Positions 1 to 44,126 of a stretch of 44,126 bases of DNA are shown here, one piece after another. How positions within the stretch are numbered: the stretch's first letter is position 1; every line of letters begins with the position of its first letter. The notes beneath the pieces were generated by a model. That model was not told the DNA's origin. It did no database searches and was given only the letters and a program-made list of their open reading frames with translations. Origin of the DNA: Fibrobacter sp. UWR2. Its GTDB lineage: Bacteria > Fibrobacterota > Fibrobacteria > Fibrobacterales > Fibrobacteraceae. The stretch lies in NCBI RefSeq assembly GCF_002210285.1, contig NZ_MWQE01000014.1:1-44126 (forward strand), in the 5' to 3' direction. A program made the translations under genes and the position numbers.

Positions 1-78
1 CCGCATAAGGAAATGTACGAAGAAGAGCTCAGAATCGCCGAAGATGATGATGAGTTTGCGGATAAGGAGGCCACGTAA
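1..78 (+). CDS. 3' end of an unidentified gene (partial)
   Basis: An open frame runs in from the left edge and ends at TAA 76-78. It encodes 25 residues ending in a very acidic tail (E and D clusters, then DKEAT). Its stop overlaps the ATG of the next gene by one base (TAATG), and the AAGGAGG ribosome-binding site of that gene lies inside this tail. The two genes are therefore probably translationally coupled. Too little is present to name the product. Confidence 0.6.
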   Translation, partial: PHKEMYEEELRIAEDDDEFADKEAT

Positions 79-1544
79 TGAATCTTGCAAAATTTGAGAA
101 TGCCCTGAAGATTGGGGAAACTGCGGCCATAGAGTTCAAACGGGCTGGTGGCACCATTGAAATGGACACCTTTGAAACGGTCTGCTCGTTTTCGAACCGA
201 TTCGGAGGCGATATTTACCTGGGGGTGCTTGACAATGGGACTGTTGTTGGCGTTCCTGAAAATGCAGCCCAGCCGATGGTGAAAAACTTTATCAGTGCCA
301 TCGGTAATCCGGACTTGTTCAGCCCCACGCTTTATCTTGAACCAGAAATTTTCAAGTACCGCAAGAAAACCTTGATTCATATCCATGTTCCTTCAAGCGG
401 CGAGGTACATTCGTTCAAGAAACGGATTTATGACCGCGTAGACGAGGCGGATGTCAAGGTGACTGCGACAGCAAAAATTGCGCAGATGTATATCCGCAAG
501 CAAGAAATCTACACAGAACGCAGGGTGTATCCGTACGTAAAGTTGAAAGACTTGCGCTTGGATTTACTGCCGATGATACGGATTCTAGCCAAGAACAACG
601 CTGGCGGTAGCCACCTTTGGGAAAAACTTTCGAACAGGGATTTGTTGAAAAGTGCAGGGCTTTATGCCGAGGATCATGTTACCGGCAAAAATGGGTTCAA
701 TCTTGCCGCGGTGATGCTTCTTGGTCGCGACGAGGTTATTCGCGATATTTGTCCTGCTTACCAGACTGACGCTCTTGTCCGCAAGGTGAATGTTGATCGT
801 TATGACGACCGTTTGACGGTAGTTACGAACTTGGTCGAAAGTTTTGAACAGCTTTTTAAATTCGCGGCGTTGCACCTGCCCGATAAATTCTATGTGGAAG
901 GGGCCGAACGCAAATCTCTTCGGAATATTGTGGCTCGTGAAATGTTGGTAAACACACTGATGCATCGGGAGTATTCAAGTTCGTATCAGGCGAAGTTTGT
1001 GATAGAACAGGACAGAATGTATGTGGAAAATGCGAACAGGGCTCGGTTCAACGGTCCGATAACGCTGAGGAATCTTGAGCCGTTCCCGAAGAATCCGCTT
1101 ATCGCGAGTTTTTTCCGCAATATCGGCTATTCGGAAAAGCTCGGTTCTGGAGCCCGGAAAATGTTCAAGTACGGGAGGCTTTATTCCGGTGTTGAACCTG
1201 AGTTTTTTGAAGATGATGTTTTCCGTATCATTCAACCGCTGAACGAAAATTATTCGTTTGATGCGGAAAATGAGGCTGGTGGTCAGAAAACTACAGAAAG
1301 AACTACAGATAGGACTACAGATAGGACTGCAGATAGGATTGTTCACGCCATAAAGGACAACCCTTATGTAACTTCGTCTGAATTGTCAGAAATCTGTGGA
1401 ATAACCATTGATGGTATAAATTGGCAGTTGAAAAATCTCAAAAGCTCCGGCGTAATCGCCAGGATTGGAGGCAAACGCTTTGGCCATTGGGAGGTGTGCG
1501 ACGAAATCAACGCCGAAATCGCCGCAGCCCGGAACGGGAAATAA
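78..1544 (+). CDS. AlbA_2 / HATPase_c_4 domain putative transcriptional regulator (RecG-like COG2865 family)
   Basis: The 488-residue protein starts at ATG 78, eight bases after AAGGAGG. Residues about 10-130 fit the Schlafen AlbA_2 nucleic-acid-binding fold: an EFKR motif near residue 20 and a GGDIYLGV strand near 50. Residues about 290-390 fit the degenerate GHKL-type ATPase module of this family, with VNTLMHREY and GSGARKM motifs. A linker of four near-identical tetrapeptides (TTER, TTDR, TTDR, TADR; about residues 405-420) leads into a C-terminal winged-helix-like region (SSELSEICGITIDGINWQLKNL). The family is usually annotated as ATP-binding protein or transcriptional regulator, and its biochemistry is poorly known. 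It is coupled to the gene on its left and may act on that operon, which is inference. Confidence 0.8.
   Translation: MNLAKFENALKIGETAAIEFKRAGGTIEMDTFETVCSFSNRFGGDIYLGVLDNGTVVGVPENAAQPMVKNFISAIGNPDLFSPTLYLEPEIFKYRKKTLIHIHVPSSGEVHSFKKRIYDRVDEADVKVTATAKIAQMYIRKQEIYTERRVYPYVKLKDLRLDLLPMIRILAKNNAGGSHLWEKLSNRDLLKSAGLYAEDHVTGKNGFNLAAVMLLGRDEVIRDICPAYQTDALVRKVNVDRYDDRLTVVTNLVESFEQLFKFAALHLPDKFYVEGAERKSLRNIVAREMLVNTLMHREYSSSYQAKFVIEQDRMYVENANRARFNGPITLRNLEPFPKNPLIASFFRNIGYSEKLGSGARKMFKYGRLYSGVEPEFFEDDVFRIIQPLNENYSFDAENEAGGQKTTERTTDRTTDRTADRIVHAIKDNPYVTSSELSEICGITIDGINWQLKNLKSSGVIARIGGKRFGHWEVCDEINAEIAAARNGK
1290..1337 (+). repeat. Four in-frame 12-bp direct repeats
   Basis: Four consecutive copies of a 12-base unit close to ACTACAGATAGG lie at 1290-1301, 1302-1313, 1314-1325 and 1326-1337. 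They encode the tetrapeptides TTER, TTDR, TTDR and TADR in the linker of the AlbA_2 protein. Because the unit is a multiple of three, changes in copy number would alter linker length without a frameshift. Confidence 0.9.
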
Positions 1545-1585
1545 CGCGCAGGCGTTGACTTCCTGCAGGTCTCTTCAGATTTTTC

Positions 1586-1593
1586 TACATTTG
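1586..1593 (+). promoter_or_regulatory. TAnnTTTG-type promoter element before the SBF transporter gene
   Basis: TACATTTG matches the -7 consensus TAnnTTTG known from Bacteroidota and ends eight bases before the ATG at 1602. No Shine-Dalgarno sequence lies between, so transcription would begin at or near the start codon. The assignment rests on motif shape only. Confidence 0.4.
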
Positions 1594-1601
1594 GGCACGC
1601 T

Positions 1602-2531
1602 ATGAAGAATTTGCGGTCCATATTGATGCCGCTGGCGATTGTTCTCGGGATTTTGCTCCCGCAGGCGCACGTGCTTTCGCCCATGATGCCCTTTCTTATC
1701 GGCTCGATGATGTTCCTGACGTTTGTCACGAAGATCCCGCCGCAGACTCACGGCTACACGTTCAAGATCGAGGCCCGCGCGTTTGTCGCAAGCCTTGTGC
1801 TGATTGCCGCCCTGTGGGGTATCGTGGAACTGTTCGGGCTCCCGCGCGAGGTGCTGCTGGGCGGTGCCATCATCGCGCTGTGCCCGCCGGCGAATGCCGC
1901 CCCCGCGATGGCCAAGATGCTCGGTGGTTCGGCGTCGCTTGCCCTCAAGATATTCCTGAGCGGGAACCTGCTCGCGTGCTTTTCCATCCCCGTCATTTTC
2001 GGGTACCTTACCGGCGCCGATGCGAGCCTCTCCGAAATCGCGATGAAGATTTTCAATACCATCCAGCCCATCATCAGCATACCGCTCGCGTTTGCGCTGG
2101 GCCTGCGCGCGTTTTACCCGGAGCTTGCCGACCGCGCCGCGAAATTCCAGAAGTACACGATGTTCATCTGGACGTTCTCGGTGTTCGTCATCATTTCGAA
2201 GGCGAGTTTCGATATCCGCGAGATGGGATTCATGGACCTGTGGAACAGCGGCAAGCTCCCGATGATGGCGGGGGTGTCGCTGGTGCTGTGCATTCTGCTC
2301 TTCTGGCTCGGGTGGTTCTGCGAACGCAAGCGCCGCCCTATCGAGGGGTCGCAGAGCATGGGGCAGAAGAACACGACGCTTGTCATCTGGGTTTCTACTT
2401 TGTACGCAGGCCCGGTGGTGGCGCTCGCCCCGACCTGTTACGTTATCTGGCAGAATCTGGTGCTCACCTGGATGAGCCGTGAAAAGACCCGCGAACGGAT
2501 GCTCCGCGGCCAAGAAAAGAAAAATCCCTAG
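1602..2531 (+). CDS. Bile acid:sodium symporter (SBF-like) family transporter
   Basis: The 309-residue protein is almost entirely hydrophobic helices (about nine or ten) separated by short loops, the size and layout of SBF-fold transporters (BASS/ACR3-like superfamily). The segment around residues 85-110 (GGAIIALCPPANAAPAMAKMLGG) resembles the substrate/Na+-site region, where family members carry a helix broken by prolines and small residues. The N-terminus enters the first helix directly, with no cleavable signal. The tail is basic (SREKTRERMLRGQEKKNP), as expected for a cytoplasmic end. The substrate cannot be read from sequence; bile acids, organic anions, pantoate or arsenite are all family precedents. 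It stands alone, with no Shine-Dalgarno sequence before ATG 1602. Confidence 0.8.
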   Translation: MKNLRSILMPLAIVLGILLPQAHVLSPMMPFLIGSMMFLTFVTKIPPQTHGYTFKIEARAFVASLVLIAALWGIVELFGLPREVLLGGAIIALCPPANAAPAMAKMLGGSASLALKIFLSGNLLACFSIPVIFGYLTGADASLSEIAMKIFNTIQPIISIPLAFALGLRAFYPELADRAAKFQKYTMFIWTFSVFVIISKASFDIREMGFMDLWNSGKLPMMAGVSLVLCILLFWLGWFCERKRRPIEGSQSMGQKNTTLVIWVSTLYAGPVVALAPTCYVIWQNLVLTWMSREKTRERMLRGQEKKNP

Positions 2532-2547
2532 TTTACGGGCTCCCCGC

Positions 2548-2621
2548 TGTGTTCTAGGAATACGGCTGTGTTCTAAGAACACTTGTTTTGTGTTCTAAAA
2601 TGCAAAAATTTTCTAGAAAAT
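2548..2621 (+). promoter_or_regulatory. Cluster of TTCTA-centred repeats and palindromes (candidate operator)
   Basis: TGTGTTCTA occurs three times in direct orientation (2548-2556, 2567-2575, 2589-2597). The middle copy sits in a perfect palindrome, GTGTTCTAAGAACAC (2568-2582). The first is an imperfect version of the same palindrome. A fourth site, ATTTTCTAGAAAAT (2608-2621), is a perfect 14-bp palindrome with the same TTCTA core. The cluster ends about 75 bases before the -10-like element of the TIGR02147 gene. It looks like an array of binding sites for a dimeric regulator. Confidence 0.55.
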
Positions 2622-2694
2622 ATAAAAAATGTAAAATTTAGCATAAAAACGCCATTTTTGTGCTCTATACCGTTGTTTTTGATTGTGAATAAAT

Positions 2695-2702
2695 TATATT
2701 TG
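2695..2702 (+). promoter_or_regulatory. TAnnTTTG-type promoter element before the TIGR02147 gene
   Basis: TATATTTG is a full match to TAnnTTTG and ends five bases before ATG 2708. A GTTG lies 19 bases upstream. The initiation region is very short or absent, suggesting a leaderless message. GGAG at 2702-2705 is too close to the start codon to work normally as a ribosome-binding site. Confidence 0.45.
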
Positions 2703-2707
2703 GAGTG

Positions 2708-3574
2708 ATGAAGGCGATTGTAGAATACACTGATTATCGCAAGTTCATTCGTGACTACTACGAAGAACGCAAGCGTTGCTCGGCATTTACCTGGCGCGAG
2801 TTCGCCCGGAATGTCGGCTTTTCGTCGGCGGTCTACCTGAAGTATGTCTGTGAGGGGAAAAAGAACCTGAGCGTGTCTGCTGCAGGTTCTGTTGCTAGCG
2901 CCATGGGCCTCGTAGGGTTCGATTACGAATATTTTGTGCTCATGGTCTCGTATGCGCACGCGAAGAACGACAAGGCGAAAAGGGCCGCGTTCGAGCAGCG
3001 TTGTGCGCTTGCGATGGCGCACAAGGTGCGCGTCTTGGGGAACGAGGAATTCGACTATTTCAAGTCGTGGAGAAACCCGGTGATCCGTGAACTGGCTTCG
3101 CACATGCCTGGCGCGAAGCCGCTCGATATCGCGCGTGCCTGCAAGCAGAAGATTTCCGCGGCAGAGGTTTCAGAGACGCTCGATTTTCTGGTAAAGGCGA
3201 AACTCTTGAAGAAGGACGAGAGCGGTAGCTACCAGCAGACGGACAAGGCTATTTCCATGGGGAAGGTAGATGCAGTTCCGGTGGCGGCACGCGAGATGCA
3301 GCGGCAAATGGGGGAGTTTGCTGTGGCTGCATTGGACTTGCCGCTATCGGAACGCGATATGTCGGGTATTACCCTGGGACTGACGCACCGCGCCTACGAG
3401 CGCATAAAGAACGAGCTTGCGGACTGCCGCAGGCGTATCATGGCGATTGCTGTAGAGGACGACGATACGGAACAGGTGTATCGACTAAACATGCAGCTGT
3501 TCCCGATGAGCGAAAACATTAAGGACTACGGTCGTTTGAATAAGGGTGAAACGGATGAGAACCAAGTTGTGTAA
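2708..3574 (+). CDS. TIGR02147 family protein (DUF4423-type, putative regulator)
   Basis: The 288-residue protein has the hallmarks of the family defined from multiple Fibrobacter succinogenes paralogues. The start EYTDYRKFIRDYYEERK is followed by a helix-turn-helix-like stretch (FTWREFARNVGFSSAVYLKYVCEGKKNLS, residues about 29-57). A second helical part follows, and then a winged-helix-like region (ISAAEVSETLDFLVKAKLLKKDESGSY, about 145-172). A GTG at 2705 is an alternative start; ATG 2708 was chosen because the TATATTTG element abuts it. The gene overlaps the start of the FISUMP lipoprotein gene by 20 bases. A role as local transcription factor for that lipoprotein and its own operator array is plausible but is inference. 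Confidence 0.85.
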   Translation: MKAIVEYTDYRKFIRDYYEERKRCSAFTWREFARNVGFSSAVYLKYVCEGKKNLSVSAAGSVASAMGLVGFDYEYFVLMVSYAHAKNDKAKRAAFEQRCALAMAHKVRVLGNEEFDYFKSWRNPVIRELASHMPGAKPLDIARACKQKISAAEVSETLDFLVKAKLLKKDESGSYQQTDKAISMGKVDAVPVAAREMQRQMGEFAVAALDLPLSERDMSGITLGLTHRAYERIKNELADCRRRIMAIAVEDDDTEQVYRLNMQLFPMSENIKDYGRLNKGETDENQVV

Positions 3575-5105
3575 GTGTGCCGGTGCTGTGTCGCCGCTTT
3601 TGTTGTTGCCCATGGCCATCATGGTATTCTTGGCTATCGGATGCTCCGACAAGGAAGTGGCTGGCGGCGCCTCGGAAGATGCGGGCATTGTCGCCGATAT
3701 ATCGGGCGTGTTCCAGAAGGGCCCGTTTGTCGAGGGTACGCCCGTGAAGGTGCGTGGCATTAACTGCAAGACTCTCGAGCCGACGGGCGAGATTGCCGAG
3801 GGCGAGATTGCGAACAGCAAGGGCGAATTCAATTTCGTGAAACTTAGTTTGTCTACATCGTGCGCCATATTTGAGGTTTCGGGGTACTACCTCAACGAGG
3901 TTACGGGCATGCAGACATCCGACATGTTCACGCTCCGCGCGATGACAAGGCTTACCGACCGCAGCAGCGTGAACGTGAACCTGTTTACGCACATGGAATA
4001 CGAGCGCGTGATGCACCTGGTGGCCGTTAAGGGCATGGCCTTTACAGAGGCTAAGGAAAAGGCCGAGAAGGAGGTCTTGTCTACGTTTGGTATCGAGGGC
4101 GAGTTCGATGAGTTCGAGGACATGAACATATTCGAACCGGGCGACGGCAATGCGGCACTGCTTGCAGTGAGCGTGATGATGCAGGCCGATGCCGATGTCG
4201 CAGGGCTCTCGGAACGCCTGGACAAGTTCGACGAAGGATTTGCCGCGACCGGCGTGTGGAACGACGACGTGAAGGCGGATCTTGCCGAATGGGCTTCTGC
4301 CGCGCAGTACAACGGCAACCTCGAAGAAATCCGCAGCAATATCGAGAGCTGGAACCTTGCCGAAGAGCTGCCCGCGTTCGAGACGTTTGTGGAGAAGTTC
4401 GAGGAAAGTTACGAGAACAGCTCCGGAGTGCTGGGCGCATTTGATATCGACTGGAGCCGCCCTAGGGAGGCATACTTGAACCCCGACGTGGTGTACGATT
4501 CCATTGTCGACGAGCGCGATGGCCAGGTCTACAAGACCGTAAAGATTGGCGACCAGGTCTGGATGGCGCAGAACCTGAACTATGCCGACAGCGTGAGCAC
4601 GCCGAGCCTGCTGGGGAGAACGCAGTGCTACGAAGACAAGCCCGAGCACTGCGAGGTGGCGGGCCGTAACTACACGTTTGCTGCGGCTATCGACTCGGTA
4701 AGGCTTGCAAACGATGTGGATAATCCGCGGAACTGTGGCTTCGAAAGGACGTGTTCGTTGACGGGCGAACAGGGAATTTGCCCGAGCGGCTGGCACCTGC
4801 CCGATTCTACTGAATGGAGAACCTTGCTCACGACTGCCGGTGCGTCTACGAAGCTCATGTCGAAGGTGGGCTGGTACTGGGAAGATGCCTCGGACGATTT
4901 CGGGTTTTCGGCGTTCCCTGCCGGGAATATTTACCGCGGGGATGCCTTCACCTATGCAGATACGCGCAGCGCTTCGTTCTTTATGCTTGCCGAAGATACG
5001 GAAGACAATCGCCTATCTTACTATATGGACTTGTTCGGAAGTTCGCCTAATGTGGCGGGGTCTTTCAAGGATAACGGGAACGCTATCCGTTGTGTTAAGG
5101 ACTAG
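3555..5105 (+). CDS. FISUMP-domain (TIGR02145) surface lipoprotein
   Basis: The 516-residue product begins at ATG 3555, preceded at a proper distance by AAGGG; GTG 3546 is a poorer alternative. Residues 1-33 form a lipoprotein signal peptide ending in the lipobox LAIGC. The N-terminal half has a carboxypeptidase-regulatory-like strand region (ISGVFQKGPFVEGTPVKV) and an acidic helical region. The C-terminal 190 residues are a FISUMP domain: VYKTVKIGDQVWMAQNLNY, CPSGWHLPDSTEW and a final NAIRCVKD, with several cysteines likely forming disulfides. FISUMP proteins are a large Fibrobacter family of exported proteins of unknown function. Overlap with the TIGR02147 gene and close spacing to the GLUG gene suggest one transcript. 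Confidence 0.9.
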   Translation: MRTKLCKCAGAVSPLLLLPMAIMVFLAIGCSDKEVAGGASEDAGIVADISGVFQKGPFVEGTPVKVRGINCKTLEPTGEIAEGEIANSKGEFNFVKLSLSTSCAIFEVSGYYLNEVTGMQTSDMFTLRAMTRLTDRSSVNVNLFTHMEYERVMHLVAVKGMAFTEAKEKAEKEVLSTFGIEGEFDEFEDMNIFEPGDGNAALLAVSVMMQADADVAGLSERLDKFDEGFAATGVWNDDVKADLAEWASAAQYNGNLEEIRSNIESWNLAEELPAFETFVEKFEESYENSSGVLGAFDIDWSRPREAYLNPDVVYDSIVDERDGQVYKTVKIGDQVWMAQNLNYADSVSTPSLLGRTQCYEDKPEHCEVAGRNYTFAAAIDSVRLANDVDNPRNCGFERTCSLTGEQGICPSGWHLPDSTEWRTLLTTAGASTKLMSKVGWYWEDASDDFGFSAFPAGNIYRGDAFTYADTRSASFFMLAEDTEDNRLSYYMDLFGSSPNVAGSFKDNGNAIRCVKD

Positions 5106-5149
5106 AAACTGTTTTACTACATTTTTTTGGAATGAACTGAGGAGAATTT

Positions 5150-8100
5150 ATGTTTGAAAGGTTGACAAGAGGGCTCTTTGTAGCACTCACGACGTTACTC
5201 CCAGTGGCCCTGTTTGCGGCCGATGGTACCATGAAGGGCAACGGCTCCGCCGAAAAGCCTTTCCAGATCGAGGATTACGGCGACCTCAAGGCCATCGGCA
5301 AGGGCGCTTACCTTTATTCCTCTAACTATGTCTTGACGAAGGACATCGACGCTTCTGCATCGTGGAACGAGATGTGCAACGAGGACGGCTGCAACGGCTT
5401 TATTCCTATCGGAAAAAACAAGGATGCTGCCGACAGCGTGGCGTTCTGGGGAACTATCGACGGCCAGAACCATACCATCAGTAACCTGAAAATCTGGCTC
5501 CCTTGCGAAGACGATGTGGGCTTTATCCACGCGCTTATCGGCACTGTCAAGAACCTGAACTTTGACCACCTCCATGTGACGGGCAGGATTGACGAATCGC
5601 TCCATGTGGGTGGCGTCGTCGCAAGGCTTGTCGGGACTGTCGAGAATGTGCACGTGACGAACGGTTTTGTTCAGGGTAGAAAGCGTGTCGGTGGCATTGC
5701 GGGTTGCGCGATGAGGGCTATCGGATATGCCGATATGAAGGCGGTTTTGAAGAATGTCTCGTTCCAGGGCGATATCAAGGGCGAGGCGAGGATAGGCGGC
5801 ATTGTGGGCGAGACGGATGAGGCTACGGTCGATAGCGCCTTCGCCGACGTGAACATCATTGTTATGGACGAACGTGCCGGTGGCATTGTCGGTTACAGCG
5901 ACGGGCCTATTAGCAACAGCCGTTCCAGCGGAACGATTGTCCCCGGGGATACCGAAGTGGACGAGGTGGGCGGCATTGCAGGAAAGGCCGAAGAAGGAAT
6001 ACTCCGGTGCGTGTCGACAATGGACCTGATGCATTCGGGTTCCTACTTTTTTGATGAGGATATAGGAGGCATCGTCGGTGCTGGCAAATCTGTGACCTTG
6101 TCCTATGCACTTGGAACTGTCGAAGGAAAGGAATATGTAGGCGGTATTGCCGGAAGCGGCGTTGTGGTGTATTCTTTTGCGATGGGCACGGTGCGCGGCG
6201 GTCACCATGTCGGCGGCGTTGTCGGTTACGGGTCGGTCTCTGCCTCCTATGCGGCCAATGCCGTGCAGGGCGATAGCCTGGTCGGCGGACTTGTCGGAAA
6301 ACTCGATGGTTCGGTCGAGAGTTCTTACTGGAATACCGAAGTTTCGGGACTTGATTCGAGTGACGGCGGCACGGGCCTTACGACTGCCCAGATGATGACG
6401 CTCTCGTCGTTTGCGGGCTGGGATACCCTGGGCTACAAGGCCTACGAAATAGTCCAGATGAACCCCTGTGATGGCTATGAAATGGATAGCGGCTGGTGCT
6501 ACCGCGAGACGGATGAAATCATCAGGATCTGGGGTATTGACGAAGGCAAGTCCTTCCCCTACCTGACGGAAAATCCTTTCTCGAAGAAGTCGCTTATCCC
6601 GATTGCCCTCCCGACGGCGGCATCGAAGTGGCAAGAGAAACCGAAGGTCGCCGCGCTTGTCGAAGGCGATGGTGAGCTTGTCGGTGAATGGCTCGGCTGG
6701 GCAAAGCTGAACGAGCGGAAGGAGAATGCCTATTTCGGGGATTCCATCTATTACGGGTATAGGATTGGTATCGTGAATGGCACTGACACCGTCTGGGGAA
6801 CTTCGAGCCATATGGCGGTGCCCAACAAGATCGAGATTTCGAGCATCGAGGAACTCCAGAAAATAGGAAACGATGTCGCGTATCCGCTTATTGCGAGTTA
6901 CGAACTGACGAAGGATATCGACGCGTCGGGTTTTGCCTTCAAGCCTATCGGCGACAGCGTCCATGTGTTCAGTGGAATGTTCGACGGCAAGAACCACACC
7001 ATCTCGAACCTGGAAATCAATGAACCCGATGGCGACTTTGTGGGAATGTTCAGCTTTACGGATGTGTCGGTTATCCAGAATGTGACCTTCAAGAACGCGA
7101 AGGTTACGGCGTCGTGGTATGCCGGCGTATTGGCGGGCGAAATAGACAAGTCGCTTGTGACAAACGTGGTTTCGTTGAATGGCGAGGTCTCGGGAACGTC
7201 GTTTATCGGCGGGTTGATGGGCGCTACGCGTTCGACCGAGCTGAACAAGGTGGCGACTACGGGCTCCGTGAAGGCGAACGATATCGTCGGTGGCATTATC
7301 GGCGCTTCCGCTTCGATTATAAAAGACGCGTTCTCGGTAAATGTCGTCAAGGGCTACGAAAATGTGGGTGGCGTTATCGGGCTTTCGGATGAGTTCTCTT
7401 CTGCCACGCTGCAGAGGAACATCTATTCTGCAAGCCTTATCAAGTCTCCCGAGCCGCGCGGGATTATCGGCGGTTCGTTCTTCGGGTCTGGCGAGAACAT
7501 GGAGCATTGCTACTTCGACTCTACGATTACGGGGAATGTAAGAGGCGGTAATACCACGGAAGAGATGTTGAAGCAAACGACATACGAAGGCTTCAATTTC
7601 GATACCTTGTGGGCCATTCAGGAGGGCGTGTCGTACCCGTATTTCCAGGGCATGGAACCTATTCTGCCGGGGACGCTCGAGGACGACGGGACCGTCAATA
7701 TGCTGGCGGGTTTCGGTACGGCGGTGAACCCCTACAAGATTGGCACTTACGATGAACTCAAGTATGTAGGCAAGTTCGAATACGGGCTCGACAAATACTA
7801 TAAGCTTGTCGGCAATATCAAGGCCTCGGAATCGGCCAGGGAGAACTGCAATGCCGATAGCAGCCTGTGCAAGGGTTTCGAGCCGATCGGCGAATTCAGC
7901 GGCGTATTTATCGGTAATAACAAGATTATTGCTGGCCTGAACATCAACCGTCCCGACGAGGATTCCGTGGGCCTGTTCCGTTCGTTGGCAAGTGGCGCCG
8001 TGGTGACTGGGATTGTGTTTGATACGACTTCATATTTTACTGAAAGCTATTCCTACGATTCCGACAAGACCAAGGGTAAGATTCGCGGCAAGAACTACGT

Positions 8101-10879
8101 CGGTGCTCTCGCCGGTGTTGACAAGGGCGCCGCGGTCGAGAACATCTTCGTGAAGTACGATGTCCGCGGTACGGACTACGTGGGTGGCGTTGCCGGCAAG
8201 AAGGATGCGGGCTCCATCGTGAGGAGCGCATCGAAGGATACCATTGTGGGCGAGGAATATGTCGGCGGCCTGTTCGGCAGCCTGGGCCAGGCTACGGTCA
8301 AGGATTGCTTCGGGGCAAGCCCCGTAATCGGTTCGCAGCGCGTCGGCGGGTTGACGGGATCTTCCAGCAATGCGACCGTGCAGAATTCCTATGCAGTCGG
8401 CAATGTCCTGGGGACTTCCAAGTTTGGCGGCGTTGCCGGCGAAGACGTGGGCTCCACCTACACGGCGGTGTATTACGACAGCACTATTTGGTTCCAGACC
8501 AAGACGACGGCAGCCGGCGAACTCCGGAATACGGATCAGATGGTCCAGAAGGAGAACTACGAGGGCTGGGATTTCGAGAAGACCTGGAGGATTGCCGCCG
8601 ATACCACGTATCCTTACTTTACCTGGATGTGCACGAACAGCTACCTGTCGAAGACGATGGACGAGAGAATTCGCCCCAACCGCTATGTCGACGTGACGAT
8701 GATGCACATGGAGGGTTCCGGCACCAAGGATGACCCGTTCCTGGTCAAGACATACGGCGACCTGAAATCTATCGGGTTCGGCAAGTACAAGCTTTCGGCG
8801 GTGTATCAGCTGGCGAACGATATCGATGCCTCGGCGTCTGCAGACGAACTTCTCAGGTGGAATGCGGAGAAGGGATTCAAGCCTATTGGGGAGATGGAAT
8901 ACTTTGGGAACCATTATGGCGATTACGGCATACAGGATACGTCGGAGTTCTCCGGAAAATTCTACGGTAACGGGTTCAGCATAGATAACCTCACCATATG
9001 CTACAAGAAATATCAACCGTCCGGGTTTATCGATACGCTGGCACCGTCTGGCCTTATCGAAAATCTCACGTTCAAGAATCTGACTTACTCTAAAGCCGAG
9101 ACGGTTGGCCTTGTCGGAACGAACTATGGTGTAATCAAGAACGTCCATGTGGAAGCGACTTACGATTCTGTGCCTGAGGCTGCGGGTTTTGCCTCCTACA
9201 ACAGGGGCTCTGTCGAGAACTGCACCATCAAGGCGCAGATCATCGGAGGTTATCCCTTTGCGGGCGTCGCCTATGCGAACGATGGCAAGATTACCAAGGT
9301 TAAGGCGGAGGTTTCCGGGACCACGGGCGATTTTGCCGGCATCGCGCTGGTTAATGGCGGCCTTATCGACAAGGCGACCGTGACGGCGAATGTGGTTTCC
9401 AAGTATGGTACCATGGCCGGTATAGCCGGGTTGAACAGGAAGACCGGAAGCATCGGCACGAGTTCTGCCACGGTGAATATGACCAGTACGGATGGCGGTA
9501 CGGGTCATGCCTATTATTACGAGGCCCTGTATCAGATAGTCTCTTTATACATCGATGGTATTGGTGGAATCGTGGGTGTCGATAGCGGCTCCGTTACCGG
9601 TTCTACGGCGTCGGGCGTAATCATCGCTCCGAATTCTATCAATGTGGGTGGCCTGGTCGGTGCCGCCTATGGCAAGAAGCTCGATAGCCTGCATGCGAAA
9701 GTCGACGTGACCGGTTACAATTTCGTGGGTGGCTTTGTTGGCCGGAACGGTACCCGCATATCCAACAGCTATGCCATGGGCAATGCCGAGGGACAGCACA
9801 GTGTGGGCGGCTTTGTGGGCGAGGTCGATTCCGCCGGTGTCATCGAAAGGTCTTTTGCTACGGGTAATATGTTCGTCGAAGGTGGCGGCTTTGTCGGTTC
9901 GAATTTCGGAACCGTCAGGCAGTCCTATGCGACGGGCGATATCAATGGTAGGGCCGGAACTTTTGTCTATCGCAACTACGCCCTAATCGAGGACTGCTAT
10001 TCGACAGGCAATGCCTATGTAGAACAGGATAGGGGGTACGCTTCTGGTTTTGCAGGACAAAAATGGGCTGGAAATATCAGGGGCTATAGCGTGGGCGCAA
10101 CCATTGATGGAGAAACGCGCCTGTGCTCCGGGATGGACGGACGCTACGATTCTCTTGACATAGTCTACTACCTTGCCGACAACTGCATCGATTCCCTGTC
10201 GAAGGGCGTGGGGCTTACGTACAGCAAGATGCACCAGCAGAAATCGTTCTCCGGGTTTGATTTCGATTCCGTCTGGTACATCAAGGAAGGCGTGAGCTAC
10301 CCGATGCTGCGCGGCATGCCGAACGTTCCTGTTGCGGGCAAGGTCGAACTGACATTCGGTGAAGGCAAGTTCCAGGCGAAGTCTGTACGTTCCAGCATTC
10401 TGAACGGTGCGTTCGTGATGGATTCCTCGTACAAGGTTGTTGTGAAGCTCGACGAGGCGAGCGAGGCATTGCTCGATTCTCTTGATAGCGAGGGCGAAAA
10501 TGCCGTGGGCGACTTTAAGGTGCTCTACCGCGTGGGCATGCTGTTCGATGGCGATACCATGTGGGGCTCTCCGACGCAGGCTACGTTCAGCGTGGAAGGC
10601 ACGACCGTGGTTGCCGCGCCGAGTCTCGAAGGGCAATTCGGTGCCGCCTTCCATGGCCCGCAGGTGACGCTCCAGTTTGATGTTCCTGCCGCGGGTGCGG
10701 TAAAGTTCGCGCTCATGGATATGCAGGGCCGTGCCGTACGCTCGTTCGACCTGGGGCAGCGTTCCGCGGGTGCGTATAGCGAAGCGCTCGATGCCGGTGC
10801 GATTGCTCGCGGGCGCTATGTGGGCGTGCTGCAGGTGAACGGTCGCATCGCCGGAAAGACGCTGATGCTAAAAAGGTAG
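5150..10879 (+). CDS. Giant secreted GLUG-repeat beta-helix protein with type IX-like C-terminal sorting tail
   Basis: The 1,909-residue protein starts at ATG 5150 after GAGGAG and has a signal peptide (residues 1-24, ending LFAADG). Four large modules follow, each opening with a line like YGDLKAIGKG...LTKDIDAS and then G-[KN]-x-H-x-I-S-N-L. They begin near residues 25, 550, 850 and 1190. Each is filled with GLUG-type motifs (VGGIAG, IGGIVG, VGGLVG and relatives) every 20-30 residues, which predicts a right-handed beta-solenoid. Two spacer domains ending in GTDTVWGTS and GDTMWGSP resemble each other (about 495-555 and 1725-1800). The last 80 residues (FALMDMQGRAVRSFDL, then GRYVGVLQVNG and TLMLKR) look like a Por-secretion/type IX sorting tail. 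The role is probably surface adhesin or matrix binding; the ligand is unknown. Confidence 0.85.
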   Translation: MFERLTRGLFVALTTLLPVALFAADGTMKGNGSAEKPFQIEDYGDLKAIGKGAYLYSSNYVLTKDIDASASWNEMCNEDGCNGFIPIGKNKDAADSVAFWGTIDGQNHTISNLKIWLPCEDDVGFIHALIGTVKNLNFDHLHVTGRIDESLHVGGVVARLVGTVENVHVTNGFVQGRKRVGGIAGCAMRAIGYADMKAVLKNVSFQGDIKGEARIGGIVGETDEATVDSAFADVNIIVMDERAGGIVGYSDGPISNSRSSGTIVPGDTEVDEVGGIAGKAEEGILRCVSTMDLMHSGSYFFDEDIGGIVGAGKSVTLSYALGTVEGKEYVGGIAGSGVVVYSFAMGTVRGGHHVGGVVGYGSVSASYAANAVQGDSLVGGLVGKLDGSVESSYWNTEVSGLDSSDGGTGLTTAQMMTLSSFAGWDTLGYKAYEIVQMNPCDGYEMDSGWCYRETDEIIRIWGIDEGKSFPYLTENPFSKKSLIPIALPTAASKWQEKPKVAALVEGDGELVGEWLGWAKLNERKENAYFGDSIYYGYRIGIVNGTDTVWGTSSHMAVPNKIEISSIEELQKIGNDVAYPLIASYELTKDIDASGFAFKPIGDSVHVFSGMFDGKNHTISNLEINEPDGDFVGMFSFTDVSVIQNVTFKNAKVTASWYAGVLAGEIDKSLVTNVVSLNGEVSGTSFIGGLMGATRSTELNKVATTGSVKANDIVGGIIGASASIIKDAFSVNVVKGYENVGGVIGLSDEFSSATLQRNIYSASLIKSPEPRGIIGGSFFGSGENMEHCYFDSTITGNVRGGNTTEEMLKQTTYEGFNFDTLWAIQEGVSYPYFQGMEPILPGTLEDDGTVNMLAGFGTAVNPYKIGTYDELKYVGKFEYGLDKYYKLVGNIKASESARENCNADSSLCKGFEPIGEFSGVFIGNNKIIAGLNINRPDEDSVGLFRSLASGAVVTGIVFDTTSYFTESYSYDSDKTKGKIRGKNYVGALAGVDKGAAVENIFVKYDVRGTDYVGGVAGKKDAGSIVRSASKDTIVGEEYVGGLFGSLGQATVKDCFGASPVIGSQRVGGLTGSSSNATVQNSYAVGNVLGTSKFGGVAGEDVGSTYTAVYYDSTIWFQTKTTAAGELRNTDQMVQKENYEGWDFEKTWRIAADTTYPYFTWMCTNSYLSKTMDERIRPNRYVDVTMMHMEGSGTKDDPFLVKTYGDLKSIGFGKYKLSAVYQLANDIDASASADELLRWNAEKGFKPIGEMEYFGNHYGDYGIQDTSEFSGKFYGNGFSIDNLTICYKKYQPSGFIDTLAPSGLIENLTFKNLTYSKAETVGLVGTNYGVIKNVHVEATYDSVPEAAGFASYNRGSVENCTIKAQIIGGYPFAGVAYANDGKITKVKAEVSGTTGDFAGIALVNGGLIDKATVTANVVSKYGTMAGIAGLNRKTGSIGTSSATVNMTSTDGGTGHAYYYEALYQIVSLYIDGIGGIVGVDSGSVTGSTASGVIIAPNSINVGGLVGAAYGKKLDSLHAKVDVTGYNFVGGFVGRNGTRISNSYAMGNAEGQHSVGGFVGEVDSAGVIERSFATGNMFVEGGGFVGSNFGTVRQSYATGDINGRAGTFVYRNYALIEDCYSTGNAYVEQDRGYASGFAGQKWAGNIRGYSVGATIDGETRLCSGMDGRYDSLDIVYYLADNCIDSLSKGVGLTYSKMHQQKSFSGFDFDSVWYIKEGVSYPMLRGMPNVPVAGKVELTFGEGKFQAKSVRSSILNGAFVMDSSYKVVVKLDEASEALLDSLDSEGENAVGDFKVLYRVGMLFDGDTMWGSPTQATFSVEGTTVVAAPSLEGQFGAAFHGPQVTLQFDVPAAGAVKFALMDMQGRAVRSFDLGQRSAGAYSEALDAGAIARGRYVGVLQVNGRIAGKTLMLKR

Positions 10880-10882
10880 CCC

Positions 10883-11629
10883 ATGACCCACGCCGAACTC
10901 CTAAAGCGCCTGCAGGCCGAACAGGATTTGAAGTACCGCGACTTTCACGCATCGCTTTTGCCGAACATCGACAAGAAATCGATTATCGGCGTGCGCGTGC
11001 CCACTATGCGGAAGATTGCGAAGGAGTTCGCGGCGGGTGGATCTATGGGCGCAAAAACCGTGCCGGCCGATGTCGCCAAGTTCCTGGACAAGTTGCCGCA
11101 CAGGTATTTCGAAGAGAACCAGGTGCACCTTTTTGTGGTGGAACACATCAAGGACTTTGACGAATGCCTGCGTCGCATTGAGCAGTTTTTGCCCTACATA
11201 GACAACTGGGCGGTTTGCGACGGCAAGTCGCCCAAGGCTCTGCTCAAGGACGAACCACGCTTTTTGGCAAGCATCGAAAAATGGCTCAAGTCGCGTGAAC
11301 CCTATGCGGTGCGCTTTGGCGTGAACATGCTCATGAACTTTTTCCTGGACGCGCGATTCGACAAGAAGTTCTTGAAGTGGGTCGCGGCCATCGATGAAAC
11401 GCTGTTTAATGATGGCGGTCGCGCGGAATGCCCAACCGACCGCTACTATGTGCAGATGGTAATCGCCTGGTACTTCGCGACGGCGTTTGCCAAGCAGTGG
11501 GCTGCGGCCTTCCCCTATATCGAAAAGCGCAGGCTTTCGCCCTGGATACACGCGAAGGCCATCCAGAAGGCGTGCGAAAGTTACCGCATTACCGATGCGC
11601 AGAAGGCTATTCTCCGCGGCCTGAAATAA
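10883..11629 (+). CDS. AlkD-like DNA alkylation repair protein
   Basis: The 248-residue protein fits the size and helical HEAT-like repeat pattern of the AlkC/AlkD family, which excises alkylated purines without flipping the base. Visible family motifs are GVRVPTMRKIAKEF near residue 35, YIDNWAVCDGKSPK near 105-118 (carrying the Trp and Asp that line the lesion site in AlkD), and a C-terminal RLSPWIHAKAIQKACES. It begins three bases after the stop of the GLUG gene, with AAAAAGG as ribosome-binding site, so it is probably cotranscribed despite an unrelated function. A terminator follows at 11637-11658. Confidence 0.85.
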   Translation: MTHAELLKRLQAEQDLKYRDFHASLLPNIDKKSIIGVRVPTMRKIAKEFAAGGSMGAKTVPADVAKFLDKLPHRYFEENQVHLFVVEHIKDFDECLRRIEQFLPYIDNWAVCDGKSPKALLKDEPRFLASIEKWLKSREPYAVRFGVNMLMNFFLDARFDKKFLKWVAAIDETLFNDGGRAECPTDRYYVQMVIAWYFATAFAKQWAAAFPYIEKRRLSPWIHAKAIQKACESYRITDAQKAILRGLK

Positions 11630-11636
11630 GATTGGG

Positions 11637-11658
11637 CGCCCTGGCGGGCGTTTTTTTT
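11637..11658 (+). terminator. Rho-independent terminator after the AlkD-like gene
   Basis: CGCCC (11637-11641), loop TGGC, GGGCG (11646-11650), then eight T. It lies eight bases after the AlkD-like stop codon. Confidence 0.8.
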
Positions 11659-11674
11659 GTATCTTGTTCCCTGT

Positions 11675-12622
11675 ATGCTTAAGAACCCTCTGCTGATATC
11701 CCTGCTGGTGTGCGCCACTGCCTTCGCGGCGAGTGGGCGTTACTGGAATACGGGGCTCGGCGGGGTCACATTGCAGCACCTTTCTATGCAGGCGTCGCCA
11801 CGCAGCGCCGCGCTCTCGGGTGCGGGCGTCGCAGACCCCTTGCGGGTATCCGAGGTCACGCGCAACCCGCTGGCCATTACGCGTATTCAGGCCGCCGAGT
11901 TCGGGCTGAACCAGATTGTTTTTGGCGACGCGGGCGCAGATGACTTTGTTTCGGTTTATTACGGGCTCCCGCTGGGCGAAAGTTTCGCTCTCTCCTTCGG
12001 GCTCGAGTACCTCGGGTACGACGATATCGAGGGTCGAGACGAGAATGGCGAACTCGCTGCGGAATACGGGGCGTATGCCTGGGCCGCACAGGCGGGTTTC
12101 GGTAACCGCGGCAAGGCTTTTGGCTGGTCGGCGACGGCACGCTTTGCGTACCAGACCATCGACGACGAGTCTACCGTTGCGTTCCTTGGCGATGCGGGCG
12201 CTATCTACCGCGTGGGGCAGTATGTGTCCTTCGGTGCGACCCTCACCAACTTTGGCTACGTGAGCGACAGCGAGTACAGCGGCGCGCACGAGGCCGCCCC
12301 GATGGCCTTGCAGGCGGGCGTCACGGGAATTGTCCCTATCGCGCGCATCTTCAATCTCGAGAGCCTCTGGGACTTGCACCTTTCCGCCGATATCTACCGC
12401 CGCGCCGACATGGATGCGCCCGAATGGCGGTTCGGTACCGAGATCGCCTACCAGGAATTCCTGCTGTTCCGCGCGGGCTATGCGCTGCGCCCGAATACCG
12501 AAGACGGCTTCAGCGCCGGTATCGGGTTCTCGTTCGGCGGGATCATTTTCGATTACGGCTATTCGCCGCGCCCCGCACTCGGCGACGGCAACCACTACCT
12601 TGGTCTTGGCGTGCGCTTCTAG
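11675..12622 (+). CDS. PorV/PorQ-like outer-membrane beta-barrel protein
   Basis: The 315-residue product starts at ATG 11675. A cleavable signal peptide (LLISLLVCATAFAAS) is followed by SPRSAALSGAGVADP, the opening seen in PorV/PorQ and UPF0164-type barrels, where a short helix is followed by repeated amphipathic strands with aromatic girdles. The end is a typical barrel C-terminus (GNHYLGLGVRF, terminal Phe). In type IX secretion, PorV shuttles and PorQ-like proteins help process cargo carrying C-terminal tails. The neighbouring 1,909-residue protein carries such a tail, so the pairing makes sense but remains inference. No Shine-Dalgarno sequence is present; TATCTTG lies eight bases before the ATG. 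An upstream in-frame TTG (11657) was rejected because it would place the poly-T of a terminator in the coding region. Confidence 0.75.
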   Translation: MLKNPLLISLLVCATAFAASGRYWNTGLGGVTLQHLSMQASPRSAALSGAGVADPLRVSEVTRNPLAITRIQAAEFGLNQIVFGDAGADDFVSVYYGLPLGESFALSFGLEYLGYDDIEGRDENGELAAEYGAYAWAAQAGFGNRGKAFGWSATARFAYQTIDDESTVAFLGDAGAIYRVGQYVSFGATLTNFGYVSDSEYSGAHEAAPMALQAGVTGIVPIARIFNLESLWDLHLSADIYRRADMDAPEWRFGTEIAYQEFLLFRAGYALRPNTEDGFSAGIGFSFGGIIFDYGYSPRPALGDGNHYLGLGVRF

Positions 12623-12640
12623 TTGCCGCCGCCGGTGGCA

Positions 12641-12666
12641 GCCTACCTAGTAGGCGCCGTGTTTTT
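12641..12666 (+). terminator. Terminator downstream of the PorV/PorQ-like gene
   Basis: GCCTAC (12641-12646), loop CTA, GTAGGC (12650-12655), followed within six bases by five T. The hairpin includes the stop codon of the convergent sigma-54 activator gene (12647-12649), so the two 3' ends are packed together. A second hairpin, TGCCGCC-GCC-GGTGGCA, precedes it. Confidence 0.55.
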
Positions 12667-13585
12667 GTATTTGGTACGATAGGCTGCCACGGCTGATTCC
12701 CAGCTTGTGCGCCGCGCGGCTCTTGTTCCAGTCGCACGAGTCTAGCGCCTCCTTTATGATTACCCATTCAGGTGCAATCGCGCGCTTCTTTGCCCACAGG
12801 TTATCGCCGGCCATGCGCTTCTGCACGGTGCTCTCCTCGCAGACGGCGGTAGTGGAATATTCTTCGCAGAGTACTTCGTTTATTCGTATCCCGTGCGCCT
12901 GCAGCAGGGCGTAGCGCTGCAGCACGTTCTTGAGCTGGCGTACATTGCCGGGCCACTTGAACTGCCTCAGCGCGTTTAGTTCTTCGAGCGTGAGCCTGTT
13001 CCTGGGCGCATTGAAATGCGTGCGTCGCGCGCTTTCGCATATTGTGCTCCATATGTCGGCGGCAATCTCGTCGAAGTCGTTCCTGTCGCGTAGCGGGGGG
13101 ATGAATACCGGGAATACGTTCAGCCTGAAGAAGAGGTCTTCGCGGAAGCGCTTTTCGGCGATTTCCTTTTTGAGGTTGCGGTTCGTGGCGCATATCAGCC
13201 GGAAGTCGACGGGTATGCTTTTCGATGCGCCCACGGGGAGTACCGCCTTCTCTTGCAGTATGCGCAGGAACTTGCTCTGGGCGTCGAGCGGGAGTTCGCC
13301 TATCTCGTCCAGGAATAGCGTGCCTCCGTTTGCGGCGCGCACGATTCCCTTCTGGTCGGTATAGGCACCGGTGAACGCGCCCTTTACCGAACCCTCGAGC
13401 GTGCTCTCTATGAGGTTCTGCGCGAGCGCGCCGCAGTTGAGGGCGATAAACGCTCCGTACCTGCGCGGGCTGTGTTCGTGTATGTAGCGGGCGGCGACTT
13501 CCTTCCCGACGCCCGATTCCCCCTGGATGAGGACGGTGACGGACGAGTTCGCCGCGATATTCATGAGTTCTTTAGGTTGTTTCAT
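12647..13585 (-). CDS. Sigma-54 interaction domain transcriptional activator lacking an N-terminal sensor domain
   Basis: The 312-residue protein consists of a sigma-54 AAA+ domain plus a Fis-type helix-turn-helix. Visible motifs are Walker A GESGVGKE (22-29), the sigma-54-contact loop GAFTGA (69-74), Walker B GGTLFLDEIG (87-96) and sensor region ICATNRNL. The C-terminal DNA-binding helix is ISRGSLSYQIQKHG (about 297-310). It opens straight into the AAA+ domain (MKQPKELMNIAANSS) with no receiver, GAF or PAS domain, like PspF. It would therefore be controlled by a partner protein or by its own level. Start 13585 is supported by AGGAG seven bases upstream. An inverted repeat lies just above the ribosome-binding site. 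Confidence 0.9.
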   Translation of the reverse strand: MKQPKELMNIAANSSVTVLIQGESGVGKEVAARYIHEHSPRRYGAFIALNCGALAQNLIESTLEGSVKGAFTGAYTDQKGIVRAANGGTLFLDEIGELPLDAQSKFLRILQEKAVLPVGASKSIPVDFRLICATNRNLKKEIAEKRFREDLFFRLNVFPVFIPPLRDRNDFDEIAADIWSTICESARRTHFNAPRNRLTLEELNALRQFKWPGNVRQLKNVLQRYALLQAHGIRINEVLCEEYSTTAVCEESTVQKRMAGDNLWAKKRAIAPEWVIIKEALDSCDWNKSRAAHKLGISRGSLSYQIQKHGAY

Positions 13586-13599
13586 GGGTGTCTCCTAAC

Positions 13600-13627
13600 C
13601 ATAAAACGATTTCGCAGCCGTTTTATG
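13600..13627. promoter_or_regulatory. Inverted repeat in the leader of the sigma-54 activator gene
   Basis: CATAAAACG (13600-13608) and CGTTTTATG (13619-13627) are perfect 9-bp arms around a 10-bp spacer. They lie 15-42 bases upstream of the activator start. This could be an autoregulatory operator for the Fis-type domain or an RNA hairpin near the ribosome-binding site. Confidence 0.5.
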
Positions 13628-13683
13628 CCTCGGGGCCCCTGCTTTTTTACATTCGTACTCTAATTTTTACAAAGGAAGGTTGA

Positions 13684-14709
13684 TTAGTGTCTTATATCAA
13701 TGCTTTCAAGGCATTTGACAAAAGATTTTTGGTTGTCAATTAAGAAAAAGTCTGCTTCTCTAAATTGATACTCTTTTTTCCCGTAGCCCGCCGCGGGGTG
13801 GCCTATGAATTCTCCGTCATTTGGTAAGGCATCGTAGGTGCATAGATCCTTGTTGATGACTTTTTGTATAAAGTGATAGACGCAGGTGATAGAATCTCGA
13901 GATACTTCTAGTTCGGTCTCCGCCTCAGTACGGCCGTTTTCTGTTGTACGTTTCGTGACATTGTTGAGCTTAAATGTGTAGGTTTTATCGCTTATTTTAA
14001 ACGTTTGGCTCGTTTTCGTTGATTCAACGATTTCGACATCATATCGATCGATTGCATCTGCTTGTAAAAGCGAATCGTCTTCCATGGGGTAGAATATTGC
14101 CCCGTAAAACGGAGGAGAATAGTTGTAATCGTTATCGAAATGCAAATCTCCATTCAAGATTTCATACAAATTATACATAGCGGAACTTTTAGTGAAATCT
14201 ATCGCGTTTAGGGCGTCGATATACTTGCTTTCGAAAATGTCGGATTTCTTTTTGAATTTTCCGTTGGAGAATGTCCAGACAATAATATTATAGGGGCTGT
14301 CGCAGTTGGCCTGTTTTTTGTTTCTGTTGTAATCACAGCCGGTAAAGGTCCATGTGCCTTCGATTTTGCCCTTGTTGCTGCCTACATAGACTTCCCCTGT
14401 CATCCCATCTCTGCCGTTGAAAAGTATCAGCGTGTCCCCGGCCAGTTCATATTCAATGCTATCCTGGTAGTCTTCCGGCGCAAGGGTTTCCCAAGAAAGC
14501 CCGCCATTTTCCATGAAGCATGCGCTTATGGAATCGTTCGGGGTCATGACCAGCATTTTTTTCTTTTTGTCTATGCTGTAGGTTCCTTCGGTTGAAATGG
14601 AGATGGCGGCATTTTCGTTGTTGCCCGTGGCGTTTGACGAACTGTCATCCCCGCAGGCACAAAAAAGCATTGCAGATGCCGCAAAAGTTGCGGTCAAGAA
14701 ATATTTCAT
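13684..14709 (-). CDS. Hypothetical exported lipoprotein
   Basis: The 341-residue product begins at ATG 14709 after a strong AGGAGGAAT; in-frame codons further upstream lack a ribosome-binding site. A signal peptide (MKYFLTATFAASAMLF) ends in the lipobox LFCAC, followed by the serine-rich spacer GDDSSSN common after lipobox cysteines in Fibrobacter. The mature part is acidic and beta-rich (for example YSIDKKKKMLVMTP, DTLILFNGRDGMTGEVYVGSNKGKIEGTW). No known domain was recognised. Its DNA is visibly more AT-rich than its neighbours, which may mean recent acquisition or fast drift. Confidence 0.75.
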   Translation of the reverse strand: MKYFLTATFAASAMLFCACGDDSSSNATGNNENAAISISTEGTYSIDKKKKMLVMTPNDSISACFMENGGLSWETLAPEDYQDSIEYELAGDTLILFNGRDGMTGEVYVGSNKGKIEGTWTFTGCDYNRNKKQANCDSPYNIIVWTFSNGKFKKKSDIFESKYIDALNAIDFTKSSAMYNLYEILNGDLHFDNDYNYSPPFYGAIFYPMEDDSLLQADAIDRYDVEIVESTKTSQTFKISDKTYTFKLNNVTKRTTENGRTEAETELEVSRDSITCVYHFIQKVINKDLCTYDALPNDGEFIGHPAAGYGKKEYQFREADFFLIDNQKSFVKCLESIDIRH

Positions 14710-14768
14710 GATTATTCCTCCTAAACGTTTGTTGATTTGCGTAATGATGGAATCTACAAATGAGGAGG

Positions 14769-14793
14769 GTGCAAAAAACGCTGGTTTTTGCAC
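14769..14793. promoter_or_regulatory. Perfect inverted repeat GTGCAAAAA / TTTTTGCAC
   Basis: GTGCAAAAA (14769-14777) and TTTTTGCAC (14785-14793) are separated by seven bases and followed by TTTTTGA on the plus strand. It could terminate an unseen plus-strand transcript. No plus-strand gene precedes it, so an operator for the divergent lipoprotein gene is equally possible. Confidence 0.4.
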
Positions 14794-14866
14794 TTTTTGA
14801 GTCAATTTATGGTCAAGAACGTTTTTGCCGGATGTAAAGGAACTTGCCGCGACGCTCGCCTTTAGC

Positions 14867-14874
14867 TATATTTG
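14867..14874 (+). promoter_or_regulatory. TAnnTTTG-type promoter element for aspartate kinase
   Basis: TATATTTG matches TAnnTTTG fully. With ATG at 15018 it implies a leader of roughly 135-140 bases, unlike the nearly leaderless genes elsewhere in the window. Confidence 0.4.
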
Positions 14875-14947
14875 CCCCCGCGCGGCGGTAAAATGCCGTC
14901 GCAGACATAGACACAAAAACCAAAAGTGGCTGGCCAGATGGGTAGGC

Positions 14948-15008
14948 TTGGGCACGACGACCGTGAGGAAAGCGGTTGCGCTCGAAGCTGAGAGGTTTGG
15001 TGGCCCGA
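14948..15008 (+). promoter_or_regulatory. Candidate structured mRNA leader of aspartate kinase
   Basis: TTGGGC (14948-14953) can pair with GCCCGA (15003-15008), enclosing a hairpin CGACCG (14958-14963) / CGGTTG (14973-14978). The outer helix runs into GAAAGGA, the ribosome-binding site for ATG 15018, so folding could control translation. It does not match the lysine riboswitch or another class I know, and there is no Lys- or Thr-rich leader peptide. Some of this pairing could arise by chance. Confidence 0.3.
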
Positions 15009-15017
15009 AAGGAAAAA

Positions 15018-16340
15018 ATGAGTCAAAGAATCGTATGCAAGTTCGGCGGCAGCTCTGTCGCCGATGCCGGCCAGTTCAAGAAGATCAAGGCCATCGTTGA
15101 ATCCGACAAGAACCGCAAGGTCATCGTCGTTTCCGCCCCCGGCAAGCGCAATCCTAAGGAAACCAAGCTTACCGACCTCCTCTACAGCACCTACGACCTC
15201 GCCTCCAAGGGCCTCGACTTTTCGACCCCGTGGAACCTGATCCGTCAGCGCTATGACGAAATCTGCAGGGATCTCGGTCTCGAAGACAAGCTGACCGAAG
15301 ATCTCGACAGCCTCGAGGACAAGCTGAAGAACCACCCCGAATCCGTCAGCACGGACTTCCTCGTAAGCCGTGGCGAGTTCCTGTGCGCACGCCTCATGGC
15401 CAAGTACCTGGGCGCAAACTTCGTCGATACCTTCCCGCTGATTACCTTCGACGACAAGTACCGCATTACGCCGAAGACCTACGAAGACATCTCGAAGACC
15501 TTGTCCGACGAAAACCAGCTCTACGTGCTGCCGGGCTTCTATGGTGCAAACCTCCGTGGCGAAGTCAAGACCTTCAGCCGTGGCGGCTCCGACATCACGG
15601 GCGCCATCCTCGCTAACGGCATCGATGCCGCCAAGTACGAGAACTGGACCGACGTCTCGGGCATGCTCATGGCCGACCCGCGCATCGTCGAAAATCCGCT
15701 GCCCATCGAATACGTGAGCTACCGCGAAATCCGCGAACTCGCCTACTCCGGCGCTTCTGTGCTTCACGACGAATCCATCGCTCCGTGCCGCGCGAAGAAG
15801 ATTCCTATCAATATCCGCAACACGAACCGCCCCGAAGACGCTGGCACCATCATCGGCCCCACTCCGGAAGAAGCGAAGCTCCCGATTACGGGTGTCGCCG
15901 GCCGTAAGGGCTTCTCCATGATCTACATCGAGAAGTCCATGATGAACAAGGAAGTCGGTTTCGGCCGCCGCGTGCTCGCCGTGCTCGAAAGCGAAGGCCT
16001 CTCCTACGAACTGTGCCCGAGCGCCATCGACTCCATGAGCATCGTGGTGGATAGCAAGGCTCTCGACGCCGTGCAGGACGTAGTCCTCGAAGACATCACG
16101 CAGCAGATGCGCCCCGACCGTATCAAGGTGTTCCCGGGCATCGCCCTCATCGCTACCGTGGGTCATGGCATGACGAACAAGATCGGTGTTGCCGCGAAGC
16201 TGTTTACCGCTCTCGCCGAGAACAAGGTGAACGTCCGCATCATCGACCAGGGTTCTTCGCAGATCAACATTATCACCGGTGTTGACGAAGCCGACACCGA
16301 GAAGGCCATCAAGGCCATCTACGGCGCGTTCGTGAAATAA
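15018..16340 (+). CDS. lysC: Aspartate kinase (monofunctional)
   Basis: The 440-residue enzyme phosphorylates aspartate, the first step toward lysine, threonine, methionine and diaminopimelate. The start MSQRIVCKFGGSSVADAGQF contains the KFGGSS signature; ATG 15018 follows AAAGGA and an earlier in-frame ATG was rejected. The amino-acid-kinase domain spans about 1-290 (GRVGSD-like segment RGGSDITGAILANGIDAAKYENWTDVSG). Two ACT domains follow (about 305-375 and 380-440; GMTNKIGVAAKLFTALAENKVNVRIIDQGSSQINI), which normally give feedback inhibition by lysine and/or threonine. No homoserine dehydrogenase domain is fused. Its long leader may add regulation. Confidence 0.93.
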   Translation: MSQRIVCKFGGSSVADAGQFKKIKAIVESDKNRKVIVVSAPGKRNPKETKLTDLLYSTYDLASKGLDFSTPWNLIRQRYDEICRDLGLEDKLTEDLDSLEDKLKNHPESVSTDFLVSRGEFLCARLMAKYLGANFVDTFPLITFDDKYRITPKTYEDISKTLSDENQLYVLPGFYGANLRGEVKTFSRGGSDITGAILANGIDAAKYENWTDVSGMLMADPRIVENPLPIEYVSYREIRELAYSGASVLHDESIAPCRAKKIPINIRNTNRPEDAGTIIGPTPEEAKLPITGVAGRKGFSMIYIEKSMMNKEVGFGRRVLAVLESEGLSYELCPSAIDSMSIVVDSKALDAVQDVVLEDITQQMRPDRIKVFPGIALIATVGHGMTNKIGVAAKLFTALAENKVNVRIIDQGSSQINIITGVDEADTEKAIKAIYGAFVK

Positions 16341-16352
16341 CGCCCGCTCGTC

Positions 16353-16374
16353 ATCCCCGCCTCCGAGCGGGGAT
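16353..16374. repeat. Intergenic palindromic element (copy 1)
   Basis: ATCCCCGC (16353-16360) and GCGGGGAT (16367-16374) are perfect arms within the context GTCATCCCCGC...GCGGGGATCT. A sister element with the same outline (GTCACCCTCGC...GCGAGGGTCT) lies at 39599-39618. Such elements are typical dispersed REP-like repeats found at 3' ends of genes. Confidence 0.6.
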
Positions 16375-16390
16375 CTTAATCAATATTAAA

Positions 16391-16425
16391 AAACGACCCG
16401 GAATAAAATCCGGGCCGTTTTTAAT
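16391..16425. terminator. Bidirectional terminator between aspartate kinase and the GH11 gene
   Basis: CG-A-CCCGGA and TCCGGG-C-CG form a stem with one mismatch around an ATAAAA loop, flanked by A6 on the left and T5 on the right. It can serve both the plus-strand kinase gene and the minus-strand gene ending at 16443. Confidence 0.75.
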
Positions 16426-16442
16426 TTATCAAAAATCTGATT

Positions 16443-17321
16443 TTATCTTTTCTTCACGGTCCTGACGGCAGGGCTTATTTTCTGTTCGCCGGTACCGAGG
16501 TATCGGCCCTGCATGTCGAACACGCGGGCGTCTCCCTTTAGGAGCGGAAGGCTTGCGCGCCTTGAAATAGCTGTCGTGCCGGTACTGTCCGCCGTTTCGG
16601 TGATGTTGAAGTAGTCAATTTGAAAATAGTTGATGGAACTCTGCCCCTTATACCCTTCCACAAGCGCCATGACATCGGTTATCTTGCCCACCTTCAGGCC
16701 GAGCTCTTCCCACTTCTTGAAGTGGGCGGTAATGTCGATGTGGCCGCTGTCGCGTACGGTGCGGCGAATGCTGAAATACCGCTTGTACGATATGTCGCCC
16801 TGGGCGCTCAAGTAGTTGTTGGCGGTGTTCTGCCAGATGTCGTAGGTGTCGCCATCGACGGTGAATTCGCCGAGCCTGGTTCCGAAAGTGGATGTGTCGG
16901 CTGTATCTCTGATTATCCAGTAGTCTATGATATAAAATTCGGTTTTCGGCTCGGTGGTATTGCCTTGGATGCCAACCAGAAAATAGGGGGTGCCGAAGCC
17001 GCCGCCTTTTGTGCGAAACTTGTAGTCCGCCGCAAAGTTGCCATGCTGGTCGAAGGTCTTTGGCTCGTCGAACTTGGGACCAAAGCGCACGATAGCGTCC
17101 GCGGCCTTGGAGTAAACTAAGTAGCTTCCATCATCGTTGCACTTCAAATAAGCATTGTAGCCATCGCGCCAGACTTCGTAACTGTAGTTTGTACTGTCTA
17201 TCGTGCCGGAGGCGTAGTTTTCGCCCTCCGCGGGCCATGCGTTAGGACACCTTTCCGCATAGATAGTCGTAGCCAAGCCCATGGTGAGGGCGATTCCTAA
17301 ACCCACTATATTCTTCTTCAT
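16443..17321 (-). CDS. GH11-type endo-1,4-beta-xylanase, secreted
   Basis: The 292-residue protein has a signal peptide (residues 1-22, ending IYAE) and a glycoside hydrolase family 11 jelly-roll of about 200 residues. Matching landmarks are YSYEVWRDG (46-54), the strand TEFYIIDYW with the nucleophile Glu128, and GEFTVDGDTYDIW (151-163). YFSIRR, then SGHIDITAHFKKWEELGLKVGK (192-213) and ALVEGY with acid/base Glu222 complete the set. The usual PLVEYY is PKTEFY here. The C-terminal 30 residues (ARVFDMQGRYLG...RTVKKR) resemble a shortened sorting tail. GH11 enzymes cut xylan backbones, fitting a fibre degrader. The minus-strand TATATT element lies six bases before the ATG, with no ribosome-binding site. 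The fold call is firm; substrate is inferred. Confidence 0.82.
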   Translation of the reverse strand: MKKNIVGLGIALTMGLATTIYAERCPNAWPAEGENYASGTIDSTNYSYEVWRDGYNAYLKCNDDGSYLVYSKAADAIVRFGPKFDEPKTFDQHGNFAADYKFRTKGGGFGTPYFLVGIQGNTTEPKTEFYIIDYWIIRDTADTSTFGTRLGEFTVDGDTYDIWQNTANNYLSAQGDISYKRYFSIRRTVRDSGHIDITAHFKKWEELGLKVGKITDVMALVEGYKGQSSINYFQIDYFNITETADSTGTTAISRRASLPLLKGDARVFDMQGRYLGTGEQKISPAVRTVKKR

Positions 17322-17375
17322 ATTGTCAATATAAGTTATTTTGCGAACGCCTGTTCAAGAAAAGGTCGCATTTTG

Positions 17376-17445
17376 GGGTGCTGGAGTGATATTCTCAACA
17401 GAAATGGCACCCTCTTTTGGCCTACCAAAGCGGTAGGGGGCTTTT
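17376..17445 (+). other. Two hairpins upstream of the membrane protein gene, the second terminator-like
   Basis: GGGTGC (17376-17381) pairs with GCACCC (17407-17412). CCTACC (17421-17426) pairs with GGTAGG (17432-17437), followed by GGGGC and T5. No plus-strand gene ends here, so this may mark the end of a short transcript or be residual sequence. The -10-like element of the next gene starts right after it. Confidence 0.35.
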
Positions 17446-17462
17446 TAATATATATTACGAAC

Positions 17463-18248
17463 ATGCAGCAAGCGGAGACTCGATCGACGAACCTGGCTTT
17501 GCTCAGAGTCTGTTCCATTATATTAATTGTGAACGGCTTGAATGGGATGACGGGTATGTTCTGGAACCTGTTTACGACAGGTGAATGCGAAGGAAGATTA
17601 TTCTTCGTACTTCTTCCCTTTGTTACCGTGGCTGTGGGTGTCGTTGCACTTGCCCGGAATAGCGCCTTGACGCTGAAGATTTTTGCGCTGCTGTTTATTC
17701 TCATGATGGTCCAGCAGGTTATGGGGGCAGCCAACATCCCGAAACGTACGACAGTCAGTCCTGACCCTGTGTATGTTGCCAAGGTGGTTGTCGGGTTGCT
17801 TTTAAGTTTCAAGATGCTTTTTGTTGTCTCGGCGTTCCTTGTGGATGTCGGGAAAAAGAATCTCCTGGATCAGGGCCCTAGTTTGAACGTGGGGTTGCTC
17901 CGCTTCTGTTCCGCGTATTTCATCGTGAGGGGCGTGAACGAGATTATCAACGTCGCGGTAGACATGTCTGTCATGGACCTGAGCCACCTGGAAGAAGTGT
18001 TCTCCTGGATTGCGATTGCGCTGGGCGGCATTTCCGTGGCGGTGGGCGTGCTTGCGCTTGCAACGAAGAAGGCCCTGATTCTGAAGGTATATGCGTTCTT
18101 TGCGCTCCTTCAGCTCCTTTGGGACATTGTAGAGTACAGGCCGAGCGGCGAGATAATCATCAATACTATTTTCAACGCGTTCTTCGTCGTTCTGTATGCG
18201 ACGTTCTTGATTGAACCCAAGAAACATGCCGCGTCGCGCGCTTCATAG
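17463..18248 (+). CDS. Hypothetical polytopic membrane protein
   Basis: The 261-residue product appears to be an internal duplication of a four-helix unit. The halves starting LALLRVCSIILIVNGLNGMTGMFWNL and VGLLRFCSAYFIVRGVNEIINVAVD align, and each is followed by VAVGVVALARNSALTLKIFALL or VAVGVLALATKKALILKVYAFF. About eight membrane helices result. No catalytic motif or named family was recognised. ATG 17463 was chosen because TATATT lies just upstream and the longer frame would begin inside the hairpin region. There is no Shine-Dalgarno sequence. The 3' end overlaps the convergent TtcA-like gene by six bases. Confidence 0.7.
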   Translation: MQQAETRSTNLALLRVCSIILIVNGLNGMTGMFWNLFTTGECEGRLFFVLLPFVTVAVGVVALARNSALTLKIFALLFILMMVQQVMGAANIPKRTTVSPDPVYVAKVVVGLLLSFKMLFVVSAFLVDVGKKNLLDQGPSLNVGLLRFCSAYFIVRGVNEIINVAVDMSVMDLSHLEEVFSWIAIALGGISVAVGVLALATKKALILKVYAFFALLQLLWDIVEYRPSGEIIINTIFNAFFVVLYATFLIEPKKHAASRAS

Positions 18249-18965
18249 CAGGTAATCCATGCGGATGTTCCGCATGCTTTCGAACAGGTTTGCCTTGAGG
18301 GTGGAATTGCCCTTGGTGAGGCTCTTGATTTCTTCGCGGATGCTCTTGCGGTGGCTTGCTTTCGAGAATTCACAAGTGCAGGTGAACTTGCGGATGTCTG
18401 CATCTTCTGCGTACTCGATGATTTCGCTCTCTTCGCAGTAGCATAGCGGGCGGATGATACTGCACGGGTATTTTTCGTAGGGCACCATCGGCGGCATGCC
18501 GCTGAACTCTCCCTTGTACAGCATGTTCATCAAAAGCGTTTCTACGATGTCGTCCATGTGGTGGCCGAGCGCAATCTTGTTGTAGCCGTTCTCGCGGGCG
18601 AACTTGATGAGTTCGGTGCGGCGCTGTGTGCTACACCAGTAGCAGTTGAGGCTGTGGCCTTCCTTGAGGCGGCCTTCTACTGCAACGTCCTTGAAGTAGA
18701 ACGGAATCTGCGGATATTGCTCCGCCATCCGCTGCAAAAAGTCGCGGGGCGCCTTGTCGGCAAAGTCGCTCTGGATGTGGATGGCGCCTATCTCGCAATC
18801 CGGCAAGAACTTTCCCATGCGGCTTGCCAGTTCCATCAAGAGCACGCTGGAATCCTTGCCGCCGCTTACGGCAACAAGCACCTTGTCGCCGTCTTCAATC
18901 AGGTTGAAGTCGTGCAACGCCTTGGTAATCTTCTTGCTGATGCGTTTGCGGATTGCGTTTGCCAT
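18243..18965 (-). CDS. ttcA: TtcA/TilS-superfamily tRNA thiolation PP-loop protein
   Basis: The 240-residue protein is an N-type ATP pyrophosphatase. It has the PP-loop SGGKDS (about residues 33-38), the pair CYWC (about 110), GHHMDDIVETLLMNM (about 133-147) and a C-terminal cysteine pair in FTCTCEFS. This layout is that of TtcA, which uses a 4Fe-4S cluster to make 2-thiocytidine at tRNA position 32. A CxxC next to NCYW and a later third cysteine match cluster ligands. Two in-frame ATGs are possible; 18965 was preferred because AAAGG sits seven bases upstream of it but directly abuts the ATG at 18971. Related thiolases with other targets cannot be excluded. Confidence 0.8.
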   Translation of the reverse strand: MANAIRKRISKKITKALHDFNLIEDGDKVLVAVSGGKDSSVLLMELASRMGKFLPDCEIGAIHIQSDFADKAPRDFLQRMAEQYPQIPFYFKDVAVEGRLKEGHSLNCYWCSTQRRTELIKFARENGYNKIALGHHMDDIVETLLMNMLYKGEFSGMPPMVPYEKYPCSIIRPLCYCEESEIIEYAEDADIRKFTCTCEFSKASHRKSIREEIKSLTKGNSTLKANLFESMRNIRMDYLL

Positions 18966-19029
18966 GTTCATCCTTTGAAAAAAGGTTCCGCTTGCGCGAA
19001 ACCTTTTAATTTGTCTGTACGCTCCGGAA

Positions 19030-20151
19030 TTAGTCGTCGTTCAGGTGCGTAGGCATCAGCAAGAAGCTGAAACCGAGATTCTCGCCAACCGGCTCGATAA
19101 TGCAGGCGCCAATCGGGTTATTCATCTTCATGATGGTTTCTTCGCTCTTGCACATGCTGAAGATTTCGCTGAGGTAGCGGCCGTCGAACCCGATGCTGAA
19201 GTTGCCTTCGCCGTTGTGGGTCACGGCAATTGCTTCGCGGGAATCGCCGCCGACATCCGGGTCGCTCGCGCTGAGTTCCATGTTGTTGCCGTCGATCTGC
19301 AGGCGGACCTTGTGGGTGCGGGCGTTCGCCATGGCGAGCACGCTGCGCATTTTGTTCTGGAACTCGGTCGTGTTGAGCTGCACGGTGCGTTCGAAGTTCT
19401 GCGGGATAACCGCGCGGTAGTTCGGGTACGGGCCTTCGAACAGCTTGGAAATGACCTGCGTGGTGCCGGTGCTGAAGAGGATGTGCGTCGCAGAAGTACG
19501 GACCTCGACGTTGGCATCGGACTTCGCCATGTGGAGGATAAGCTGCAGGGCCTTCTTCGGGATGATGGCACCGTTAGTGAGGTTGGCACCTTCCTGCTCG
19601 ATGGTGGCGCGGCCCAGACGGTGACCGTCGGTCGCAATCATGGAGATGATGCCGTCCTTCGCTTCGAGGTACACGCCGTTCAGGTTCAGACGGATGGTGT
19701 CGGTCGAACATGCGAATGCGGTCTTTTCGGCGAGGAACGCGAGTTCGCTTGCACCGAAGTTGAGGGCTTCGCCTTCGGAGACCTCGGGGAACGGAGGGAA
19801 GTCGCTGGCATCGAAACCGGTGATGCTGGCCTTACCCTTCTCGCTCCACTGGATGGTGGCGAGGAAGTCCTGTACGTCGACTGTAACGTTCGTGATGCTC
19901 GGGTCCACGAGGCTCTTCACGATTTCGAGAAGCTTGCGTGCGTTGATGACAACCGAACCGTCGCGTTCGCCCTGGACTTCGACCTGGGCCCTGATGCCGA
20001 GGTTCAAGTCGGTAGCGCTGACTTCGAGGAAGTTGCCTTCGAGACGGAGCGCGAAGTTGTTGAGAATCTGGATGGTGGACTTGTTGGGGACGGCGTTGAT
20101 GGCTGCCTGCAGTACATCCTGGAATGTGGTTTTGTCAATCACGAACTTCAT
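19030..20151 (-). CDS. dnaN: DNA polymerase III beta subunit (sliding clamp)
   Basis: The 373-residue protein has the three-domain clamp pattern: MKFVIDKTTFQDVLQAAINAVPNKSTIQILNNF at the start, a middle ATDGHRLGRA, and an end motif EPVGENLGFSFLLMPTHLNDD that corresponds to the clamp C-terminal M-P-hydrophobic tail. It encircles DNA and tethers the polymerase. ATG 20151 is preceded by AAGAGG, which lies inside the end of the small upstream gene. The gap to that gene's stop is only two bases. It is not next to dnaA or recF here, unlike the classical order. Confidence 0.93.
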   Translation of the reverse strand: MKFVIDKTTFQDVLQAAINAVPNKSTIQILNNFALRLEGNFLEVSATDLNLGIRAQVEVQGERDGSVVINARKLLEIVKSLVDPSITNVTVDVQDFLATIQWSEKGKASITGFDASDFPPFPEVSEGEALNFGASELAFLAEKTAFACSTDTIRLNLNGVYLEAKDGIISMIATDGHRLGRATIEQEGANLTNGAIIPKKALQLILHMAKSDANVEVRTSATHILFSTGTTQVISKLFEGPYPNYRAVIPQNFERTVQLNTTEFQNKMRSVLAMANARTHKVRLQIDGNNMELSASDPDVGGDSREAIAVTHNGEGNFSIGFDGRYLSEIFSMCKSEETIMKMNNPIGACIIEPVGENLGFSFLLMPTHLNDD

Positions 20152-20153
20152 TA

Positions 20154-20306
20154 TTAGGCACCTCTTTGAATGAGCATCGTACCCACGAAGAATACGACTG
20201 CGATAGTTCCAATAGCCACGATAACCCACTTATTCAGGGCGTTCTTTTTCTTTGGCACAAAATTTTTAGCATTCTGTTTTGCGCGTCTGCGTTCGCTTCG
20301 GCTCAT
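20154..20306 (-). CDS. Small single-pass membrane protein (50 aa) cotranscribed with dnaN
   Basis: The frame ATG 20306 to TAA 20154 encodes 50 residues. It starts with a basic segment (MSRSERRRAKQNAKNFVPKKKNALNK) and continues with one hydrophobic helix (WVIVAIGTIAVVFFVGTMLI) before a short QRGA tail. GGAGA lies eight bases upstream of the start. The stop is two bases from the dnaN start, and the dnaN ribosome-binding site is inside this frame, so coupled translation is likely. Positive-inside topology predicts a cytoplasmic N-terminus. The family is unknown to me. Confidence 0.65.
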   Translation of the reverse strand: MSRSERRRAKQNAKNFVPKKKNALNKWVIVAIGTIAVVFFVGTMLIQRGA

Positions 20307-20372
20307 GTTATGTCTCCGTTGATTTTTACAGTGAAAAACTACTATTTTTTAGGGCCGAGCGAGGAAAAATTT

Positions 20373-20639
20373 ATGAACGGAACGCCTTTTAACAAGATAA
20401 AAAGCACCGCTTTGGGTCTTGCCGGGACCACTTTGGCAAGGGTTGAACTGGCATCGGAAGAAGGCCGCTTGAAAACCAAGTTCCAGGCCCTCGGCCAGAA
20501 GCTCTACAAGGCCGTCCAGGGAGACCTGCTGGGCACCATCAAGAACGATCCTTCTGTCGTGGAACTCATTGGCGATATCGAAGAGACGCAGCGCCGCATT
20601 GCCGACCTCGAAAGCAAGATTGGCGGGGGGAACCGTTAA
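20373..20639 (+). CDS. Small hypothetical protein with C-terminal coiled coil
   Basis: The 88-residue product starts at ATG 20373, eight bases after GAGG; the longer upstream frame overlaps the dnaN operon start and has no ribosome-binding site. It is charged and helical, ending in the heptad-like VVELIGDIEETQRRIADLESKI. Three bases separate its stop from the GTG of the M23 gene, indicating one transcript. No known domain was recognised; a partner role for the neighbouring membrane-anchored M23 protein is conceivable. Confidence 0.7.
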   Translation: MNGTPFNKIKSTALGLAGTTLARVELASEEGRLKTKFQALGQKLYKAVQGDLLGTIKNDPSVVELIGDIEETQRRIADLESKIGGGNR

Positions 20640-20642
20640 TCC

Positions 20643-21473
20643 GTGCGCAAACTCGAAATACATGTCTTTGGCGATAGGACGTCCGGTAGCAAGAACTACC
20701 GCCTGTCCCTGCTCCACATTATCCTTGTTCCGGTGGCGATCCTGCTGGCCATTGCGGGCTTTGTGCTGTTTTCGCCCATGCAGATTATAGACAATGTGTC
20801 GAACGAGGATGTCGTCTCGGTCTACCGCCAGAACAAGGTTATCAAGAAAGAGATCAAGGGAATCCGCGAGACGGTCGACGAGTCGATTCTCCGTGCCGAG
20901 GAGACCAAGCTTCTCCGCGACAGCACGCTCAAGCTGAGTGGGCTGGGCTTTGCCCTTGACGATTTCGGGGGCGAGGAGACCGTGCCGTTCTCTTCGCGCA
21001 AGAGCCTTCGCGAGATAGAGAAGAGTTTCAAGAACCTCCTGAACAGCGTGGAGAAGGATTCCACGCTCGCGGCCGCTTTACCCGTAATCCACCCGCTCAA
21101 GAACGGGCATGCCGTGCGCAACCGCTTCGAGATGATCCGTGACCCGTTTACCGAAATCGAACTCCCGCACCGCGGCATCGACTTCGTTGCCGATGTCGAC
21201 GACACCGTGTATGCTACGGGTGCGGGTGTGGTGAGCGAGGTGCGTGCGCATCGCGGGTTCGGGCTCTCTGTCAAGATCAGCCACCTCCCGAAGGTCCGCA
21301 CGTTCTATGCGCACCTCGGACATGCGCTGGTACACGAGGGCGACCGCGTACGTCGCGGCGACCCTATCGCCACCATCAGCGAGAGCGGCCGCGAATCTGG
21401 CATCGGCCTGCATTACGAAATCCGCGTGGACGGTGTGCCCGTCAATCCCGAAGACTACTTTATTACACGATAA
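20643..21473 (+). CDS. Membrane-anchored M23-family (LytM) protein with altered active site
   Basis: The 276-residue protein starts at GTG 20643. One N-terminal membrane helix (residues 24-43) and a coiled-coil-like linker (about 50-140) precede an M23 peptidase fold (about 145-272). Zinc ligands expected from LytM are present: His176 and Asp180 in HRGID, and His257 in LHYEI. The catalytic His224 (FYAHLG) is also present. The HxH motif normally reads HLHYE, but here it is GLHYE, with Gly255 in place of the other catalytic histidine. The protein may be a weak peptidase or an EnvC/NlpD-like non-enzymatic activator of cell-wall amidases. This type of M23 protein acts in the periplasm on peptidoglycan. 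Confidence 0.85.
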   Translation: MRKLEIHVFGDRTSGSKNYRLSLLHIILVPVAILLAIAGFVLFSPMQIIDNVSNEDVVSVYRQNKVIKKEIKGIRETVDESILRAEETKLLRDSTLKLSGLGFALDDFGGEETVPFSSRKSLREIEKSFKNLLNSVEKDSTLAAALPVIHPLKNGHAVRNRFEMIRDPFTEIELPHRGIDFVADVDDTVYATGAGVVSEVRAHRGFGLSVKISHLPKVRTFYAHLGHALVHEGDRVRRGDPIATISESGRESGIGLHYEIRVDGVPVNPEDYFITR

Positions 21474-21521
21474 CTGTTGGCTGGCCCGGCAAGTCGAATT
21501 TTAATTTGTATGGAATGAGAT

Positions 21522-22517
21522 ATGAAACAGGCTCCCTTTGAACAGAATATCATCGCGATGGTCTGGGACTGCGACAAGACGCTTATCAGTTCCTATATGC
21601 AAGATCCGCTGTTCCGCCATTACGGTGTGGACGGCAAGAAGTTCTGGGCCGAAGTGAACGCGCTCAAGGCCCGCTATGCGGAGCAGGGCATATCCGTCAA
21701 TTCCGATACGAGCTATCTGAACCATATTCTCACCTACGTGAAGTCGGGGCTTTTCAAGGGCCTGAACAATCGCCTGCTGCGCGAATTCGGGAAGGAACTC
21801 GTGTTCTACCCGGGGCTGCCCGATTTCTTTGGTGAGATAAAGAAGCTTATTGCCGAGGACCCGAAATACAAGGCGTTCGATATCCGGCTGGAACATTACG
21901 TTGTTAGTACTGGCTTTGCGGAGACGATTCGCGGGAGCTCCATCGCGCCCTACGTGGACGGGATTTTCGGCTGCGAGTTTATCGAGGATGTGCTGCAGCC
22001 CGGTTTCCTTGATGGCGATGCCGCCGGTTTGAAGTCTTCTGCTGCGGCGGCAGAACTCGGGCTTGACGCAGGCTCCGAGATTTCCCAGGTCGCGTGCGCC
22101 CTCGACAACACGTCCAAGACCCGCTACCTCTTCGAAATCAACAAGGGGAGCAACAAGTACCCCGATACCATCGACGTGAATTCGTCCATTGCCCGCGAAA
22201 GCAGGCGCGTGCCCTTCCAGAACATGGTGTATGTGGCCGACGGCCCCTCCGACGTGCCGGCGTTCAGCATTTTGAACTACAACGGCGGAAGCACGTTCGC
22301 GGTGTATCCGAAGGGCGACGTGAAGGCTTTTAAGCAGGTGGATGCCCTGCGCCGTGACAACCGCGTGCAGATGTTCGGCGAGGCGGACTACCGGAAGGGC
22401 GAACAGTCCTGGCTCTGGCTTACCGAGAAGGCCCGTGCCATCGCCGACCAGATCGTGGAGCGCAAGAAGGCCGCCATCCGCAATAACGTCAGCGCGCCGC
22501 CGTCTCATCTTACATAG
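21522..22517 (+). CDS. HAD-superfamily hydrolase (phosphatase-like)
   Basis: The 331-residue protein contains HAD motif I as DCDKTL (Asp16 nucleophile, Asp18 acid/base). STGFAE (about residue 130) serves as the Ser/Thr motif II, and VADGPSDVPAF (about 233-243) carries the acidic motif IV. A large helical cap (about 25-105) lies between motifs I and II. The C-terminus is a long helix with basic residues. HAD phosphatases dephosphorylate small metabolites; the substrate cannot be predicted here. It follows the M23 gene by 48 bases with a weak ribosome-binding site. Confidence 0.8.
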   Translation: MKQAPFEQNIIAMVWDCDKTLISSYMQDPLFRHYGVDGKKFWAEVNALKARYAEQGISVNSDTSYLNHILTYVKSGLFKGLNNRLLREFGKELVFYPGLPDFFGEIKKLIAEDPKYKAFDIRLEHYVVSTGFAETIRGSSIAPYVDGIFGCEFIEDVLQPGFLDGDAAGLKSSAAAAELGLDAGSEISQVACALDNTSKTRYLFEINKGSNKYPDTIDVNSSIARESRRVPFQNMVYVADGPSDVPAFSILNYNGGSTFAVYPKGDVKAFKQVDALRRDNRVQMFGEADYRKGEQSWLWLTEKARAIADQIVERKKAAIRNNVSAPPSHLT

Positions 22518-22615
22518 GTCTTTTATTATATTTATGCTACAATACGGTGTTCCATGCGTGGAACGCTGTTTTGGATAATTTCTATCAAGTTTTACACTAC
22601 TTTTTAGGATTGTTA

Positions 22616-25600
22616 ATGACGAACAAGTGCAAACGTGGAATTTTGATTAGCAAGACGCCCTATGAGACCCGCTATGCCATTATGGAAGATGGTGAACTTG
22701 CGGAACTCGTGGTCGACGGCGCTTCTTCTAATCCGATTCTTGGCAATATTTATAAGGGCGTTGTTAAGAAGGTTGTTCCGGCTTCTAGGCTTGCGTATGT
22801 GGATGTGGGCCTCGGTACCGACGGGGTCCTGTACCAGGACAATGTCGTGGATAGGAATGCCGCCCCTTCCCGTACGCTCGACGACGATGACGATGGCGAC
22901 GCGTTTGTGGGGACCTCTATCGAGAAGGTGCTCCATGAGGGCGACGAGATTATGGTTCAGGTCGAGAAGGAACCCGAAGGCAACAGGGGTGCAGGCCTTA
23001 CGATGCGCCTCCTTATCCCGGGTAGCCTTTTGGTCTGCATGCCGAATTCGAACTTCATCGGCGTGTCCAAGCATGAACGCGATATGGCTCGTCGCCGCGA
23101 AGTCAAGGGGATGGTCAACCGTCTCAAGGCTCGCGATGTGGGCTATATCGTGCGTACCGACGGCATGAACGCTACCGAAGAGGAACTGCAGCAGCAGATG
23201 CGCATCCTCGAGGGCAAGTGGACCCGTGCCAAGGAAACTTTTGCGAGCGCCGCACCTGGCGCCTGCATCTACGAGGAGTCCAATTCCGCAGGCCGCTGCA
23301 TCGGCGAATACTTCAACGAGAACACCGATTACGTGTACGTGGACAACCGCGACGAGTACTTCACGCTGCGCGACTACCTGCGCGAAGTCGCTCCCGACAT
23401 GCTGGACAAGGTGAAGCTCTGGAGCTCCAGCGAGAGCCTGTTCGAATACTTCAAGATAGAGAACGACTATGCGCGCTCCCTGCAGCGCCAGGTGCCGCTT
23501 TCCCGCGGCGGGAACCTCGTTATCGAACAGACCGAGGCTCTCCTCTCCATCGACGTGAACACCGGACCGAAGGTGCACGGCAAGGACCAGAGCAAGATTA
23601 TCCTCGAGACGAACATCGACGCCTGCCGCGAAATCGCGAAGCAACTCAGGCTCAGGGACATCGACGGGTTCGTCATCGTCGACTTCATTGATATGGAATC
23701 CGATGCCGACCGTGAAACGGTTTATCAGGAATTCTGCAAGGCCGCCCGCCGCGACAAGGCTTCGGTGACTCCGTCGCCCATTAGCCAGTTCGGCCTCATG
23801 GAAATTACCCGCAAGCGCGTCCGCGACGATTCCGGCAAGACAAAGGCCTGCCCGGTTTGCCAGGGCGGTGGCCGCATTGCCACGCTCGAATCGGCGCTCG
23901 GCATGATCGACCGCTGGATGGCTCGCGCCCATGCGAAGGGCAACCTGAAGAACGTGACGCTCGTGCTCAGTGCCCCGATGGTGGAGGTCCTTGTCCGCGA
24001 CAGGGCCCGCATGCTCCACTACCTCGAGAACAAGCACTGCATGAAGGTCGAACTCGTGCAGGACGACCATGCGCACGTGAACCAGTTCTGGATGTTCAAC
24101 GCCGAAAAGGAAGACATCACGGACCTGTACAACTTTGCGGAATCCGACGCTCCGGCAACATCTGCCCGCCCCAAGCGCGGCAGGGAACGCAGCCGCAACA
24201 AGTGCAAGCGCGAAATCCTTATCAGCAAGACTCCCTACGAGAAGCGCATCGCCATCATGGAAGACGGCGAACTTGCGGAACTGGTCGTAGAGAGCGTGTC
24301 TTCTACCCGCGTGCTCGGGAACATCTACAAGGGTGTGGTGCAGAAGGTTCTGCCCGCACTCAAGGCGGCCTTTATCGATATCGGTATGGAGAAGGCCGGG
24401 TTCCTGCACCAGGACGATGCGATGGACCGTAGCGAACTCTTGCGTCGCGAATACGGTGACGACGATGACGAGGGCGGTCCATCCAAGGAAATTTCCATTG
24501 ATGAAATTCTCAAGGAAGGCCAGGAAATCATGGTGCAGGTGGTCAAGGAACCGATCAGCACCAAGGGTGCCCGCCTTACCACGCACCTGAGCTTTGCAGG
24601 CCGATTCCTTGTCTGCATGCCGGGTACGAACTTCATCGGTGTGTCCAAGCGTGAACGCGACCCGGCCAAGCGCCGTGAGTTCAAGAAGGTCGTCCGCCGC
24701 CTCAAGGGTCGCGACGTGGGTTACATCGTCCGCACGAACGGCCTGAACGAATCCGAATTCGAAATCCGCAAGCAGATGCGCGAACTCGAGAGTAAGTGGG
24801 AACAGACGAAGTTCAACTTCGCGAACCAGCCTGCCGAGACATGCATCTACGAGGAATCCGATTCCATCGAGCAGACGGTGCGCGAATACTTCGGCGAGAA
24901 CACCGACTTCGTGTACATCGACAACCGCGAGGAATTTATCGCCCTGCGCGACTACCTCAAGGTGCTTTCTCCGGACAAGCTCAACAAGGTCAAGCTCTGG
25001 AATTCCAACGAGAGCCTCTTCGAGCACTTCAAGATCGAGAACGACTACGCACGCTCCCTGCAGCGCCGTATCCCGCTGTTCAACGGTGGCAACCTCGTGA
25101 TTGAACAGACCGAAGCACTCGTTTCCATCGACGTGAACATGGGCAAGCCTCGCGGCAAGGACCGCAACAGGCAGGCGCTCGATACCAACATCGAGGCGTG
25201 CCGCGAAATCGCAAAGCAACTCCGCATGCGCGATGTGGGTGGCCTCATCATTATCAAGTTCATCGAGATGTCTGCCGATTCCGACCGCGATTCTGTGTAC
25301 CAGGAATTCCGCAAGGCTATCCGCCGCGACAAGGCGCCTATCAGCCCCGCACAGATTAGCCCGTTCGGCCTGATGGAAGTGACCCGCAAGCGCGTGCGCG
25401 TGAACCTCATGACCGAGAAGACGGAAATCTGCCCGGTTTGCCAGGGCGGTGGCCGTATCGCGATGCTCGAGTCCACCATGGGCGAGATCGACCGCTGGAT
25501 GGGCCGTGCCCGCAACAAGGGCAAGCTCCGCGAAGTTACCCTGGTGGTAAGTTCCGCGATGGTCGATGCCCTCTGCGCCGACTCCTGCCGTATCTACCGC

Positions 25601-25723
25601 TACCTCGAAAGCAAGCACGGGTTGCACATCAATATCGTCGAAGACGAATGCGCACACGTGAACCAGTACTGGATGCTCGACAAGGCGGGCGAGGACATGA
25701 CCGCGCTCTACGGTACTGTGTAA
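22616..25723 (+). CDS. Tandem-duplicated RNase E/G family protein with complementary degenerate copies
   Basis: The 1,035-residue protein carries two complete RNase G-like units: copy 1 about residues 1-509, a basic linker (PKRGRERSR), and copy 2 from 528 to 1035. Each has NKCKR..LISKTPYE..., an S1 domain with an acidic loop, a 5'-sensor region IVRT, a DNase I-like domain and a Zn-link CPVCQGGGR (Cys412/415 and Cys939/942). Against E. coli RNase E, copy 1 keeps both magnesium ligands, Asp313 (SIDVN) and Asp356 (VDFIDM), but has Tyr61, Val71 and Arg124 where Phe57, Phe67 and Lys112 are expected. Copy 2 keeps Phe586, Phe596 and Lys650, but has Lys881 (IIKFIEM) for the second aspartate. ATG 22616 follows AGGA. 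It probably processes rRNA and mRNA. Confidence 0.9.
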   Translation: MTNKCKRGILISKTPYETRYAIMEDGELAELVVDGASSNPILGNIYKGVVKKVVPASRLAYVDVGLGTDGVLYQDNVVDRNAAPSRTLDDDDDGDAFVGTSIEKVLHEGDEIMVQVEKEPEGNRGAGLTMRLLIPGSLLVCMPNSNFIGVSKHERDMARRREVKGMVNRLKARDVGYIVRTDGMNATEEELQQQMRILEGKWTRAKETFASAAPGACIYEESNSAGRCIGEYFNENTDYVYVDNRDEYFTLRDYLREVAPDMLDKVKLWSSSESLFEYFKIENDYARSLQRQVPLSRGGNLVIEQTEALLSIDVNTGPKVHGKDQSKIILETNIDACREIAKQLRLRDIDGFVIVDFIDMESDADRETVYQEFCKAARRDKASVTPSPISQFGLMEITRKRVRDDSGKTKACPVCQGGGRIATLESALGMIDRWMARAHAKGNLKNVTLVLSAPMVEVLVRDRARMLHYLENKHCMKVELVQDDHAHVNQFWMFNAEKEDITDLYNFAESDAPATSARPKRGRERSRNKCKREILISKTPYEKRIAIMEDGELAELVVESVSSTRVLGNIYKGVVQKVLPALKAAFIDIGMEKAGFLHQDDAMDRSELLRREYGDDDDEGGPSKEISIDEILKEGQEIMVQVVKEPISTKGARLTTHLSFAGRFLVCMPGTNFIGVSKRERDPAKRREFKKVVRRLKGRDVGYIVRTNGLNESEFEIRKQMRELESKWEQTKFNFANQPAETCIYEESDSIEQTVREYFGENTDFVYIDNREEFIALRDYLKVLSPDKLNKVKLWNSNESLFEHFKIENDYARSLQRRIPLFNGGNLVIEQTEALVSIDVNMGKPRGKDRNRQALDTNIEACREIAKQLRMRDVGGLIIIKFIEMSADSDRDSVYQEFRKAIRRDKAPISPAQISPFGLMEVTRKRVRVNLMTEKTEICPVCQGGGRIAMLESTMGEIDRWMGRARNKGKLREVTLVVSSAMVDALCADSCRIYRYLESKHGLHINIVEDECAHVNQYWMLDKAGEDMTALYGTV

Positions 25724-25761
25724 TAGCTTTAGGCGCTAGCCTAGGTATTGAAACTAAAAGA

Positions 25762-25791
25762 GCCTGTGGTTTTAACCACAGGCCCTTTTTT
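25762..25791. terminator. Bidirectional terminator between the RNase and fibro-slime genes
   Basis: GCCTGTGG (25762-25769), loop TTTTAA, CCACAGGC (25776-25783), then CC and six T. On the other strand the stem is followed by CTTTTAGTTT, so it also serves the minus-strand gene ending at 25819. Confidence 0.85.
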
Positions 25792-25818
25792 AGTTACTAA
25801 AGAGAGAGAATCTAAAAC

Positions 25819-28800
25819 TTAGTTCTGGTCCCAGGTGAGTTCGTTCTTGCCGCCACGACGCACGCCCCACAGCAGGTCACGCGTGATGTCGGAGACGGTC
25901 TTCTTGCCGACAACCACCTTCATGTGCAGGCGGGCGATATACACGCCCGTGCCGGCGAGGCGTCCGTCGGAGGCGCGCATGTTCCAGGCGAGGAACAGGT
26001 TACCGTTGTTCACGAGGCATCCTGCATCACCGTACACGGACTTGTCGGAGCAGAGGATGGTGCCCGAGCTGCCGCCCACGTAGTTGCCGAGGTGCGTGTA
26101 GTAGAGCGTCTCGTACTTGAGCTTCACGTCGTCAGGCTTGGCAAGGCTGAGCGTACCGTCGCGGAACTGGTCGATATTGTTCGCCGTGATGGTACCGTTC
26201 TTGATGGCCTCGATGACTTCTTCGCTCACGCCGTTCTTCTTGAGTTCCTTCGTCGAGATAGTCCCGTCGATGATATCCTGGAAGAGTTTGTTCACGTCCT
26301 TGTCGGCTGCCGGAGTGATGTTCACGATGGTGTCGCGGCTTGCTTCGATACCGCGTTCCACGTATTCCTTGAACAGGTCGAGGTCATCGCCCTTGAGTTT
26401 CTTCTTGTAGTTGTCGGCAGTGATGGTCCCGTCCATCACTCCCTGGTATGTACTGTCGCTGAAGCCCGTGATGGAACCGGATTCGATTGCAGCAAGCAGC
26501 TGTGCCACCGATTCCTCTTCCGTAATCTCGAGCACGGTGTAGGTGGTGTCGTCCTTGCCGGCGTTCAGGAGCGTGGAGATGAGCGCGTCGAGGCTAGCAA
26601 ACTCTTCGGCTGTCTGGGTCGCGATGAGTTCGGCGACGTCGAATCCGATAAGGTGACCGTCTACGCCGAGGGAGTCAGACACGTACTTCGCGTCGGCATC
26701 GGTGTTCGTGATGAGGAACGGTTCCGTCGTCTTGGCCGTATCGATAATCGGGTTCTCCGGCGAAATCGGGCGTACGTCCGGACCGGTAATCTGCATGTCC
26801 TGCTGGCCGGTGATTCTCACCATCGGGGTGTACCTGTGCGGCTTGTTCTCTGACAGGTCGACCGCGACATCTGTCGTGCTGCCGCCCTGCCCAGGCACAA
26901 AGCCTACGGAGTCGCCAACAGACGGGATAACCGCGTCGTAGGTGGCCATCGTGAACAGCAGGGTCATCTTGCTCTTGGAAGCAGTGTTGTTTGCGCCTAC
27001 GGGCTTCTCGGGGTCTACGACCGCACCGGAACGTATGCAGTGGTAGCGGAACATATCCTTGAAGTGCGTCATGGATTCCGAAGTGATGGCTTCGCTGAAG
27101 GTGAGTTCCAGTTCGTGTCCTTGCTTGGAAATGCTCTTCACTGCCTGCATCACGATCGGGTTCACGCCGTCTTCGAGCGGGTCGGAGGCGATGTGGAAGT
27201 GGTAGCTCTTGCCGCCATCCTTATAGGTGAACCAGGTGTCGACGCTTCCGTTGTAGACGTCTTCCTTGCCGCCGGTAAAGATAAGCGAGCTGAAGCCGCA
27301 CATCTTGTAGGGCTCGCAGGCTCCGCTCGAGACGATAGAGATGTCGGTTCCGTTGTCGAGGATCTTGTAATCCTTCTGGACCGGGAATCCTTCACCGAAG
27401 GCAAACTTCAGGGAGTCGAGTTTGTTGTCGCCACCGAGCTTGCGGTCGAAGTGGATGTATACGCTGTCGCCACGGCCATCGCCGTTCCTGTCGAAGATCT
27501 TCGCCTGCGAGATTCTCGGGATAGGCGGTTCCTGGAATATGAGGTTGATCCATGTTGCCGCGGAGGATGCTGCACCCTTCGCCTGAATCGTGGCTCCCGT
27601 AACGGGGCCGTTCGCAATCACGTAGAAGGTTGCGCGCCCAGTGGAGTCGAGCACCGCCTTGCCGATGGGCTTGCCGTTCGCGTCAACAATCTGCAGTTTC
27701 GGGTCGGACGATGTCAGAGTGATGTTCTGGTTATAGATGGACACCTGTGCCCATTCTTCGAGGAACATGATCTGCACCGGGTAAATCTCGTAGGCCCACT
27801 TGCCAATCTGGAGCGTGTCGCCCGAGACCTGGGAACCGAGAGCCTTCCACTGTTCGGTCGCATAGACGAGAGTCGGCACCTTGTACGGCGGGATGGTGAA
27901 CCATACGCCGGTCTTCTGCGAGGGGTCGGACTTCAGGGTGATTTCCAGGTAGTAGTGACCCGGAGCAAGCCCGTTGTTCTCGACAATCCTTGCGGTGTCG
28001 ATGGTGAATTCCGCCCAGTTGTCATGAATCTGGATGCCTTCGAACCACCACTTGCCTGCGGTGTCGAGGTGTACGCCTGCTTCGCCGAGGTTGCCGCCGG
28101 TAAGCTTGTAGTTGGACGGGCCGATCGTCGTGTCGACCTGGCCGCCTTCGTTGGCGTCAAAGTCACAGCTGAGGGCGTCGCCCTTTGTAATCTGCCAGAC
28201 TTCGTAGTTCTTGGGGCTCCAGATCTGGCCTGTCGCGACGGCATTGAGCGAGTCGTTCGTAAGGAAGATGCTCGCGTCGGTGTGCAGGTCCATGGAGGTG
28301 CGCATCATGAAGTTCGAGGAACTGGTATGGCGTTCCACGTAGAAGATGTGGAACGGGTATTCCTTGCCTTCGACAAGCCCGAGGGTGTCGAGGTCCACGG
28401 CGCCGCTGACTTCGGCGTGCTGTCCGCCGATATCCACGACGAGCCTGTTGTTGATGAACACCCACACGTCGTCGTCACCCTTGAATTCGAACTTCTGGCC
28501 GCGCACGTATTCGAACTTGGCCTGGAACTTCATGGTGAAGCCGAAGTTGTGGTAGCCACCGCTTCCGCTCAGGCGGTCGTAGAAGATATTCTTGACGGTC
28601 TGTGCGGAGTCGAGGTATTCGAAGTCATCCAGGAAGAAGAGACCCTTTTCCGGGCTGCTGCTGTTCTTCTGGCCGAACCAGTAACCCTCGTCGTCGAGCT
28701 TGAGTTCGAGGTCGCGGCAGGTGGAGTTCGTGTACTTCTTGCCTGCAGCGTCCTGGCCAATCTCGATAGGCTGGAACCAGTAGTCAAGCCAGTCGGTCAC

Positions 28801-29535
28801 ATGGCAGTTTTCGGGGAAGTTGCTGGAGTTGCGCTTGGGCACACCGTTTGGGCCGAGTGCCTGCTCCACCATGCCAAGCATGGCCTTGCCGCCGGTGCTC
28901 TGGCAGCCACCGCTTCCGAAGTCGTTACTGATGAGGTAGATAAGGTCGTCGAGAATGGAATCCTTGGCTGCGTTGCCACCGGTCCAGGTCGTCTTGTCTA
29001 CGTCGCCGTAGCTGCCGTGCAGCCAGTCGAACATCATCACGGAGATGATGCGGTTCGGGCACTGTCCGAGGACACCCGGGTATTCCGCGTAGATCTCGGG
29101 CTCGCCGTTCTTGAAGCTCTGGATCCAGAGTGTGTCGCTCAGGGCGGCGACGCTATCGAGCACGATTTCGCTGCCTACGGGGAGAGCCCCGGTAGCGACT
29201 TCTTCGTTACCTTCGGCACCCACGTACATGTTGCCGATGGTCTGCTTGAAGCGGATCCTGAAGTCCGTGGTTTTCTTGTCGGTTTTTGCTTCGAACCAGC
29301 CGCAGTAGTTCTTAACTGCGGTCATGATGGTCTCCTGACCGTTAATGATCATGACAGCCGAGGTATTTGTCCAAGAAGGCATAAAACGGACCACAGTCCT
29401 AGACGTGGTCGCCCGGCTGGAGGAAGACCTTATAGATGTAGATGAAGAGCTCCTGTCACGTCCGGGCTGTGCGCTAGCGCACATCGCCGTGACCAAGGCG
29501 AACAGAATCACTCGAGTGATAGATTTATACCACAC
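25819..29535 (-). CDS. Fibro-slime domain (TIGR02148) secreted adhesin-type protein
   Basis: The 1,238-residue protein starts at GTG 29535, six bases after AAAGGAG; an upstream in-frame TTG was rejected. A signal peptide (ending MCASAQ) and a Ser/Arg-rich stretch follow. The fibro-slime domain is at about 295-420: GLFFLDDFEYLD, FEFKGDDDVWVFINNRLVVDIGGQH and FHIFYVERHTSSSNF, a PA14-like carbohydrate-binding fold. Beta-rich modules occupy the middle (EF-hand-like DRNGDGRGDSVYIHFD near 695). A helical region with repeated GTIT/GSIT segments spans about 1000-1150. The C-terminus (GRLAGTGVYIARLHM) resembles FlgD/T9SS tails. Fibro-slime proteins of Fibrobacter are linked to adhesion to cellulose; the role here is inferred from that family. 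An AT-rich promoter region lies upstream. Confidence 0.85.
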   Translation of the reverse strand: MWYKSITRVILFALVTAMCASAQPGRDRSSSSTSIRSSSSRATTSRTVVRFMPSWTNTSAVMIINGQETIMTAVKNYCGWFEAKTDKKTTDFRIRFKQTIGNMYVGAEGNEEVATGALPVGSEIVLDSVAALSDTLWIQSFKNGEPEIYAEYPGVLGQCPNRIISVMMFDWLHGSYGDVDKTTWTGGNAAKDSILDDLIYLISNDFGSGGCQSTGGKAMLGMVEQALGPNGVPKRNSSNFPENCHVTDWLDYWFQPIEIGQDAAGKKYTNSTCRDLELKLDDEGYWFGQKNSSSPEKGLFFLDDFEYLDSAQTVKNIFYDRLSGSGGYHNFGFTMKFQAKFEYVRGQKFEFKGDDDVWVFINNRLVVDIGGQHAEVSGAVDLDTLGLVEGKEYPFHIFYVERHTSSSNFMMRTSMDLHTDASIFLTNDSLNAVATGQIWSPKNYEVWQITKGDALSCDFDANEGGQVDTTIGPSNYKLTGGNLGEAGVHLDTAGKWWFEGIQIHDNWAEFTIDTARIVENNGLAPGHYYLEITLKSDPSQKTGVWFTIPPYKVPTLVYATEQWKALGSQVSGDTLQIGKWAYEIYPVQIMFLEEWAQVSIYNQNITLTSSDPKLQIVDANGKPIGKAVLDSTGRATFYVIANGPVTGATIQAKGAASSAATWINLIFQEPPIPRISQAKIFDRNGDGRGDSVYIHFDRKLGGDNKLDSLKFAFGEGFPVQKDYKILDNGTDISIVSSGACEPYKMCGFSSLIFTGGKEDVYNGSVDTWFTYKDGGKSYHFHIASDPLEDGVNPIVMQAVKSISKQGHELELTFSEAITSESMTHFKDMFRYHCIRSGAVVDPEKPVGANNTASKSKMTLLFTMATYDAVIPSVGDSVGFVPGQGGSTTDVAVDLSENKPHRYTPMVRITGQQDMQITGPDVRPISPENPIIDTAKTTEPFLITNTDADAKYVSDSLGVDGHLIGFDVAELIATQTAEEFASLDALISTLLNAGKDDTTYTVLEITEEESVAQLLAAIESGSITGFSDSTYQGVMDGTITADNYKKKLKGDDLDLFKEYVERGIEASRDTIVNITPAADKDVNKLFQDIIDGTISTKELKKNGVSEEVIEAIKNGTITANNIDQFRDGTLSLAKPDDVKLKYETLYYTHLGNYVGGSSGTILCSDKSVYGDAGCLVNNGNLFLAWNMRASDGRLAGTGVYIARLHMKVVVGKKTVSDITRDLLWGVRRGGKNELTWDQN

Positions 29536-29571
29536 AAATCGCTCCTTTGTAAACAAACCCAATCCTAGGGC

Positions 29572-29588
29572 GATATATTAAATATATC
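29572..29588. promoter_or_regulatory. AT-rich palindrome in the fibro-slime promoter region
   Basis: GATATAT (29572-29578) and ATATATC (29582-29588) flank TAA, 37 bases upstream of the fibro-slime GTG. It coincides with likely -10 sequence, so it may be promoter rather than operator. Confidence 0.35.
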
Positions 29589-29667
29589 CTATTTTTATGG
29601 TAAATGCCAACTATATAATATTTTACATCGTCCAAAAAAGCGCAAAAACCGTGTAATTATGCACGTT

Positions 29668-29698
29668 TTTTGGTCAAAAGCCTGCCTTGGGACCAAAA
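29668..29698. promoter_or_regulatory. Inverted repeat between fibro-slime and pta genes
   Basis: TTTTGGTC (29668-29675) and GACCAAAA (29691-29698) are perfect 8-bp arms whose centres are 23 bases apart, about two helical turns. It lies midway between two divergent genes and could be a shared operator. A weaker dyad (AAAACCGTG / CACGTTTT) sits just to its left. Confidence 0.4.
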
Positions 29699-29782
29699 GT
29701 ATCGGATTTTTCGTCTTTTTGGGCTCGTTTTTTGCCCTCCAAATATCCTATTTTTAACGCGTAAGTTTCAAAAGGAGTTTTT

Positions 29783-31171
29783 ATGAACCGAGTTTATTTG
29801 GTTGCCTCCAAGAACATGGACGCGACGCTCAAGGAACTTGAAGAAGGGATTTCTGCTGCCGGCCTTACCTGGGCGGAGTACGAACTTAACGTGAACGGTG
29901 CTGCCGCCGTCACGCAGATCAAGGAAGGCAATACCGCGGTGCTCATGGAAACGATTGCCGCCGACTTCCTGATGCACGACTTCTCTGCCGTCGACGCCGT
30001 CGTGATTGCCGGCGCCCAGGGCATGAGCGACGTGGTCGCCCAGAAGTTCAACGATTCCCTCGCTACTGCACTTGACGCAAAGATCTATTCCGATAGCGAA
30101 GATGCGGACCTGTTCTGCCCCAAGCGCCTGCTCAAGTGCCCGAAGTGCCTTGCGAAGGACCTGGCCGAAGCGCCTGCCGAACGCAGGACTAGCCAGGCCA
30201 TGTTCCGTGCGGGACTCCTCCTGAAGGCCTCCAAGGTCAAAAAGCGCATTGTGCTCCCCGAAGGTTCCGAGCCGCGTACCGTGCAGGCCGCAAAGCTCGT
30301 AATCGACAGGAAGATTGCCGTGCCCGTGCTTATCGGCAAGAAGGATGAAATCTTCAAGGTCGCCAAGGAACAGGGCGTTGATCTCCCTGCCGATATCGAA
30401 ATTATTGAACCCTCGGCCGAACTTGCCGAAAAGTACGTGCCGACCCTCGTGGAACTCCGCAAGTCGAAGGGCATGACCGAAGAACAGGCCCGTGCGGCAC
30501 TTGCAGATAACGTAATGCTCGGCACTATGATGCTCAAGATGGGCGAAGTGGACGGCCTCGTTTCTGGCGCTATCCACTCCACTGCCGATACGCTGCGCCC
30601 GGCTCTGCAGATTATCAAGTGCGCTCCCGGCGTAAAGTCCGTGAGTTCCGTGTTCTTCATGTGCATGCCGGACAAGACTTACATCTACGGCGACTGCGCC
30701 ATCAACCTGAACCCGACCGCCGAGGAACTCGCCGGTATCGCGATGCAGTGCGACGACACCGCTAAGGCCTTCGGCCTCCCGAGCCGTGTCGCGATGCTCA
30801 GCTACAGTACCATGAACAGCGGCAAGGGCCCGGATGCAGACCTCGTGCGCGAGGCCACCAAGATCGTGAAGGAAGCCCGCCCCGAGATGCTCGTGGATGG
30901 CCCGCTCCAGTACGATGCGGCGACCGTGCCGAGTGTCGGTTCCCTCAAGGCTCCTGGTAGCACCGTCGCCGGCAAGGCTACCGTGTTCGTGTTCCCGAGC
31001 CTCTCTGCCGGTAACATCGGCTACAAGGCTGTGCAGCGCAGCGCTCACGGCACGATTTCCATTGGCCCGATGCTCCAGGGCCTGGCCAAGCCGGTGAACG
31101 ACCTCAGCCGCGGCGCCCTCGTGGAAGATATCGTCTACACGATCGCCCTCACCGCTGTTCAGGCAGGTTAA
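29783..31171 (+). CDS. pta: Phosphate acetyltransferase with reduced N-terminal domain
   Basis: The 462-residue enzyme interconverts acetyl-CoA and acetyl phosphate in acetate formation. The C-terminal PTA_PTB domain (about 137-462) is clear: [17 protein letters not shown] near 155, [34 protein letters not shown] and [17 protein letters not shown]. The N-terminal 130 residues are a remnant of the BioD-like domain of long Pta enzymes ([19 protein letters not shown]) without any P-loop. It contains a cysteine group C112, C119, C122 ([12 protein letters not shown]). ATG 29783 follows AAAGGAG. No acetate kinase gene is adjacent. It ends before a strong terminator. Confidence 0.9.
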
Positions 31172-31200
31172 GGCCGGGCGTTTGGACAAAAAATTCAAAA

Positions 31201-31224
31201 GCACCGCTTCGGCGGTGCTTTTTT
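31201..31224. terminator. Terminator after pta
   Basis: GCACCGC (31201-31207), TTCG tetraloop, GCGGTGC (31212-31218), then six T. A-rich sequence on the left side allows it to act for the convergent minus-strand gene ending at 31246 as well. Confidence 0.9.
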
Positions 31225-31245
31225 CTATTGTCGGCGAATTTCGGA

Positions 31246-32007
31246 TTATTTCTTATCGAGTTTCGCGTTGATTTTCTTCTTGAGTTCCTTCAACTGCCAG
31301 CGGCCGCGCTTGTCTTCCATGAAGAAGTTCGTGCGTATTCCGCGCGAGAGCCCGCGTTCAATCAGGTCGAGCGCGTCGGCATAGCGCTTCTGGTCGAACC
31401 GAAGTTCTGCCAGGAAGAAGTAGTTGTATAGGTCCTTCGGGTCCTGTTGTAGGGCCTGCGTCAGGTACTGGTCCGCAAGGTTCTTGTCGGGCCACGTGAG
31501 GATCAGCGGCACGTAGGGCAGCAGCTGGTGCGCACGCCCGAGCACTTGCCAGTCCTCGGTCTGGGTCGCTACATCGCGTACCTTGTTCGCAACGCCGTTC
31601 TTCACTGCCTGTAGCGGGTTCTTGTCGGCACCCCACATCGATACGGCCGATGCGTATATGTGCGCAATTTCCTTGTTCTTGGGGAACTTCGTGTAGGCCG
31701 CCTCGGTAATGGTCTTGAGGGAATCGAGCTTCTTGGAGCGCTTGCTCTTTTCGAAGGGCACGAACCTGAACGAGAAATACAGACTCTTTACGTAGCCCTC
31801 GGTAGCCGCTTCTTCGACTGATGCGTCGGAAATGGCCTTCTTGTAGGCATCTATCATGAGTTTCGCATTGTGTGCGTCGGCCTTGTCGCCCTTGGCGCGT
31901 TCTGCGCGGGCGGCATAGCACGAATCGGCAAAACGCAGGTCATCGTTTGCGAAGACCGTGCATGCGGCAACAAGTGCCACGCCGACTATTTTAGATGCGA
32001 TTCCCAT
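31246..32007 (-). CDS. Exported TPR-like protein
   Basis: The 253-residue product starts at ATG 32007. Residues 1-20 (MGIASKIVGVALVAACTVFA) form a signal peptide. The remainder is helical, with tetratricopeptide-like pairs, best seen at DKNLADQYLTQALQQDPKDLYNYFFLAELRFDQKRYADALDLIERGL (about 185-230). It ends in a lysine-rich helix. The function is unknown; such periplasmic TPR proteins commonly scaffold envelope complexes. Its start lies seven bases after the stop of the 47-residue ORF upstream, suggesting coupling; its own ribosome-binding site is weak. Confidence 0.7.
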   Translation of the reverse strand: MGIASKIVGVALVAACTVFANDDLRFADSCYAARAERAKGDKADAHNAKLMIDAYKKAISDASVEEAATEGYVKSLYFSFRFVPFEKSKRSKKLDSLKTITEAAYTKFPKNKEIAHIYASAVSMWGADKNPLQAVKNGVANKVRDVATQTEDWQVLGRAHQLLPYVPLILTWPDKNLADQYLTQALQQDPKDLYNYFFLAELRFDQKRYADALDLIERGLSRGIRTNFFMEDKRGRWQLKELKKKINAKLDKK

Positions 32008-32014
32008 TGGAACG

Positions 32015-32158
32015 TTAGACTTTCCAGGACTGGAGGAACCTATTGACGTGCGCAATCCTGTCCTTTTCCTCGTCCTTGCCGTGGAATGTCTTGAACAGCA
32101 GATTGCGGTACTCCATCATAGCGGTACGTATCAGAATCTTGTCTTCTTTCTTCAGCAT
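32015..32158 (-). CDS. Possible 47-residue small protein upstream of the TPR gene
   Basis: ATG 32158 to TAA 32015 encodes 47 residues, charged and helical (MLKKEDKILIRTAMMEYRNL ... HGKDEEKDRIAHVNRFLQSWKV). TATTATTA lies just before AGGAT and the ATG, resembling the promoter geometry of other genes here. The stop is seven bases from the next gene. Codon use looks like real genes of the window, but length is too short to be sure. Confidence 0.45.
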   Translation of the reverse strand: MLKKEDKILIRTAMMEYRNLLFKTFHGKDEEKDRIAHVNRFLQSWKV

Positions 32159-32189
32159 ATCCTAATAATACAAAATTTCCGTTATTAGT

Positions 32190-33527
32190 TTATTTGTTTC
32201 CCTTGCCCTTGCCTGCAAAATAGTCCTGCTGGCGGGTTGCGCCAAGAACAGCGTGCCAGAGCGTTCCGTTAGGGTCTATCTTCTTGCGCTCGTTCACGGC
32301 GTACTCGATAGGCACGTGGCTGAACTGCTCGTTCATGCTGCCCACGACCATGTCGGTCTTGCCGGCCATGCCCGCGTGTACGGCGCTTTCGGCCAGCTGG
32401 AAGCAGAAAATCGCGTCGGTGCCTTTCGCCGGAATGCTCCGCACCATGTAGCTCGGGTCGAAGTACTTGATGTTGACTTCCTTGCCGACCTTGTCGAAGT
32501 GTTCCTTGATTTTGCGCGTCAGGAATTCACCGATATCGTTCTTCAGGATGTTTCCGCTGGCGTCGCGGCGTTCTTCCTGGCCGTTGAAGAGTTCCTGCCC
32601 TGCACCCTCGGCGACGGCGATAACGGCATGCGTCTTGCCGCTGCTGTAACGGCTTTCGAGCGCCTTGAAGAGGCCCTCGAGCGTGAAGGGAACTTCGGGG
32701 ATAAGACAGAAGTTCACCACCGTGGTGGCAAGTGCCGCGTAGGCGGCGATAAATCCGGAATCGCGGCCCATGAGCTTCACGAGGCCGAGCCCGTTGAATG
32801 CGCCGTTCGCCTCGTTGTGGGCGCTTGTGATTACGTCGGTTGCCGAGAGCACCGCGGTCTCGAAACCGAAGGTGCGGTCGATGAGGTTCAAGTCGTTGTC
32901 GATGGTTTTCGGGATGCCGATGACCGAGATGGGCTGCTTGCGCTTCTTGACTTCTTCGGCAATCGCGTGTGCGCCGCGCAGCGTACCGTCACCGCCGATG
33001 CAGAACAGCACGTTGATGTTGAGGCGCATCAGGGTGTCCACCATGATGGAGGGGTCCTGCATGCCGCGGGAACTGCCGAGGATGGTGCCGCCGTCTTCCT
33101 GGATGGAGTCGACCACATCGGGGTTTAGCGTGATGGGGGAGTAGCCGTAACTGGGGTTAAGGCCGCGGTAGCCGTAGGGGATACCGAAGATATTGCGTAC
33201 GCCGTAGTCGAACCACAGCACCTGAACGAGGCCCTTGATCACGTTGTTGAGGCCGGGGCAGAGTCCGCCGCAGGTAACGACGCCCGCGCGGGTCCAGGCG
33301 GGGTCATGGAATATAGTCTCGCGGGGGCCGGCAGCTTCGAGCGAAGGCACGGCGATGCCCTTCTTGTAGAATTCGTGAATACGGTTTACGTCGGTGGTGA
33401 GGCTAATGCGGTCGTCATCGGATACGAACCGCATTCCTTTCATGGGGGACTTGAGCGTTCCTTTCCCGACAGTCTCGATGGAAAGGTCGTACTGTTCCGG
33501 GTTCTTGAGGATATCTTCCTGCGTCAT
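32190..33527 (-). CDS. pfk: 6-phosphofructokinase (TP0108-like clade)
   Basis: The 445-residue enzyme belongs to the PfkA superfamily: VVTCGGLCPGLNNVI (83-97), YGYRGL (118-123), GGDGT (178-182), PKTIDND (206-212) and MGRDSGFIA (about 246). It phosphorylates fructose 6-phosphate in glycolysis. Glycine in GGDGT (E. coli position 104) argues for ATP as donor, while lysine in PKTIDND (position 124) is shared with PPi-dependent enzymes. Plant and spirochaete relatives with this combination are ATP-using. The ribosome-binding site AAGGA is seven bases before ATG 33527. Confidence 0.88.
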   Translation of the reverse strand: MTQEDILKNPEQYDLSIETVGKGTLKSPMKGMRFVSDDDRISLTTDVNRIHEFYKKGIAVPSLEAAGPRETIFHDPAWTRAGVVTCGGLCPGLNNVIKGLVQVLWFDYGVRNIFGIPYGYRGLNPSYGYSPITLNPDVVDSIQEDGGTILGSSRGMQDPSIMVDTLMRLNINVLFCIGGDGTLRGAHAIAEEVKKRKQPISVIGIPKTIDNDLNLIDRTFGFETAVLSATDVITSAHNEANGAFNGLGLVKLMGRDSGFIAAYAALATTVVNFCLIPEVPFTLEGLFKALESRYSSGKTHAVIAVAEGAGQELFNGQEERRDASGNILKNDIGEFLTRKIKEHFDKVGKEVNIKYFDPSYMVRSIPAKGTDAIFCFQLAESAVHAGMAGKTDMVVGSMNEQFSHVPIEYAVNERKKIDPNGTLWHAVLGATRQQDYFAGKGKGNK

Positions 33528-33602
33528 GTTTAGTCCTTCGAAAAAATCGCACGGCGGATTATCTCCGTCGTGCCTTAAAATACAAAAAAAGTGCCGGTGT
33601 TA

Positions 33603-35468
33603 TTAGATGGTCTGCGGCGGGAAATGGATTTTCGTGCGCAGTCCGGGGTTCGCGTTCTCGATTTCGATACGCATGTTTGAGAGTGTGCAGAGCTTCTTCA
33701 CCATCGAAAGCCCGATGCCGGTACCCTTCGTGGTGCGGGTCATCTCGTTTTCGACGCGGTAGAATTCCTGGAACACGTTCTTCATTTCGGATGTGGGGAT
33801 GCCTGGGCCGTAGTCGCGCACGGCGAGGTACACGTGGTCGCCCTCGGTCTTGAGCTCGATGATAATCATCTTGTAGTCCGCGTTCCTCGAGAACTTGAGC
33901 GAGTTGTCCACCAGGTTCGTGAGGATCTGCATCACCGCGTCGCGGTCCATCATCAGCTGGACCTTGTCGATATCGGTGTCGCACGATACCGTGAGCGAGA
34001 ATCCATGGTCCTCGATATTCTTCGTGTACATGGTCACGAAGTCGTCGAGTACGGCCTTCGGGCGGTCCTTGCGGATGTTCGCCACCCAGCGGTTGCCGTC
34101 AAGCTTCGAAAGGTCGAGTACGTTCTGGATAAGTCGTGTAAGCCTGTCGCTCTCGCTTGCAATCTGGTCGAAACTCCTCATGCGTTTCGCATCGTCCATC
34201 TTGTTGTAGCTGCTCTGCAGTATCTCTGCGCGCATCTTGATGGTGGTGAGCGGGGTCTTGAGTTCGTGACTCACTGCCGATATGAAGTCTTGCCGTTTCT
34301 GGGCCAGGTCAAGCTGGCTCTGCGTGAGCCTGTATATGGAGATAAGACCGCCACCCAGCAGCAGGAACATGATTCCGCCGATAAGGAACAGCAGTTCGCC
34401 GTTGCTTATAATCTGCCCCTTGTCGCTCCCGACCTTCTGCACCGAGTTGTCGACGTAGATGGCCATCGATATGTTGTTGAGGGGCTCGGCGAGGTCTTCC
34501 TGGAAAACCTTCATGGCGCTGCGGGCGTCTATCCCGAACGCGATGATCGTCTCGTTGCTGTCCATGAACGCGAGGCCCAGGTGGTTGTCTTCGGCGGTGT
34601 AGTCGCTTATCTCGATATCAACGATGCTCTTGAGGTATTCGCGGAGGTCCACGACAAAACCTTGTACAAAGTTCTCTTCGCCCCTGAGCACGTTCCTGTA
34701 AAATACGATGTATTTGCGGTTCTGCTTTGCCTGGAACGATTCGATAGCGATGTCCATCGTGCCTACATAGGGGAATATTCGGTATAGGCCCGACGTATCC
34801 ATCTTCGCGGATTCCACGTTGAACGCGAACTGTTCCTGTTCCGACGTGCGTTCCACGCGCAGGCGTTTTTTCTTCTTGCTCTTCGAGAGGTCGAGCTCGT
34901 TTGCCAGCTGGTCAAGTGCGTTGGAATTCTTCGAGGAATCCTGCGTGGCTGTTCCCTTGTTCTTGATGCCCATGTCGCGCACGATGAACTTGAGCTGGTT
35001 CTGGAACGACTCGCGGATTTCCTTGTTCTCGAGCTGTACCTGGCCGAGCGCACCTGCGGGCAGGTAGGGCGTGCTGAACACGCCGTCGGGGTCGATCTGG
35101 AAATGCCCGATAAGCCCTGCATACTGGCTGCAGTAGTCTATCTTGCTGGAATCGCTATTGCACGATGTGACGGGGAAGTTCAGCGCAAGGTCGGAATAGG
35201 TAGGCTGTTCGCCTGCCGAGATGGTCTTGGCCACCTTGATAAAGCGGTATTCCATGAACGACCGCTTGTTCTCGATGGCAAGGTCATCCTTGATCTTGTT
35301 GTTGGCCATCTTCAGCACTTGTGTCGCGTGCATCGCCCATTCCGCTTTCGCGTCGTCCTGCATGTGCAGGTACGAGTCATAAAGCAGCCCGGCGACGGGC
35401 AGCGCGATAACGGCGAAGATAGCCGTGTAGATAAGAACTAGCCGTTTCTTTAGGCGGTTTTTGAGCAT
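33603..35468 (-). CDS. Sensor histidine kinase with large periplasmic domain
   Basis: The 621-residue protein has transmembrane helices at about 11-30 and 358-379, enclosing a 325-residue extracytoplasmic domain with two cysteines (103, 113). The second helix runs into a coiled coil (RLTQSQLDLAQKRQDFISAVS) and H-box SHELKTPL (His401). The ATPase part shows LVDNSLKFS (N-box), DYGPGIP (G1), FQEFYR (F-box) and GTGIGLSMV (G2). No HAMP domain is evident. The start ATG 35468 lies 18 bases inside the response regulator gene. The two form a typical two-component operon, with the kinase downstream. The signal is unknown. Confidence 0.9.
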   Translation of the reverse strand: MLKNRLKKRLVLIYTAIFAVIALPVAGLLYDSYLHMQDDAKAEWAMHATQVLKMANNKIKDDLAIENKRSFMEYRFIKVAKTISAGEQPTYSDLALNFPVTSCNSDSSKIDYCSQYAGLIGHFQIDPDGVFSTPYLPAGALGQVQLENKEIRESFQNQLKFIVRDMGIKNKGTATQDSSKNSNALDQLANELDLSKSKKKKRLRVERTSEQEQFAFNVESAKMDTSGLYRIFPYVGTMDIAIESFQAKQNRKYIVFYRNVLRGEENFVQGFVVDLREYLKSIVDIEISDYTAEDNHLGLAFMDSNETIIAFGIDARSAMKVFQEDLAEPLNNISMAIYVDNSVQKVGSDKGQIISNGELLFLIGGIMFLLLGGGLISIYRLTQSQLDLAQKRQDFISAVSHELKTPLTTIKMRAEILQSSYNKMDDAKRMRSFDQIASESDRLTRLIQNVLDLSKLDGNRWVANIRKDRPKAVLDDFVTMYTKNIEDHGFSLTVSCDTDIDKVQLMMDRDAVMQILTNLVDNSLKFSRNADYKMIIIELKTEGDHVYLAVRDYGPGIPTSEMKNVFQEFYRVENEMTRTTKGTGIGLSMVKKLCTLSNMRIEIENANPGLRTKIHFPPQTI

Positions 35469-36181
35469 TCGGGGCTAGAACGCATCTGGTAGCCTTCGCC
35501 TCGGAACGTGACGAGCAGTTTCGGGTGCGAGGGATCGTCTTCGATTTTCTTGCGCAACTTGGTAATGTGGATGTCCACGGTGCGGGTGTCGACCGATTCG
35601 GCATTCTCGTAGCCCCAGACTTCGCGGAGCAGTTCGGAACGCGGTACGGCGTGGTCGCGGTTGTTCCACAGGTATTCGAGGATCTCGATTTCCTTGCGGG
35701 TGAATGCGAGTTCTTCCTTGCCGCGCGTGCCCGAGTATTCGCGGAAGTTCACGCGCAGGTTGCCGGCGGCGAGCTTGCCTTCGTTCTCGAGGGACTGGCG
35801 GCTGCGGCGCAGCACCGCCTCGATGCGGGCGAGCAGCATCGGCACGGAGAACGGCTTCGGGATGTAGTCATCCGCGCCGAACTTGAGGCCGTTGATGATG
35901 TCTTCGTCGGTATTCTTTGCCGAAAGGATAATGATGGGGAGGCTTCTGTCCTTTTCGCGGATCTTGTCGCAGACCTCGAAACCATTCATGCCCGGGAGCA
36001 TGACGTCGAGCAGGACAAGTCCATACTGGTTGGAAAGAGCTTCCGAAAGTCCGCTTTCGCCATCGGCCACGTGCTTCACATGGTAGCCGTTCAGTTCACA
36101 CAGGTCTATGAGACCTTCTGCAATTGCAATTTCGTCTTCGACAATGAGGATGCTTGTACTGCTGGTATTGTTAACAGACAT
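35450..36181 (-). CDS. OmpR-type response regulator
   Basis: The 243-residue protein has a receiver domain (about 9-125): acidic pocket VEDE, phospho-acceptor Asp59 in LLDVMLPG, switch Ser87 and Lys109 in PKPF. A winged-helix C-terminus (about 140-238) shows LAFTRKEIEILEYLWNN, RSELLREVWGY and VDTRTVDIHITKLRKKIEDD. It would bind direct repeats near promoters when phosphorylated by the overlapping kinase. An outer-membrane barrel gene lies just upstream on the same strand, separated by 30 bases; it may be part of the same transcript or a target. Confidence 0.92.
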   Translation of the reverse strand: MSVNNTSSTSILIVEDEIAIAEGLIDLCELNGYHVKHVADGESGLSEALSNQYGLVLLDVMLPGMNGFEVCDKIREKDRSLPIIILSAKNTDEDIINGLKFGADDYIPKPFSVPMLLARIEAVLRRSRQSLENEGKLAAGNLRVNFREYSGTRGKEELAFTRKEIEILEYLWNNRDHAVPRSELLREVWGYENAESVDTRTVDIHITKLRKKIEDDPSHPKLLVTFRGEGYQMRSSPECSKTA

Positions 36182-36211
36182 CTTTTGGTTCCTTAACTCC
36201 TGTAAAAACTA

Positions 36212-37063
36212 TTAAAGTGCAAAACCGACGCCGACTTCAGCAGCCATGTGGCCCGGGTCGATTTCTTCCGGGTAGTCGCCGCCGAAGTAGTACTTGAAGT
36301 TTGCGTATGCGGCAATCGGAATGATGGGAAGCTTGGCGCGCAGGCCGACGAGGATATGGCCGCCGATGCTCTGCTTGAGGCCTTCTTCGAGGGCGGCGTC
36401 CTGCAGGTTCTCGACGAGCGTTTCGGAAACCTTGTTGCCGAGATCAGCCCCTGCGTTCGGGTTGCTGACCAGTGCGAGTGGGTCGCTCAGGACTTCGTTG
36501 ACCATCGAGTTGTAGGTGTCGCCAACGACCTTCTTGGTGAAGGGCTGGTTCAAGATAAAGGTGTTCAGGTAGTAGGTGAGGCCGCCACCAATGTAGGGGC
36601 GGATGATGGGGATGAACGTGATGGGGTAGGTGATGGAGATGTCACCGTTCATCTGTACGAACTTCGGGTTGGCCTTGCCGAACGGGGTGCCGCCCAGCTC
36701 GACTTCGAGGTCAATCTGCTGGTAGGTGAGTTCACCGCCTGCAAGGGATGCCTTCGGGTCGGCGATGAAGAGGGTTGCGTCGTAAGAACCGAACTGGATA
36801 TTGAAAGTCGCTTCAATGTCGATGATGGGGAGGATGTCGACCCATACCTTGAAGCCGAAGCCCTGCATCATCTCGTCGAATCCGCCGTGCCACATCTTGA
36901 CTTCGCCGGCATCCGTAACGTCGACGCGGTCCCTGACTTTATCAGTACCGAGACCCTTCATCGAGGTCCCGAAATTCGGGGCGTAATGAGCACCGATGCC
37001 AATGATGGCGAAAGACTGTGTGGCGAGAAGGGCGCCAGCAGCGAGCAAAACTTTGAAGTTCAT
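36212..37063 (-). CDS. Hypothetical outer-membrane beta-barrel protein
   Basis: The 283-residue product starts at ATG 37063, five bases after AGGAG. Residues 1-19 (MNFKVLLAAGALLATQSFA) are a signal peptide. Alternating hydrophobic strands rich in Tyr, Phe and Gly follow (IIGIGAHYAPNFGTSM, FGFKVWVDILPIIDIEATFNIQFGSY, ISYPITFIPIIRPYIGGGLTYYLN), and the protein ends in GVGFAL. This is the general pattern of small outer-membrane barrels; no named family was recognised. It lies upstream of the two-component genes and could be cotranscribed. Confidence 0.75.
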   Translation of the reverse strand: MNFKVLLAAGALLATQSFAIIGIGAHYAPNFGTSMKGLGTDKVRDRVDVTDAGEVKMWHGGFDEMMQGFGFKVWVDILPIIDIEATFNIQFGSYDATLFIADPKASLAGGELTYQQIDLEVELGGTPFGKANPKFVQMNGDISITYPITFIPIIRPYIGGGLTYYLNTFILNQPFTKKVVGDTYNSMVNEVLSDPLALVSNPNAGADLGNKVSETLVENLQDAALEEGLKQSIGGHILVGLRAKLPIIPIAAYANFKYYFGGDYPEEIDPGHMAAEVGVGFAL

Positions 37064-37312
37064 ATAGGCTCCTATGGTAACTTTTAAACTTGAAACTAGA
37101 TAAAATTTTCCAAAAAAGGACGGATACTTTCGTGAAAATGTCCTAAAACGGGCTCTTTTTCGCAAAAGTGTGACCTTTTATCCGAAAAAATCGGCTTTTA
37201 TCGGCTTGGTGTAAACTTTTTTATATCATATACCCACAAAATGTATATATTATATAAGTTTCTTACGATGGCCCGCAGTGCAGGGCGCGAAGGAAAGGAG
37301 ATAAGGCGAATT

Positions 37313-38290
37313 ATGCAGAAGTTGATGATGCTCTTGGCACTTGTGGGCTTGGTGACAAGCCTGAGCTTCGCAGCATCTTCTGCCGAAACTCGCCGCAATT
37401 CCTCTGACGCCTTTGACGAGCTCGATTCCGAGTTCGGCGGTCGGCCCCAGAAAAAGAATTCTCCCGCGGCAACGGCACCTAGGCAGGCGCCCCGGAGCGT
37501 TGCCAAGAACCAGCAGGGGAACATGCCCGTCGAGGGTGCCCCCACGATTCTCGTTGTCCCCGCGCAGAAGACCAAGGGGATGAGCGACCTGCAGGCTTTC
37601 CAGAGCAATCCGAACAACAGGATGGCTACCGAGGCCATCAACGGCTACCTCACGCAGCGTCAGTACGAGGTCAAGTCCCTGGCCGGCCAGGAATCCCTTA
37701 ACGAAGTCGTGCAGATGCAGCAGGATATCGCCGAGACCGAAGAGGATCTCTCCTACCTGGCGAGCCTTGCGCTCGGTGCCGACATCTACATCAAGTTTTC
37801 CGCCTCCATCGAAGGCGGTATCGTGCTTATCGAGCTGAGTGCCTACGAGGCGGCAACTGCACGCCTGCTCGGGAGCCAGACAAGCCAGGCGGCTGCAAAC
37901 GGCAGTTCCAGGGGCGAGATCGCCGATGCCGTGTACGCCGCGGCAAGCCGTGCCATGCCCGGTCTCGAGAAGAAAATCAAGGGCTACTGGGAAGTGGACC
38001 GCAAGAACGGCGTCCAGTACAAGGTCATCATGAAGCTTCAGGGCGATTTCGACGAACAGCGCGTCGAGGATATCCAGGACGATGTGAACCAACTCCTGAA
38101 GAAGGCCTTCAAGCGCGTAAACGTGAACGTGATGACGGCGAAGACCATCGACATGACGGTCTTTGCGGATATCGCGAAGTTTGGCGACGCGCAAGAGGTG
38201 TACAGCTATATCCGTCGCGGCATGAAGGGTTCGGTCAACGTGAAGAAGATAAACATCACGAAGAAACTGATCCTTATCGAAATGAAGTGA
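37313..38290 (+). CDS. Exported DUF6175-like protein
   Basis: The 325-residue product starts at ATG 37313 with a signal peptide (residues 1-20, LVTSLSFA). Frames from 37241 and 37268 are longer but would bury the signal. After a low-complexity linker with basic and Pro/Ala residues, the domain begins with PTILVVPAQK and continues with NRMATEAINGYLTQRQYEVKSL. ADIYIKFSASIEGG, YKVIMKLQGDFDEQRVEDI and a final VNVKKINITKKLILIEMK complete it, a pattern I associate with DUF6175 exported proteins of Bacteroidota. That match is from memory. One base separates it from the next gene, which it probably works with. Confidence 0.6.
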   Translation: MQKLMMLLALVGLVTSLSFAASSAETRRNSSDAFDELDSEFGGRPQKKNSPAATAPRQAPRSVAKNQQGNMPVEGAPTILVVPAQKTKGMSDLQAFQSNPNNRMATEAINGYLTQRQYEVKSLAGQESLNEVVQMQQDIAETEEDLSYLASLALGADIYIKFSASIEGGIVLIELSAYEAATARLLGSQTSQAAANGSSRGEIADAVYAAASRAMPGLEKKIKGYWEVDRKNGVQYKVIMKLQGDFDEQRVEDIQDDVNQLLKKAFKRVNVNVMTAKTIDMTVFADIAKFGDAQEVYSYIRRGMKGSVNVKKINITKKLILIEMK

Positions 38291-38291
38291 T

Positions 38292-39506
38292 ATGAACATC
38301 AAGAAGATTGCCTTTCTACTCCTTTCCTTTTCTGTAGCTGCGTTTGCGGGCAAGGTGATTACCTATACCGCATCGTCCGATGTATCGCAGGAGCAGGCGA
38401 ACAATACTGCTATTGCTGGAGTGGCAAAGCAGGTTTCGTCGCAGGTCCGTGCCGACGACCGTCTGAGTACATCTGATGTTACTGCAGGTGGCAAGGAAAG
38501 TATTTCGCAGACGTACACCTCCAAGAAGAACGTCAGTACCGACGTGAACCTCAAGTGGATCAAGGTGCAGCCGCTCCCGAAGGAAGGCAAGCGTTTCCGC
38601 GCGACGGCGACGCTCGATGTCGACGAGATGACGAACAACATCCGCCTGCAGATGGCCGACATCAAGAACAAGATTGCAAAGCTGGAATCCGACGGCCGTG
38701 CGGCTCTCGATGCCTCCCGCTACGACGAGGCGGTTCGCTGCCTTACGAATGCGCAGGCGCTGCTGCAGCCCTATGCCGACCTGAAGGCGGAACTTGCGGA
38801 AGTGTTCACGCTCAACGAATCGTTTAACCTCAAGCATGACCTCCCCGGCTTCAAGGCGCTTATCGCATCGAGGCTGGGCAATGTGCGTATCGAGACGTCG
38901 CCTTCGGAAATTGTTGTCGAGGGCGATGTAATCAAGGACCTCGCGGTTAAGGTGCTCGATGCCAAGGGCCCCGTGACGGATTTCCCGCTCAAGGCCATTC
39001 AGGAAAGCAAGAAGCTTGATTCCCGCCGCACGCAGGACAACGGGTCTGCCGTGTTTACCTTGCAGGGGGTCAGTACCGCGACAGGGTCGCAGTCGGTATC
39101 GTTCGTGCCTGATTTCCCGAGGGATATCCTGAAGGCGGCGGGCCTCGAGAAAGGATTCCCCGTGCTCTACAGTGTCAAGCGGGCGGCATGCAACGTGCGG
39201 CTCGATTGCAAGGGGAATGCCGATGCGTGCAAGGCGCTCGAAAGCGAACTTGCGAAGAACGCGATATACAACGGGAAGGATGCAAAATACCCGCAGCTCA
39301 AGGCCGAGGTTGCTTCTACCCCGAAGGGTTCGCTCGGCAAGCTAGTGTCCTTCGACATGACGGTTAGCGTGACCGGTGACCGTGTGAATTTCTCCAAGTC
39401 CACGAAGGGCGTCGGGAAGACCGAGGCCGAGGCGATGGGCAAGGGAATCGCCAAGCTCAAGTTCAAGGAACTCCTGGAGCAGGTCAAGAACATCTGTGCC
39501 GAATAG
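38292..39506 (+). CDS. Exported LPP20-like protein
   Basis: The 404-residue product has a signal peptide (MNIKKIAFLLLSFSVAAFAG). The N-terminal region (about 20-120: ANNTAIAGVAKQVSSQVRADD, then WIKVQ and FRATATLDVDEM) resembles the LPP20 fold, where an amphipathic helix packs against beta strands. A helical hairpin follows (about 120-185, IKNKIAKLESDGRAALDASRYDEAVRCL, TPR-like), then a beta-sandwich-like section with NVRIETSPSEIVVEGD. The C-terminus has a second strand/helix unit (SFDMTVSVTGDRVNFS, TEAEAMGKGIAKLKFKELL). It starts one base after the DUF6175-like stop and ends before a terminator. Confidence 0.65.
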   Translation: MNIKKIAFLLLSFSVAAFAGKVITYTASSDVSQEQANNTAIAGVAKQVSSQVRADDRLSTSDVTAGGKESISQTYTSKKNVSTDVNLKWIKVQPLPKEGKRFRATATLDVDEMTNNIRLQMADIKNKIAKLESDGRAALDASRYDEAVRCLTNAQALLQPYADLKAELAEVFTLNESFNLKHDLPGFKALIASRLGNVRIETSPSEIVVEGDVIKDLAVKVLDAKGPVTDFPLKAIQESKKLDSRRTQDNGSAVFTLQGVSTATGSQSVSFVPDFPRDILKAAGLEKGFPVLYSVKRAACNVRLDCKGNADACKALESELAKNAIYNGKDAKYPQLKAEVASTPKGSLGKLVSFDMTVSVTGDRVNFSKSTKGVGKTEAEAMGKGIAKLKFKELLEQVKNICAE

Positions 39507-39567
39507 CATATAATTCGGGACGGCGAGCGGATATAGCGTGAGCCATGATGAACGAGTGGAATTAAAA

Positions 39568-39590
39568 AGGCGCCTTATGGCGCCTCTTTC
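39568..39590. terminator. Terminator after the LPP20-like gene
   Basis: AGGCGCC (39568-39574), loop TTAT, GGCGCCT (39579-39585), then CTTTCTCTTT. Five A precede the stem, so it may also work on the minus strand for the PEGA gene. Confidence 0.7.
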
Positions 39591-39598
39591 TCTTTGTC

Positions 39599-39618
39599 AC
39601 CCTCGCGAAGGCGAGGGT
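39599..39618. repeat. Intergenic palindromic element (copy 2)
   Basis: ACCCTCGC (39599-39606), GAAG, GCGAGGGT (39611-39618), within GTCACCCTCGC...GCGAGGGTCT. It is the sister of the element at 16353-16374, with compensating changes in both arms (CC to CT, GG to AG). Confidence 0.6.
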
Positions 39619-39641
39619 CTATTTTAAACTTCAGCTGAAGA

Positions 39642-40178
39642 TTACTTTTTCTTCTTGCCGGAGGTAGCGTCGAGCTCGATCTTGACGGTTTCTTCGCCCT
39701 TCACGGTCACGAGCATTTCGGCGGACTTGCGGTTGGAGCATTCGGCACGCACCAGGTGGTCGCCGGCATCCAGGTTGTGGATGGTGAGCGCTGCACCGTC
39801 GGTCTTGTCGGAGTTTTCACCGTCGACGTAGATGATGCACTTGCCCGGCTTGGTGGTCACTTCGATGTGGCCCTTCGGGATCTTGGTGCCGTAGTCGAAG
39901 GTGTTACGCTTGTCGTTGCCCGGCCAAACGTTCACGCGCTGGTTCACCAGTTCGTAACCCTGGTCGATGACGATGAGGGTCTGGCGACCGGACTTGACCT
40001 GCATGTTCTCGATGGGGCTCTTGCCGAGCAGTTCGCCGCCGAGGTACACTTCGCTGTTAGGCGGATTGGTAATAATGGTGACCGTTGCGGGCTTGTTGCG
40101 CGGAGGTGGATCGTCGTCTGCGACAGCGGCAGAGACAAGGAATGCCACCAAAAGGGCGAAAATATAAAGTTTCTTCAT
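39642..40178 (-). CDS. Exported PEGA-domain protein
   Basis: The 178-residue product begins at ATG 40178 after AAGGAG. A signal peptide (LFVAFLVSAAVA-like, residues 1-20) is followed by an acidic/proline segment. Two PEGA-type units follow: ATVTIITNPPNSEVYLGGELLGKSPI (about 32-58) and GHIEVTTKPGKCIIYVDGENSDKTDG (about 108-134), each followed by strands. The tail is KKKK. PEGA domains are surface-associated beta folds, often in lipoproteins or S-layer-related proteins; function here is unknown. A terminator and palindromic element lie between its stop and the convergent gene. Confidence 0.8.
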   Translation of the reverse strand: MKKLYIFALLVAFLVSAAVADDDPPPRNKPATVTIITNPPNSEVYLGGELLGKSPIENMQVKSGRQTLIVIDQGYELVNQRVNVWPGNDKRNTFDYGTKIPKGHIEVTTKPGKCIIYVDGENSDKTDGAALTIHNLDAGDHLVRAECSNRKSAEMLVTVKGEETVKIELDATSGKKKK

Positions 40179-40276
40179 GGATTACTCCTTTTGTTTGTAT
40201 ATAAAATATAAAGTTTTTTCGGAATTTACTTTTTTTTTGTGCAAAAGTTTGGAAACTAATATCTACTTTTCCATAT

Positions 40277-41974
40277 ATGAAAGCCCTTTACCAGAAAATT
40301 CGCACCCTGAATGGCAAAAATTACGGTCTCTACAAGTCCCTCGCCGACAAACCCTGGGATTTTGGTGACTTTGTATTGGAATTCATCCATGTGCAGGGCG
40401 ACCCGTATGCACCGCCTTCGAGAGTGCTGCTGCGTTCCAAGCTTGCTACGCTCGGGTATGCACCGGAGTGGGGCTCGGGATTCGAGCGCAGGCTTGCGCT
40501 GAGCGATTTTCTGCTGCGCCGCCTAAGCGGCCTGGTACAGGAGAAGTATTCCGGGAAAGATGCCGCGGTCGTGTTCGATTCGGCTGGACCCGAGATGCTG
40601 GTGCGGAACTCCCTCTGGATAGACAATGGCGAACTCAGGGCGTGCCTGCAGGTGAGGCTCCCGGGCGAAGGCCGCAAGATCCAGGCCGAGGCTGCTGCCG
40701 AAATCCTCACGATGGTCATGCCCGACCTGGTGTCGGCGGGGCTCTATTATAATAAGGGCGATGAGCCCGCGATGCAGGAACATTACCGCGTGCTTGCCGA
40801 ACGCAAGGAAATCTTGGAGCAGCTCGACGGGCATGGGCTCTGCGCGTTTGTTCCTGATGGGGCGGTGTTGCCGCGTGCATCGGGCCTGAGCGAGATGCCG
40901 CTCGAGAATGCGGTGCCGTTTAACGCCCCCGATGGACTTGCGGTGACTTTGAATGCCTGCGGGCGCGAAATCCGCGGCATGGGAATCCCGAAGGGGATTA
41001 CGGTGATTACGGGCGGCGCTTTCCACGGGAAGTCCACTTTGTTGCAGGCCCTGACGCGGGCAGTGTACCCGCATGTGCCGGGCGACGGGCGCGAAGGCAT
41101 CGTTGTAGATGCTACGGCGCTCCGTGTGGGCGTAGAAGACGGGCGCAGCGTACGCGGGACCGACCTTTCGATGTTCGTGCGCGACCTGCCCGGTGGAATC
41201 AGCACGAAGGATTTCAATACGCTGTCGGCTTCGGGTTCTACGAGCGAGGCCGCGAACCTGCTCGAGGCCATGGAGGCTGGCGCAAAGACGTTCTTCATCG
41301 ACGAGGATTCCTCCGCGGTAAACTTCCTGATTCGCGACGTGCGCGTGCGCAAGCTGCTGGGCGACGAGCGCGAACCGCTTATCCCGCTGACCGACCGCAT
41401 TCGCGGGCTCGCTTCTGCGGGCATGAACTTTATTCTTGTCGCGGGCGCCTGCGGTGACTACCTCGATATTGCAGACAACATAATTGTTATGGCAAACTAC
41501 AAGGCGGAATGCGCTAAGTCTACAATGTCATCCTGGAAGGCCGAAGGCCTGATTGGGTCCGTAGAAGCGGGAAAAATAAATGCGCGACCCTTCGCCGCCT
41601 ACATGCAGCCCCTGCAGAAGTCGGTGCGGCCCGCATCTGCCGTGGAGCGCCAGGTGAAGGTGAAGCTTGCGGGCGATACGCTGTTGCAGATAGGTTTCCT
41701 CGTGGCCGATACTTCGCGCCTCGTGACGCTTGTCGATAAGCAGCAGCGGCTCGGTGCCGGATTCATGTTGCTGAACATGCTCCAGAATGCCGCGAGCAAT
41801 ACTGAAGGCGACTCGCCTGCCGATTCTATCGCGGGTGCAGCCCAGAAGCTCTGCGATGTTATATGCAATGTCGGGTTCAGGAACCTGCCGCAGGGCATGA
41901 GCCGCGAGATGAGCCTGCCGCGTGCCGTAGATATCGCCTGCGTGGCGTTCCGACTGAATGCCGGAAAACGCTGA
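40277..41974 (+). CDS. Predicted ABC-class ATPase (PF09818-type)
   Basis: The 565-residue cytoplasmic protein matches the orphan ABC_ATPase family (COG3044). The N-terminus is an alpha/beta domain (MKALYQKIRTLNGKNYGLYKSL, then FVLEFIHVQGDPYAPPSR). Walker A is ITGGAFHGKSTL (about 241-252). A signature-like STSEAANLLEAMEAGAKTFFIDEDSSAVNFL contains Walker B aspartates (about 323-355), and LVAGACGDYLDIADNIIVM follows. There is no transporter partner, as is usual for this family. The biological role is not known. No Shine-Dalgarno sequence precedes ATG 40277; an AT-rich TACTTTTC element lies close by. Confidence 0.85.
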   Translation: MKALYQKIRTLNGKNYGLYKSLADKPWDFGDFVLEFIHVQGDPYAPPSRVLLRSKLATLGYAPEWGSGFERRLALSDFLLRRLSGLVQEKYSGKDAAVVFDSAGPEMLVRNSLWIDNGELRACLQVRLPGEGRKIQAEAAAEILTMVMPDLVSAGLYYNKGDEPAMQEHYRVLAERKEILEQLDGHGLCAFVPDGAVLPRASGLSEMPLENAVPFNAPDGLAVTLNACGREIRGMGIPKGITVITGGAFHGKSTLLQALTRAVYPHVPGDGREGIVVDATALRVGVEDGRSVRGTDLSMFVRDLPGGISTKDFNTLSASGSTSEAANLLEAMEAGAKTFFIDEDSSAVNFLIRDVRVRKLLGDEREPLIPLTDRIRGLASAGMNFILVAGACGDYLDIADNIIVMANYKAECAKSTMSSWKAEGLIGSVEAGKINARPFAAYMQPLQKSVRPASAVERQVKVKLAGDTLLQIGFLVADTSRLVTLVDKQQRLGAGFMLLNMLQNAASNTEGDSPADSIAGAAQKLCDVICNVGFRNLPQGMSREMSLPRAVDIACVAFRLNAGKR

Positions 41975-42031
41975 CGAACGGTGTTCGTAATTTGCATAAG
42001 CGATATATATTCTAATAGTGTCTTAGAGGTG

Positions 42032-42043
42032 TCCTCGAGGACT
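42032..42043. promoter_or_regulatory. 12-bp palindrome in the leader of the barrel/lipoprotein operon
   Basis: GTCCTCGAGGAC is a perfect palindrome 27 bases before ATG 42071. CTAAT (42013-42017) and ATTAG (42048-42052) flank it as a wider dyad. TATATATT lies upstream at about 42004-42011. It could be an RNA hairpin in the leader or an operator. Confidence 0.4.
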
Positions 42044-42070
42044 CCCATTAGTTTCCTGTAAGGTGTGATT

Positions 42071-43180
42071 ATGTCTAGAGGGGATAAGTTTTGCGTGTTT
42101 TTATTTGGCCTTGTGCTACTTGCGCAGGCAGTTTATGCTGCCGATTCAAATTTGGAGAAGGCCAAGCAAGATATGATATACGGGTATTCGACGGAGAAGG
42201 CTATTCAGGAATTGGAACGCCTCACGCCGCCTGCCGGTTTTGTGCTCCTTTCTTACGAAGAGGAATTTCTCCTGTACAGCAAGGCTGTTCAGGATGCCGA
42301 TGCCTTAGACAAGCCGAAGCACTGGGAACATATAGACTTTTTGCTTGCTAAGCGCGATTCCATTGTGGCCGCCCGCGAAAAACTACACGTTGTTGGTGGG
42401 GGAAGTCTGTTGGAAAAGCGCCACCTGGCCGTGAACGTGAACCATCGCGACTTGCGGTTTGCCATGGCGGTGAGAGAAGTCCCGCGCGAGACTCGCGAAT
42501 TTTACGGGATATATCTGGAACGCCTTGCGCTGAACTATGGCGGTGGCGAACCGATGGAGTTTGAAAACTCTGCTGCAGAGTGGCGTGAGTTTCGCAAGCG
42601 TTACCCCGGGAGCCCTTATCTTGACTGGATGCCTCCGGTAAGCCCCGAAACGGCGAAGGAGGCCGAAGACCAGCACTTGTCCGTGGCACCCAAGTGGATG
42701 CATTGGACCCTGCTTGGTGGGTATTCCTATGCGATGTATTCCGGTGGATTGGGAAAAATGCTGGATCCCTCGACCGGGTTCAACATCATGGCCGAATGGC
42801 AGATGTCGCGCCTCCTGTTCCTGCTTCAGGTTGGTTCTACTTCCGGTGACGGCTTCAGTGATTTTTCCATAGCGCTGTCTGGCGGTTTCGCCTTCATGGA
42901 ATGGAGATACTTCTCAGCGGATTTGATTTTTGGAGTGGTCGGTGAAAATTTGAGAATGAAAGGTGTAGACGATATCCCGTCATCAAAGACTATGCTTGTT
43001 GGCGTGCAGGCCGATGGCTTTATTCCCATAACGAATATCCTTGATATAGATATCCGTGCGCAGTTCTCCCTGCATTATTCCTCTTTCGAGATTGACGGTC
43101 GTAACAAGGGTGGCTTGGTCGAGGTGTTGAGCCTTTCTGCCGGTGTCCATTTCGGTGCGCCCAAAAGGAGTGGAAGATGA
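42071..43180 (+). CDS. Hypothetical exported protein with C-terminal barrel-like region
   Basis: The 369-residue product starts at ATG 42071 after TAAGG; GTG 42065 was not chosen. Its signal peptide is residues 1-24 (FLFGLVLLAQAVYAAD). Residues about 25-200 are helical and charged. Residues about 205-369 show strands typical of outer-membrane barrels (MHWTLLGGYSYAMYSGGLG, FNIMAEWQMSRLLFLLQVGST, LSLSAGVHFG). The function is unknown. Its TGA overlaps the ATG of the next lipoprotein (ATGA, 43177-43180), so the pair is coupled and likely acts together in the outer membrane. Confidence 0.7.
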   Translation: MSRGDKFCVFLFGLVLLAQAVYAADSNLEKAKQDMIYGYSTEKAIQELERLTPPAGFVLLSYEEEFLLYSKAVQDADALDKPKHWEHIDFLLAKRDSIVAAREKLHVVGGGSLLEKRHLAVNVNHRDLRFAMAVREVPRETREFYGIYLERLALNYGGGEPMEFENSAAEWREFRKRYPGSPYLDWMPPVSPETAKEAEDQHLSVAPKWMHWTLLGGYSYAMYSGGLGKMLDPSTGFNIMAEWQMSRLLFLLQVGSTSGDGFSDFSIALSGGFAFMEWRYFSADLIFGVVGENLRMKGVDDIPSSKTMLVGVQADGFIPITNILDIDIRAQFSLHYSSFEIDGRNKGGLVEVLSLSAGVHFGAPKRSGR

Positions 43181-43920
43181 AAAAGATTGTTGCTCCGTTG
43201 TTTTGGATAACGTTGTTTGTAGTTGCTAGTGTGCTGAGTGGCTGTACTATGGTAATGAAACTTGCCGTTGGCTGGATGAACTACACGCAGGATACCTACT
43301 TTAGGGATCAGGTGCCGGCTGGCGGCTGGGTGGACCCTGAATGGGACGGAATCCCGCGCAGTGTTACCATATTGTATTCCGAACCCATGTTCGACGGTTA
43401 CGCTTCGTTCAAAAAAGAATGGCCTGAATACGGTGGCAATTTCAGTGGCTGGTTCAAGCAGCAGATGAATAATGCCGCGGCGACGCTTAACTCCCGTACT
43501 GAGGTAATGAGCGTTGATGATTCCGCGTTTGCGATGGAAAGCCGCAAAGCCCTGTGGCATCGCTATGGTGGCGATGCGGATTCTGTCGCGGTGCCGGTGC
43601 TTCGCGAGAAGTACAGGAATGCTGTAGAAGAAGTCGCGGTAGTGATATCTCCAATTGTCGTTGTTGCAAGCGAACGTGCTGATACTACGGGTGCAAAAAT
43701 GGTGAAGGCGCTATATTCCATTACCGATGTCAAGCGTGGCAAGCTTCTTGCGTACGGCAAGGTGGATGTCCGTGGAGAAATGGGACGGATGACGAATGTT
43801 AGTTTATCTGAAAAACTCCTGCTTCTGGTTGTAGAGAGCTCTCCGATGGAGCAAGTACGTATGTCTCCCATGGGAAACGACGGTGGCAGGCCAGAAAAAA
43901 GGAGCGTCTGGAAGGAGTAG
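43177..43920 (+). CDS. Hypothetical lipoprotein coupled to the barrel protein
   Basis: The 247-residue product has a signal peptide with lipobox LSGC (about residues 20-23), then a short hydrophobic patch and a globular part with SVTILYSEPMFDGYASF and VEEVAVVISPIVVVASERADTTGAKMVKALYSITDVKRGKLLAYGKVDVRG. No named domain was recognised. Four-base overlap with the barrel gene and the ribosome-binding site AGGAG inside it support coupled translation. It ends at TAG 43918-43920, and no hairpin terminator was seen in the 170 bases after it. Confidence 0.75.
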   Translation: MKKIVAPLFWITLFVVASVLSGCTMVMKLAVGWMNYTQDTYFRDQVPAGGWVDPEWDGIPRSVTILYSEPMFDGYASFKKEWPEYGGNFSGWFKQQMNNAAATLNSRTEVMSVDDSAFAMESRKALWHRYGGDADSVAVPVLREKYRNAVEEVAVVISPIVVVASERADTTGAKMVKALYSITDVKRGKLLAYGKVDVRGEMGRMTNVSLSEKLLLLVVESSPMEQVRMSPMGNDGGRPEKRSVWKE

Positions 43921-44088
43921 GGGCAATTTTTTTGTGATGAGCGAATGATTTGGCTTTTTTTGTCCCGTTAGACGGAACTGTGGCTCTGATTTTTTGTGAA
44001 TTGTTTGTTGACAGAGGGTTTTTAAACTGGTTTTATGCCGTTTTTTCAAAAAAAATGAAAAAAAGTTGAATTTTTTTGAGAAAAACCC

Positions 44089-44116
44089 TTGACATTCTCC
44101 CCGAAAATTCTATAAT
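44089..44116 (+). promoter_or_regulatory. Near-perfect sigma-70 promoter reading out of the window
   Basis: TTGACA (44089-44094) and TATAAT (44111-44116) are exact consensus hexamers with a 16-base spacer, preceded by A/T tracts resembling an UP element. The transcript would start around 44123 and run off the right edge. Promoters of this strength commonly drive rRNA or tRNA operons. Confidence 0.75.
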
Positions 44117-44126
44117 TGGCCTCACC

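Follow-up and report, generated by a model that had tools for sequence, protein, structure and literature searches.

The only RNase E/G gene of Fibrobacter sp. UWR2 encodes two complete RNase E/G units in one chain, and the two units have lost different parts of the ancestral machinery. The gene lies in the window, a stretch of 44,126 nucleotides. Judged from its residues and the selection on them, the protein is very probably a pseudo-heterodimer within one chain that retains a single functional composite site, in which copy 1 would cut RNA and copy 2 would hold it. The features of the gene are listed below in window coordinates.

22616..25723, + strand: tandem fusion of rne/rng (1,035 aa and a stop codon), sole RNase E/G gene of the genome.
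22616..24130, + strand: copy 1 (residues 1-505), putative catalytic unit; alignment to E. coli RNase E, AF2 model (pLDDT 82) that matches the fold of 2bx2.
22733..23005, + strand: S1 domain of copy 1 with degenerate uracil pocket (Y61, V71, R124), from changes at conserved positions; S1 fold with Z 12 to the E. coli S1 domain.
23483..23842, + strand: DNase I domain of copy 1 with D313, N315 and D356 (equivalent to the Mg ligands D303, N305 and D346); D, N and D in 20/20 tandem genomes.
23849..23860, + strand: Zn-link CPVC of copy 1 (C412, C415), both Cys in 20/20 genomes.
24131..24196, + strand: basic linker between the copies, sequence-variable across 20 genomes.
24197..25720, + strand: copy 2 (residues 528-1035), probably RNA-gripping and catalytically dead; alignment to E. 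coli RNase E.
24308..24583, + strand: S1 domain of copy 2, intact (F586, F596, K644, K650); its 36 conserved positions are unchanged throughout the 20 genomes.
25061..25420, + strand: DNase I domain of copy 2 with D346 replaced by Lys881, D349 by Glu884 and a degenerate loop after Asp839; Lys in 20/20, dN/dS 0.23.
25430..25441, + strand: Zn-link CPVC of copy 2 (C939, C942), both Cys in 20/20 genomes.

A sequence-only reading had described a single 1,035-residue protein with two full units, and the open reading frame, its coordinates, Pfam and the alignments all agree with that description. The Pfam search finds two stretches each of RNase_E_G, the Thio domain and S1. RNase_E_G (PF10150) reaches 549 bits over its two stretches, both of which are above the Pfam cut-off. 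Copy 1 and copy 2 align along the whole of their halves to the catalytic domain of E. coli RNase E (2bx2) with E-values of 1.9e-67 and 3.1e-76, respectively. The copies are 61% identical to each other and copy 2 is 82–84% identical to the single-copy enzymes of the genus. In the 20 genomes with the tandem form the linker measures 21–37 residues between fixed motifs. An assembly artefact or assembly duplication is ruled out by the 61% identity of the copies and by the presence of the tandem in 20 genomes. Among named records, Fibrobacter MAGs come closest, such as RUG11683 (labelled F. succinogenes) with 98% identity over copy 2.

The genome is rated 100% complete. Model searches of it gave weak matches below the cut-off and none above it for both RNase J and RNase Y; PNPase was found. 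A putative surface protein of 1,247 aa (25819-29562, - strand) faces rne. It is fast evolving (about 40–80% identity), yet remains the neighbour of rne in most of the relatives with readable flanks.

Key residues were compared in the numbering of E. coli RNase E across the 20 tandem genomes and 75 aligned single-copy homologs from Fibrobacterota. Tyr61, Val71, Arg124, Asp313 and Asp356 of copy 1 align with Phe57, Phe67, Lys112, Asp303 and Asp346, as do Phe586, Phe596, Lys650 and Lys881 of copy 2 with Phe57, Phe67, Lys112 and Asp346, all as originally assigned. The alignment to E. coli RNase E thus places Lys881 at the position of Asp346 and speaks against a misalignment. Copy 1 retains the complete Mg set Asp303, Asn305 and Asp346 in 20/20 tandem genomes. 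Copy 2 lacks it, with Lys at position 346 in 20/20, always encoded by AAG. Asp303 of copy 2 is also gone in nine of the 20 genomes (Lys in seven, Asn in two), and in some lineages the loop after it is scrambled or shortened. By these residues, the decay of copy 2 is more advanced in some lineages.

The opposite pattern is seen in the S1 domain. Two elements form its uracil pocket: Phe67, which is held in position by Phe57, and the Lys112-Gly-Ala-Ala loop (PMC6538622, PMC8522691). Copy 2 keeps Phe57, Phe67, Lys106 and Lys112 in all 20 genomes and so retains the pocket set Phe57, Phe67 and Lys112 throughout. Copy 1 has lost Phe67 in every one of them (Val in 18, Ile in one, Ser in one). The loss of S1 contacts ascribed to copy 1 therefore stands for Val71. 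Its other two supports fared less well: Tyr61 is a conservative change found in 11/20 tandem genomes, and Arg124 is peculiar to Fibrobacter sp. UWR2, the residue being Lys in 18/20 and Glu in one. As signs of S1 loss both appear weak. Lys106 of copy 1 is replaced in 11/20 genomes, by Arg in four.

Such changes are not common in single-copy enzymes. All 75 single-copy Fibrobacterota homologs retain the full residue set wherever the alignment covers the positions. The same holds for 20 homologs of other phyla, with at most a Tyr for Phe67 (18 Phe, 2 Tyr). Loss of Phe67 (0/75 and 0/20) or of Asp346 occurs in no single-copy homolog sampled. Two motifs are common to both copies in 20/20 genomes. 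One is the Cys pair of the CPxC Zn-link, which had been noted as CPVC in both copies of UWR2; in RNase E, these cysteines bridge the principal dimer. The other is the Arg169/Thr170 pair of the 5' sensor. Its retention in copy 1 counts against a clean division of labour, since copy 1 may remain able to sense 5' ends.

Positions that single-copy homologs conserve at genus and class level (36 in S1, 51 in the DNase I domain) were used to locate the changes. Across the 20 genomes, copy 1 is changed in 39% of the S1 cells (position by genome), compared with 0% for copy 2; for the DNase I domain the values are 7.6% and 23%. Positions altered in one copy only are distributed 17:0 (copy 1 to copy 2) in S1 plus 5' sensor versus 3:8 in the DNase I domain (Fisher p 5e-5). 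The dN/dS values of S1, 5' sensor and DNase I domain are 0.032, 0.044 and 0.035 in single-copy enzymes, 0.18, 0.27 and 0.12 in copy 1 and 0.045, 0.040 and 0.23 in copy 2, with overall values of 0.12–0.17 in the tandem form. Tested separately, all six genome pairs show a significant copy-by-domain interaction (p from 5.5e-6 to 9e-18 by Fisher test). By site bootstrap, the copy 1/copy 2 ratio of pN/pS is 5.8 [3.7–9.6] for S1 plus 5' sensor and 0.60 [0.40–0.91] for the DNase I domain. Relaxation is reciprocal, affecting S1 and 5' sensor in copy 1 and the DNase I domain in copy 2, and both copies are under purifying selection throughout. The DNase I domain of copy 1 is not untouched: some of its conserved positions are changed too (340, 373, 374 and 395–399), and its dN/dS of 0.12 exceeds the value in single-copy enzymes.

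The model of copy 1 (AF2 with 59 homologs, pLDDT 82) superimposes on RNase E 2bx2 with a Z-score of 30.5 (393 residues, 4.8 Å). Its DNase I domain matches that of Vibrio RNase E within 1.0 Å and its S1 domain that of E. coli within about 2 Å (Z 12). Since the modelled S1 domain matches the S1 fold, copy 1 appears to have lost the pocket and retained the fold. The RNase E fold of copy 2 is assigned from its alignment to E. coli RNase E. For the whole 1,035-residue chain, AF2 with 17 close relatives gave a pLDDT of 48 and a pTM of 0.28. This poor model most likely results from an alignment that is too shallow.

The RNase E of E. coli is a homodimer and hence has two symmetric composite sites. 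As its crystal structures suggest, RNA is held by the 5' sensor and S1 domain of one protomer and cut by the DNase I domain of the partner (PMC2631609). The 5' sensor, S1 and small domain have been grouped with the non-cleaving protomer, the RNase H domain with the cleaving one (PMC9841335). Tandem duplication and fusion of such an enzyme would yield a covalent pseudo-heterodimer. In the composite site proposed to be retained, S1 and 5' sensor of copy 2 would present RNA to the Mg site of copy 1 (Asp313, Asn315, Asp356); the other site, built from S1 of copy 1 and the DNase I domain of copy 2, would have decayed. The two preserved CPxC pairs would share a zinc ion between the copies. With copy 1 as the cleaver, its own S1, 5' sensor and small-domain half of the RNA groove would be dispensable, and copy 2 could do without its metal site and the part of its groove that belongs to RNase H.

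The groove provides a further comparison, with the residue list taken from PMC6202311. Of the informative residues, copy 1 keeps 3 and 268, both altered in copy 2, and copy 2 keeps 488 and 490, both altered in copy 1. The argument is limited to these four positions because the RNase H and small domains lack the expected overall asymmetry: the RNase H domain is somewhat more changed in copy 1 than in copy 2, and in six genome pairs the small domain has no overall asymmetry between the copies. Together with these four positions, the patterns of S1, 5' sensor and DNase I domain fit cleavage in trans. The division of catalysis and substrate binding between the halves is read from residues and selection. 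The earlier proposal that copy 1 cuts and copy 2 grips RNA gains support from the reciprocal, domain-specific relaxation and from the in-trans arrangement published for E. coli RNase E (PMC2631609). The copies would pair either within one chain or between chains, and the fusion would act as an endoribonuclease.

An arrangement without pairing of copy 1 and copy 2 is unlikely. Copy 1 would then form catalytic homodimers whose altered S1 domain confers another substrate preference, and copy 2 would serve as a separate RNA-binding anchor. The S1 domain of copy 1 that is still folded in the model and under purifying selection (dN/dS 0.18) would suit this arrangement, as would its Arg169 and Thr170. 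However, Phe67, which positions the +2 base (PMC8522691), is gone from every copy 1, S1 and 5' sensor of copy 2 are under the same selection as in active single enzymes, and the losses in the two copies complement each other from domain to domain, with a Zn-link in both copies.

Less likely still is a copy 2 that, as a pseudoenzyme, regulates or stabilises by holding copy 1 in a dimer without presenting RNA. Dimer support alone does not call for an S1 domain in copy 2 with 36/36 conserved positions unchanged in 20 genomes, although the dimerisation and Zn-link residues are retained and Lys346, invariant and always encoded by the same codon in the 20 genomes, could occupy the metal site. That the duplication is functionless, either decaying or mis-assembled, as the patchy distribution on species trees might suggest, is scarcely credible given intact frames in 20 genomes, conserved synteny, dN/dS of 0.12–0.17 and no other RNase E/G there.

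The tandem frame is present in 20/80 Fibrobacter genomes (a quarter of the sampled species) as their only RNase E/G. An RNase E/G match is found in 77/80, and the 57 of these without the tandem frame mostly have an intact single copy in the same syntenic slot. None of the 80 genomes carries both forms or has copies 1 and 2 as separate genes. That tandem and single form never occur together suggests that they are functionally interchangeable. A scan of named genomes, mainly of other phyla, contained five Fibrobacter loci, two of them tandem; outside Fibrobacter no tandem frame was found among 75 loci. In genome G075, rne (locus L097) lies in two overlapping frames, probably due to a sequencing error.

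Other Fibrobacterota families have a second, divergent RNase E/G-like frame of 675–869 aa in addition to a normal enzyme of 520–590 aa. These frames are located as follows.

L100, 5617-8223: second RNase E/G-like ORF.
L101, 5143-7167, - strand: second RNase E/G-like ORF.
L102, 5632-7986: second RNase E/G-like ORF.
L103, 1000-3549: second RNase E/G-like ORF.
L104, 5185-7362, - strand: second RNase E/G-like ORF.

The C-terminal tails shown are basic. As all key residues tested are intact, these proteins look like active paralogs of another kind.

In the tree of the copies, each forms a single clade (support 100/100 for copy 1 and 92/93 for copy 2). Therefore the fusion arose once, and independent duplications are ruled out. 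The stem of copy 1 is long (0.37) compared to that of copy 2 (0.06). Both copies may form a joint clade apart from the single-copy enzymes (AU p 0.34). In most genomes with readable flanks, single and tandem forms share the neighbourhood dnaN, M23 peptidase, HAD, rne and, on the other strand, the large surface protein. On the trees of dnaN and rpoB (the latter from another contig) the tandem genomes are interleaved with single-copy genomes. This requires at least four changes, and monophyly of the tandem genomes is rejected (AU p 2.5e-5). Recombination in the conserved flanks may have exchanged alleles, or both forms may be old and have undergone differential loss. The interleaving of both forms despite one origin per copy could thus reflect allele exchange at the locus or a dimorphism of long standing. 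Were the stretch between the copies deleted, S1 of copy 1 would end up with the DNase I domain of copy 2, two dead halves, and simple reversion should thus be barred. The rpoB gene of one single-copy genome (G009:C8:103700-105287) is split over two open frames, through either an assembly error or a real interruption.

With its copies pooled, the fusion contains all subdomains, Mg ligands, S1 pocket, 5' sensor and Zn-link of the RNase E/G catalytic domain, as in E. coli (2bx2/2c0b) and the 511-aa single-copy Fibrobacter enzyme, whose gene occupies the same syntenic slot. Known RNase E/G enzymes are homo-oligomers of identical chains; the fusion, in contrast, has two copies per chain, with one active site and one S1 pocket left of two each. 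A 2011 survey recorded RNase E/G of Fibrobacteres/Acidobacteria at 511 aa, the single-copy size (PMC3071783). In the literature searched, mostly papers available without subscription, no description of RNase E/G fusions or tandem copies was found. The D303R/D346R mutant of RNase E is catalytically inactive and traps RNA complexes for crystallography (PMC6202311). As in copy 2, its metal ligands are exchanged for long basic residues, and it keeps fold and RNA binding (PMC6202311). The mutant is engineered and altered in every protomer, whereas the changes in copy 2 (D346K, plus D303K in seven genomes) are natural and affect one of two fused copies.

By sequence and fold the protein belongs to RNase E/G; its working principle would resemble that of eukaryotic tRNase ZL. 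In this long form of tRNase Z (ELAC2), a homodimeric RNase was duplicated and fused, and the C-half performs catalysis while the N-half carries the RNA-binding arm (PMC3714273). The likeness is one of analogy and not homology, as the fold is unrelated. The order of the halves appears reversed in Fibrobacter, since in tRNase ZL the N-half grips and the C-half cuts. Furthermore, tRNase ZL lost a whole arm, whereas in the Fibrobacter fusion pocket residues decayed. The fusion may nevertheless offer a bacterial parallel for homodimers that turn asymmetric.

RNase E is a central enzyme of bacterial RNA decay. Evidence on whether its protomers cut in cis or in trans has so far come from crystal structures and cryo-EM of a single enzyme. 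The fusion would represent evolution's own separation-of-function experiment, in which each half lost what the trans model deems dispensable. It may also serve as a tool, as residues of one protomer could be mutated without touching the other, which is impossible in a homo-oligomer. Taken together, the Fibrobacter genomes with the tandem form probably encode a naturally asymmetric, covalently fused RNase E with one composite site. The complementary decay of its halves would then indicate that the enzyme cuts in trans and that a single site in each dimer suffices for life, with tandem and single forms as mutually exclusive versions of one locus between which simple recombination back would join the wrong halves.
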